In this document: one piece after another, positions 1 to 47,299 of the stretch
Layout: the number at the start of each line of letters is the position of its first letter
Position numbering within the stretch: position 1 is the stretch's first letter
Source of the DNA: Parvularculales bacterium
GTDB lineage: Bacteria > Pseudomonadota > Alphaproteobacteria > JAPOUT01 > JBAJNM01
NCBI GenBank assembly: GCA_036881865.1
Contig: JBAJNM010000011.1
Span: forward strand, 1-47,299
Length of the DNA stretch: 47,299 nucleotides
Direction of reading: 5' to 3'
Translations under genes and position numbers: made by a program
The notes under the pieces: model-generated
Seen by the model: the letters and a program-made list of their open reading frames with translations, nothing else
What the model was told of the DNA's origin: nothing
The model's database searches: none

Positions 1-30
1 ATAACGGGTTTTCTGTTTATACTCAAGGGT

Positions 31-47
31 GGGGCGCTAATAGCCCC
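31..47 (-). terminator. Possible terminator hairpin after malate synthase
   Basis: A short inverted repeat, GGGGC and GCCCC around a 7-nt loop, lies 19 nt past the stop codon of the minus-strand malate synthase gene. The stem is GC-rich and well placed for a terminator. The minus strand beyond it is not a clean T-run (ACCCTTGAG), so an intrinsic terminator is only tentative. Confidence 0.35.
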
Positions 48-65
48 GCTAATTTGCACTTCTGC

Positions 66-1691
66 CTAAGCCTTGATGGTCTCTCCTTCCAGCAAAAGAC
101 CGTAAGCGGGCAAGGTAAGAAACTCCTCGCAATCAGAGGAGATCACTATCCGGTCAAAGAGGCTAATGGCTTTCTCAAAATGACCGCCCATCCATCGAGT
201 TTCTCCCAAAGTCTTGCGCAGAGTGTTCATCTCATCGGTCAACAGATCATAGAACAACTGCCGGTCTACGGTACGACCATCTTCAAGGCTGGCCCCATGG
301 AGCAGCCATTGCCATAACTGAGAGCGACAGATTTCTGCCGTAGCCGCATCCTCCATCAGATTGTAAAGCGGCACGGCCCCCCGACCCCCAAGCCAAGCCT
401 CAATATATTGCACCCCAACGCGGATACATTCACGCAACCCCTCCTCGGTGCGAGTGCCTTCATGCACCTCCAGCATATCGGCCTGGGTAATGTTGACGTC
501 GTCTCGCTTCTTATCTAACTGATTGGCGGAGGGCATCATTTGGTCAAAAACCTCCATTGCCACCGGTACAAGGCCCGGATGGGCTACCCATGTGCCATCA
601 TGACCATCGCGGGCCTCACGTTCTTTGTCAGCGCGCACCTTGGCGAAGGCAGCATCGTTGGCATCTGCATCACCCTTAACCGGTATTTGCGCCGCCATGC
701 CTCCCATAGCAAAGGCACCACGCTGGTGACAGGTTTTAATCAGTAGCAGGGAGTACGCTCCAAGAAATGCTTTTCCCATCACTACTTTGGAGCGGTCAGG
801 AAGAATATAATTTGGGTTGCGACCCAATCGTTTGATATAGCTGAAAATATAATCCCACCGTCCACAGTTCAACCCGACAATATGGTCGCGCATTTCATAG
901 AGGATTTCATCCATCTCAAAAGCCGCCGGCAGGGTTTCAATGAGAATAGTCGCACGGCACGTACCAACCTCAACTCCTAACGCCTTCTGAGCATGGATAA
1001 ACACATCGTTCCAAAGACGTGCTTCCAGATGGTTTTCCATTTTCGGAAGATAAAAATAAGGACCGCTTCCTTTGGCCTTTATGTTTTTGACGTTGTGAAA
1101 GAAGTAGAGGCCAAAATCAAACAAAGAACCAGACATAGGCCTGCCGTCTACCTCTAGGTGGGCCTCTTCTAAATGCCAACCTCGTGGTCGCACCAGCAGT
1201 GTGGCGGGATTGGGTTTAAGTGCGTAGTTTTTTCCGTTTGAAGGATCGGTGAAGTCGATAGTGCCGCGCCATAAATCCATCAGATTTCGCTGGCCCTGGA
1301 GAAGATTGTCCCACGTGGGCGAGCTGGCATCTTCAAAGTCAGTCATAAACGTCCGCGCACCAGAATTAAGGGCGTTGATTACCATTTTCCTGTCAACGGG
1401 GCCGGTGATTTCCACGCGCCGATCCTGGAGGTCGGCGGGTATGGGAGCTACTTTCCAGTCGCTTTCGCGTATGTCGGCCGTTTCCGGCAAAAAGTCAGGC
1501 AACTCTCCTGCATCAAACCGCTTTTGCCGTGCTTGCCGAGCCTCCAGAAGCCGTTTCCGTTCTGCACCAAACCTGCGCTCTAAGTCTGCTATAAAAGCTA
1601 CCGCATCCGGTGTTAGAATGCTCTCATGGTTCTGTTTAACAAGGCCTTTGATGGAAATGCCGACATCATTGGTCATGGGTTTGCTACTCAC
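66..1691 (-). CDS. aceB: Malate synthase A
   Basis: This enzyme condenses glyoxylate with acetyl-CoA to give malate, the second glyoxylate-bypass step, which allows growth on acetate and fatty acids. The protein is 541 aa, close to the length of the E. coli A-type enzyme and unlike the roughly 720-aa G-type. The family signature, RDH-x2-GLN-x-G-x-WDYIF, is intact at residues 268-283. The segment TFMTDFEDASSPTW near residues 114-127 is also typical. The gene stands alone on the minus strand and diverges from the TonB-like gene across about 190 nt. Isocitrate lyase, its usual partner, is not in the window, so it must be encoded elsewhere. The fatty-acid genes downstream fit with a need for a glyoxylate shunt. 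The identification is secure; use of the symbol aceB rather than glcB rests on length and signature. Confidence 0.96.
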   Translation of the reverse strand: MSSKPMTNDVGISIKGLVKQNHESILTPDAVAFIADLERRFGAERKRLLEARQARQKRFDAGELPDFLPETADIRESDWKVAPIPADLQDRRVEITGPVDRKMVINALNSGARTFMTDFEDASSPTWDNLLQGQRNLMDLWRGTIDFTDPSNGKNYALKPNPATLLVRPRGWHLEEAHLEVDGRPMSGSLFDFGLYFFHNVKNIKAKGSGPYFYLPKMENHLEARLWNDVFIHAQKALGVEVGTCRATILIETLPAAFEMDEILYEMRDHIVGLNCGRWDYIFSYIKRLGRNPNYILPDRSKVVMGKAFLGAYSLLLIKTCHQRGAFAMGGMAAQIPVKGDADANDAAFAKVRADKEREARDGHDGTWVAHPGLVPVAMEVFDQMMPSANQLDKKRDDVNITQADMLEVHEGTRTEEGLRECIRVGVQYIEAWLGGRGAVPLYNLMEDAATAEICRSQLWQWLLHGASLEDGRTVDRQLFYDLLTDEMNTLRKTLGETRWMGGHFEKAISLFDRIVISSDCEEFLTLPAYGLLLEGETIKA

Positions 1692-1880
1692 TATGTTGAT
1701 TTTCCTGAATTGAGTTTTTTCTTTTCGGTGTTACTAACTCCCGAAAATATGTCAGATGAGTATAGGTAGCCTTCCCCACAAAGCAACCATTAAGCCTGTC
1801 AGAAGGCGCTCTGATTTCACGAAGGTGCTGTGGTAGGGTTGGGATGTAAAAAATAACACTGAGAATACCAAAAAAACACG

Positions 1881-2576
1881 GTGAAAACGGAAACAGACAT
1901 ATCTCCATTGCCCCCTGATGGGCGTTACTTATGGCTTCTGGCGCTACTAGTAGCGATGGTGCTACATGGTGGTATCCTGTGGCTTCTAGCGGCTGTAATT
2001 ACCTCCCCGGCAGGTTTGTCTTTGTCAGATAAAGGAGCAGGGCAGGTCATCCGGCTCTCTGTGTTATCATCTCCGATGCCATTTCTTGAGGAACCGGTGT
2101 CTGAAGAGGAGGGAGAGGTGTCTTTTGAGCTGCCTCCCCCCGAAATCCCGGCCCCTAAAAACCGGCCTGTCGCTCATGCACCAGCAAAAGAAACCCCACC
2201 ACCCCCGGCCAGTGAAATCACCGCTACAATATCACCCCACAGCACCTTCTCCACAACAAACGCTCAAACACAAGATCAGCAAAAGAGAGATAACTATCTA
2301 GCCCAAGTGGAAATGCATCTCAGAAAATATCTACGCTATCCACGTATCGCTCGCATAAACGGCGTAGAAGGGACCGTCGTGGTGCGCTTCACCCTGAACC
2401 GGCATGGAGAACTGATAAAACATCAACTCATAGAAAAGTCAGGCGTTGCTCTGCTTGACCGTGAGGCCTTAGCGATGCTGAAGCGGGCATCTCCTATGCC
2501 GCCCTTTCCTGATGAACTTACAGTTTCTTTTGAGGATATTATCATGCCGGTGGTTTTTGCGCCGAAGGGAGAGTAA
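1881..2576 (+). CDS. TonB-like energy transducer / TonB C-terminal domain protein
   Basis: The 231-aa protein has TonB architecture. There is a short cytoplasmic N-terminus, one hydrophobic anchor at about residues 16-38, and a proline-rich periplasmic stretch at about 70-120. A C-terminal TonB-type domain at about 140-228 includes YPRIARINGVEGTVVVRF. Such proteins pass proton-motive-force energy from ExbB/ExbD to outer-membrane receptors, but no exbB, exbD or receptor gene is nearby, so its partner and cargo are unknown. The start is GTG at 1881; no in-frame ATG would preserve the anchor. The hisS start follows about 170 nt later. It could equally be a TonB-like domain protein with a structural envelope role. 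Confidence 0.85.
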   Translation: MKTETDISPLPPDGRYLWLLALLVAMVLHGGILWLLAAVITSPAGLSLSDKGAGQVIRLSVLSSPMPFLEEPVSEEEGEVSFELPPPEIPAPKNRPVAHAPAKETPPPPASEITATISPHSTFSTTNAQTQDQQKRDNYLAQVEMHLRKYLRYPRIARINGVEGTVVVRFTLNRHGELIKHQLIEKSGVALLDREALAMLKRASPMPPFPDELTVSFEDIIMPVVFAPKGE

Positions 2577-2660
2577 GCCATTCGTCAAGAGGAGGCGTGG
2601 GAGAAGGATGCACCGTATTCTTCATTGTCCTTCATCAGAAATAACATCAGGAACGCAAGC

Positions 2661-2690
2661 GGCAAGCATAGTTCGGACGAACGTCTTGCC
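2661..2690 (+). promoter_or_regulatory. Two-tier hairpin in the hisS leader
   Basis: GGCAAG at 2661-2666 pairs with CTTGCC at 2685-2690. Inside it, GTTC at 2671-2674 pairs with GAAC at 2679-2682 around a GGAC loop, leaving a 4x2 internal loop. The structure lies between the TonB-like gene and the hisS ATG, ending 56 nt before it. No T-run follows, so an intrinsic terminator is unlikely. It may be a leader element or have no function. Confidence 0.3.
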
Positions 2691-2746
2691 CGGTCATGGC
2701 GGATAGGCTACCACGTGTTGTATTACGTCCGAAAAGGCGGTTTTCT

Positions 2747-4270
2747 ATGACCCAAAAAGATACCATATCTCGCCCGAAGGCTCGCATACCACGGGGCCTA
2801 AGGGATATTGACGCTGACGAGGCCCGTGGCCTCTCGGCGATGCTGGCGGTCGTCTCACAGGTCTATGAATCTTGGGGTTTTGAGCCGCTAGACACCGCCA
2901 TTCTGGAATATGCGGATGCCTTAGGACATTTTTTGCCAGACCAAGATAGGCCCAACGAGGGTGTGTTTGCCCTGCAAGATGATGATGGCCAATGGTTGGC
3001 ATTGCGCTATGATTTGACGGCCCCTTTAGCGCGCTATGTAGCGGCTCACTATGATGAATTACCCAAACCATTTCGACGGTATCAGTGGGGGACTGTGTTT
3101 CGGAATGAAAAGCCCGGGCCCGGGAGATTTCGCCAGTTTATGCAAATTGATGCGGATTCTGTCGGTGCGCCAGTCATGGTAGCCGATGCTGAATTATGCG
3201 CTGTGGCCGCCGCCTGTATGGAATCGCTGGGGGTGCCAAGGAGACGTTACGTCGTGGGCCTCAATAACCGACAGGTGCTGGACGGGGTGTTGGAAACTCT
3301 GGGCCTTGACCCTAAGGCCGCGGATTTTGCTGCCCGTCGCCTTGGAGTACTACGTGCCATAGATAAATGGGATCGCTTAGGAGAAAAAGGTGTAGCAGAT
3401 TTGCTAGGGGAAGGTCGTAAGGATGCCTCCGGTGATTTTACCCCCGGTGCTTGTCTTGACGCAGGCTCAATTGACAAAGTGCTAGCTTTCGTACGCCTCA
3501 AAGGAGTATCACACGGTAATCTCTGTGATCAGTTAGAAGCTCTAGTGGGCAATAGCGAAACAGGTCGTGCTGGAGTTATGGCTCTGCGCGAGATAATAGA
3601 TTTGCTCCCTGCTTTTGGATGTGATGCTAGATGTGTGGCCATTGACCCCTCCATTGTACGGGGGCTGGGGTATTATACCGGACCAGTCTTTGAGGTGCGC
3701 TTGGGGGAGGGGCGTGTTCAGGATGCCGTTGGTGGTGGTGGCCGCTACGATGATATGGTGCGCCGATTTAAGGGGATAAGTGTTCCCGCCGTGGGATTCT
3801 CTATGGGAGTAAGCCGTCTTTATGCCGCCTTGCAAGAGCAGAAAATGAAAAAAGAAAACCTGCTTCAAGGGCCGGTTGTTGTTTTACGGCTGGGGGAGGA
3901 GAATGCCGCCTCCAGCGTTACCATGGCACAAGAACTCCGTGTAGCTGGCATTCGAGCTGAAGCTTACGTAGGTGGCGGAGGCATGCGTGCCCAACTAAAA
4001 TATGCGGATAAACGCGCTGCCCCCATAGCCGTTATTGAGGGTGATGATGAGCGCGCCCGGCAATCTGTTACCGTGAAAGACCTAGCTCTCGGCGCATCTC
4101 TGGCCATCGATATCAGCGACAATGAAGAATGGCGTACCACAGGTGTAGCCCAGACATCTCTGCCACGAGCTCAACTGGTTGAGGGTGTGCGAGCCATCTT
4201 AGACCGACAACGCGAAACTGCATCATCTGTTGATAGCACAAGCACAGTTTCGTCTGATAAGTGCACTTGA
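2747..4270 (+). CDS. hisS: Histidyl-tRNA synthetase
   Basis: This class II synthetase charges tRNA-His. The catalytic core shows the RGLRD start of the fold, motif 2 (RNEKPGPGRFRQ, residues about 119-130), the HisRS-specific RGLGYYTG segment near residue 304 and motif 3 around GGGGRYDD near residue 329. A C-terminal anticodon-binding domain begins near residue 375 (GPVVVLRLG). I place the start at ATG 2747, preceded by AAAGGCGG, giving 507 aa. An in-frame ATG at 2696 would add 17 residues (including RLPRVVLRPKRR) that do not look like the family. The protein is longer than E. coli HisRS and ends in a Ser/Thr-rich tail. It is followed after 19 nt by its paralogue hisZ and then hisG, so tRNA charging and the first step of histidine synthesis are probably co-transcribed. 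Confidence 0.95.
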   Translation: MTQKDTISRPKARIPRGLRDIDADEARGLSAMLAVVSQVYESWGFEPLDTAILEYADALGHFLPDQDRPNEGVFALQDDDGQWLALRYDLTAPLARYVAAHYDELPKPFRRYQWGTVFRNEKPGPGRFRQFMQIDADSVGAPVMVADAELCAVAAACMESLGVPRRRYVVGLNNRQVLDGVLETLGLDPKAADFAARRLGVLRAIDKWDRLGEKGVADLLGEGRKDASGDFTPGACLDAGSIDKVLAFVRLKGVSHGNLCDQLEALVGNSETGRAGVMALREIIDLLPAFGCDARCVAIDPSIVRGLGYYTGPVFEVRLGEGRVQDAVGGGGRYDDMVRRFKGISVPAVGFSMGVSRLYAALQEQKMKKENLLQGPVVVLRLGEENAASSVTMAQELRVAGIRAEAYVGGGGMRAQLKYADKRAAPIAVIEGDDERARQSVTVKDLALGASLAIDISDNEEWRTTGVAQTSLPRAQLVEGVRAILDRQRETASSVDSTSTVSSDKCT

Positions 4271-4289
4271 AATTTAAGGAATTTTTGTC

Positions 4290-5477
4290 ATGCCTAAAAA
4301 GGCGCACAACAAAAAAATATCAAGTGACGATATCATGAGCGATACGGTCAGCGATGAGGCCGTTCTCACGTCTGTTCGTAAGGTGTTTCACAACGCCGGA
4401 TGCCAGCCTGTAGTACCACCCATGCTCCAGCCCTTGGATGCTTTTCTGGATTTGCTAGGTGAAGATATTCGCCACCGTCTCTACATGGTAACGGGCGATG
4501 GTGAGGAAGCCTGTTTGCGGCCTGACATGACCATTCCCACCTGTAGGCTTTATCTAGAGTCCTACACTACTGGAGAAAAAGCGCACTTATGCTATGAGGG
4601 AACCGTCTTTCGTCAGCAGCCTGATGGCAGTGAGCGCCCAACAGAGTTTCTTCAAACAGGTATTGAATGTCTAGGCGATGGAGACCGGGAGGCTATGGAT
4701 GCCGAAGTAATGGCGCTCGCTGTAGATGCAGTGAAAGAGGCGGGGTTGCCAGAACTGAAGATTGAGATGGGCGACCTTGCTTTATTTGACGCGCTAGTAG
4801 AGGCGCTGGAATTACCTCATGTGTGGGGCGCCCGATTGCGGCGGTATACGCGCAATCCGTCGCGGTTTCGCGAAGTGTTGGCTACTATGGCCAGCGATAA
4901 GACAACGGCAGCGGAGGAAGGGTTTCTTCAGGCTTTGGCCTCTCTTGATGGTAATCAGGCGCAACGATTGGTGCAGGATATTTTGGGCTTTGCTGATATA
5001 GGCCCGTTGGGGGGGCGGACTATTGATGATATTGCTGAGCGATTTTTGGAGCAAGCCGTTGACAATCTATCATATGCTCTGCCGGAGGATGCTGCGGTTA
5101 TGCTATCGCGCTTTTTGGAAATATCAGGCCCGCCAGAAGAAGCAGTCAAGGCGTTGCGTAAACTGTGCGCGAGAACCGGCGTTGCACTGGACAAAGCACT
5201 GGATGCTCTTGAGAGGCGACTCAGCTTGGTTACAGAGCGCGGTATATCCCTAAAACGGGCGCGTTTTTCTGCCGAATTCGGACGTAATCTGGATTATTAT
5301 TCCGGTTTTGTTTTTGAATTACAAATTGATAAACCCGTGCGTGAGTCACGGGTTTTGGGTGGTGGTGGCCGCTATGATCGGTTACTCACGGTATTGGGCT
5401 CTCCGGAGCCAGTCCCGGCTGTGGGTTGTACCTTGCGGCCTGACAGAATAACCCTTGCCATCAAAAAAGACGCATAA
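4290..5477 (+). CDS. hisZ: ATP phosphoribosyltransferase regulatory subunit HisZ
   Basis: HisZ is a HisRS-like protein without tRNA-charging activity that binds HisG and confers activity and histidine feedback on the first committed step of histidine synthesis. The 395-aa protein keeps the class II fold. It has LRPDMTIPTCRLY (about residues 71-83), motif-2-like CYEGTVFRQQ, LDYYSGFVFEL and motif 3-like GGGGRYDRLL near residue 355. It lacks the C-terminal anticodon-binding domain seen in the upstream HisRS and the NEKPGPGRFRQ loop. The ATG at 4290 has AAGGA nine nt upstream. The gene sits 19 nt after hisS and is followed by hisG, whose preferred start lies 19 nt after the hisZ stop, which supports the assignment over a second HisRS. 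Confidence 0.94.
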   Translation: MPKKAHNKKISSDDIMSDTVSDEAVLTSVRKVFHNAGCQPVVPPMLQPLDAFLDLLGEDIRHRLYMVTGDGEEACLRPDMTIPTCRLYLESYTTGEKAHLCYEGTVFRQQPDGSERPTEFLQTGIECLGDGDREAMDAEVMALAVDAVKEAGLPELKIEMGDLALFDALVEALELPHVWGARLRRYTRNPSRFREVLATMASDKTTAAEEGFLQALASLDGNQAQRLVQDILGFADIGPLGGRTIDDIAERFLEQAVDNLSYALPEDAAVMLSRFLEISGPPEEAVKALRKLCARTGVALDKALDALERRLSLVTERGISLKRARFSAEFGRNLDYYSGFVFELQIDKPVRESRVLGGGGRYDRLLTVLGSPEPVPAVGCTLRPDRITLAIKKDA

Positions 5478-5496
5478 CACAAAGGCTGACCACCCT

Positions 5497-6489
5497 ATGA
5501 ATGACTCTATGAACAACGATACGCTGGTGATAGGGCTACCCTCCAAAGGTCGCTTGGAAGCAAATAGTCTAACCTATTTTGCTCGTGCGGGTTTAGGCGT
5601 CGTTAAGCAAGACGGCCGTGGCTATAATGGTCGCTTGCAAGGCGTTAATAATGTCGAGGTGGTATTTTTATCAGCCGATGAAATAGCCCAACGGCTCGGT
5701 AATGGCGGGTTACACATGGGAGTGACCGGCGAAGATTTGATTTATGAGCGCATTGAAAAGCCAGAGCTATCTGTAGAACCTATGGCGAGGCTTGGCTTTG
5801 GTCATGCTACCGTCGCCGTCGCTGTGCCAAAAAGCTGGATTGATGTGCGTCTTATGGTTGATCTTGATGAGGTCGCTTGGGGTTTTCGCACCCGCTATGG
5901 TCGCCAGATGCGAATTGCTACCAAATATACTCGCTTAACCCGCAACTTTCTTAGCCGACACGGTGTTACAAACTACAGAATTGTAGAAAGCGCTGGCGCT
6001 ACGGAAGGCGCTCCCGGTATTGGCTCAGCAGAATTTATTGTGGATATCACTTCAACGGGAGCTACTCTTGCTGCTAACAATCTCAAACTCCTTGAAGATG
6101 GGGTAATCCTGAAAAGTGAAGCTGTCTTGATGGCTTGTCTTGTGGCATCATGGAGTACGCCGACTCTGACCGCTGCCGCCGAAGTTTTAGCCATGATAAT
6201 GGCACGTAAGCGGGCTGCCAGTATGGTCGAAGTGCGATTTGTTCACAAAGGTGTGGATGTCGGCTTCTTATCATCCCTGACAGAGCGTTTTGGGGTCATG
6301 ACGTCTTTTCCCCGAGAGGGCACAGCACAGGATGTAGTGATAGTTTATTGTCCTCGTGAGCAACTCCACCCATTAGTAGCGTGGCTACAGAAGGATGGGA
6401 GCCAAACTGTTACAGCATCGTTTCCTGATTATATTTTTACTGCAGATAATGAGGGGTATGACCGCCTTCTCGCTCGTCTTAACGGCTGA
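5497..6489 (+). CDS. hisG: ATP phosphoribosyltransferase catalytic subunit HisG
   Basis: HisG joins ATP and PRPP to give phosphoribosyl-ATP, the first step of histidine synthesis. The N-terminal core begins LVIGLPSKGRL. The PRPP-binding family signature, with PGIGSAEFIVDITSTGAT, is intact at about residues 173-190. I choose ATG 5497 (330 aa). An upstream in-frame TTG at 5455 would overlap hisZ by 23 nt and add residues unlike the family. The protein is about 100 aa longer than the roughly 230-aa HisZ-dependent short HisG proteins. The extra C-terminal segment, from about residue 230, resembles a regulatory-domain-sized unit although HisZ is encoded next door. This gene ends the his cluster and is followed by a candidate terminator. 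Confidence 0.94.
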   Translation: MNDSMNNDTLVIGLPSKGRLEANSLTYFARAGLGVVKQDGRGYNGRLQGVNNVEVVFLSADEIAQRLGNGGLHMGVTGEDLIYERIEKPELSVEPMARLGFGHATVAVAVPKSWIDVRLMVDLDEVAWGFRTRYGRQMRIATKYTRLTRNFLSRHGVTNYRIVESAGATEGAPGIGSAEFIVDITSTGATLAANNLKLLEDGVILKSEAVLMACLVASWSTPTLTAAAEVLAMIMARKRAASMVEVRFVHKGVDVGFLSSLTERFGVMTSFPREGTAQDVVIVYCPREQLHPLVAWLQKDGSQTVTASFPDYIFTADNEGYDRLLARLNG

Positions 6490-6495
6490 AACAAA

Positions 6496-6529
6496 AAACC
6501 ACTGCCCAGTCAATGATTAGCGGTGGTTT
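6496..6529 (+). terminator. Terminator after hisG
   Basis: AAACCACTG at 6496-6504 pairs with CGGTGGTTT at 6521-6529 (one T-G wobble) around a 16-nt loop, seven nt past the hisG stop. It is followed by ATGTTTTT on the plus strand. It faces the groEL terminator in the same intergenic gap. Confidence 0.65.
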
Positions 6530-6615
6530 ATGTTTTTAGGTACTTCGGTTTCGTGTACAAGAAACTCACTAATATCTAATCTGAAATCCGACCGCTAATA
6601 ATTTAGAGAAATAAA

Positions 6616-6642
6616 GGGGCGACGCTTATAAAACGCCGCCCC
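6616..6642 (-). terminator. Terminator after groEL
   Basis: GGGGCG at 6616-6621 pairs with CGCCCC at 6637-6642. A single A/C mismatch is followed by a further CG/CG pair around a 9-nt loop. Read on the minus strand, the hairpin is followed by TTTATTTCT, as expected for an intrinsic terminator. It lies about 30 nt past the groEL stop codon. Confidence 0.75.
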
Positions 6643-6671
6643 GAAAATTAATCTGGCTTTTGATGCCGAGT

Positions 6672-8333
<1,662 letters not shown>

Positions 8334-8391
8334 TTACTGGCATGTTTCATCACGCCTGATGTTTAACGGGTAGGGCAGGAGTCAAGATGGC

Positions 8392-8715
8392 TTACGCAGC
8401 TCTTTTGCCTTTTCTACCTTTGCCTGTCCCCTCAACAATACCCATGATGTCGCTTTCTTTCATGATAAGAAGGTCGTCTCCATCAAGGGTAATTTCAGTG
8501 CCGGACCATTTGCCGAACAAAATACGATCACCGGCTTTTACATCTAAGGCGTGCGTCTTACCGTCATCGCCTGTGATGCCCGGCCCAACAGATACCACAA
8601 GGCCCTCTGATGGTTTTTCTTGCGCTGTATCAGGAATAATAATACCGCCAGCGGTCATAGTTTCTTCCTCTACGCGCCGAACCAGAACACGGTCGTGCAA
8701 CGGACGAAATTTCAT
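8392..8715 (-). CDS. groS: Co-chaperonin GroES (Hsp10)
   Basis: This is the heptameric lid of the GroEL chamber. The 107-aa protein starts [16 protein letters not shown], the standard GroES opening, followed by the mobile-loop region [18 protein letters not shown] (about residues 21-38). It ends in a basic tail ([10 protein letters not shown]) about ten residues longer than most GroES. A strong ribosome-binding site, GAAGGAGG, precedes the ATG on the minus strand. It is the first gene of the groESL operon. Its transcript should carry a leader of roughly 230 nt, because the promoter and CIRCE lie far upstream. Confidence 0.97.
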
Positions 8716-8799
8716 AATTGAATCCTCCTTCTCTATGGTGGATAAGTGAACCCCGTAGGCAATATCCGAAAAGCCGCCTTCTGTTGTGCCTTAATCTAC

Positions 8800-8850
8800 T
8801 TTGTCTTATCGTCATATCCTGCAAGGGATAAGTATCTGAATTAAGACAAA
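8800..8850 (-). promoter_or_regulatory. Nested stem-loop in the groES 5' leader
   Basis: TTTGTCTTA at 8800-8808 is the exact reverse complement of TAAGACAAA at 8842-8850. Within the loop TATCC (8815-8819) pairs with GGATA (8826-8830) around six nt. The element lies between CIRCE and the groES start, so it would be transcribed in the leader. It could tune translation or mRNA stability, or act in DNA as a second operator; the sequence does not decide between these. Confidence 0.4.
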
Positions 8851-8913
8851 AGAGCGGGTGAACAGGGTAGAAGACCTCGTCTTGCTGTAGGGGCTAAAGT
8901 TTGACGATCGCTG

Positions 8914-8940
8914 TTAGCGCTCACCGAAGGGGAGTGCTAA
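8914..8940 (-). promoter_or_regulatory. CIRCE operator (HrcA-binding site)
   Basis: The sequence TTAGCGCTC-N9-GAGTGCTAA matches the CIRCE consensus TTAGCACTC-N9-GAGTGCTAA with one change in the left arm. The symmetry extends three more bases on each side (CTG/CAG). It sits immediately downstream of the predicted groES promoter, where bound HrcA would block transcription. The hrcA gene is not in the window. Confidence 0.93.
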
Positions 8941-8954
8941 CAGCCTCGCGGGGA

Positions 8955-8983
8955 TACATAGGCATCCGGTGAATGTCTGTCAA
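8955..8983 (-). promoter_or_regulatory. groESL promoter
   Basis: On the minus strand, a perfect TTGACA -35 box (8978-8983) is followed by a 17-nt spacer and TATGTA (8955-8960) as the -10. The expected start point, around 8948, falls just before the CIRCE operator. The hexamers look like the housekeeping sigma factor rather than a heat-shock sigma. Confidence 0.8.
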
Positions 8984-9029
8984 GGCCTACAGGGAAAAAA
9001 GGTGAAAAAAGGAGAAAAGGGGGCAGGAA

Positions 9030-10217
9030 ATGGCGAGAGAAAAAGAGAAGATAGTGAATAAAAGTCAGAAAAATACTCAATTTTTCAATAAGCCTATAGG
9101 AGAGGCTTTGATAAGCCAGTCCGGGTCGCGTTTTGCTTTGCCCACACCAGTGTTAGTGTTGGATTATGATATTTTTACCGCCAATGTGAAGCGGATGGCA
9201 AGGGTGTGTGGGGAAAAAGGCATGGCGCTGCGGCCCCATGCCAAAACACATAAATCGGCTACCATTGCGAAAATTCAGATAGAGGCTGGGGCGGTTGGGG
9301 TGTGTTGTGCCAAGATAGGGGAGGCTGAGGCACTGGCGGCCCAGGGCGTTGATGGCATACTGATTACTTCGCCGGTGGCCTCGGAGCAGGCTATCAGGCG
9401 GATCGTAGCACTCAACGGGCTGCTTGAGGAGTTGACTGTGGTGGTAGACCATGTTGCAACCGCCGAGGCTTTGGCACTGGCGGCCTCTCAGGGGGGCTTG
9501 CGGGTCTTGATTGATTTAGATGTGGGGTTGCACCGTACAGGGGTAGCCCCTGGGCCTGTAGCTCTTGATTTATTAGCAAGAATATCAACGTTGCCATCTC
9601 TTGCGTTTCTTGGATTTCAGGCTTATGCAGGCCACCTTATGCATGTGGAGGATTTCACCGAGCGACGCACTCACGCTCTGAAAGTATTAGCGCAAGTGGT
9701 GGAGATGCGAGATGCGGCTCGCTCAGCGGGCCATGAGTGCACCATTCTTTCCGGTGGGGGTACGGGAACCTATGACATTGATGTGGAGGCAGGCGTGTTC
9801 ACAGAACTTCAAGCCGGATCTTATATTTTCATGGATGGGCAGTATGGTGCTGTAAAAGATGCAGAGGCTGCGGGATTGCCTTTTGGCGTAGCGCTGATGG
9901 TGCAGATGAGTGTCGTTTCTTCCAATACGGCGGGGTTGGCTACAACGGATGCGGGGTATAAATCATTTTCCGCCGATGCCGATGCCCCGCGTCTTCTCTC
10001 TGGCGTGCCGGAGGGTACGAAATACTTTTTCTTCGGTGATGAACATGGTGGTTTGAAACTACCGTCCGGCGTTAATGGCCTAACGCCGGGCCATATGGCT
10101 TCTGCCATCACGCCTCATTGTGATCCTACCGTTAATCTTTATGACTATTACCACGTTGTGCGTGGCGACACGCTGATAGACATCTGGCCTATTGAGGCCA
10201 GAGGACGCTCCTACTGA
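9030..10217 (+). CDS. D-threonine aldolase / D-serine dehydratase-like PLP enzyme
   Basis: The 395-aa protein has an alanine-racemase-like TIM-barrel N-terminal domain, with the PLP lysine in RPHAKTHKS (Lys72), and a C-terminal beta domain. A His-Cys metal site, PHCDPTVN (His363-Cys364), is typical of low-specificity D-threonine aldolases, D-serine dehydratases (DSD1) and D-threo-3-hydroxyaspartate dehydratases. All act on D-beta-hydroxy amino acids, and the sequence alone does not separate them. ATG 9030 follows a GGGGGCAGGA ribosome-binding site. Its stop overlaps the end of the convergent thioesterase gene by seven nt. The family is certain, the substrate is not. Confidence 0.85.
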   Translation: MAREKEKIVNKSQKNTQFFNKPIGEALISQSGSRFALPTPVLVLDYDIFTANVKRMARVCGEKGMALRPHAKTHKSATIAKIQIEAGAVGVCCAKIGEAEALAAQGVDGILITSPVASEQAIRRIVALNGLLEELTVVVDHVATAEALALAASQGGLRVLIDLDVGLHRTGVAPGPVALDLLARISTLPSLAFLGFQAYAGHLMHVEDFTERRTHALKVLAQVVEMRDAARSAGHECTILSGGGTGTYDIDVEAGVFTELQAGSYIFMDGQYGAVKDAEAAGLPFGVALMVQMSVVSSNTAGLATTDAGYKSFSADADAPRLLSGVPEGTKYFFFGDEHGGLKLPSGVNGLTPGHMASAITPHCDPTVNLYDYYHVVRGDTLIDIWPIEARGRSY

Positions 10218-10648
10218 GGTTGTGTCTCTAATATCCGTTGCAAGGCGCTTGCCTTGACGGCTAATTTGCCATCATCAAGGGTAAGCAACGTCTCTATGAA
10301 CAACTGGCTGCGGCTTTGGTTGATAATTTTAGATTCACACAAAAGACGTCCACTTAGCACAGGGCGAAAAAATATAACTCGTAAATCTTGCGTTGTGAAA
10401 TCTTGATTGTCCTTTAACACCGTCATGGCTGTGGTAGCGCTGATATAATCCGCCAGCGCTGACAGATAACCGCCAAACACCACGGTTGGATTCTTATAGC
10501 GTTCATCCACCATCCAATCATATGTAACATGACCCGGCGCTTTGATGGCAATTTGCCCCGCACCAAAATTAAGAGTGTGAATATGAGGAGGGGCCTTGCT
10601 GACATCACCTGCCGCAAGGTGTTTCACAATACTAGACCAACGAGGCAT
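10211..10648 (-). CDS. PaaI-like hotdog-fold thioesterase
   Basis: The 145-aa protein has the size and pattern of a single hotdog domain of the PaaI/YbgC type. A central helix segment, NPTVVFGGYLSALADY (about residues 53-68), is followed by strands such as DLRVIFFRPV and GRLLCESKII. Such enzymes hydrolyse acyl-CoA or aryl-CoA thioesters. The substrate cannot be read from sequence. The gene lies 22 nt downstream of the SDR gene on the same strand, so the two probably form an operon, which would suit a small acyl-CoA or hydroxyacyl pathway. Confidence 0.75.
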   Translation of the reverse strand: MPRWSSIVKHLAAGDVSKAPPHIHTLNFGAGQIAIKAPGHVTYDWMVDERYKNPTVVFGGYLSALADYISATTAMTVLKDNQDFTTQDLRVIFFRPVLSGRLLCESKIINQSRSQLFIETLLTLDDGKLAVKASALQRILETQPQ

Positions 10649-10670
10649 AGCGTTTTAGGCCCGAGGGGTT

Positions 10671-11447
10671 TTATTCATCAATGCCAGCACCTGTGACGCC
10701 ACCATCAATAACCATCTTTTGACCGGTCATAAAAGCTCCTGCGGGACTTGCCAGAAATACAGCTGCACCGGCAATTTCATCAGGCATCCCGATGCGCTTA
10801 AGCGGTGCGTTAGCCGTTGAGCGCCTAAGGATGTCTGGATTATCCCACAAGGCCTTGGCAAAATACGTCTTAATAAGGCCCGGGGCGATGCAGTTCACGC
10901 GGATGTTGTCTCCTCCATATTCTGTTGCCAGATTGCGGGCCAGTTGAAAATCAGCCGCCTTGGAAATACAGTATGCACCAATAATGGGCGAGCCACGCAA
11001 GCCTCCAATGGAGGAAATGATAATAATTGACCCATCTTTGCGTTCTGTCATCTGCGGTAATACCATGTGACACAGCCAATGATTGGAGCGCACATTGGAC
11101 CCCATAATGCGGTCAAAGGCTTCATCGGGAATATCTTTTGACGGACCAAAATATGGATTAACGGCCGCATTGCACACCAGAGTGTCAATCCGTCCCCATG
11201 TGTTCATGGTTTTGTCTACCAGAGCTTGCAATTGCTCCTTGTGTGCAATGTTGCACGGAATAGCAATGGCTTGTTCTGGGTGATTCTCATTGATTTCTGC
11301 TGCTATCTTGTCGCAAGCGTCAGCCTTGCGGCTGGAGACAACAACCTTCGCGCCATGCTCCGCCATGCGTTTAACAATGGCCTCGCCAATACCTTTCGTA
11401 GAACCTGTCACCAGCGCAACTTTGCCGGTTAAGTCAAAAAGCGTCAT
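10671..11447 (-). CDS. Short-chain dehydrogenase/reductase (SDR)
   Basis: This is a classical NAD(P)-dependent SDR of 258 aa. The cofactor motif TGSTKGIG is at residues 14-21, the NAAVN segment follows, and the active site has an IIISSIGG serine strand and the YCISK Tyr-x3-Lys. The C-terminal GQKMVIDGGVTGAG is typical of the FabG/DHRS4-like branch. Arginine just after the cofactor strand (VVVSSRKAD) suggests NADP(H) preference. It is the first gene of a probable two-gene unit with the downstream thioesterase. The substrate is unknown; the subgroup often carries names such as 3-oxoacyl-ACP or carbonyl reductase without proof. Confidence 0.88.
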   Translation of the reverse strand: MTLFDLTGKVALVTGSTKGIGEAIVKRMAEHGAKVVVSSRKADACDKIAAEINENHPEQAIAIPCNIAHKEQLQALVDKTMNTWGRIDTLVCNAAVNPYFGPSKDIPDEAFDRIMGSNVRSNHWLCHMVLPQMTERKDGSIIIISSIGGLRGSPIIGAYCISKAADFQLARNLATEYGGDNIRVNCIAPGLIKTYFAKALWDNPDILRRSTANAPLKRIGMPDEIAGAAVFLASPAGAFMTGQKMVIDGGVTGAGIDE

Positions 11448-11584
11448 GAGTTACCCCTCTCCTATCTTATTTGCTCATTCATTCATGCTAGATGTTTTCA
11501 CAGAAGACCTCTCTTGACAACACCCCTCTCCGGGAGAAGGAAGCAGGAACTTGACGAAAGTAGCCGAGACGGTTAGAGCCGGTT

Positions 11585-12499
11585 ATGGCTGAATATCCAT
11601 CAAAGAGTTTCAGGTCGCCGTCTATCTCTCTGTTGGCGGGGTTGGCAGGGCTGGTAGGTCGCTACGAGGCCTTGTTGTGTGATGTGTGGGGTGTTGTCCA
11701 CAATGGCGTACGGATCTGGCCTGAAGCGCTGGAGGCGCTTATCCGGTTTCGTGCGGGAGGAGGTGTTGTGTTATTGCTTTCCAATGCGCCGCGCCCGGGG
11801 GAGGAAGTCAGGGCGCAGCTCGTAGCCATGGGATTTCCCAACGAGGCCATAGATGGCTTGCTTACGTCAGGAGATGCAGTGCGGGTGGCTTTGGAAAAAC
11901 AACTTTATGGTCCTGTGTTTTGGCATATAGGTCCGGCGCGTGATGTACCTCTCATGGCTGGGCTACCCTTCCGTCAAGCAGCAACGTCGGAGGAGGCCAG
12001 CTTTATTGTGTGTAGCGGGCTTTATGACGACACCAAAGAGACACCTGATGACTATAAGGCGTCTTTTGGGCCTCTCATTAAGCGCGATATACCCATGGTG
12101 TGCGCTAATCCTGATTTAATTGTGGAGCGTGGTGACGAGATAATCTATTGTGCCGGAGCGCTGGCGGCTCTCTATGAGACTATGGGCGGACGGGTGATAT
12201 ATTTTGGCAAGCCCCATGCGCCAATCTATGAAACTGCCCTTGCAAGGGTCGCCTATCTGGCCGGAGCACGAGGGTTGGCAGCACCTGATAAAACGCGAGT
12301 GCTCGCGGTGGGAGATGGTATGATAACCGATATGCGCGGAGCACATGCTCAAGGATTGGATGCTCTTTTTATCACTGGTGGCATATTAGCTGATGAACTG
12401 GGCGAAACACCCCTGACCCCAGACCCGCAGCGTCTTGCTGACTTATGCGCTCAGGAAGGGGTGCAACCTATCGGCGCTTTGGCTCGCCTTGTTTGGTGA
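11585..12499 (+). CDS. HAD-IIA family hydrolase, TIGR01459-like
   Basis: The 304-aa protein is a haloacid-dehalogenase superfamily phosphatase of class IIA, related to NagD and phosphoglycolate phosphatases. Motif I is LLCDVWGVVHNG (about residues 30-41), motif II is LLLSNAPRPG (about 58-67), and the C-terminal motif is VLAVGDGMITDMRGA (about 239-253). The motif I nucleophile is the Asp of CDVWGV, and the usual second Asp of DxD is replaced by Trp-Gly, as in this family. The family sits upstream of ribF and ileS in many alphaproteobacteria, as here (25 nt before ribF). The substrate is not established. Confidence 0.85.
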   Translation: MAEYPSKSFRSPSISLLAGLAGLVGRYEALLCDVWGVVHNGVRIWPEALEALIRFRAGGGVVLLLSNAPRPGEEVRAQLVAMGFPNEAIDGLLTSGDAVRVALEKQLYGPVFWHIGPARDVPLMAGLPFRQAATSEEASFIVCSGLYDDTKETPDDYKASFGPLIKRDIPMVCANPDLIVERGDEIIYCAGALAALYETMGGRVIYFGKPHAPIYETALARVAYLAGARGLAAPDKTRVLAVGDGMITDMRGAHAQGLDALFITGGILADELGETPLTPDPQRLADLCAQEGVQPIGALARLVW

Positions 12500-12524
12500 T
12501 GCCTAATTTTACAGCGTAGGGATT

Positions 12525-13499
12525 ATGAAAATCATCCGCCACTTTGATACTGTAGCGCCCGACCTGAAGGGGGCTTGTTTTGCGCTAGGCAATTTTGACG
12601 GCGTTCATCGGGGGCATTGCGCAGTTATTCGTGAGGCTGCTACAGCCGCCCGCTCGCGCAGCGTTCCTCTTGGGGTGTTGGTGTTTGAGCCTCATCCACG
12701 GCGCTATTTTAAGCCTGACGAACCATTCTTTCAGCTGACACCATTTCGGGTGCGTACTCATCTGTTAAAACAACTCGGCGTGGATATACTGGCCGCCCTG
12801 CCGTTTGACCACTCCATGGCAACCCGCAGTGCTGAATCTTTTGTGTGCGATGTATTAAGCAATGGTCTTGGTGCGTCTCATGCAGCGGTGGGGTATGATT
12901 TTGCATTTGGTCAGGGGCGTGATGGGGATAGCGCGGCTCTTGAGAAGCTCGGCAAGCAATACGGGTTTTCGGTTAGCGTGTGCAAACCGGTTAGCGTGAA
13001 CGGAATGGCGTATTCATCAACGCGCATCCGGGTCGCTCTGCAAGAAGGCAGGCCTGAAGAGGCCGCTCGTCTTTTGGGCCGCTGGTGGCGCATAGAAGGG
13101 CGCGTCATTAAAGGTGATCAGCGTGGCCGCACATTAGGGTTTCCCACCGCCAATGTATCTCTGGAGGGGTATGTAGAGCCGGCTCACGGTGTTTATGCGG
13201 TGCAGGTTGATATTATGGACGGCCCCCATAAAGGACGACAGGTAGGTGTTGCTAATCTGGGGCGGCGGCCCACTTTTAACAAAGATCAAACCATGCTGGA
13301 GGTTCATCTGTTTGATTGGGATGCGGACATATACGGAGCGCATCTCTCTGTAGCCTTTGCTGGCCTTTTGAGGCCGGAGCGCAAGTTTGATGGTCTGGAG
13401 AGTCTCAAGGCGCAAATCGCTGAGGATAGCATCAAAGCACGTGCTCTCATGGGCGGTATGGCTGATGAAGAGACACTATTTGGCGCGTTTGATCTGTAA
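12525..13499 (+). CDS. ribF: Bifunctional riboflavin kinase / FMN adenylyltransferase
   Basis: RibF makes FMN from riboflavin and FAD from FMN. The N-terminal adenylyltransferase domain has LGNFDGVHRGH (residues about 22-32) and the STRIR motif near residue 165. The C-terminal riboflavin kinase domain starts around residue 185 with GRTLGFPTANVSL and ends with the PERKFDGLESLKAQI helix. At 324 aa the length is standard for the prokaryotic bifunctional enzyme. It lies 25 nt after the HAD gene and 45 nt before ileS, the usual core order. Confidence 0.96.
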   Translation: MKIIRHFDTVAPDLKGACFALGNFDGVHRGHCAVIREAATAARSRSVPLGVLVFEPHPRRYFKPDEPFFQLTPFRVRTHLLKQLGVDILAALPFDHSMATRSAESFVCDVLSNGLGASHAAVGYDFAFGQGRDGDSAALEKLGKQYGFSVSVCKPVSVNGMAYSSTRIRVALQEGRPEEAARLLGRWWRIEGRVIKGDQRGRTLGFPTANVSLEGYVEPAHGVYAVQVDIMDGPHKGRQVGVANLGRRPTFNKDQTMLEVHLFDWDADIYGAHLSVAFAGLLRPERKFDGLESLKAQIAEDSIKARALMGGMADEETLFGAFDL

Positions 13500-13544
13500 C
13501 TTGGTCTGTAACAAAGATCGGGTGTGTGTTAAACCTTGTCCGCT

Positions 13545-16526
13545 ATGGCTACTTCATCTGGAACGAACTCTGATAAATCTCACTCCTCTGGAGAGAGCGA
13601 CGGCGATTATCGCGATACATTGTTTCTGCCACGCACTGATTTTCCTATGAAGGCGGGGCTTACGCGCAGGGAGCCGGAACTTTTAGCACGCTGGCAAGCC
13701 ATGGGCCTGCATCAGAAAATGCGTAAAGCCACAAAAGGACGAGACAAATATATTCTCCATGATGGACCGCCTTACGCCAATGGTAACCTTCATTTGGGTC
13801 ATGCCCTCAATAAGATATTGAAAGATTCAGTTGTGCGCTCTCGTCAGATGATGGGTTATGATGCGGTTTATGTGCCCGGGTGGGATTGTCATGGTCTTCC
13901 TATTGAATGGAAAATAGAAGAGCAATACCGCGCTCAGGGAAAAAACAAAGACGATGCACCGGTGTTAGATTTTCGCGCTGAATGTAGAGCCTTCGCCGAA
14001 CATTGGATTGAGGTTCAAAAAGAAGAATTTCAACGTCTTGGCATAGAAGGTGAGTGGGAGAACCCCTACACCACCATGTCTGCTGACGCCGAAGGGCGCA
14101 TCATTTGTGAATTACATAGGTTTATCGCCAACGGTTTGCTCTACCGTGGTTCGCAACCGGTTATGTGGTCTGTTGTTGAAAAAACCGCCCTTGCTGAGGC
14201 AGAGGTGGAATATCATGATTATGTGTCTGATACGATTTGGGTGAAATTTCCGCTTGTTGTTGACGGTGGGTCGGGTCTTGCTGAAAACTCTTTACGCTCC
14301 AGTGCTATCATTTGGACAACAACGCCGTGGACGATACCTGGCAATCGTGCCATCGCTTTTTCCGACACCATGGACTATGGCCTGTACGCTATCAAAAGTT
14401 TGTCGTCTGATAGCAAAGCGCAAGCAGAGGTGGGAGAGCAGGTTGTGGTGGCCATGTCACGTGCGGATATTTTGGCTGAGACCGCCGATGTTGAGTTGTC
14501 TTTGGTAAGAAAGGTTGAATCTTTTGAGTTGGCGCAATGTCGGTGTGCGCATCCTCTGCGGGAGGCAGGGTTGGGGGGATATGATTTTGATGTGCCTCTC
14601 TTGGCTGCTGCTCATGTAACAGATGATACCGGAACGGGGTTTGTTCATACCGCCCCGGGTCATGGTAGAGAGGATTTTGAACTCTGGATGGCCAGTGGTG
14701 CACTTTTAGACTCGTGGGGTGTATCGCGAACTATTCCCGCCACCGTAGATGCCGAAGGTTGTTTTACAAAAGATGCCCCTGGGTTTGAAGGAATGTGCAT
14801 TTTTACGGCAGAAGGTGAAAAGGGCGATGCCAATAAAAACGTAACAATAGCCTTGCATGAGGCCGGTTGCTTGTTGGCACGGGGCCGGCTGCGTCATCAA
14901 TATCCTCATTCCTGGCGCTCCAAAAAGCCGATCATTTTCCGTAACACACCGCAATGGTTTATCGCCATGGACAAACCGTTTTCGCCACAGCCTGATATGC
15001 CCGCTAAAACGCTACGCGAGTATGCTCTCGAGGCTATTGAGGCTACGGCCTTTACACCGGAGACAGGACGTGCACGACTCTTAGCTATGGTTAAGAGCCG
15101 TCCCGATTGGGTGATTTCCCGGCAGCGAAGCTGGGGGGTTCCAATTGCAGTTTTTGTTCACCGCGAGACAGCACAAGTGCTCGCTCATGAGGGTGTTAAT
15201 CAACGCATTGCGGAGGCTTTTAAACAAGAAGGCGCTGATGTGTGGTTTAAGCCTGATGTCCGTGCGCGCTTTCTTGGTGGTCTGGATGATGTGAACCCTG
15301 ACGAATGGGAGCAGGTGATAGATATTCTTGATGTGTGGTTTGAGAGCGGATGCACTCATAATTTTGTTTTGGAGCATCGCCCGGATCTTGCATGGCCTGC
15401 CAATCTTTATCTGGAAGGCTCGGATCAGCATCGCGGTTGGTTTCAATCTTCATTGTTGGAGTCGTGTGCTACCAGAGGTCATGCGCCCTATGATGGCGTA
15501 CTCACCCATGGCTTTTTTGTGGATGAAGAAGGTCGCAAGATGTCTAAATCGCAGGGCGATGCGCTGGCGCCACAAAAAATAATCGATCAGCATGGCGCCG
15601 ACATTCTCCGCTTGTGGGTGGTGAATGCCGATTATAGCGAGGACATGCGCATCAGCCAGAAAATAGTTAAGTCCAACGTTGATGCCTACCGAAAAATACG
15701 AAATTGTTTTCGCTTCTTGTTGGGTAATCTTGCCGATTTTGATGGCACACACACCATGTCCGTTTCTGGTATGCCCTCCCTTGAGCGGTGGGTCCTGCAC
15801 CGTCTGGCCGAATTGGACCAGAGTGTGCGCGGCAATTATAAGTACTTTGATTTCAAACGTGTCATTCAAGCCGTTTTCAACTTTATAACGTTGGATTTAT
15901 CGTCGTTCTATTTTGATATCCGTAAAGATGCTCTATATTGCGACGAGATGAGTGCGCCTCACCGTCAGGCATGCCAGATAGTACTGAACGAGGTTTTTCA
16001 TTGCCTAACGGCGTGGCTTGCACCTTTGTTGTGTTTTACGGCAGAGGAAGTGTGGCTTGCACGTTTCCCTGATGACAAGGGCTCAGTTCATCTGCGTAAA
16101 TTTCCTGATATACCGGCAGACTGGTTTGATAAGAGTAATACTCTGGTAGAACAATGGCACAGAGTACGAACAGTGCGGCGGGTTGTCACAAACGCTCTTG
16201 AAATTGAACGGCGGGAGAAACGTATAGGCTCAAGCTTGGAGGCCGCACCGGAAATTTACGTAAGCGATGTGCAGGATGCAGAAGCTATAGCGGGTCTTGA
16301 TATGGCTGAGATTTGTATTACATCGTCCGTTAGCCTTAAACGGGCTTCCCCTCCAGCGAATGCGTTCAGGTTGGAGGAGGACGATACCATGGCCGTTGTT
16401 CCCCTTAAAGCATCTGGTGAAAAATGCGCCCGGTGTTGGAAATATCTGACGGACGTAGGGGACAACAAAAGCCACCCGGATTTATGTGGTCGTTGCATTG
16501 GTGTTGTCAGTTCAGATAACGGGTGA
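13545..16526 (+). CDS. ileS: Isoleucyl-tRNA synthetase
   Basis: This class I synthetase charges tRNA-Ile and edits valine. The HIGH motif is HLGH in YANGNLHLGHALN near residue 84, and KMSKS is exact in GRKMSKSQGD near residue 666. The CP1 editing domain lies between (TTPWTIPGN near 260). A C-terminal zinc finger follows the CARCW-x(n)-C-x2-C pattern (CARCWKYL ... LCGRC, residues about 963-988). This marks the bacterial type of about 930-1000 aa. I use ATG 13545 (993 aa); a TTG nine nt upstream is less likely. It overlaps or abuts lspA, the usual partner in this block. Confidence 0.97.
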   Translation: MATSSGTNSDKSHSSGESDGDYRDTLFLPRTDFPMKAGLTRREPELLARWQAMGLHQKMRKATKGRDKYILHDGPPYANGNLHLGHALNKILKDSVVRSRQMMGYDAVYVPGWDCHGLPIEWKIEEQYRAQGKNKDDAPVLDFRAECRAFAEHWIEVQKEEFQRLGIEGEWENPYTTMSADAEGRIICELHRFIANGLLYRGSQPVMWSVVEKTALAEAEVEYHDYVSDTIWVKFPLVVDGGSGLAENSLRSSAIIWTTTPWTIPGNRAIAFSDTMDYGLYAIKSLSSDSKAQAEVGEQVVVAMSRADILAETADVELSLVRKVESFELAQCRCAHPLREAGLGGYDFDVPLLAAAHVTDDTGTGFVHTAPGHGREDFELWMASGALLDSWGVSRTIPATVDAEGCFTKDAPGFEGMCIFTAEGEKGDANKNVTIALHEAGCLLARGRLRHQYPHSWRSKKPIIFRNTPQWFIAMDKPFSPQPDMPAKTLREYALEAIEATAFTPETGRARLLAMVKSRPDWVISRQRSWGVPIAVFVHRETAQVLAHEGVNQRIAEAFKQEGADVWFKPDVRARFLGGLDDVNPDEWEQVIDILDVWFESGCTHNFVLEHRPDLAWPANLYLEGSDQHRGWFQSSLLESCATRGHAPYDGVLTHGFFVDEEGRKMSKSQGDALAPQKIIDQHGADILRLWVVNADYSEDMRISQKIVKSNVDAYRKIRNCFRFLLGNLADFDGTHTMSVSGMPSLERWVLHRLAELDQSVRGNYKYFDFKRVIQAVFNFITLDLSSFYFDIRKDALYCDEMSAPHRQACQIVLNEVFHCLTAWLAPLLCFTAEEVWLARFPDDKGSVHLRKFPDIPADWFDKSNTLVEQWHRVRTVRRVVTNALEIERREKRIGSSLEAAPEIYVSDVQDAEAIAGLDMAEICITSSVSLKRASPPANAFRLEEDDTMAVVPLKASGEKCARCWKYLTDVGDNKSHPDLCGRCIGVVSSDNG

Positions 16527-16530
16527 CAAA

Positions 16531-17043
16531 GTGATAGTCATAAACCGGATGTGGGGGCCTGCAAGTCCAACAGGATTTTTAATTGCAAGTCTCGGTTTTG
16601 TCACAGACTGGCTCTCAAAATACTGGCTACTCTCTGTGTTGCAAAGCAAACCAATAGGCACACGTATCACTATTACTCCCTTCATGGATGTGGTTCTGGT
16701 ATGGAATACCGGTGTTAGCTACGGCCTGTTTACCAACAATAGCGAGGTGGGGCGATGGTTTTTGATCATCCTCATTGTGGCCATCATAGCGGTTGTTATT
16801 GTATGGCTGGCGCGAGTTCAGGGGTGGTTGCTGGCTTTGGCATTGGGTTTAATTATTGGAGGGGCTTTGGGTAATCTGTATGATCGGCTGGTTTATGGTG
16901 CGGTGGCTGATTTCTTTAGTTTGCATGCATGGGGCTATTATTGGTATGTGTTCAATCTGGCTGATGTTTGGATTGTAGTTGGGGCCGCTCTTATGGTATG
17001 GAACAGTGTCAGGTTGTTTTCTGCCGGTGAGAATCAGAATTAA
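16531..17043 (+). CDS. lspA: Lipoprotein signal peptidase (signal peptidase II)
   Basis: This inner-membrane aspartic protease removes the signal peptide of prolipoproteins after diacylglyceryl transfer. Four hydrophobic helices are visible. The conserved blocks are VWNTGVSYGLF, GGALGNLYDRL, VYGAVADFF and FNLADVWI. The catalytic aspartates are Asp127 and Asp145 counted from the GTG at 16531 (170 aa). That GTG follows the ileS stop by four nt. A GTG at 16486 and an ATG at 16549 are also in frame; the first would overlap ileS by 41 nt. The lipoprotein gene just downstream is a plausible substrate. Confidence 0.93.
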   Translation: MIVINRMWGPASPTGFLIASLGFVTDWLSKYWLLSVLQSKPIGTRITITPFMDVVLVWNTGVSYGLFTNNSEVGRWFLIILIVAIIAVVIVWLARVQGWLLALALGLIIGGALGNLYDRLVYGAVADFFSLHAWGYYWYVFNLADVWIVVGAALMVWNSVRLFSAGENQN

Positions 17044-17061
17044 AAATATGAGAAAAAAGTC

Positions 17062-17475
17062 ATGAAATCTATTCAATACCCTTTGCCTTATCCTTTGTCA
17101 TTGTGGCAGGCAGAATCAGGTAAGACCGCCTATGCCATAGCCATATTGGCAAGTTTTGCGCTGGTACTAGCAGGGTGCGGGGGAGGAGATAGCCTGTTAG
17201 GATACAGCAAGAACGCTCCCGACGAATTTTCCGTGACCACTTATAATCCTCTTGTTTTACCTCCGGATTATAATTTACGCCCCCCAAAAACTAAAACAGA
17301 AAATGGTGGGAATGGAACTGGGGCCGGAACTGACGAAAGTGAGACAGGTGCCACAAACAATGAAGTACCGATAGTACGGCCTACCTCTAAAGCACCTGCC
17401 AGCAAAGGAGAGTTAGCGTTGTTGAAGCAGGTTAAGGCTTCTACGCTCACCCCCACTCCCGAACCGGCTCCGTAA
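17062..17475 (+). CDS. DUF3035-type alphaproteobacterial lipoprotein, possibly C-terminally shortened
   Basis: The 137-aa protein has a signal sequence ending in a lipobox, LAGC (Cys39), so it should be lipidated. The stretch APDEFSVTTYNPLVLPPDYNLRPP (quoted here in part only as APDEF, LVLPPDYNLRPP; residues about 52-75) is the hallmark I recall for the DUF3035 family. That family lies between lspA and the M16 pair in many alphaproteobacteria. The family is thought to be part of the envelope; an equation with the BAM-complex lipoprotein BamF is a recollection I cannot verify. The remainder is a low-complexity Gly/Thr/Pro linker. A GELALL segment matches where family members continue into a conserved tail, but here a stop comes about 17 residues later (see the following entry). 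Confidence 0.75.
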   Translation: MKSIQYPLPYPLSLWQAESGKTAYAIAILASFALVLAGCGGGDSLLGYSKNAPDEFSVTTYNPLVLPPDYNLRPPKTKTENGGNGTGAGTDESETGATNNEVPIVRPTSKAPASKGELALLKQVKASTLTPTPEPAP

Positions 17476-17492
17476 GTCTCTACTCCCTCTGA

Positions 17493-17612
17493 AAACAAGA
17501 AAGAGATGAGGTTGCTGAAACGCCTAAACTTAAAAGAGCCAATCCTTCTCAGCGATGGCACTGGCGGTTAAAAAATAACGTGATACTAGGATTTCTGATC
17601 TTATGGAGAAAA
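17493..17612 (+). other. Possible out-of-frame C-terminal tail of the DUF3035-type lipoprotein
   Basis: Between the lipoprotein stop and the M16 start lie 239 nt. A different frame is open from 17493 to 17612, just after a stop at 17490. It ends in FLILWRK followed by TAA. From memory, the family ends in a motif like LIFWRK. This could therefore be the original C-terminus separated by frameshift or internal mutation. The stretch has no start codon of its own near its beginning and could be chance. Nothing else recognisable lies in the gap. Confidence 0.25.
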
Positions 17613-17714
17613 TAATCTTCATTTTTGTTTAAGGGGCCGCAAGTCATAAATAAATTAAGTGTCACTCCAGCACTAATGCGTAATACCGAACGCACTCCAT
17701 AGATAAATACAACG

Positions 17715-19115
17715 ATGACTTCTCGCCATAGCCGCTTCTGGATAAATCTTGCTGCCTTATCGGGTCTCGCCATGGGGGGGCTTGGCTGTGGGGCAGTGCA
17801 GAATACTCAGCCCTACGCCAGGTCTCATGACGGTTCTATGCCAGAGGTGCAAAACTTCACGCTGGACAATGGCATGTATGTCATTGTCATCCCCGACCAT
17901 CGCGCACCGGTTGTAACCCACATGATCTGGTATCGTGTTGGGGCTGCCGATGAGCCATCTGGCCAATCAGGAGTGGCACATTTTTTAGAACATTTGATGT
18001 TTAAAGGTACGGAAAAAACACCTCAATGGGAGTTCTCTAAAACCGTTGCTCGTCAGGGCGGTCAGGATAATGCGTTCACAGGACAAGATTTCACGGCTTA
18101 TTTTCAGTTGATTGCCCGCGACCGTTTGCCTTTGGTTATGGACTTGGAAGCTGACAGAATGACCAACATCAACCCCACAGAGCGTGATGTGACTACAGAG
18201 CGTGATGTAGTGTTGGAGGAACGCCGGGGCCAACTGACAGATCGTCCTTTGACTTTATTGGGTGCAAAAATGCAAGCGGCTCTCTACGGAGACCACCCTT
18301 ACGGCATTCCTGTTATAGGTTTTACTGAAGAAACGGCAGCCCTTACCCGTGATGATGTGTTATCTTTTTATGAAATTTTTTACGCACCGAATAATGCGGC
18401 ATTGGTTATAGCGGGTGATGTGACCGTTGATGAAGTGCGTGCGCTGGCGATGCGTTATTATGGTCCTATTCCGGCGCATAAAGGGATCCCCCTGCGTGAG
18501 AGAGGGGATATCGCAGAACTCAGTAAGCCAGTGCATATTGTTCACCGCGACCGGCGGGTTAAACAACCCTCATTGCAACGCATATATCTGGCAGACAGTT
18601 ACAACAGCGCAGGCTTGCCTCAAGCGACAGCCATTGACATGCTAGTTGATATTTTGGGTGGAGGCACAACAGCGCGTTTATATCAGGCGTTGGTGGTAGA
18701 TAAAGAACTTGCCGTTGACGCGGGGGCGTGGTCTGTCACTGAGGTTGAAGATAGAGGGCGGATTGGCTTTTATGCTACTCCCCGTGAGGGCATAAGTCTT
18801 GAGCGGCTGGAAACGGCTCTTGATGAAGAAATTAATCGGCTGCGCACTGAGGGCGTTAGACAAGAAGAGGTGGAGCGCGCCCAACGTCGTATTGTTGCGC
18901 AACAGGTTTATGCGCGGGACAATCAACAGGATAGAGCGCATACTTATGGTATCGCATGGGCAACCGGCACATCTCCGGAAGAGATGATGAGATGGCCTGA
19001 AGTAGCCCGCACGATAACGGCGGATAAGGTGACCGAGGCAGCACGGCGTTATTTTAACCCTCAACAGGCGGTTACCGGTTGGCTCATGCCGGAAGATGAA
19101 AGAGGGGGGCGGTGA
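17715..19115 (+). CDS. M16 family zinc metallopeptidase, catalytic subunit
   Basis: The 466-aa protein is a pitrilysin-type peptidase with the inverted zinc motif HFLEH (His89, Glu92, His93) and the distal zinc ligand in LEERRG (Glu168 or Glu169). It has an N-terminal hydrophobic export signal followed by a Cys (GGLGC), a poor lipobox, so it may be periplasmic or membrane-attached. Homologues resemble bacterial zinc proteases and the mitochondrial processing peptidase beta subunit. It is followed three nt later by a non-catalytic M16 partner; such pairs commonly form a heterodimer. The position after lspA and a lipoprotein gene suggests work on envelope or exported peptides, but no substrate can be named. 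Confidence 0.9.
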   Translation: MTSRHSRFWINLAALSGLAMGGLGCGAVQNTQPYARSHDGSMPEVQNFTLDNGMYVIVIPDHRAPVVTHMIWYRVGAADEPSGQSGVAHFLEHLMFKGTEKTPQWEFSKTVARQGGQDNAFTGQDFTAYFQLIARDRLPLVMDLEADRMTNINPTERDVTTERDVVLEERRGQLTDRPLTLLGAKMQAALYGDHPYGIPVIGFTEETAALTRDDVLSFYEIFYAPNNAALVIAGDVTVDEVRALAMRYYGPIPAHKGIPLRERGDIAELSKPVHIVHRDRRVKQPSLQRIYLADSYNSAGLPQATAIDMLVDILGGGTTARLYQALVVDKELAVDAGAWSVTEVEDRGRIGFYATPREGISLERLETALDEEINRLRTEGVRQEEVERAQRRIVAQQVYARDNQQDRAHTYGIAWATGTSPEEMMRWPEVARTITADKVTEAARRYFNPQQAVTGWLMPEDERGGR

Positions 19116-19118
19116 GTC

Positions 19119-20456
19119 ATGAGTATGGTCCCTCTAGTGTTTTTGAAACAGAGTGTAGTGACAGCGGCAGTACTTCTGTCATTGACGGGTACAGCGCATG
19201 CAGTAGATATTCAGCGCATAGTAAGTCCGGGTGGTATTGAAGCGTGGTTGGTGGAAGATTATAGCGTACCGCTTATTGCTTTGCGGGCTGCTTGGGACAG
19301 GGGATGGGTTGCAGACCCTTCTGATAAAGTGGGGTTGACTAATCTGGGAATTAATCTTTTGTGGGAAGGGGCGGGAGATTACGATGCAACAGAGTTTCAG
19401 GAACAAGTTGAAGGGTTGAACATTCGGCTTCGGGTTTCAGCCGGACGGGATAATATACAGGTGGGGTTGGAGATTTTGGTGGAAAATCAGAATGTAGCTT
19501 TTGGCTTGTTACGTCTGGCCTTAACGGACCCCCGCTTTGATGATGATGCTATTGGACGGGTGCGTGACCAAATCGTGACATCCATTAGGTGGGATGAGCA
19601 AAATCCGGGCCGCATTGCCAATCAGGAATGGTTTAAGGCTTACTTCGGGGATCACCCTTATGGCCGTGATGGACGAGGTACCGAGGAGAGTTTAGCGACT
19701 CTTCAAAAATTTGACCTCAAAGTATGGCATCAAGAGGCTTTAACGAGGGATAACTTATATGTGGTTGTGGTGGGCGCGATTGATGCAGATAGCCTCAAGC
19801 CGATTCTGGATGACGTTTTCGGGGGGTTACCTGCAACAGCACCTCCTCTCGCAGTGACAAACATAACCCACAGCGAGCCCCGAACGATTGTTGTGCCTCT
19901 TGATACCGCTCAGACGGCCATCACCTATGGTGCGTTGGGCCTTAAGCTGGATGATCCGGATTTTTTGGCGGCATTTGTGATGAACTACATTCTGGGGGAT
20001 GCTGGTTTGTCGTCCAGACTTATAGAAGAATTACGTGAAAAACGTGGGATCGTTTATGAGGCGTATTCATATCTTTCGCCTTTTGATCAGGAGGGCGTTT
20101 TTATAGGGTTTATGGCAACGGAAAACGATAACGTATCTGAGGCTATGACCGTTGTGCGTGACGAACTCGCCCGCATTGCTGAGGAAGGTGTTAGTAAGGA
20201 AGAACTTAATGATGCCAAAACCTATCTTACGGGCGCTTATCCCTTGCGGTTTACCTCTAATATTGCCATAGCCGACCAACTTATCGGTATTAGGGTGGAA
20301 AATCTCGGCATTGATTATGTAGCCCGCCGCAATGATATGGTGAACGCTGTAAGCCTTGATGACATTCAACGGGCAGCACAGCGTATTCTGGGTTCGGGCG
20401 ACTTGACGGTTGTTATGGTAGGCGCACCGGAAGGGGTTTCTGGTTCTACGCCATAA
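19119..20456 (+). CDS. M16 family protein, non-catalytic subunit
   Basis: This 445-aa protein has a clear Sec signal peptide with an AHA-V cleavage site after residue 28. It has the two-domain M16 fold, with SRLIEELREKRGIVYEAYSY near residues 294-313 supplying the Arg/Tyr pair that binds substrate in the C-terminal half. At the place of the zinc site it reads VGLTNLGINLLWEG, so the HxxEH motif is absent and it cannot bind zinc there. It is paired with the active M16 gene immediately upstream. By analogy with other M16 pairs, this subunit probably completes the substrate chamber. A ribosome-binding purine run (GAGGGGGGCGGTGAG) lies at the end of the preceding gene. Confidence 0.9.
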   Translation: MSMVPLVFLKQSVVTAAVLLSLTGTAHAVDIQRIVSPGGIEAWLVEDYSVPLIALRAAWDRGWVADPSDKVGLTNLGINLLWEGAGDYDATEFQEQVEGLNIRLRVSAGRDNIQVGLEILVENQNVAFGLLRLALTDPRFDDDAIGRVRDQIVTSIRWDEQNPGRIANQEWFKAYFGDHPYGRDGRGTEESLATLQKFDLKVWHQEALTRDNLYVVVVGAIDADSLKPILDDVFGGLPATAPPLAVTNITHSEPRTIVVPLDTAQTAITYGALGLKLDDPDFLAAFVMNYILGDAGLSSRLIEELREKRGIVYEAYSYLSPFDQEGVFIGFMATENDNVSEAMTVVRDELARIAEEGVSKEELNDAKTYLTGAYPLRFTSNIAIADQLIGIRVENLGIDYVARRNDMVNAVSLDDIQRAAQRILGSGDLTVVMVGAPEGVSGSTP

Positions 20457-20465
20457 CTTCAATTA

Positions 20466-20521
20466 TTCACGTAAGGCCCTACCCGTGGTATGCTCTGACT
20501 CATGATACACTAAAAGTCAGA
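20466..20521 (+). promoter_or_regulatory. Candidate mutL promoter with overlapping inverted repeat
   Basis: TTCACG at 20466-20471 and TATGCT at 20489-20494 are separated by 17 nt, and the -10 is preceded by TGG, an extended -10 pattern. An inverted repeat, TCTGACT (20494-20500) and AGTCAGA (20515-20521), covers the expected start point. It could be an operator or an RNA hairpin just before the mutL ribosome-binding site. The -35 match is weak. Confidence 0.3.
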
Positions 20522-20538
20522 ACGAAAGAGGGTCTTCT

Positions 20539-22404
20539 ATGTCTGTTATTAAGCGCCTGTCTGAAGATGCCGTTAATCGTATCGCCGCCGGTGAAGTGGT
20601 GGAGCGCCCGGCAAGTGTGGTGCGAGAACTCACAGAAAATTCTCTGGATGCCGGTGCACGACAGATTGATATCACCATAGAAGAAGGTGGCCTGCAGGCC
20701 ATCGTCATTGACGATGATGGTTGCGGTATGGATAAAGACGATCTCGCTTTATGTGTTGAGCGTCATGCAACGTCAAAATTGTCTATTGATGGTGGTCGCG
20801 ATGACATTTTGAATATCCGCACGTTGGGATTTCGCGGTGAAGCGTTGCCCTCTATTGGGTCTGTAGCGCGGCTTGTTATCATCAGCTGCACTAGCCGGGA
20901 AGAGACAGCCTATAGTATCACGGTGGACAATGGTACGGCGCATTCTGCCCGGCCAGCAGCCGGTGGACGGGGGACTCACGTTGAGGTGCGGGATATTTTT
21001 CGTAACTTACCCGCCCGCCTTAAGTTTATGAAATCCACCCGCGCTGAGGCCGGGGCTATTGGCGATGTAGTGCGCCGTCTTGCTATGGCTCACAATGAGG
21101 TTGGTTTTAGGTTGATGTCCGGTGGACGGGCCATCGTGGATTGTCCTCCTGATGACAGTTCTGAAGAACGCCTCAGGCGCATCATGGGGGCTGAGTTTAT
21201 GGATAACGCTCTACCGGTAGATGCCACCCGCGAGGGAATCCGGTTTAGCGGATATGCAGGACTGCCTACATATAATCGGGCCAATGCTCAAATGCAGTTT
21301 TTGTTTGTTAATGGGCGTCCTGTTCGTGACCGCTTGCTGGCGGGTGCTGTGCGGGGGGCATATGCTGATGTGCTGGCTCGCAATCGGCATCCGGCATTGG
21401 TTATGTTTCTCACCCTGCCACCCCATGAAGTGGACGTTAATGTGCATCCCACTAAGGCTGAGGTGCGGTTTCGTGTGCCCGCTGCGGTACGAGGGTTGGT
21501 GGTAAGTGCCTTGCATCATACGCTGGTAAGTGCTGGACATAAAGCCGCTACCAGTGTTAGTCAGGCAGCCGTTGGAGCTTTGCGGCAGGGCGGGGGTGTG
21601 CCTTATTCAGGTCATCGTGGTGGGAGGGCAAGGGGTGCGTCGCCTAATCTTATGGGGTTGGGTGAACAGGCCTCTGTTGGGGTGCCGGGTGGGGAGCAAC
21701 AACCAAATTTTGGTATGTCTTCTGCTCCCGCTATGCCTGGCCTTGAGCGGGCAGATATTTATAGTGGTCGTGTTGAGGGTGATGGCGGAAATGAAGGAGT
21801 TAGCACACAAGAATTACCGGATGGTATGCCTTTAGGGGTTGCCAGAGCGCAGGTGCATGAGACGTATATTGTAGCGCAAACCCATGATGGCATTGTTATT
21901 GTTGACCAGCATGCAGCTCATGAAAGACTTGTTCATGAGCGCTTCAAGCATTCTCTTGCTGTGTCTGGTGTTGAGCGTCAGACATTATTAACACCGGAAG
22001 TGGTTGAGTTGGATGCCGCTGTGGTAGAGCAGTTGATGCAGCGGGCTGGTGAGCTAGCAGATCTGGGGTTAGTGATTGAACGGTTTGGGGAGGATGCCAT
22101 TGTGGTGCGGGAGACGCCGGCTTTGTTGGGGCCGTGTGATGCTGCGGCTTTGGTACGTGATTTGGCCGACGATGTAGCGGAGTTAGGTGAGGCGTTGAGC
22201 TTAAAAGAACAGTTGGAGGAGATTTCAGGAACCATGGCTTGTCACGGCAGTGTGCGTGCAGGTCGTCGGTTGAGTGCTGATGAGATGAATGCTCTTCTGC
22301 GGGAGATGGAGGCAACGCCGTTGTCCGGTCAATGCAATCATGGTCGTCCTACGTATGTAGAGATGAAATTGGGCGACATTGAGCGCTTGTTTGGTAGGCG
22401 CTGA
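20539..22404 (+). CDS. mutL: DNA mismatch repair protein MutL (endonuclease type)
   Basis: MutL couples MutS mismatch recognition to strand incision. The N-terminal GHKL ATPase has IAAGEVVERPASVVREL (about residues 14-30), the ENSLDAGA box, DDGCGM and TLGFRGEALPSI. A variable linker of about residues 335-430 follows. The C-terminal domain has the metal-binding endonuclease motif DQHA-x2-E-x4-E (from Asp456), plus CHGSVRAG and CNHGRP. This marks a nicking MutL, as expected where MutH is missing. At 621 aa it is of normal length. It follows the M16 pair, a conserved alphaproteobacterial order. Its 3' end almost meets the convergent rsmD. Confidence 0.97.
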   Translation: MSVIKRLSEDAVNRIAAGEVVERPASVVRELTENSLDAGARQIDITIEEGGLQAIVIDDDGCGMDKDDLALCVERHATSKLSIDGGRDDILNIRTLGFRGEALPSIGSVARLVIISCTSREETAYSITVDNGTAHSARPAAGGRGTHVEVRDIFRNLPARLKFMKSTRAEAGAIGDVVRRLAMAHNEVGFRLMSGGRAIVDCPPDDSSEERLRRIMGAEFMDNALPVDATREGIRFSGYAGLPTYNRANAQMQFLFVNGRPVRDRLLAGAVRGAYADVLARNRHPALVMFLTLPPHEVDVNVHPTKAEVRFRVPAAVRGLVVSALHHTLVSAGHKAATSVSQAAVGALRQGGGVPYSGHRGGRARGASPNLMGLGEQASVGVPGGEQQPNFGMSSAPAMPGLERADIYSGRVEGDGGNEGVSTQELPDGMPLGVARAQVHETYIVAQTHDGIVIVDQHAAHERLVHERFKHSLAVSGVERQTLLTPEVVELDAAVVEQLMQRAGELADLGLVIERFGEDAIVVRETPALLGPCDAAALVRDLADDVAELGEALSLKEQLEEISGTMACHGSVRAGRRLSADEMNALLREMEATPLSGQCNHGRPTYVEMKLGDIERLFGRR

Positions 22405-22409
22405 TTTCA

Positions 22410-22976
22410 TTAAGAAGGACGCATCAAAAGAAACTGCGTGGTGCCCTGCACTCGCCTGTCAATCAACTCAAACTCCGGCGGTGGGTCAAGAGCGACGTGG
22501 GCAGCCTCTTCCAGAACACACACGGCGTTTGGGCTAAGACACCCGCCTTTATGAATGGCACTCAATGCCCTATAACCAAGATTACGCCGCCAGGGAGGAT
22601 CACAAAATACCAAATGGAATCCCTCAGTTGGGGCAATTCTGTCGGGGAGCGTTCTTAGGCGGCTCGCATCACGCCTTAGAACATGTGCACTATCAAGCAG
22701 AGATAAACGCGCAAGATTTTCTTCTATAAGAGAGCAGGCGGTTTTATCTTGCTCAACAAACAGAGCAAACGTCGCCCCGCGCGATAAAGCCTCAAGACCC
22801 AAAAGACCTGTACCTGCAAATAAATCCAGAACAGAACAGGGGGTAAAATCATCAATAAGCCCATGGGCTAAAACATTAAACAAACTCTCCCGCGCTTGGT
22901 CGCGGGTAGGCCGGATATGTTTCCCACGGGGAGCCTTTACCGGCCTGCCGGCAAGTCGTCCTCCGGTTAAGCGCAT
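22410..22976 (-). CDS. rsmD: 16S rRNA (guanine(966)-N2)-methyltransferase RsmD
   Basis: RsmD methylates N2 of G966 in 16S rRNA, in the assembled 30S head. The 188-aa protein starts with the family's RLTGGRLAGRPV and RPTRDQARESLFN segments (residues 2-34). The SAM-binding motif DLFAGTGLLGLEALSRGA is at 51-68 and the N6/N2-methylase catalytic motif FCDPPW is at 124-129. The start overlaps the end of the upstream pseudouridine synthase gene by ten nt, so they are translationally coupled. This adjacency is common in alphaproteobacteria. Confidence 0.94.
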   Translation of the reverse strand: MRLTGGRLAGRPVKAPRGKHIRPTRDQARESLFNVLAHGLIDDFTPCSVLDLFAGTGLLGLEALSRGATFALFVEQDKTACSLIEENLARLSLLDSAHVLRRDASRLRTLPDRIAPTEGFHLVFCDPPWRRNLGYRALSAIHKGGCLSPNAVCVLEEAAHVALDPPPEFELIDRRVQGTTQFLLMRPS

Positions 22977-23719
22977 GAGTTTGAGGTAGCTTTCAAAACA
23001 TCGCGCAGGGCGCGAGCGGGAACTATAGCAATCTCACCGGAAGCCAGACGCCCCAACTGGTAAGGCCCGTAAGATGCGCGAATAAGACGGTTAACCCGCA
23101 ATCCCAAAGACTCCATCAAACGTTTTACTTCGCGGTTTTTGCCTTCGGCCAGATTAACTGTCAGCCATAAATTAGAACCTTGAGCACGGTCAAGACGCGC
23201 CTCAACGGAGCCAAACATAAAACCATCAATGTTCCCACCGTCCTTAAGGCTATCCAGCGCCTTTTGGGTGATAGATCCAAACGCCCGCACCCGGTAGCGT
23301 CGCATGAAGCCATTTGACGGGCGCTCCAGCGTTCGCGCCAACCCCCCATCATTGGTCAGGAGTAATAATCCTTCGGTGTTGATGTCAAGCCGGCCCACGG
23401 TCATCAGACGGGGTAGATCTTTGGGTAAAGCATCAAATACTGTCGGACGATTTTGAGGATCACGGTTGGTGGTCACAAGACCACGCGGCTTGTGATAACG
23501 CCACAAGCGGGTCGGCGGGGGCTCGGTCAAAGGGGTGCCATCAACTATTACCGCTTGATCAGGTGTGACAACCACCGCTGGAGAGGTGAGGATGACATTA
23601 TCCACCGTGACCCGTCCTTCCATAATCCAGCGCTCGGCCTCACGTCTGGAGCACAATCCTGCCCGTGCCATGCGTCGGGCAATGCGTTCTCCATTTCGGG
23701 CTGTTTCAGGCGAGGTCAT
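22967..23719 (-). CDS. RsuA/RluB/RluE/RluF-family pseudouridine synthase
   Basis: The enzyme isomerises a specific uridine to pseudouridine, in rRNA in the characterised members. An N-terminal S4 RNA-binding domain (about residues 11-60, with RRMARAGLCSRREAE) is followed by the RsuA-type catalytic domain. Catalytic Asp112 lies in GRLDINTEGLLLLTNDG. The C-terminal part has the family block LAEGKNREVKRLMESLG. At 250 aa it is close to RluB or RsuA core length, and motif order does not decide the target; the rsmD neighbour is consistent with an rRNA target such as the RluB site. The start at ATG 23719 is followed by MTSPETARNGERIAR. Confidence 0.9.
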   Translation of the reverse strand: MTSPETARNGERIARRMARAGLCSRREAERWIMEGRVTVDNVILTSPAVVVTPDQAVIVDGTPLTEPPPTRLWRYHKPRGLVTTNRDPQNRPTVFDALPKDLPRLMTVGRLDINTEGLLLLTNDGGLARTLERPSNGFMRRYRVRAFGSITQKALDSLKDGGNIDGFMFGSVEARLDRAQGSNLWLTVNLAEGKNREVKRLMESLGLRVNRLIRASYGPYQLGRLASGEIAIVPARALRDVLKATSNSCA

Positions 23720-23810
23720 CCTGTGTTTTGACAGGGCACAGAAATCAGGTCAAGAGGCAGGGGATGCTTGATTTACCATCAGGATTTGAACAAGATAGGG
23801 TGATAACTCC

Positions 23811-24332
23811 ATGAAACATTCTACTGCTCCCCATATTTTATCTCTGCCTGAGCCCATGGCGCGGGCGCTGGCCGAGGCGCAGGCTGCCGGTCTGCGGGGT
23901 GAAGTACCTGTTGGGGCCGCTGTGGTTGACGGACAGGGCAATATTATAGCGGCAGCGGGAAACAATCATCACCGGTTATATGATCCCACCGCTCATGCGG
24001 AAATACTGGCACTACGGGAGGCTGCACATTATTTAGGTTGCACCCGCCTTGATGGTTGCGATTTATACGTAAGTTTGGAACCATGCGCCATGTGTGCAGG
24101 GGCTATATCTTTGGCGCGTATTCGGCGGCTTTATTATGGGGCGGAGGATATCAAAGGGGGCGCTGTGGATAACGGTCCGCGTTTTTTTGAGCAAACAACC
24201 TGTCAACATGCGCCGGATGTTTATGGTGGTATAGGGGCGCAGGAGGCAGCCCACCTTTTGCGGAATTTCTTTGCTGGATTACGCGATAAATCCGGAGTTT
24301 CTAGACCAGACTCGCCTTGGCAGCCCCAGTAA
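23811..24332 (+). CDS. tadA: tRNA-specific adenosine deaminase TadA
   Basis: TadA deaminates A34 of tRNA-Arg(ACG) to inosine so that it reads CGN codons. The 173-aa protein has the cytidine-deaminase zinc site His62-Ala-Glu64 (HAEILALREAA) and Pro-Cys92-x2-Cys95 (LEPCAMCAGAI). The block LYYGAEDIKGGAVDNG near residues 111-126 is characteristic of TadA. The length is normal. It diverges from the pseudouridine synthase gene, placing three RNA-modification genes side by side. Confidence 0.94.
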   Translation: MKHSTAPHILSLPEPMARALAEAQAAGLRGEVPVGAAVVDGQGNIIAAAGNNHHRLYDPTAHAEILALREAAHYLGCTRLDGCDLYVSLEPCAMCAGAISLARIRRLYYGAEDIKGGAVDNGPRFFEQTTCQHAPDVYGGIGAQEAAHLLRNFFAGLRDKSGVSRPDSPWQPQ

Positions 24333-24335
24333 TGC

Positions 24336-24352
24336 TATAGTGCTAACGTTAG
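24336..24352 (+). promoter_or_regulatory. Candidate -10 box and palindromic operator before an acyl-CoA dehydrogenase
   Basis: An extended -10 like TGCTATAGT (TATAGT at 24336-24341) is followed at once by a perfect 10-bp palindrome, CTAACGTTAG (24343-24352). The ATG at 24390 lies 37 nt further. A repressor at this place would block initiation, as TetR-family regulators do at acyl-CoA genes, but no regulator is encoded here. No good -35 was found. Confidence 0.3.
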
Positions 24353-24389
24353 ATTTTGTTGGAAGAGAATAACGAGCCGGAGGCCTCTC

Positions 24390-25634
24390 ATGATTTTTGA
24401 GCATAACGAAAAAACCCGTGAACTGATTAGTCGGGTGCAGAGTTTCATGGATGAGCATATCTATCCGGCGGAGCCGGTATATGCTCAACAGATGGAAGCA
24501 TTTGGCGATAATCGCTGGCAGGTGCCTCAGATACTTGAAGACTTGAAACCCAAAGCCAGAGCGGCGGGTTTGTGGAACTTGTTTCTGCCGGAATCATCTC
24601 TGGGCGGCGGCTTGACCAATATGGAATACGCACCCTTGTGTGAAATCATGGGGCATGTAGGGTTTGCTTCTGAAGTCTTTAACTGCTCGGCGCCTGATAC
24701 CGGCAATATGGAAGTGCTGGAGCGTTACGGCAGTGAAGAGCATAAAAACCAATGGCTCAAACCTTTGCTGGAAGGAGAAATTCGTTCAGCCTTTTTGATG
24801 ACAGAGCCGGGCGTTGCCTCCTCGGATGCCACCAACATCTGCACCCGCATTGAAAGAGATGGTGATGAGTATGTCATCAATGGGCGCAAATGGTGGTCGT
24901 CAGGTGTGGGTGATCCTCGATGCAAAATTGCCATTGTTATGGGCAAGACAGATCCTGATGCTCCACGGCACAAACAGCAATCTCAGATTTTGGTGCCTCT
25001 GGATGCCCCGGGCGTTGAGATTGTGCGTATGTTGCCGGTGTTTGGTTATGATGATGCACCCCACGGTCATGCGGAGGTTATACTGAACAATGTACGCGTA
25101 CCGGCCTCTAATCTTATTTTGGGCGAAGGTCGTGGTTTTGAAATTGCCCAAGGGCGTCTTGGGCCTGGCCGCATTCACCATTGCATGCGCACTATTGGTG
25201 TTACCGAGAGGGCGCTGGAGAAAATGTGTCACCGGCTTCTAACCCGTGAAGCGTTTGGTAAAAAAATCTCCGAGCATTCTGTCTGGGAGCAACGTGTGGC
25301 AGAAGCCCGTATTGATATTGAAATGACGAGGCTTCTAACCCTCAAGGCAGCCTACATGATGGATACGGTGGGCAACAAAGTAGCGCGTGCCGAGATTGCC
25401 ATGATTAAGGTGGCGGCCCCTCGTGTTGCTCTTAAGGTGATTGATGATGCTATTCAGGCCTTCGGCGGAGCAGGGGTTACAAGCGACCCGGGCTTGGCGC
25501 GGTCTTATGCCTCTATGCGCACACTGCGTTTAGCGGATGGTCCGGATGAAGTCCATTGCCGCACCATTGCACGGTTGGAATATGCCAAGCACGCCAATCC
25601 GGGCCCCGATGAGAGGCGCGCGGCGGCTGAGTAA
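24390..25634 (+). CDS. Acyl-CoA dehydrogenase family protein (ACAD11-like)
   Basis: This 414-aa flavoenzyme should introduce the alpha-beta double bond in an acyl-CoA. The FAD/substrate segment [16 protein letters not shown] (about residues 135-150) and the middle beta domain [16 protein letters not shown] are followed by the C-terminal helical domain. The C-terminal part carries [11 protein letters not shown] and [16 protein letters not shown] (about 393-408). The closing segment resembles the ACAD10/ACAD11-like long-chain or hydroxyacyl branch rather than short-chain ACADs. The gene stands alone with a candidate palindromic operator upstream, and is followed by a stem-loop before a convergent gene. 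Substrate chain length cannot be told. Confidence 0.88.
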
Positions 25635-25677
25635 CAGGATAGCCATCTAAGGAGCGCATTTGGTGGCACTCCTGTTA
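25632..25677. terminator. Shared stem-loop between convergent genes
   Basis: TAACAGGA (25632-25639, including the stop codon of the acyl-CoA dehydrogenase) pairs with TCCTGTTA (25670-25677). GCCATC (25642-25647) pairs with GGTGGC (25662-25667) inside it, across a 2x2 internal loop, leaving a 14-nt apical loop. Its place between convergent genes suits a bidirectional terminator, although no T-run is present on either side. Confidence 0.5.
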
Positions 25678-25684
25678 AGTTGTG

Positions 25685-26092
25685 CTAACCGGGGAAAGTT
25701 TCAAAAGCGGGAACACCCTCCGGCAGGACGTGAAAGTCTTGCTTGTCTTTGGTGTAAATAACCGCCTGAGGGCCTTCGAAGACGGCGGGGTTATCCAGAG
25801 AGCCTATTTTCAGCAAGACAACACCCGGCACTCCGGGGGCTAGAGAGGCAAGAGGAGTTCCGCACTCGCCGCAAAACTCACGGGTTACCGGATTTTCCAG
25901 ATCTGACCGGGAGAATGTCTTAGGCGTTCCTTGGGTGTATTCAAAACCACTCTCCGGAATACCCATAGTGAAATTATGTGCACCACCTGCAATGTGCTGA
26001 CATTCCCGACAATTACACTGAATTTTCATGGCTGGCTCGCCCGTGATTTTATAGCGCACCGCGCCACAATAGCATCCACCTGTTTCGTTCAT
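25685..26092 (-). CDS. GFA-family protein (glutathione-dependent formaldehyde-activating-like)
   Basis: The 135-aa protein is a small zinc-binding beta protein of the GFA/CENP-V family. The zinc-binding cysteines are arranged as CYC (7, 9), CNCRECQ (26, 28, 31) and CGECG (74, 77), the full family set. The founding member was named for glutathione-formaldehyde condensation, but most members have no proved reaction. The gene is 47 nt downstream of the EstB-like gene on the same strand and could be co-transcribed with it. The function beyond family membership is unknown. Confidence 0.85.
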   Translation of the reverse strand: MNETGGCYCGAVRYKITGEPAMKIQCNCRECQHIAGGAHNFTMGIPESGFEYTQGTPKTFSRSDLENPVTREFCGECGTPLASLAPGVPGVVLLKIGSLDNPAVFEGPQAVIYTKDKQDFHVLPEGVPAFETFPG

Positions 26093-26139
26093 AATGAGTC
26101 TCCTTTACAAAAGTGCCACAAGGGCATGGTGAGGTGATA

Positions 26140-27390
26140 TTAGTCGTCAATAGCCGCATACGCCAGTTGCTGAAGTTGGGGCCTCAGAGGGTAATAGTCA
26201 GACGGCATGAACTGGGTCATCAGAATGGCGATGAGTTCTTCCTCCGGGTCTATCCAAAAATAAGTACTGGCTGCCCCACCCCAGGAATACATGCCGGGAG
26301 AGCCGGGCATACGGGCGTCTGACGGGTCCATGACCACCGAGAAGCCAAGGCCGAAACCGGTTCCCTCAAAACGGTTTTCGGTAAACGATCCTATGCCAAT
26401 GTCTTGCAGGGTGGCGCCATTGGGCAGGTGATTGGCAGTCATGAGTTCCACCGTTTTGCGAGAGATTAAGCGTGTGTCGTCCAGCGTGCCGCCGTTTAGC
26501 ATCATCTGGCAGAAGCGGTAATAATCCGTGATAGTGGAGACTAGCCCCCCACCGCCGGATAAAAACTTGCGAGGGTGAGCGTAGGGGCTTTCTGTGCTGC
26601 CGGGGTCTACGGTGCGGAGCTTTTTGTTTTTTGGGTCACGCTCATAATTGGAGGCAAATCGGGAGAGTTTATCCTCCGGCACCATAAAGCCGGTATCGTT
26701 CATGTTGAGGGGGTTAAAGATTCGGGTAGAGAAAAATTCGTCCAGCGTCTGTCCTGAGAGGACCTCTACGAGACGGCCGCACATATCTGTGGCGATGGAG
26801 TAATTCCAGTGGGTTCCCGGTTGAAACATGAGGGGGATTTCGGTCACGCGTTCAGCCATTTCGCCGGATGTCATATCGGGGTTGGCGCTGGTTATTCCGT
26901 TACGGCGGTAGAGTCTGTCAACGGGATGCCAGTTCATGAAGTCATACGTTAGACCGGAGGTATGGGTCATGAGGTCCAGGATGGTTATTTCGCGCAAGGC
27001 GGGCTCGGTTGCGTGAATCATGTTAGTTCCGCTTTTCCAGACGCGGCAGTTGGCAAAGGACGGAATGTATCGGGAGACGGGGTGTTCCAGTAGAAAGCGT
27101 CCTTCTTCAAACAGCATCATCAGGGCGAGGGAGGTGATGGGCTTGGTCATGGAATAAATGCGGAAGATAGTATCCGGCTTTATAGGATCGGTTGTTGTTG
27201 TGTCTTTGACACCTTGGCATGAGAGGTGAGCGACTTGTTCATCGCGGGCGATGAGGATAGACAGGCCGGCGAGTTTGCCTTTATTTATATAATTACTGAA
27301 GAATTGAGGGATGCGGTCAAGGCGTTCGGCTGAGAGTCCGGTTTCTTCCGGGCTTGCGGTTTGTTCTGCGAGTAGCGTTACGGTGCTCAT
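26140..27390 (-). CDS. Serine hydrolase, beta-lactamase class C / EstB-like esterase
   Basis: The 416-aa protein belongs to the penicillin-binding-protein/class C beta-lactamase fold. It has the nucleophile motif SMTK (Ser80, Lys83) and tyrosine in NYSIATDMCGRLVE (Tyr197), as in EstB family VIII esterases. A C-terminal WGGAASTYFWIDP block replaces the KTG motif of true beta-lactamases. There is no obvious signal peptide, so a cytoplasmic esterase acting on acyl esters or lactones is more likely than antibiotic hydrolysis. A GFA gene follows on the same strand, and a divergent SDR gene starts about 225 nt away. Confidence 0.87.
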   Translation of the reverse strand: MSTVTLLAEQTASPEETGLSAERLDRIPQFFSNYINKGKLAGLSILIARDEQVAHLSCQGVKDTTTTDPIKPDTIFRIYSMTKPITSLALMMLFEEGRFLLEHPVSRYIPSFANCRVWKSGTNMIHATEPALREITILDLMTHTSGLTYDFMNWHPVDRLYRRNGITSANPDMTSGEMAERVTEIPLMFQPGTHWNYSIATDMCGRLVEVLSGQTLDEFFSTRIFNPLNMNDTGFMVPEDKLSRFASNYERDPKNKKLRTVDPGSTESPYAHPRKFLSGGGGLVSTITDYYRFCQMMLNGGTLDDTRLISRKTVELMTANHLPNGATLQDIGIGSFTENRFEGTGFGLGFSVVMDPSDARMPGSPGMYSWGGAASTYFWIDPEEELIAILMTQFMPSDYYPLRPQLQQLAYAAIDD

Positions 27391-27551
27391 GATATCTCTC
27401 TCTCCTGTATGTTATGGGCATCATAGCCCGCCTTTAGGGCTTTCGCATCTTTTTTGTGGGGAGTAATGAGTATGTGGAGGTGTAAGTGCCCTCCGGCGGT
27501 GTTTCTGCCACTCTGAAATCTCACTCGGCGCAAAAATACTGACCTGCGGTG

Positions 27552-27580
27552 TAGACATCATTACCGCTCAGCATCATACT
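27552..27580 (+). promoter_or_regulatory. Candidate promoter of the SDR gene at 27616
   Basis: TAGACA (27552-27557) and CATACT (27575-27580) are separated by exactly 17 nt, 35 nt before the ATG. The leader is A-rich with AAGAAGAAG as the likely ribosome-binding site. Each hexamer deviates from consensus, so this is a tentative call. Confidence 0.4.
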
Positions 27581-27615
27581 AGAAACAATCAAAAAAACAA
27601 AAAGAAGAAGTCAGC

Positions 27616-28590
27616 ATGACGATCTCCCCGCAACAAAAACCTCTTAACTCCGGCTTCGGCCCGAAATCCGAACCGGAAGATATTCTGGCCAATGTAGACC
27701 TCAGCGGAAAAAATGTACTCGTAACCGGCGGATACTCCGGTATCGGCTTTGAGGCCGTCAAAGCGCTTGTGGGTGCAGGCGCTCATGTCACCGTTCCCGC
27801 ACGAGATAAAACACGTGCCGTAAAAACCCTTCAGGGCATTCTCCCTGCTGACGACATCCCCGAAATGGATCTTAGCGATCTTACATCCGTTGATCGCTTT
27901 ACAAAAGAATTTGCCGAAAACTGTGGAGCCCTTCACCTCATCATCGCTAATGCCGGTGTTATGGCGTGCCCAGAACAAAAAACTGCGCAAGGGTTAGAAT
28001 ATCAACTTGGTGTCAATCACTTCGGTCACTTCGTCATGATAACCGGCCTTCTTGATAACTTAATCGCGGCCGAGGGAGCACGGGTGGTTAACCTCTCATC
28101 CATTGCTCATCGCGTAAGCGGTATGATTTTTGACGACATGCAATTCTCCAGCAACAAATACGAAAAATGGACTGCATACGGACAATCAAAGACCGCGCAA
28201 TCCCTTATGGCAGTCCATATGGACAAACTATATCAAGACCAACATATCAGATGCTTCAGCGTGCACCCGGGTGGAATCTTCACGCCTCTACAACGGCATC
28301 TGCAAAACGAAGAAATGGTCACACTCGGCTGGACAAAAGAAGATGGTTCTCCAACCGACCTCGCCGCTCAATTCTTCAAAACCCCTACACAGGGCTGCAC
28401 AACAAGTCTGTTTTGTGCAACTTCAGGTCAGTTGGACAATATGGGTGGTGTTTATTGCGAAGATGCCGATATTGCTAAGCAGGTTCCTGCCGATGACCAG
28501 TCTCCCATGGGGGTGCGTCCATGGGCCGTTGACCGGAACGATGCAGAGCGCCTATGGGCGGAAACTGAAAAGACTCTGGCCACCCTGTAA
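27616..28590 (+). CDS. Short-chain dehydrogenase/reductase, retinol-dehydrogenase-like
   Basis: The 324-aa protein is an SDR with an N-terminal extension of about 30 residues, the cofactor motif TGGYSGIG (residues 38-45), the ANAGVM segment near 115 and the catalytic AYGQSK Tyr-x3-Lys near residue 190. The VNHFGHF segment and the longer C-terminus resemble the RDH/WWOX-like branch rather than the 250-aa FabG type. The reaction would be a NAD(P)-linked alcohol/ketone conversion; no substrate can be named. Its stop is five nt from the convergent peptidase gene, and it has its own candidate promoter. Confidence 0.87.
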   Translation: MTISPQQKPLNSGFGPKSEPEDILANVDLSGKNVLVTGGYSGIGFEAVKALVGAGAHVTVPARDKTRAVKTLQGILPADDIPEMDLSDLTSVDRFTKEFAENCGALHLIIANAGVMACPEQKTAQGLEYQLGVNHFGHFVMITGLLDNLIAAEGARVVNLSSIAHRVSGMIFDDMQFSSNKYEKWTAYGQSKTAQSLMAVHMDKLYQDQHIRCFSVHPGGIFTPLQRHLQNEEMVTLGWTKEDGSPTDLAAQFFKTPTQGCTTSLFCATSGQLDNMGGVYCEDADIAKQVPADDQSPMGVRPWAVDRNDAERLWAETEKTLATL

Positions 28591-28594
28591 TGCT

Positions 28595-30718
28595 CTAATC
28601 TTTGGAGTAGGGCATTGTCTCCATGCGGTTGTGAATCATAAGGGCGAATGCATAAAGACGCGCCACCTCTTTTAAACGGTCAAACCTCCCCGAGGCTCCC
28701 CCATGGCCCGCACCCATATTCATGTGCAGCAGGGTAAGACCATTATCGCTGCGCGCGGCACGTAAGCGCGCTACCCATTTGGCAGGTTCCCAATAACACA
28801 CACGCGGGTCTGTTAGGCCACCGGTTGCAAAAATATGCGGATAGGCCTGTTTCTCTACATTATCCACCGGCGAATATGATGCAATCACCTCATACGCTAC
28901 TTTATCTGTTATGGGATTACCCCACTCAGGCCATTCCGGTGGGGTAAGGGGTAGTGTTTCATCGAGCATGGTGGTGAGCACATCCACAAATGGCACCTCC
29001 GCAATAATGCCGCAAAAAAGATGCGGTGCACGATTGGCAACCGCTCCCATTAACAGCCCGCCGGCACTGCCTCCGTGGGCGGTTAGGGCACCCTCGCGGG
29101 TTAGACCTTCGCTTACCAAATGATGCGCTACCGCAATAAAGTCTCTAAATGTGTTGGTTTTCTTGTTCCCCCGCCCCTCCATATACCAGTGATACCCTCG
29201 CTCCATACCACCACGAATATGCGCTATGGCATAAATGAAACCACGATCTGTCAGGCTAAAACGAGTCGTGGAAAAACTGGCCGGAATGGTAATGCCATAA
29301 GCGCCATACCCATAAAGCAACACCGGTGCCGAGCCATCCAGAGGAGTATCCTTATGATACAAAAGAGAGATAGGAATACGCTCACCATCCTCTGCTTGCG
29401 CCATGAGACGGCGCGTACAATAGGAGTTGGGATCGTGACCGGCTGGTATCTCCTGAACTTTAAGCAAAGTGCGCTGGCGCGTGCCCATATCATAGTCATA
29501 CACATGAACCGGCGTGGTCATGGAATCATAACAAAAACGAACAATTTGCGTGCCATATTCTAGGCCGGACATGAGGTCTAAATCGTAAGCATCTTCTTCA
29601 AAGGCCACCGGATGCATGTCGCCGGTTTTCAGATCTGTAATAATGAGACGGGGAAGACCGTCAATCTGCTCAATGTGTGCCATGTGACCGGCATAACAAA
29701 TGTGCTCCAGAATAAGCCGTCCGGGTGTGTGGAGCACTATATCGCGCCAGCCTGAACGTGCCGGATGAGAAACATCTACCTCACAGATTTTGAAATCTTC
29801 TGCGCCATCGGCATTAGTCAAAACCAAAAAACGGTTTCGTAAACGGTCGTGCTCCAGACTATATTCAAGACCGGATTTGCGTGGTTCAACAAGAACAAAA
29901 GAGCCTGCCGGATTATGAGCATCGATCAACCTCACTTCTGAGGTGGTGTGATCATGGGAGTCTATAAGAATAAAATCTCCGCTTTGAGTTTTGCTCAGAG
30001 ACACAAAAAACCCCGGGTCCGGTTCTTCGTAGACCAGATAATCATCTGCCGGATTATCGCCAATATGATGGCGAAACACACGGGAGGGGCGGTGATTGTC
30101 ATCCAGCCGGGTATAAAAAATCGTCCTTCCGTCCGCAGCCCAGACAAAATCACCGGATGTATTCTTTATACTTTCACCATAGGCCTTGCCCTTGGCCGCC
30201 TCGTAAATATGAACGGTGTAAGACTCTCCACCGATTGTATCAACACCCCAGGCAATATAAGTATGGTCAGGTCCATGGTCGCAAGCGCTTATTCTAAAAT
30301 AATCGTGGGGAGCGGCTTCTTTATCGCCATCAAGAAGGATCTTTTCTTGCCCTGACCCCGTTCTGGCGCGCCGAGCATAGATAAAATGCTGACCGCCCTC
30401 CCGGGTGCGGGTGTAATAGAAAAACGGCCCGTCCGGTGCGGGCGTACTTTCATCTTCCTCCTTGATACGCCCCTTCATCTCCTCAAACAAAGTCTCTTGA
30501 AGGGACTCGGTCGGAGCCAGAACAGAACGCATATAAGTATTCTCAGCCTCCAGATGCTGCCGGATATCATCCGGCAGGGTGGAGGGATTCTTCATAACCG
30601 CCTGCCAGTCCTCAGCACGCAACCACCCGTACTCATCCCGGCGGGTGATGCCGTGATGCGTTTCCGTTACAGACCGCCGCTCAGCGTGAGGGGCAGACGG
30701 GTTAATCGTCTCGGTCAA
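28595..30718 (-). CDS. ptrB: Oligopeptidase B (S9A prolyl oligopeptidase family)
   Basis: This serine peptidase cuts short peptides after basic residues in the cytoplasm. The 707-aa protein has an N-terminal seven-bladed propeller (roughly residues 75-410). The C-terminal alpha/beta-hydrolase domain has [20 protein letters not shown] and the nucleophile in THE family block [12 protein letters not shown] (Ser near residue 550), with Asp in [15 protein letters not shown] and His in [10 protein letters not shown]. Length and motifs match protease II. It overlaps the upstream msrB gene by 17 nt, so they are probably coupled. Confidence 0.93.
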
Positions 30719-31097
30719 GGCGCAAGGCCGTACCGTTCATGCAATAGCGTAGCCCTGTCGGGGCGGGACCATCAGAAAACACATGACCCAAATGGGCATC
30801 ACACCGGTTGCACACAATTTCCGTCCGGCGCATAAACAACTTCCGGTCATCGTGCTCGGCAACTGCCTCCGGCTCTATGGGCGCCGTGAAACTGGGCCAA
30901 CCCGTGCCACTGTCATATTTAGCCTCAGAGCTAAATAATGGCGCATCACAGCAAACGCAAGAATACGTCCCCGCTGCCTTTTCATTGTGATACGGGCCGG
31001 TGAACGCACGTTCCGTTCCTGCCTTGCGGGTGACGTTATATTGCTCCGGTGTTAGCTGAGAGCGCCATTCATCATCACTTTTGGTGATTTTTTCCAT
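30702..31097 (-). CDS. msrB: Peptide methionine-(R)-sulfoxide reductase MsrB
   Basis: MsrB repairs oxidised methionine (R-sulfoxide) in proteins using thioredoxin. The 131-aa protein has the zinc site Cys47-x2-Cys50 and Cys96-x2-Cys99, the GTGWPSF block (65-71) and the catalytic cysteine in [10 protein letters not shown] (Cys119), here with MNG rather than the commoner INS. An [10 protein letters not shown] segment precedes it. Its stop codon region overlaps the start of the oligopeptidase B gene by 17 nt. It stands downstream of the MaoC gene in the same direction with a 12-nt gap, so it may be part of a longer transcript. Confidence 0.95.
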
Positions 31098-31109
31098 GGA
31101 GGTACTTAT

Positions 31110-31562
31110 CTACTCATAAAGTAAAGACAAAGTTTCCGCTACCATGGCCGGACGCTCCTGACCCTCAATTTCCATGGTCACTTCAGTGGTTGCCTGAAGG
31201 CCACCGGCCTTTGGGGTAGTATCTTTAAGCACAACCCGCGCACGTACTTTTGAGTCTACCGGCACCATGTTGGTAAAGCGAACTTTGTTGGCTCCATAGT
31301 TGATGCCTCGGGTAACACTTTTAATTGCGCTGATTTTGCCCGACAACATTGGCAAAAGAGATAGTGTCAGATACCCGTGAGCAATGGTGGGCATGCCCAG
31401 TTCTTTTTGAGTGCGCTCGCCGTCAAGGTGTATCCATTGATGATCGCCGGTAGCATCCGCAAACTGATTGATGCGGGATTGGTCTATATCAACCCATTCG
31501 CTCACACCAATTTCTTGTCCGGTGCAGGCGCTATATTCTTCAAGATTTTCAAACGTTCTCAT
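31110..31562 (-). CDS. MaoC-like (R)-specific enoyl-CoA hydratase
   Basis: The 150-aa single hotdog-domain protein carries the hydratase-2 signature, with Asp40 and His45 in DATGDHQWIHLD, followed by IAHGYLTLSLLP. It resembles the NodN/MaoC branch. Such enzymes hydrate trans-2-enoyl-CoA to (R)-3-hydroxyacyl-CoA. It lies downstream of an acyl-CoA ligase gene on the same strand, and an (S)-type crotonase gene diverges just beyond. This is a small acyl-CoA processing group. The substrate is unknown. Confidence 0.88.
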   Translation of the reverse strand: MRTFENLEEYSACTGQEIGVSEWVDIDQSRINQFADATGDHQWIHLDGERTQKELGMPTIAHGYLTLSLLPMLSGKISAIKSVTRGINYGANKVRFTNMVPVDSKVRARVVLKDTTPKAGGLQATTEVTMEIEGQERPAMVAETLSLLYE

Positions 31563-31647
31563 GAGAGCCTCCTTTTGTCAGATTTATCACTTCCATCATA
31601 CAAAATACCTATGTTCTTCGGAACAAAAAAGAGCAAAGGTGCAGATG

Positions 31648-33207
31648 CTATACAATTTTTGAGTCATGTTTTCCCCAATAACGATCGCGAATAAGGCGTT
31701 TATACAGTTTACCCGTGGCATGACGGGGCAACTCCTTCTCAAAATCAATAGAGCGCGGACATTTAATAGCCGACAAAGACTGTTTGCAATAATCAATCAG
31801 TTCGGCTTCTAAATCCGGTCCTGCCTGTGACCAGTCGGCAGGCTGTACCACCGCCTTTACCTCTTCACCGAAATCATCATTAGGGACACCGATAACTGCT
31901 ACGTCGGTTACGGCTTCGTGAGTAATCATCACATTCTCCGCCTCTTGCGGATATATGTTCACACCGCCGGAAATGATCATATATGCCTTGCGGTCCGTTA
32001 GATAAAGATAGCCGTCTTCATCCACCCGGCCAATATCGCCCAGTGTCGTCCACCCTTTCGGGTGGCGTGACTCTGCAGTTTTCTCGGGAGAATTATGGTA
32101 TTCAAACTCGGTCTCACTCTCAAAATAAATAACGCCCTGCTCGCCAACCGGCAGTTCCTCTCCGCTGTCATCGGCGCAGATGTGAACGATGGCGTTAAGC
32201 GCTTTACCCACCGAGCCTTCATGGGCTAGCCATTCTTCACTGTTAATGGCACAGAATCCATTGCCCTCGGTTCCTGCATAATACTCGTTGATGATGGGGC
32301 CCCACCAGTCAATCATCTGCCTCTTGATGGGGGGCGGACATGGGGCGGCAGCATGAATCGCGCACTGATGGCTGGATAAATCATAGCGTGTGCGCACCTC
32401 CTCCGGCATTTTTAACATGCGCACAAACATGGTCGGCACCCATTGACTCGCGGTAACTTTATAACGCTCTATCAGTTTGAGAGCCTCCTCTGGGTCAAAT
32501 TGCTCCATGACAACGCATGTTGCTCCAAGATGTTGCAAACTCATCGAAAAAGCCAGGGGAGCTGCATGATAAAGTGGTGCCGGAGACAGATAGACTGTCT
32601 CGTCATTCAGGCCATAGAGAAGACTGACAAGATTAATCAATATAGATGGTTCATCAATAGCCTCGCCGGTGATGGGATGTTTGACACCTTTAGGACGGCC
32701 CGTTGTACCGGAAGAATAAAGCATGGCCGCACCCCGCATCTGGTCGGCAATCGGTGTGCCAGGCATGGCATCACGGGCCGGTTCGTATGCCTCGAATCCT
32801 TTGGGGGTACTATCTCCGGTGCGGCTTGTCACGGCAAGAAAATGCTCAACGCCTGACATCAGGGGAGGGAGTTCTTCTGCCATAGGCATCATGGCCGTTG
32901 AGGTAATAAACAACTTCGCACCACAATCACCCACAATATAACCTGCTTCTCCTGCCGTAAGGCGCGAGGAAATCGCCGTATAGTACAATCCTGATCGTTG
33001 CGCTGCCCAGCATATCTCCATAAAGCGGGCATTATTCTCCATAAACAACGCCATGTGATCACCCGGCTTTAATCCCCGGTCCCGAAAGAGTTGTGCCAAC
33101 TGATTGGAGCGTTCATCCAATTGCTTATATGTAATAACCTCTCCGCTACCGGCCATAATATAGGCAGGCTTGTCGGGGGCGGTGCGGGCATGAATGGAGG
33201 GGTGCAT
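31648..33207 (-). CDS. Acyl-CoA synthetase (AMP-forming, ANL superfamily)
   Basis: The 519-aa enzyme activates a carboxylic acid to its CoA thioester through an acyl-adenylate. The ANL core motifs are YSSGTTGRPKGV (about residues 188-199), YYAGTEGNGF (about 304-313), TLGDIGRVDEDGYLYLTDR (about 400-418) and the C-terminal catalytic lysine segment PRHATGKLYKR. The latter lies close to the C-terminus as usual. The sequence resembles FadD/bile-acid-CoA-ligase-like members, but the substrate pocket cannot be read. ATG 33207 begins MHPSIHARTAPDKPA. It is followed by the MaoC gene and diverges from a crotonase gene. Confidence 0.92.
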   Translation of the reverse strand: MHPSIHARTAPDKPAYIMAGSGEVITYKQLDERSNQLAQLFRDRGLKPGDHMALFMENNARFMEICWAAQRSGLYYTAISSRLTAGEAGYIVGDCGAKLFITSTAMMPMAEELPPLMSGVEHFLAVTSRTGDSTPKGFEAYEPARDAMPGTPIADQMRGAAMLYSSGTTGRPKGVKHPITGEAIDEPSILINLVSLLYGLNDETVYLSPAPLYHAAPLAFSMSLQHLGATCVVMEQFDPEEALKLIERYKVTASQWVPTMFVRMLKMPEEVRTRYDLSSHQCAIHAAAPCPPPIKRQMIDWWGPIINEYYAGTEGNGFCAINSEEWLAHEGSVGKALNAIVHICADDSGEELPVGEQGVIYFESETEFEYHNSPEKTAESRHPKGWTTLGDIGRVDEDGYLYLTDRKAYMIISGGVNIYPQEAENVMITHEAVTDVAVIGVPNDDFGEEVKAVVQPADWSQAGPDLEAELIDYCKQSLSAIKCPRSIDFEKELPRHATGKLYKRLIRDRYWGKHDSKIV

Positions 33208-33349
33208 TTATTTGCCTTTCTCTTTTATTCGGCCTTTTATCCGGTTTTGTACTTAGCGCAGACTCGGCAACCCTTGATTGCCATCCCCACCCGCGCTATC
33301 CAATACGCCTGTAACGATAAAACGCCTTGAAGAAGGGAGCAAGCCTGTC

Positions 33350-34252
33350 ATGTCTTTTGAGACCATACGTACCGATATTAGCGACCGGATTTTGACCATT
33401 ACCCTCAACCGGCCCGAAAAACTTAACGCCTACACCGGAAAAATGATGTTTGAGTTGATTGAGGCTCTTGATCTGGCGGATTCTGATGACAACATCGGAG
33501 CGGTAATTTTTACCGGAGAAGGTAGAGCCTTTTGCGCCGGTGCGGATTTATCGTCCGGCGCGGATACATTCAACTATGAAGCCCGCACCGACCAGCCCCA
33601 TCGTCAGGGAGCTCTCAAAGCCGATGGCACGGTGGATTGGTCCAACGAGGCCGTCAGGGACGGCGGTGGACGTCTGACGCTACGCATTTTTGAATGTAAA
33701 AAACCGGTTATTGCAGCCGTCAATGGTCCTGCCGTCGGTGTTGGTATTACCATGCAACTACCTATGGATATTCGACTCGCCAGTAACACGGCGCGTTTTG
33801 GCTTTGTGTTTGCCAGACGCGGTGTTGTCCCGGAGGCTTGCTCCAGCTGGTTTCTGCCTCGCATTGTCGGCATCTCTCAGGCTTTGACGTGGTGTTATTC
33901 GGGCCGTGTGTTTGAGGCTCAGGAAGCTCTTGAAGGTGGGCTGGTTAGTGCCCTTTATGAGCCTGACGATCTGCTACCTGCCGCCCGTGCTCTGGCTTCG
34001 GAAATTATTGAGAATACGGCGCCGGTCTCTGTAGCTCTCACACGGCAGATGATGTGGCGTATGATGGGAGCCGATCATCCCATGGAAGCGCACAAGATAG
34101 ATAGCCGGGGTATTTTCTCACGGGGTCGGTCAGGGGACTCCAAAGAAGGCGTGGTGTCGTTTCTGGAAAAACGTGCCCCAAACTTTCCCTGCACCGTGTC
34201 TGAAGATATGCCCGAGTATTATCCGTGGTGGCCGGATCGCCCATACGGTTAG
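33350..34252 (+). CDS. Enoyl-CoA hydratase/isomerase (crotonase) family protein
   Basis: The 300-aa protein is a crotonase. It has TLNRPEKLNAYT, then FTGEGRAFCAGADLSSG, the oxyanion-hole segment, and AAVNGPAVGVGITMQLPMD in the core. The glutamate in FARRGVVPEACSSWFLPR matches the position of the catalytic Glu of enoyl-CoA hydratases. It has a longer insertion between about residues 70 and 110 than mitochondrial crotonase. I choose ATG 33350, preceded by GAAGGGAG, over the in-frame 33278 ATG, whose 24 extra residues look non-family. The gene diverges from the acyl-CoA ligase, and together they suggest a beta-oxidation-like module. Confidence 0.9.
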   Translation: MSFETIRTDISDRILTITLNRPEKLNAYTGKMMFELIEALDLADSDDNIGAVIFTGEGRAFCAGADLSSGADTFNYEARTDQPHRQGALKADGTVDWSNEAVRDGGGRLTLRIFECKKPVIAAVNGPAVGVGITMQLPMDIRLASNTARFGFVFARRGVVPEACSSWFLPRIVGISQALTWCYSGRVFEAQEALEGGLVSALYEPDDLLPAARALASEIIENTAPVSVALTRQMMWRMMGADHPMEAHKIDSRGIFSRGRSGDSKEGVVSFLEKRAPNFPCTVSEDMPEYYPWWPDRPYG

Positions 34253-34283
34253 GTACGGGCGAACGTATAGCCAGGCGCAATAT

Positions 34284-35555
34284 TTAGGTGTTCGATGGTG
34301 CATCAAGGTCTGTTGCCGTGATGCTGATTAGTCTCGTGCGGGCAATAATATAAGTAAGCATGAGGCCCATTGTAAGGGCCGGTACAAGAGTGACAATGGT
34401 GATGCCCAGCGCATCAACCAGATATCCCATAGTCAGAGCACCGATAGGGCCGCCCCCGGCAAACCCCAGCTGATAGACCGAAAGAATACGCGCCCGGTGG
34501 CTGGCGGGAGACGCCTGCTGAACAATCGTGCGTGTAAGAGACATGGTGATACCCGCGCCCATGCCCCAAAAAATGCACAAAATGCAGAGAATGGTAAAAC
34601 TGGAGGGAATAGCCATCAATGCCAGCACCACGGCGCCTGATGATACGGAAACCGACAACACGCGTCCGATATGGTGTACGCCGCCAATGCGCAATAAAGC
34701 CGCCGTGATGAAAATCACCCCGCCCCAGAAACATATGTTGATAATGGCAAGACTGCCCGAGTCTCCTTCATAGATATCGCGTACCATAAGAGGCAAAACC
34801 ACTAAAAAAGGACCAATATAACACACGCCAATAGCCGCCATGAGCATGACAACCGGTAGCAAAAGGGGAGAGGAGGTTACTTCTGTCAGACCGTCTTTTA
34901 TCTCCTGAAAGCGGGCGCGTAGGGGAGTGGTCTCGGCGTGAGGCGGGAAGGAGGGCATCCGGAGAGTAGCCACGGCACCTAACGCCATAACAACCGCTTG
35001 TCCGAGAAGAAAAGGAACAGCCCCCGCCTGATCTGCTAGCCCTGCAATAAGCATACCCACCAACTGGGAAGAAAATTGCATCATCATGGCAAGGGTTACA
35101 GCTTTTTGAATGGCGCCTCCGGCAATGCGTGTGAGCAAAGCATCCCGTGCCGGCATGGCAAAGGCTCCCAATGTTCCCATAGCCAGAGCGTAGGCGATAA
35201 TGGCGCTATAACTTAAACTGTCGGCGCTCATCACAAGAGCAAGACCAAGAGGGGGCATTATGGCGGCGGTATGCAGCCAGACGAGCAAACGCCGTGCATC
35301 GTTTTGATCGGCTACCGCCCCTCCAAATAACATAAACACCAAAGAAGGTGCCATCAGCGACATTTGCGCGATGCCCACAAGGTGCGCCGGTACCTCCAGA
35401 ACAAAAGCCGCCAACCACGGAAACAGCACAAATTGTAATCCGAGGCTCATATACCAACTGCTTTGTCCCGTCATATAAAGGGTCATCAGGGAGGGAAAAG
35501 GTTTGTGCCTTTCTTCCGTAGCAGAGGAAGTCGAAAAGGAGCGGTCAGTATTCAT
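34284..35555 (-). CDS. MFS transporter (MFS_3 / EntS-like)
   Basis: The 423-aa membrane protein has about 12 hydrophobic helices in two halves of the major facilitator fold. The loop-2/3 motif is GGAVADQNDARRLLVW (about residues 78-93), and a second is seen in the C-terminal half around QQASPASHRARILSVYQLG (part only quoted). It belongs to the enterobactin-exporter-like subgroup, with unknown cargo. Drug, siderophore or metabolite export are all possible. It converges on the crotonase gene with 31 nt between stops, and stands alone. Confidence 0.87.
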   Translation of the reverse strand: MNTDRSFSTSSATEERHKPFPSLMTLYMTGQSSWYMSLGLQFVLFPWLAAFVLEVPAHLVGIAQMSLMAPSLVFMLFGGAVADQNDARRLLVWLHTAAIMPPLGLALVMSADSLSYSAIIAYALAMGTLGAFAMPARDALLTRIAGGAIQKAVTLAMMMQFSSQLVGMLIAGLADQAGAVPFLLGQAVVMALGAVATLRMPSFPPHAETTPLRARFQEIKDGLTEVTSSPLLLPVVMLMAAIGVCYIGPFLVVLPLMVRDIYEGDSGSLAIINICFWGGVIFITAALLRIGGVHHIGRVLSVSVSSGAVVLALMAIPSSFTILCILCIFWGMGAGITMSLTRTIVQQASPASHRARILSVYQLGFAGGGPIGALTMGYLVDALGITIVTLVPALTMGLMLTYIIARTRLISITATDLDAPSNT

Positions 35556-35642
35556 GAGTTATCTGTTTATTGGGTGCTATCTGTTGACTTGAGTCCGGTT
35601 ATTAAACATCCGGCCATCAGCTCTCTCAAGTCTAAAGAGTGG

Positions 35643-35921
35643 TTACCGGTCAAAATCTGACAAAATGGCCCGCATGGGGTCATTTCTGTTGGCGTTTTCA
35701 TTGTGGCAAAGGCCGTAGCCATTGTTCCAGCCCGATTTATAAGCCGCATTGGTTTTGTAAAGTGTATCATCACGAAAGCGCTCGCGGGCACCCAGAGCTG
35801 CCGTCTGGCATCCCTGATTATAGCCGACATCATAATCCGCACTATAAACAGGGGCTGTTGAGGGTGCTACGCATCCACATACTATAGCCACAAGGGACAG
35901 GGAGGTCGGCAATCGGCTCAT
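35643..35921 (-). CDS. Small lipoprotein with GYxxGC and GWNNGYGLC repeats
   Basis: I do not recognise a named family. The 92-aa protein has a hydrophobic signal (about residues 4-16) ending VCGC, so Cys17 would be lipidated. The mature part has two similar Tyr/Gly/Cys units: DVGYNQGCQTAALGA and YKSGWNNGYGLC. The two cysteines outside the signal could form a disulfide in the periplasm. It resembles small conserved proteobacterial envelope lipoproteins of the Gly-x3-Gly-x2-Cys type that I have seen before without function. It lies 17 nt downstream of the DUF262 gene in the same direction, but likely is independent core sequence. Confidence 0.7.
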   Translation of the reverse strand: MSRLPTSLSLVAIVCGCVAPSTAPVYSADYDVGYNQGCQTAALGARERFRDDTLYKTNAAYKSGWNNGYGLCHNENANRNDPMRAILSDFDR

Positions 35922-35938
35922 GGGTTCCTTTTTTGATC

Positions 35939-38032
35939 TTATTCATCTCCTCCGTTTCCAAGCTGTCTTTCTAAGGATTGCCGAACTAAGCTGAGTATAT
36001 AAGGAAGTTCGTCAAGACCACTGTATTTGACCTCAACATCTCCGTTCCCCCAGCGTCCCAGACCGGTGATATTCCTGCAAAGTCTCTTTGGATCGCTTAT
36101 ATCCATAAACTCCATATTTAGTATCAACTGGAGTCCTTTGGCTTGGGGGATTACATCAACGAAATTGGTCTCGGCTTTATAAGCGATGTAGTGCTTAAGA
36201 ATTTCCTCACTAACGCAGGGGTCAAGATTGAGAATCTCGCGTTGTAATGATTCAAACAGCTGTTTCGTCGGTGAACTCGTCAAATGACGATGATCCTCAA
36301 ACGAATAAGTAGAAGGGCTAACTTCCTTAGGTCGATAGGTCTCTAGAATATCTTCTGAAATATATGGAAAACGCCACACGTTGATGGCTTTTTCAGCGAG
36401 GCTATTGGCACGATTGATGATGGTTTTGTCTGTCCATTCATCCAGTTCTCCAAGGCCGGAATTGACCTTGAGCGGGCTATGCCGAAATCCTCCTTTCATG
36501 TCTCTTTTTTCAACAAACGGCCTGTCGCTATACTCGGAATTGTAGCCAGTTAGAGTCAGATTTCCCAAAGTGTGCAAATACCGCTCATGGATTTGCTGCC
36601 AATCCTCACCCAACACCGTCTTCCATTCTTTGGTAAGGCTTTGGGGCATTATGTGTTCAATCGTATATTCACCAACTGGCACCCTCTCTTTGCGCCCAAA
36701 ATTCTCAAACCGACGCAACCAATAACTTCGACGTGGGAAATTGTAGAGATTACGTAGCTTGATTTTTTCTCGAAATTCTTCATCCGAAGGAAATCGCCGA
36801 TAGGAAGGCATTAGAAGGAAATGCGCTATAATGCTTTCAAGGTAGCAATCCTTTTTCAACGCTTTTGCAAACGTTGCAAATGTCTTGTTCATTGAATTCG
36901 TTGGAATTTCGCAAACGGCACGTCTGAAGACATAGGTTTCAACCAGCCGAACAGCTTCAAGAAAGTCATCATGTTCCAGCACTTCACTCTTGAAGTCAGC
37001 GTAAAGCACTAGCAGGAGCGGATATGCAACATCAACACGAAGCTCGCGAAGGTCGTTGAAGGCTGCCTTCAGGTCAGGATCAGATTCTTTATCCAGAGCC
37101 ATTGCGCAGAAATACCGAGAATATTGACAAATATCTTTAACCAGTTCCTCGATGCGCTGCGTATCTATTTCCTCGGGCCGAGCATAGTCTTTGAAGGCCG
37201 TGTAAACGTCATCTAACCTTGGCATGTTACCTGTTTTTACGATCAGGAAATAGCGCATGAATTTGTCGAAATGTTTATCGTAAGCTTCTTGTCCAAATGC
37301 CTGTTCCATTGATCGCCAATATTGATTGTACAATCGCTCCTGAAGGCCGGTATCCAACCCCATTAGAACAAAATTTCGGATGAGGTCAGCTTGACTGAGT
37401 TCGCGCCCCGTCGAGTTCATGCTTTCAAAGATCAGTTGGGGATTGTCCCCTTTGCGCGAAAGGGCGACATAGACAACGAGAAGCTTTGATAGTCCTCGGC
37501 ATACACTTTCCAAGTCATTCGCATATTCTTTGATACGCTCCTCGAAAAATAGAAAATTATCCTTTATTCGATGAGAGTAATTTTCTGGGAGATCCCGGGT
37601 ATCTTGACCGTCAATAACAGCAAAAAGAGTGTCTCTGTCCGTCTCAGACAAAACCAACTTTCGACGCATATTGCCGGTTTCGGGCTCGTTGATAAGATAG
37701 TAACCCTTCAATTTCTTCTGTGAAAAACCATTATATGGTTCTTGCTCCCCCAAAGCGTAGGATAATGCCGAAATCAGTAGCGTTAGGGTTGTAAGGCGTT
37801 GCTGGCCATCGATTACTAAAAGCGGAGCGTTATGCGCGTCAGTATCTGCGACATAGACGATGGAACCAATGAAGTGGCTTTCAATACTGTCGCCTTTACC
37901 AGCTCGAATAATATCATTCCAAAGCTGCTCGCACTGAACGCGATCCCATGAGTATTTTCGTTGATAAATGGGGATCAAGAACTGGAAGGAGCCGCCAATA
38001 AAATTTAGAAGATTTGTATGTTTTGCATCCAT
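35939..38032 (-). CDS. DUF262-DUF1524-DUF5655 protein, GmrSD/BrxU-like candidate defence nuclease
   Basis: The 697-aa protein has three recognised parts. The N-terminal DUF262 (ParB-like/GmrS) domain has PIYQRKYSW (21-29) and DGQQRLTTL (75-83). A DUF1524 HNH-type nuclease domain at about 450-540 has YTIEHIMPQSL and HTLGNLTLTGYN. The C-terminal DUF5655 at about 575-695 includes YIAYKAETNFVDV and GRWGNGDVEV. DUF262 plus DUF1524 in one chain is the fused arrangement of type IV GmrSD/BrxU-type enzymes and SspE, which cut modified phage DNA after nucleotide hydrolysis. Its GC content is visibly lower than its neighbours', and a 122-nt AT-rich leader precedes it. No partner gene (dnd, ssp, brx) is present. 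Defence function is inference from family. Confidence 0.85.
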   Translation of the reverse strand: MDAKHTNLLNFIGGSFQFLIPIYQRKYSWDRVQCEQLWNDIIRAGKGDSIESHFIGSIVYVADTDAHNAPLLVIDGQQRLTTLTLLISALSYALGEQEPYNGFSQKKLKGYYLINEPETGNMRRKLVLSETDRDTLFAVIDGQDTRDLPENYSHRIKDNFLFFEERIKEYANDLESVCRGLSKLLVVYVALSRKGDNPQLIFESMNSTGRELSQADLIRNFVLMGLDTGLQERLYNQYWRSMEQAFGQEAYDKHFDKFMRYFLIVKTGNMPRLDDVYTAFKDYARPEEIDTQRIEELVKDICQYSRYFCAMALDKESDPDLKAAFNDLRELRVDVAYPLLLVLYADFKSEVLEHDDFLEAVRLVETYVFRRAVCEIPTNSMNKTFATFAKALKKDCYLESIIAHFLLMPSYRRFPSDEEFREKIKLRNLYNFPRRSYWLRRFENFGRKERVPVGEYTIEHIMPQSLTKEWKTVLGEDWQQIHERYLHTLGNLTLTGYNSEYSDRPFVEKRDMKGGFRHSPLKVNSGLGELDEWTDKTIINRANSLAEKAINVWRFPYISEDILETYRPKEVSPSTYSFEDHRHLTSSPTKQLFESLQREILNLDPCVSEEILKHYIAYKAETNFVDVIPQAKGLQLILNMEFMDISDPKRLCRNITGLGRWGNGDVEVKYSGLDELPYILSLVRQSLERQLGNGGDE

Positions 38033-38154
38033 GAGGATGGTCTTCCCCTGTTGATTGATTCAGTGTGAATGATAGTAAACAGGAGTATATGATTTAGGAA
38101 AGTTTACAAGAAAAATTAATTTCAAGCCTTTAAATGATGAAATCCCGTTCAGAG

Positions 38155-38622
38155 TTATGATGCATCACGACCTTCTGCTTCTGATAGAAGGGCTTTTTCA
38201 GCTTCCATTTGAAGACGGGTGGTCATCGCATAAAAGCCGTTGGAACGTTGGGGGGTTAAATGTTCCGCAAGGCCGAGGCGTTGAAAAAGGGTGTGAGCCG
38301 CATCGCTTGAAATTTCATCAACGGGCTGTCCGTTGTAGAGTATGGAAAGAATGGCAATGAGGCCGCGCACAATACGCGCATCACTATCGCCCTGAAAATA
38401 AAGATGCGGCGTACTAACACCCTCATGGGCACAGCGAAAGGAAAGCCAGACCTGACTGACGCATCCTTCCACTTTATTGCCCGGGATTTTATGCGAGGCA
38501 TGCATAGGCTCCAGAGCATCGCCCAGATCAATGACATAGTGGTAGCGCTCTTCCCAATCGTCAAACAGGGAAAAGTTGGCGATTAATTCGTCAAGATCAG
38601 GCAGGGGCACGGTAGCAGGCAT
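38155..38622 (-). CDS. sufE: Fe-S cluster assembly sulfur-acceptor protein SufE
   Basis: SufE takes persulfide sulfur from the SufS cysteine desulfurase and passes it to the SufB scaffold. The 155-aa protein has the family pattern with the acceptor cysteine in EGCVSQVWL (Cys54). RYHYVIDLGDALEPM (27-41) lies before it and the FQRLGLAEHLTPQRSNGFYAM block near residues 109-129. The length is a little above E. coli SufE. It stands alone, without sufBCDS nearby, and diverges from the mscS gene across about 120 nt. Confidence 0.94.
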   Translation of the reverse strand: MPATVPLPDLDELIANFSLFDDWEERYHYVIDLGDALEPMHASHKIPGNKVEGCVSQVWLSFRCAHEGVSTPHLYFQGDSDARIVRGLIAILSILYNGQPVDEISSDAAHTLFQRLGLAEHLTPQRSNGFYAMTTRLQMEAEKALLSEAEGRDAS

Positions 38623-38743
38623 AAGAATAGCGGGCAGGAGAGGGATGATAGATTAGAAACGCTGCTGGCAAAGCGGGCAACATATACTATTATACACTAT
38701 CTCATGGTGGGGTGGACGTTATATATGGTGTTAGACGGAGAGC

Positions 38744-39925
38744 ATGAGGCTCCGGCAGGGCTTTATCAGTCTAGGGATTTTTGATGTGATACAGGATTTT
38801 CAGAACATCGTTTACGACATCTGGACCGAAGGTGTTTTCGGTTATGACATAGGCGCTTTTTTGATAGCCCTTGGCGTTTTGGTTGCCTTTATCATCTTTC
38901 GGGGGTTGATAACACGTTTTGTTCTTAACCGGCTGGAGGCTCTGGTTAAGCGCACGGAAACATCGCTGGATGACGCCCTGTTAGAAGCTCTGCGTGATCC
39001 GGTGCGGATGGCTATTTTGGTGATCGGCTTGTTTTTTGCCATCAATATTATGCCTCTGGAAGGTGTGGCCAATGAAATTGCCAACAAGATTGTTCGCAGT
39101 CTTGTGGTATGGGCTATCTTTTGGGGTCTTTATTCTCTCATTGATCCGCTCATACGGGTTACCCGCTTACTCAATAATATCCTGACCAACGAGACACGGT
39201 ATCTGGTTAGCATGACCATGCGGGTTTTTGTCGCAGCCCTTGGGGGTGCCACCATATTAAGTGTCTGGGGCATCAATGTAGCACCTCTTATTGCGGGCCT
39301 TGGGGTCGGAGGACTGGCCGTTGCGCTGGGCGCACAGGATTTGTTCAAAAATCTGGTAGGCGGAATTTCTATATTGCTTGAGAAACGGTTTCGCATCGGG
39401 GATTGGGTATTCGTTGATGGCATTGTGGAAGGTACCGTTGAAAAACTCGGTTATCGTTCAACGCTAATACGCCGCTTTGATCTGGCACCGGTTTATGTGC
39501 CGAATAATTATCTTGCCGATAATGCGGTAACCAACTTCTCTGCCATGACGCACCGTCGTATTTATTGGAAAATAGGCGTTGTCTATGAAACGGGCGTAGA
39601 TCAGCTGCGTCAAATCCGCGATAACATTGAAACTTACATTCTCAACAATGATGCCTTTGAAAAACCACCTGCCGTATCAACCTTTGTGCGGATTGACTCA
39701 TTCTCTGAAAGTTCCATAGATATTATGGTGTATTGTTTCACCAAGACCACCGTGTGGGGTGAGTGGCTTGCCATTAAGGAAGCCCTTGCTTATAAAATTA
39801 AAGAAATTGTTAAAGAGTCCGGTTCAGGGTTTGCGTTTCCCTCACGGTCTGTTTATGTGGAGAGCATGCCTCATGGCACGCCTGCTTCTTTCGCTGACCC
39901 TGCTAAGCAGGGCGGTGACCAATAA
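38744..39925 (+). CDS. MscS-family mechanosensitive ion channel
   Basis: The 393-aa inner-membrane protein resembles a small-conductance mechanosensitive channel. Hydrophobic helices lie at about residues 35-60, 85-105, 118-138 and 158-178. The pore-lining TM3 is followed by the GLGVGGLAVALGAQDLFKNLVGG block (about 187-209), matching the Gly/Ala-rich helix of MscS, then the beta domain ILLEKRFRIGDWV. The C-terminal vestibule is present. It releases solutes on hypo-osmotic shock in characterised members. ATG 38744 is used; a GTG at 38786 in the same frame could also serve. It precedes the DadA-like gene by 51 nt. Confidence 0.9.
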   Translation: MRLRQGFISLGIFDVIQDFQNIVYDIWTEGVFGYDIGAFLIALGVLVAFIIFRGLITRFVLNRLEALVKRTETSLDDALLEALRDPVRMAILVIGLFFAINIMPLEGVANEIANKIVRSLVVWAIFWGLYSLIDPLIRVTRLLNNILTNETRYLVSMTMRVFVAALGGATILSVWGINVAPLIAGLGVGGLAVALGAQDLFKNLVGGISILLEKRFRIGDWVFVDGIVEGTVEKLGYRSTLIRRFDLAPVYVPNNYLADNAVTNFSAMTHRRIYWKIGVVYETGVDQLRQIRDNIETYILNNDAFEKPPAVSTFVRIDSFSESSIDIMVYCFTKTTVWGEWLAIKEALAYKIKEIVKESGSGFAFPSRSVYVESMPHGTPASFADPAKQGGDQ

Positions 39926-39976
39926 CCGGTTACAACCGGCATCGTTAAAACTCGTTATGATAAATAGAGTGTCCTT

Positions 39977-41266
39977 ATGCGTATCCTGATACTCGGTGCA
40001 GGGCTTATGGGGGTTACCAGCGCTTTTACTCTGGCCCGTGAAGGTCATGAGGTAACGGTGCTGGAGCGCTGCGAGGGTGTTGGCCTTGAAACCAGTTTCG
40101 CTAACGGCGGTCAGTTATGTCCGTCTGAAACCATGCCGTGGCTTGGGCCTCATACACCAGGTCTGATCATGGGCTGGGTCGGCCGCAAGGATGCGCCGTT
40201 TCGTTTGAGATTAAGTGCAGATGTTAATCAATGGCGCTGGTTGGCGGCATCCGCTTTGAACTGTACTTATAAAGCGCAACGGGCGGGGATGGCGCGTAAT
40301 TTTTCTTTGGCGTGTTATTCACGTGATGAGTTGGGGAAGCTTGAGAGCCTTGCTCAAAAAGAAGGACGCTCTTTAGCTTATGATGCGGCGCATCGGGGTG
40401 TCTTGCGTATCTTTCACGATGAGACGGCATACAATCATGCCTGCGAAGAGGCTACGGCGCTGATAGCGCTGGGGGAAAACCTTGCGTTTCACGATTCTGA
40501 TGGTTGTGTTGCCATAGAGCCGTCATTGCAGGCGGTGAAGGGAGATATTGTTGGCGGCATTTATGCACCTGATGATCAGACGGCGGATGCTCATTTGTTT
40601 ACCCGCGCCCTTGCGGAGTGGGCCGATGATGAGGGGGTGCAGTTTACCTTTAATATTTCTGTAGGAAAAATGGAATACAAAGCCGGAGAGTGGCGTGTCT
40701 ATTGCGGAGAAGACGTCTTTACAGGTGATGCTGTTGTGGTGTGCGCGGGGGTTTTCAGCCCGTCCGTTATGAGGGGGTTTGGACGTTGGCTTCCTGTGTG
40801 GCCCCTAAAAGGATATTCGGTCACCGTGCCGGTTAAGGAGAACATGGATGCACCTCAGGTTGGTATTACTGATGAGAGCAGGCGTCTGGTGGTCTCTCGT
40901 TTGGGAAATCGGTTACGTGCTGCGGGGTTGGCAGAACTAACAAAGCGGCCGGATAAAGATAAAGGATTTGATGAGGCGCGTGCGCGGGTTGTTCTGCGGG
41001 GCTTGCGAGCGCTTTTTCCCAGATGTGATGTTGCCGAACAGGACGTGCGTTTTTGGCATGGCTACCGTCCCATGACACCGGACTCAAGCCCTCTGATTGG
41101 GCCTGTGCCCGGGGTTCCGATGATGTTTATCAACACGGGCCATGGGTCTTTAGGGTGGACATTGGCTATGGGATCGGCGGCTTTGTTGCGGTCTCATATT
41201 CAGGAGACAGCACCTGTGATTGATCCTGCGGGGTATGGTCCGGCGCGATTTAGTTGGCGTGGGTGA
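39977..41266 (+). CDS. dadA: D-amino acid dehydrogenase (DadA-like FAD oxidoreductase)
   Basis: This 429-aa flavoprotein of the DAO superfamily probably deaminates D-amino acids. The dinucleotide-binding motif LGAGLMG (6-12) and the acidic end of strand two (VTVLERCEGVGLETSFANGGQLCPS) match DadA. C-terminal blocks are HGYRPMTPDSSPLIGPVPG and NTGHGSLGWTLAMGSAALL. Family members pass electrons to the respiratory chain. No alanine racemase (dadX) or Lrp-type regulator is adjacent. The chemistry is a good fit, though L-proline or opine-like substrates cannot be excluded. With the D-threonine-aldolase-like gene at 9030, this is the second D-amino-acid enzyme in the window. Confidence 0.85.
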   Translation: MRILILGAGLMGVTSAFTLAREGHEVTVLERCEGVGLETSFANGGQLCPSETMPWLGPHTPGLIMGWVGRKDAPFRLRLSADVNQWRWLAASALNCTYKAQRAGMARNFSLACYSRDELGKLESLAQKEGRSLAYDAAHRGVLRIFHDETAYNHACEEATALIALGENLAFHDSDGCVAIEPSLQAVKGDIVGGIYAPDDQTADAHLFTRALAEWADDEGVQFTFNISVGKMEYKAGEWRVYCGEDVFTGDAVVVCAGVFSPSVMRGFGRWLPVWPLKGYSVTVPVKENMDAPQVGITDESRRLVVSRLGNRLRAAGLAELTKRPDKDKGFDEARARVVLRGLRALFPRCDVAEQDVRFWHGYRPMTPDSSPLIGPVPGVPMMFINTGHGSLGWTLAMGSAALLRSHIQETAPVIDPAGYGPARFSWRG

Positions 41267-41358
41267 ACTGGCGGTTTCCGGGCAACACCAAAGCGTCAGG
41301 TGAATACGTCCTACGGTGGATTTCATATAGCGCTGCGGGTGCCGTGATAAATCCGGCT

Positions 41359-41865
41359 TTAACCATCGGTGTGCGGGCTGCGTAGGGCCATAACGGGGGT
41401 ACGGTTGTCGGCGGCGGGCTGGTAGACAACGTCAAACTCTTCAAAAGCGGAGTGCCATTTTTCTCTGGTAAAGCGCTCAGGGTCTACATCAAAGGCGTTA
41501 AAACCGCAGCGTATCATAAAAAACAATTGATCGCGCAGCACATTGCCTACGGCACGGATTTCTCCCTGATAATTATATCGCTCCCGTAACAAACGCGCCG
41601 AAGAATATGCGCGGCCATCTTTGAAAACAGGAAAAACCAGAGCCACAAGTGCAAAAGATTCAAGGTCTTGAGCTATATCTTCCACCTGCTCATGGCTTTC
41701 CAACCGCACACCAAGAGGTGCTGTGCGGCGAAGTAAGCTTTCGCGCTCGGCGGTGAACTGCTCAAGGCCAACAATGACGGGCTTATCTTCAGGGATTTCC
41801 TCATCAAGTTCCACCATTACCCATACATCTTCAACCGGACCGTCTTTTCCCTTAATCAGTGCCAT
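41359..41865 (-). CDS. DUF934 family protein, sulfite reduction associated
   Basis: DUF934 proteins are usually encoded beside sulfite reductase in proteobacteria, but have no proved reaction. This one is 168 aa from ATG 41865, which overlaps the hemoprotein stop by 14 nt, so translation is coupled. A longer frame from 41931 would be embedded in the reductase gene and its first 22 residues do not look like the family. Recognisable segments are VIVGLEQFTAER, VALVFPVFKDGRAYSSARLLRERY and GEIRAVGNVLRDQLFFMIRCGFNAF. It is the last gene of the cluster; cysH and cysG are absent here. Confidence 0.85.
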   Translation of the reverse strand: MALIKGKDGPVEDVWVMVELDEEIPEDKPVIVGLEQFTAERESLLRRTAPLGVRLESHEQVEDIAQDLESFALVALVFPVFKDGRAYSSARLLRERYNYQGEIRAVGNVLRDQLFFMIRCGFNAFDVDPERFTREKWHSAFEEFDVVYQPAADNRTPVMALRSPHTDG

Positions 41866-43510
41866 ATAATTTTTCCTTAAACGGATCCATGCCACACCGG
41901 CGGTAGGTCTCAATAAAACTTTCTCCTTCATGACGAAGGGTAATATAAGTATCTACAACCGTCTCTACGGCATCCACAATTTCATTTTCCGTAAACGATG
42001 GTCCCGTAATGGCAGCCAGAGAGGTGTTCTCATCTGCCGAGCCGCCAAGGGAGAGTTGATAATGCTCTGTCCCTTTTTTATCTACCCCCAAAATGCCAAT
42101 GTGCCCTACGTGATGATGGCCACAGGCATTGATGCATCCGGAAATTTTAATCTTAAGCGCACCAATATCGTGTTGCCGTTTCAGGTCGGCAAACCGCTCT
42201 GATATATTTTGCGCTAACGGAATAGAGCGGGCATTGGCCAGATTGCAAAAATCAAGACCCGGACACGCAATCTGGTCTGTTACCAACCCAATGTTGGCGC
42301 TGGCAAGGCCGTGGGCGCGTAGGGATTCATAAAGAGCCGGAATATCCTCCGCCCGAACATGGGGCAGGGTAAGGTTTTGTTCATGGGTGACGCGTATTTC
42401 ATCAAAAGAATAACGCGCTGTCATCTCTGCAAGAGCATCCATTTGGTCGGCGCTGGCATCTCCCGGTGCTCCGCCTGTTGGCTTAAGGGAAACGTTGACA
42501 ATCTTGTAACCCGGCATCCGGTGGTCACTTACGTTTGTTTTTATGAAATCCGCTAAATCGGAAGATGCCGCCCGTGCCGCATCCAGAACCGGCGTATCTG
42601 CCGATAGATCCTCAAAAGACGGTGGCGCAAAATAAGCCTCAATGCGGGACATTTCTTCTTCCGGCAAACGCAGACTATCTTGCGTACGGATAGCGGCGAA
42701 CTCTTCTTCCACCTGATGGCGCATTTCTTCCGCGCCAAGAGCATGAACCAGAATTTTAATACGCGCCTTGTATAAATTATCCCGCCGTCCATAGCGGTTA
42801 TACACCCGCAAAATAGATTCCAGATAAGACAGTAAATCCTCGGGTGGTAAAAAATCACATATTTTCTCTGCAATCATAGGCGTGCGACCCTGACCTCCGC
42901 CCACATAAATCTGGTAACCAGTATCTCCCGCCCCGTTACGCACAACTGCAACACCAATATCATGAACCCGTATGGCGGCCCGGTCATGAGGTGAACCGGT
43001 AACGGCAATCTTGAATTTGCGGGGCAGAAAAGAAAATTCCGGATGCAACGTCGACCACTGCCGTATAATCTCAGAGCAAATACGGGGGTCTTCCAATTCA
43101 TCTGCTGTTGCGCCTGCGTAATGGTCGGCAGTAACATTACGGATACAATTACCGGACGTCTGCATAGCGTGCATCTCAACAGAGGCCAGATCTTGCAAAA
43201 TATCCGGCACATCCTCAAGGCGCGGCCAGTTATACTGAATGTTCTGACGAGTGGTGAAATGGCCGTATCCCTTATCATAAACACGGGCAATGTGAGCCAG
43301 CATTCGCATCTGCCGCGAGGATAACACCCCATAAGGAACCGCCACCCGCAACATGTACGCATGAAGCTGAAGATATAGCCCGTTCATCAACCGCAGGGGC
43401 TTGAACTCATCTTCATCAAGAGCACCCGAAAGTCGCCGTTCTACCTGACCGCGAAATTGCTCAACACGTGTGCTTACCAGCCGGTGATCAAACTCATCAT
43501 AACGATACAT
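41852..43510 (-). CDS. cysI: Sulfite/nitrite reductase hemoprotein (siroheme, 4Fe-4S)
   Basis: The 552-aa protein reduces sulfite to sulfide in six-electron steps, during cysteine synthesis. It has the two duplicated halves of the siroheme reductase fold. The four cysteine ligands of the coupled 4Fe-4S/siroheme centre lie in TDQIACPGLDFCNLANA (near residues 415-425) and ISGCINACGHHHVG (near 459-470). The N-terminal half has YGHFTTRQNIQYNWPRLED. Neighbours (DUF2849 upstream, DUF934 downstream) point to sulfite, not nitrite, as the substrate. No flavoprotein subunit CysJ is encoded next to it, so electrons may come from ferredoxin or a remote partner. Confidence 0.9.
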   Translation of the reverse strand: MYRYDEFDHRLVSTRVEQFRGQVERRLSGALDEDEFKPLRLMNGLYLQLHAYMLRVAVPYGVLSSRQMRMLAHIARVYDKGYGHFTTRQNIQYNWPRLEDVPDILQDLASVEMHAMQTSGNCIRNVTADHYAGATADELEDPRICSEIIRQWSTLHPEFSFLPRKFKIAVTGSPHDRAAIRVHDIGVAVVRNGAGDTGYQIYVGGGQGRTPMIAEKICDFLPPEDLLSYLESILRVYNRYGRRDNLYKARIKILVHALGAEEMRHQVEEEFAAIRTQDSLRLPEEEMSRIEAYFAPPSFEDLSADTPVLDAARAASSDLADFIKTNVSDHRMPGYKIVNVSLKPTGGAPGDASADQMDALAEMTARYSFDEIRVTHEQNLTLPHVRAEDIPALYESLRAHGLASANIGLVTDQIACPGLDFCNLANARSIPLAQNISERFADLKRQHDIGALKIKISGCINACGHHHVGHIGILGVDKKGTEHYQLSLGGSADENTSLAAITGPSFTENEIVDAVETVVDTYITLRHEGESFIETYRRCGMDPFKEKLYGTD

Positions 43511-43516
43511 GGGTCT

Positions 43517-43837
43517 CTACTCCCGTGCCTGCTTACCAAGATCAAGACGGGTGGTGGGTCCCGCCATACGGATTTGCTCGCGCACACTTACCGGCACGAA
43601 ACACCCGTTTTGTTCCACCACAGCGAACAAATAGGGTTCCACCACCTCACGAGCCTCTACAGAGGGCATAGCACGGGCCAGCAAAGCCTCTCCCTCATCA
43701 CGGCCTTTGCTGACGGCACCCTCTTCAAGAACTTCCGTCCATGTGCCCTCAGACGTCAGATAAACGACTTCCCCATCCCGAAGGCGATTGGCGGTCACCA
43801 TTTGAAGGTGAACATGTTTACTGGCGTGTTGAACCAT
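43517..43837 (-). CDS. DUF2849 domain-containing protein
   Basis: This 106-aa protein begins KHVHLQMVTANRLRDGEVVYLTSEGTWTEVLEEG (in parts: LQMVTANRLRDGEVVYL). It matches the small DUF2849 family, found just upstream of the sulfite reductase gene in many alphaproteobacteria. It has no signal peptide or membrane segment. The stop lies six nt before the reductase start. The family function is unknown; neighbour conservation suggests a role in siroheme handling or in regulation of the operon. An inverted repeat 28 nt upstream of its start is a likely operator. Confidence 0.85.
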   Translation of the reverse strand: MVQHASKHVHLQMVTANRLRDGEVVYLTSEGTWTEVLEEGAVSKGRDEGEALLARAMPSVEAREVVEPYLFAVVEQNGCFVPVSVREQIRMAGPTTRLDLGKQARE

Positions 43838-43865
43838 GGGGTTACTTTAGCGCCTTCTGTGGTGG

Positions 43866-43901
43866 TGCTATAGGGCTTATAGCATATTTCATAGTATATT
43901 T
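43866..43901 (-). promoter_or_regulatory. Candidate LysR-type operator array upstream of the sulfite reductase operon
   Basis: TGCTATA (43866-43872) and TATAGCA (43878-43884) form a perfect inverted repeat around GGGCT. The core CTATA-N5-TATAG contains the T-N11-A of LysR-type boxes. It is joined to a near-perfect direct repeat, ATAGCATATTT (43879-43889) and ATAGTATATTT (43891-43901), with a 12-nt period. The array sits between the divergent DUF2849 and YcgN-like genes. CysB-type control is an inference. Confidence 0.45.
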
Positions 43902-44005
43902 GTGTGAAAATGTAGTTTTTACATTTAATAAATGTTTTATTAATCCCTTACGATCCTGAGAAATAATTTTCAACAGGGGGAGGGTTTTCCCGTACTCTTA
44001 CCTTC

Positions 44006-44497
44006 ATGACTGATCCGTTCTGGAAGAGTAAAACACTGGGAGAGATGACTCCGCAGGAGTGGGAATCTCTATGCGATGGATGTGGGCGGTGTTGCCTTGT
44101 CAAGTTGGAGGACGAAGATTCGGGAGAATATTACTACACTGACGTAGCGTGCCGTCTTTTGGACCAAAGTAATTGCCGATGCACCCGCTATGCCGAGCGC
44201 ACCCGTCTGGTTAAGGAGTGTATTGCCTTAACTCCTGATACCGTAACGGATCTGTTCTGGATGCCTCGTACGTGTGCCTATCGGTTGATAGCGGAAGGGC
44301 GTGATTTATATTGGTGGCATCCGCTGGTATCAGGAGACAGCAAGACGGTTCACGAAGCGGGTGTTTCTATTCGTGGTCAGGTAGTGGAAGAAAGAAGTGT
44401 TCCTGATGAGGCGCTTGAAGATCATATTGTAGAATGGCCTTCTGAGGATTATGTAGATCTCAAAGAGGGTAATAATCAACTACGGCCAAAAAATTAA
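44006..44497 (+). CDS. YcgN-like cysteine-cluster protein (UPF0260)
   Basis: The 163-aa protein belongs to the YcgN/UPF0260 group, a YkgJ-related cysteine-cluster family. Cysteines cluster at [10 protein letters not shown] (about residues 23-32), [13 protein letters not shown] (about 49-61) and later CIAL and TCAYR, a pattern fit for binding a metal (zinc or Fe-S). The WEFWKSKTL-like start and the segment HPLVSGD are typical of the group. Family function is unknown. The gene diverges from the sulfite reductase operon across an AT-rich gap of about 170 nt. The start ATG 44006 lies after GGGGGAGGG. Confidence 0.85.
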
Positions 44498-44515
44498 AAA
44501 AGACTTAAACCGGAA

Positions 44516-44544
44516 CCATGACTTGATTTACCAAGTAGCCATGG
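44516..44544. other. Bulged hairpin between YcgN-like and acyl-CoA dehydrogenase genes
   Basis: CCATGACTTG (44516-44525) pairs with CAAGT (44532-44536) and CATGG (44540-44544), with a 3-nt bulge and a 6-nt loop. It is 19 nt past the YcgN-like stop and 32 nt before the next ATG. It may be a terminator or operator. No T-run follows. Confidence 0.3.
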
Positions 44545-44576
44545 CATCATAGAGAGATTGAAATTTAGAAATCCGG

Positions 44577-45770
44577 ATGTTCATGTCGCCCTTTAATTTT
44601 GACCTTCACCATCTCCCTCCAAAAGCAGAAAAAATGCGTGCGGAGGTACGCTCGTTTCTTGATGAATGGGGATTACAGAAAACGCCTCTTGCGGTGCGGG
44701 CAGAAACATGGATGGGGTATGATGCCGATTTTAGTCGGGCTATGGGCGAGCAGGGCTGGATTGGAATGTGCTGGCCCAAAAAATATGGCGGTCATGAACG
44801 TTCCGCCTTTGAGCGCTATGTAGTACTTGAAGAAATGTTAGCCGCCGGAGCGCCGGTAGGAGCACATTGGGTCGCCGACAGGCAGAGCGGTCCTTTGTTG
44901 CTTCGCTTTGGTAGTGAGCATCAACGGCAAACTCTTATGCCCGCTATTGCTAAAGGGGAACTCTTTTTTAGTATTGGTATGAGTGAGCCGGACTCAGGCT
45001 CTGATTTAGCCTCGGTGCGCACCCGTGCCACTCCCGTTGAGGGGGGCTATGAGGTAACGGGAACAAAACTCTGGTCTTCTAATGCTCACCGCACCCATTA
45101 TATGATAGCCCTTGTGCGCACGGCTCACGATGAAGACAATCGTCATGCCGGTTTGACTCAGTTGCTGATAGATTTGTCATCATCGGGCATTACCATTCGT
45201 CCTATCACGGATCTTGCCGGACAAACTCATTTTAATGAGGTGGTGTTTGAGGAAGCCTTTGTGCCTTCCGCCAATGTTATTGGCAAGGAAGGGGAAGGGT
45301 GGGATCAGGTACGCGCCGAACTGGCCTATGAACGCTCGGGACCGGAGCGTTATTTGTCTAGTGCTCTCCTGTTAGCGGAAATGGTACGCCGCTATGCAGA
45401 TAAGGGACAGGGCAATGTTGCCGATACGGAAGCCGCAGCCCTTGGTCGTCAAATTGCTCACATGGCAACCCTGCGCCATATGTCTGTTTCTGTGGCAGGC
45501 ATGCTTGAATCCGGGCAAAAACCTGATCTTGAAGCCGCTGTAGTTAAAGACCTCGGCGCTGTGTTTGAGCAGCAACTACCCCAGTTTGCCCACGATATGA
45601 TGCCCGTTGAGCCATTACCCGGTGTGCAGGATGATTTAAATTTCAATAATGAGAATGAATATGCGCAAGCGCTGGGTTATCTTACTCAGGTGACGCCGTC
45701 TTTTTCTTTGCGGGGCGGCACTCGTGAGATATTGCGCGGTATTATCGCCCGTGGCCTTGGGTTGCGATAA
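44577..45770 (+). CDS. Acyl-CoA dehydrogenase (first of a pair)
   Basis: The 397-aa flavoprotein has the ACAD pattern: FFSIGMSEPDSGSDLASVRTRA (in parts: SEPDSGSDLASV, about residues 137-148), VTGTKLWSSNAH, and the C-terminal LRGGTREILRGIIARGLGLR (from about 378). It fits the FadE17/ChsE-like long-N-terminus group of ACADs. A second, shorter ACAD begins six nt after the stop, so the two are likely co-translated and may assemble as an alpha2beta2 enzyme, as described for adjacent ACAD pairs in steroid and side-chain catabolism. Starts at 44577 or 44583 are both possible. Substrate unknown. Confidence 0.88.
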   Translation: MFMSPFNFDLHHLPPKAEKMRAEVRSFLDEWGLQKTPLAVRAETWMGYDADFSRAMGEQGWIGMCWPKKYGGHERSAFERYVVLEEMLAAGAPVGAHWVADRQSGPLLLRFGSEHQRQTLMPAIAKGELFFSIGMSEPDSGSDLASVRTRATPVEGGYEVTGTKLWSSNAHRTHYMIALVRTAHDEDNRHAGLTQLLIDLSSSGITIRPITDLAGQTHFNEVVFEEAFVPSANVIGKEGEGWDQVRAELAYERSGPERYLSSALLLAEMVRRYADKGQGNVADTEAAALGRQIAHMATLRHMSVSVAGMLESGQKPDLEAAVVKDLGAVFEQQLPQFAHDMMPVEPLPGVQDDLNFNNENEYAQALGYLTQVTPSFSLRGGTREILRGIIARGLGLR

Positions 45771-45775
45771 CGTCC

Positions 45776-46906
45776 ATGACTGGCAACAACCGCAATAATG
45801 GTGATGTACAACGTATCTTGTCGGATACCATAAGCCGCTTGCTGGCTGATCATGTAAGTGACCGCGTACGCCATGAGGCGGAGCAGGGGCAGTTTCCGAC
45901 GACCACATGGCAAGCACTGGTTGAGGCAGGCTTGATGGACGTTCTGGTATTTGAGGGTGCAAGCACCCCCACAACAGGATGGCCGGAGGCCTCCTTGTTG
46001 ATGCGCTCGGCGGGAGCTTTTGGGATACCGGCTCCTTTTGTGGAAACAATTATAGCGCGGTGGATACTCTCTTCGGCAGGGCTTGATGCGCCGGATACCC
46101 CATTAACAATAGCAGGCTTGTCAGGAGCAGGGGCAGGGCTCGTGCTTGACGGAACAAAAGGCAGTTTCACCGTTTCAGGAACCCTGTCACGGGTACCATG
46201 GGGACGGGATGCAGAAGCTGTGGTGACAGTGGTGATAAAGGAGGGGGTGCCTTATGCTGTGTGTGCGCCTGTAGCGCAATCCCATGTGACCCATAGTGTT
46301 AATCTGGCTCGCGAGCCACGTGATAATCTTTCCTTTGATAAAGCACCGGTGATGGCTGCAGCAACTCGCCTGATGCCGGACAGTGTCATGATGGCAGGTG
46401 CCCTGGCACGAGCCGGCCAGATGGCCGGAGCGCTTGACCGGGTGGTAGCTCTGACTGTGCGCTATGCCAGAGATCGCGTACAGTTTGGCCGTCCGATTGC
46501 TGCTTTTCAGGCCATTCAACAGGCGCTGGCAGTATTGTCCACACAAGCTGCGGCAGCAGACATGGCGGCAGAGCAAGCCGCCCAAGCGATGCACCTTGCA
46601 GAAGAAAGTGATGCCATCTTTGCGGTGGCGGTTGCCAAGACCAGAGCAGATGATGCTACCGGTATTGGGGCCGGGATGGCTCATCAGATTCATGGTGCCA
46701 TTGGTTTTACTTACGAACATGAGTTACAGTTTTCCACCCGAAGGCTGTGGTCATGGCGGACGGAGTTTGGGTCCGGACAGTATTGGGCGGCGCGTCTTGG
46801 ACGTGCAGCTCTTGATCATGGGGGTGACGCCTTATGGCCTTGGCTTGTGGCTCACAAAACTGTCGGGATTGATGAATTAAAGGAGAGAAATTATGAAAGT
46901 GTCTGA
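45776..46906 (+). CDS. Acyl-CoA dehydrogenase (second of a pair)
   Basis: The 376-aa protein is an ACAD with a degenerate N-terminal half. The SEPDSGSD-type FAD segment of the first subunit is not evident. The C-terminal helical domain is well kept: YARDRVQFGRPIAAFQAIQ (about residues 223-241) and HQIHGAIGFTYEHELQFSTRR (in parts, about 303-323). This split, one subunit with an obvious substrate/FAD mid-domain and one with a changed one, is typical of heteromeric ACADs. The gene starts six nt after its partner and overlaps the nitroreductase start by 14 nt, so all three are probably one operon. Confidence 0.86.
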   Translation: MTGNNRNNGDVQRILSDTISRLLADHVSDRVRHEAEQGQFPTTTWQALVEAGLMDVLVFEGASTPTTGWPEASLLMRSAGAFGIPAPFVETIIARWILSSAGLDAPDTPLTIAGLSGAGAGLVLDGTKGSFTVSGTLSRVPWGRDAEAVVTVVIKEGVPYAVCAPVAQSHVTHSVNLAREPRDNLSFDKAPVMAAATRLMPDSVMMAGALARAGQMAGALDRVVALTVRYARDRVQFGRPIAAFQAIQQALAVLSTQAAAADMAAEQAAQAMHLAEESDAIFAVAVAKTRADDATGIGAGMAHQIHGAIGFTYEHELQFSTRRLWSWRTEFGSGQYWAARLGRAALDHGGDALWPWLVAHKTVGIDELKERNYESV

Positions 46907-47299
46907 GGCAATCAATACACGCCTTTCAGTGCGTGCTTTTTTGGATAAGCCTGTACCGGAAACAATCATCCGCAATATTCTTGATGTTGCCCGTCGTGCG
47001 CCTTCCGGCGGTAATCTGCAACCGTGGCATGTTTATGTGCTGGGTGGTGAAAAACTGACCGAGTTTGTTGATATGGTTCAAAAGAAATTACCTTCTCAAC
47101 CCGCCGGAGAGGGAACGGAATATAATATCTATCCGCCCTCCCTTAAGGAGCCTTACCGAAGTCGCCGCTACAAGGTCGGGGAGGATATGTATTCTCTGCT
47201 TGACATACCACGGGAGGATAAAAAACAGAGACTGCAGTGGTTTGCACGTAACTATTCTTTTTTTGGCGCTCCGGCGGCTTTGTTTTTCGCTATTGATCG
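46893..47299 (+). CDS. Nitroreductase family protein (partial, 3' end beyond the window)
   Basis: Only the first 135 residues or so are in the window. The start, MKVSEAINTRLSVRAFLDKPV, and the FMN-phosphate-binding segment ARRAPSGGNLQPWHVYVL (about residues 33-50) are typical of FMN-dependent nitroreductases. ATG 46893 has AGGAGA seven nt upstream and overlaps the end of the ACAD gene by 14 nt. It may be an accessory flavin oxidoreductase for the adjacent acyl-CoA enzyme. The substrate is unknown, and the C-terminal part cannot be assessed. Confidence 0.9.
   Translation, partial: MKVSEAINTRLSVRAFLDKPVPETIIRNILDVARRAPSGGNLQPWHVYVLGGEKLTEFVDMVQKKLPSQPAGEGTEYNIYPPSLKEPYRSRRYKVGEDMYSLLDIPREDKKQRLQWFARNYSFFGAPAALFFAID

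Follow-up and report, generated by a model that had tools for sequence, protein, structure and literature searches.

Gene and domain architecture

The window, that is, the whole stretch of 47,299 nucleotides of Parvularculales DNA analysed here, carries on its minus strand a gene for a 697-residue protein in which DUF262, DUF1524 and DUF5655 domains follow one another in a single chain. The gene, its domains and its two immediate neighbours are as follows.

35643–35921, minus strand: 92-residue open reading frame (ORF) whose start resembles that of a lipoprotein, located 17 bp downstream of the DUF262–DUF1524–DUF5655 gene (ORF list)
35939–38032, minus strand: GmrSD/RloF-type DUF262–DUF1524–DUF5655 gene, 697 residues (ORF with ATG start, Pfam, close relatives, AlphaFold model)
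35972–36274, minus strand: DUF5655 tail, residues 587–687, with a predicted YdhG/YjbR/MotA-like double-wing fold (Pfam PF18899, E = 6.2e-10)
36392–36793, minus strand: DUF1524/GmrSD_C domain (HNH, His-Me finger), residues 414–547 (Pfam PF07510, E = 3.4e-26)
37367–38002, minus strand: DUF262/GmrSD_N domain (ParB-like), residues 11–222 (Pfam PF03235, E = 7.8e-37)
37796–37810, minus strand: DGQQR motif, residues 75–79 (conserved without change in all 84 close rows)
38155–38622, minus strand: sufE, the upstream neighbour and marker of the site (Pfam PF02657, E = 9.7e-41; found in four of four genomes of the order, including the source genome)

All three domains score above the curated Pfam cut-offs, as a first-pass annotation of the sequence had proposed, with 127.8 bits for PF03235 (cut-off 33.2) and 92.2 bits for PF07510 (cut-off 23) in the same chain. 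GmrSD membership is marked by an N-terminal DGQQR motif and a C-terminal E/D-H-N-N motif, and both are present in the window protein. Within the DUF1524 domain, E459, H460, P463, N491 and N498 are invariant in 84 of 84 rows, comprising the window protein and 83 loci (88 loci, excluding the viral loci L108–L112); the His–Asn site of the HNH part is thus intact. The best PADLOC match of the protein is a model called Orf5, a name whose source we did not find in the literature searched. The existence of full-length relatives at 56–71% identity in many phyla indicates that the gene is no product of chance, and we have little doubt that it encodes a GmrSD-like nuclease.

An accessory gene beside sufE

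The gene lies among metabolic and transport genes, including those for an MscS channel, a FAD oxidoreductase and sulphite reductase. A PADLOC scan of ten nearby neighbours returned no defence gene, in agreement with the earlier description of a solitary gene between a small lipoprotein-like ORF and sufE with no BREX or Ssp partner nearby; the single match among the ten, to a desaturase model, is a FAD oxidoreductase according to Pfam. The 92-residue ORF has no Pfam family above the cut-off, no NCBIfam family and, among the same-order loci compared, no homolog outside its own genome. A promoter scan found 5 candidates, against 5.6 expected.

The GC content of the gene is 0.442, compared with about 0.51 in the window, so that the AT-richness noticed in the first pass is real, and in codon use it stands further from the norm than any other of the 42 ORFs compared (z = −6.0). 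The first pass had suggested a comparison of neighbourhoods. In the same-order genomes G002 and G003, sufE has the MscS gene nearby, just as it does in the window, and in none of the three other genomes of the order is sufE followed by a DUF262 gene. Across the class, a match at E ≤ 1e-60 occurs in 10 of 385 genomes, the source genome included. The absence after sufE, the atypical codons and the patchy presence in the class together support an accessory rather than a core gene; neither core-like codon use at a conserved locus nor a degenerate DUF1524 site, the two findings that would have spoken against a defence role, was observed.

Candidates for the route of arrival were rejected. The flanks contain only short, chance-like repeats in place of the repeats of a mobile unit, and of eight phage records that match, two reach a query coverage of 80% or more, which does not fit a phage-borne origin. 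Elsewhere in the window, a gene for a beta-lactamase-family serine hydrolase (PF00144; 26140–27390, minus strand) also deviates in codon use (z = −4.1, GC3 0.63). Genome G003 holds the decayed remnant of another family member (contig C95, 378–722), which spans 115 columns at 51% identity and contains stops; it adjoins a gene that we take, from its sequence, to be cobT-like and a small ORF that is presumably a membrane coiled-coil protein.

Relatives usually lie in type I operons

A contig scan yielded 531 confirmed relatives, and the best 80 of these, at 56–71% identity to the window protein (60–71% for the closest), were analysed; all of the 80 except L058 match the query almost from end to end. 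We searched their surroundings within 6 kb using profile HMMs for HsdM, HsdS and HsdR that were built for this analysis. The seeds from locus L026 were confirmed by Pfam (N6_Mtase/HsdM_N, Methylase_S and HSDR_N/ResIII/EcoEI_R_C), and the HMMs matched in six of six loci chosen as positive and none of six chosen as negative.

Among the best 80 of the 531 relatives, hsd genes lie within 6 kb on the same strand in 59 and on the other strand in two; five have none, and the remaining 14 were left unclassified for their short flanks. When only the 44 loci flanked on both sides by 5 kb or more are considered, the numbers are 38, one and five, respectively. HsdR abuts the gene downstream in 21 of the 80 relatives (14 of the 44 with full flanks). 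At least two of the M, S and R components are listed for 33 of the 38 linked loci, and R only for the other five, which are uncertain because an HsdR-like match could be another helicase. The independent annotation of Ruegeria TM1040 gives the same order (methyltransferase, S, hypothetical protein, DUF262–DUF1524 protein, DEAD/DEAH helicase), and in a Sulfitobacter plasmid and in E. coli NQ3 the gene adjoins an hsd operon of the opposite strand. The hsd operon of L026 also contains two extra accessory genes (8356–9989), one PD-Lambda-3_B-like (E = 1.5e-78) and the other a candidate PDC-S32-like gene (E = 2e-9).

The usual partner of this family is therefore type I restriction–modification. The first-pass annotation was correct that BREX and Ssp partners are absent from the neighbourhood, but it missed this natural partner. 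The linkage is no proof of the target of the GmrSD enzyme.

Whereas 38 of the 44 full-flank relatives lie with type I operons, the window copy is solitary, and we searched the rest of its genome for a hidden type I system. There is no HSDR_N match (the control search was positive in 9 of 14 named genomes) and no HsdM match, the latter in a search without a control of its own; these two absences speak against such a system. One weak N6_Mtase (PF02384) match was found, with the control positive in 13 of 14, and the HsdR search gave a match to the helicase region only (E = 6.5e-5).

The same genome carries two further DUF262 proteins. One, on contig C28 (3702–9650), is NsnA-like (PADLOC E = 6e-64) and adjoins a HATPase–Hypoth_Ymh protein, a NucS-like protein and a C5 cytosine DNA methylase; this is probably another defence locus, and its methylase would limit the 5mC contexts open to type IV enzymes of this cell. 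The other, on contig C1 (4979–6259, minus strand), is a solitary protein of 426 residues with a C-terminal HNH domain, encoded between genes that, judging from their sequences, we take to be dnaJ-like and hslU-like.

In E. coli, a relative that is 57% identical to the window protein resides in the immigration control region beside symE–hsdSMR–mrr. Matches occur in 1,461 of 5,426 E. coli genomes, 1,343 of them with a coverage of at least 80%. Among 60 rows spread down the E. coli ranking, 52 have two features under the match (one also an IS element), three have one feature across the whole query and five are short matches. Of three individual records, one copy is annotated as incomplete, one is frameshifted with an internal stop (L150) and one, from E. 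coli NQ3, is an intact protein of 699 residues. The E. coli copies (the region of L136, L149 and L150) thus appear to be broken in most of the rows inspected. The occurrence of the same architecture in E. coli makes tests feasible in laboratory strains.

Operon remnants beside the nearest relatives

A quick-search maximum-likelihood tree of 85 rows places the window protein in one clade with L025, from a Roseovarius metagenome-assembled genome (MAG), and L058, from an alphaproteobacterial MAG (SH-aLRT 98). The nearest others, at 83–87, are L087, L091 and L029, all of which are linked to type I genes. L025 adjoins ATP synthase-like genes and has no hsd gene across 4.3 kb upstream and 10 kb downstream, and L058 adjoins an hsd operon of the opposite strand.

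Both nearest relatives retain traces of an operon. At the end of the gene in L025 and L058, a stub of an hsdR start overlaps the stop codon by four bases (ATGA, −4), as in the intact operons, and at this overlap 8 of 11 residues of the HsdR N-terminal consensus are found in L025 and likewise 8 of 11 in L058. In a random control, 2 of 3,000 places scored at least 6 of 11, and one of these scored 10 and is therefore probably a true hsdR start. On the other side, the 73 C-terminal residues of the operon's upstream protein directly precede the gene in L025 (E about 1e-12), and 13 residues of that protein precede it in L058 (E = 0.018), a match that is weak alone but in place. No operon stub lies on either side of the window copy.

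Given the stubs beside both nearest relatives, it is very likely that the clade of the window copy derived from a type I operon; for the window copy itself, which has no stub, the exit is inferred from its membership of the clade. The solitary state within this clade is derived, a history that the first-pass annotation missed. The label 'solo' is scattered on the tree (five rows, five changes), so detachment seems to have been repeated, although the label may also reflect missed neighbours. A comparison of the two detached copies of the window and L025, which spans the entire path between them and not just its solitary part, gives pN = 0.18 and pS = 0.80 (saturated), with a pN of likewise 0.18 for the tail. 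On these values, the solitary copies are under purifying constraint.

Two further observations concern the surroundings of such operons. L031, a type I-linked Mesorhizobium relative, retains 26 residues of the operon's upstream protein (E = 4e-4) upstream of position 10001, which suggests repeated rearrangement at operon junctions. In L058, two minus-strand ORFs that share a peptide (about 9611–9931 and 21270–21587) flank the gene and the adjacent hsd operon, possibly as a repeat that marks an island.

Predicted fold of the body and of the tail

We modelled the window protein using AlphaFold with 65 sequences (mean pLDDT 86.5, pTM 0.75). Foldseek matched the model to DndI (E = 2.5e-16), SspE (E = 1.1e-13) and BrxU (E = 7.3e-5), and VIA-align gave Z = 23.1 over 514 residues at 7.4 Å for DndI, Z = 21.8 over 540 residues at 19.8 Å for SspE and Z = 14.6 over 426 residues at 18.1 Å for BrxU (7p9k), the high r.m.s.d. 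values indicating that the domains are differently placed in the matched structures. The likeness to GmrSD, BrxU and SspE recognized in the first pass thus extends from the Pfam domains to the modelled fold.

The DUF5655 tail, modelled alone, has a pLDDT of 88.1. Its VIA-align matches are 2oc6 (YdhG/DUF1801; Z = 8.5, 110 residues aligned, 4.1 Å), 3h9x (YjbR-like; Z = 8.3, 96 aligned, 3.1 Å), YjbR 2fki (Z = 8.1, 102 aligned, 4.7 Å) and the C-terminal domain of T4 MotA, 1kaf (Z = 7.0, 99 aligned, 3.1 Å; 6.0 with DNA), and these Z values, from 8.5 to 7.0, are at the edge of the trust level of VIA-align. The best Foldseek E value for the tail is just 0.031. A profile comparison with YjbR or DUF1801 showed no similarity, in a test that is insensitive, as it also missed the similarity of YjbR to DUF1801. 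On the basis of its model only, the tail may share the double-wing fold of DNA-binding domains. In other proteins DUF5655 follows NucS-like or HSDR_N_2 domains, or DUF4287, and we found no paper naming it in the literature searched.

The double-wing fold of T4 MotA reportedly recognises modified DNA. A weak similarity of MotA to the domain with which EcoKMcrA, a type IV enzyme, binds modified cytosine has also been described (PMC7145662, in the part available). At −6, both in the window protein and as the median of 83 rows, the net charge of the tail argues against DNA binding of a simple kind. Nor is the tail always retained: L058 has lost it. We therefore regard DNA binding by the modelled tail as possible, with the balance somewhat against it.

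A proposed mechanism and its alternatives

Our overall reading, to which we assign a probability of about 0.65, is that the window protein is an orphan single-chain restriction endonuclease of the GmrSD/RloF family, from a clade that came out of a type I operon and is now solitary. In GmrSD-type relatives, the DUF262 domain serves as modification sensor and NTPase, and cutting or nicking is the task of the DUF1524 domain (PMC10952713 and PMC11411939, in the portions available). By analogy, the DUF262 part of the window protein would bind NTP through its DGQQR motif and sense DNA bearing phage-type base modification, and NTP turnover would free the DUF1524 HNH part, which would then cleave the modified DNA. 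Within type I operons, such an enzyme might catch phages whose modified DNA escapes the type I enzyme. More speculatively, the tail could be a double-wing DNA-contacting module that aids the choice of modified DNA. An extended target range of GmrSD enzymes may be explained by this conserved third domain. Judged from these relatives, the enzyme is probably active against modified phage or plasmid DNA.

A bolder proposal, which we consider unlikely, is that DUF5655 is a double-wing specificity module borne by several unrelated defence nucleases (GmrSD-type HNH, NucS-type and HSDR_N_2-type), that it reads an extra phage modification and that the enzyme suffices outside the operon. If so, a GmrSD enzyme with DUF5655 would recognise a phage modification to which plain GmrSD is blind.

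The protein might instead sense a modification of its host, such as the N6-methyladenine of type I systems, as a self mark or trigger, in which case it would not be a type IV enzyme in the classical sense. The closest solved folds, above BrxU, are those of SspE and DndI, which sense phosphorothioate and depend on it; the family is, moreover, tied to type I methylases. However, the window genome has no HsdM of this kind and one weak N6_Mtase match only, and 5 of the 44 full-flank loci are without a type I gene within 6 kb, which makes a self mark improbable.

The main target could also be plasmids or other mobile DNA entering the cell. A precedent is the DUF262–DUF1524 protein PFLU4242, which likewise stands alone. 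The PFLU4242 gene makes large plasmids costly and induces SOS, and its length is about 1.6 kb (PMC8544851, as far as its available text goes). This is too short to encode a DUF5655 tail, and we give this target a low probability.

There is still less to be said for a guard or abortive role in which inhibition of the type I enzyme would set the protein off, the role that PrrC plays within EcoPrrI (PMC12707154, available part). The embedding in hsd operons with overlapping start and stop codons would suit such a role, but solitary copies retain every motif under purifying constraint, and in the window genome, with no type I partner, there would be nothing to guard. Finally, the atypical codon use of the window gene, the decayed fragment in G003, the loss of the tail in L058 and the probable wide decay in E. 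coli would fit a passenger in decay, acquired by transfer and now functionless, but the intact ORF, the conservation of all tested motifs and non-synonymous change far below synonymous change render this improbable.

Comparison with known systems

It is already known that GmrSD enzymes are linked to type I loci and that a single GmrSD gene can provide defence. GmrSD homologs termed RloF have been associated with type I loci (PMC4619093); like the family described here, they have DUF262 and DUF1524 domains and are encoded between hsdS and hsdR, as in L026–L029 and L049. The extra domains given in the available part of that paper are DUF4268, DUF4357 and DNA_binding_1, whereas the window family has DUF5655, and RloF-type genes lie in the type I operon, whereas the window copy lies outside it. 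TgvAB, from V. cholerae VPI-2, is also a GmrSD-family system inside a type I operon, with tested activity against Tevenvirinae, but it consists of two proteins that are both needed, as far as the available text states (PMC11411939), whereas the window protein is one chain with a third domain. The description of the gene as understudied holds in part: the RloF link and TgvAB are in print, whereas the operon fossils and the tail fold are not described in the literature searched, as far as the available portions of these sources go.

Eco94GmrSD shares the domain order, the EH/DH-N-N motif and the single chain, and has 629 residues compared with the 697 of the window protein; the same source names a putative GmrSD homolog of 733 residues in the E. 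coli immigration control region (PMC4437046, part available), which is probably close to the window family. Fifteen GmrSD groups have been tested according to the accessible part of PMC12373910. BrxU has a similar body fold (Z = 14.6), but no BREX gene is among the ten neighbours of the window copy. SspE and DndI are the best fold matches, over model ranges that end by residue 559, before the tail; they have modification partners, and PADLOC detected none among the same ten neighbours. The fold predicted for the tail may be that of YjbR, DUF1801/YdhG and the C-terminal domain of T4 MotA, whereas the tail is acidic. With relatives both adjacent to hsdR and detached from it, nature provides a way to test whether a GmrSD enzyme of a type I operon depends on that operon, and the fossil stubs show the direction of the change.
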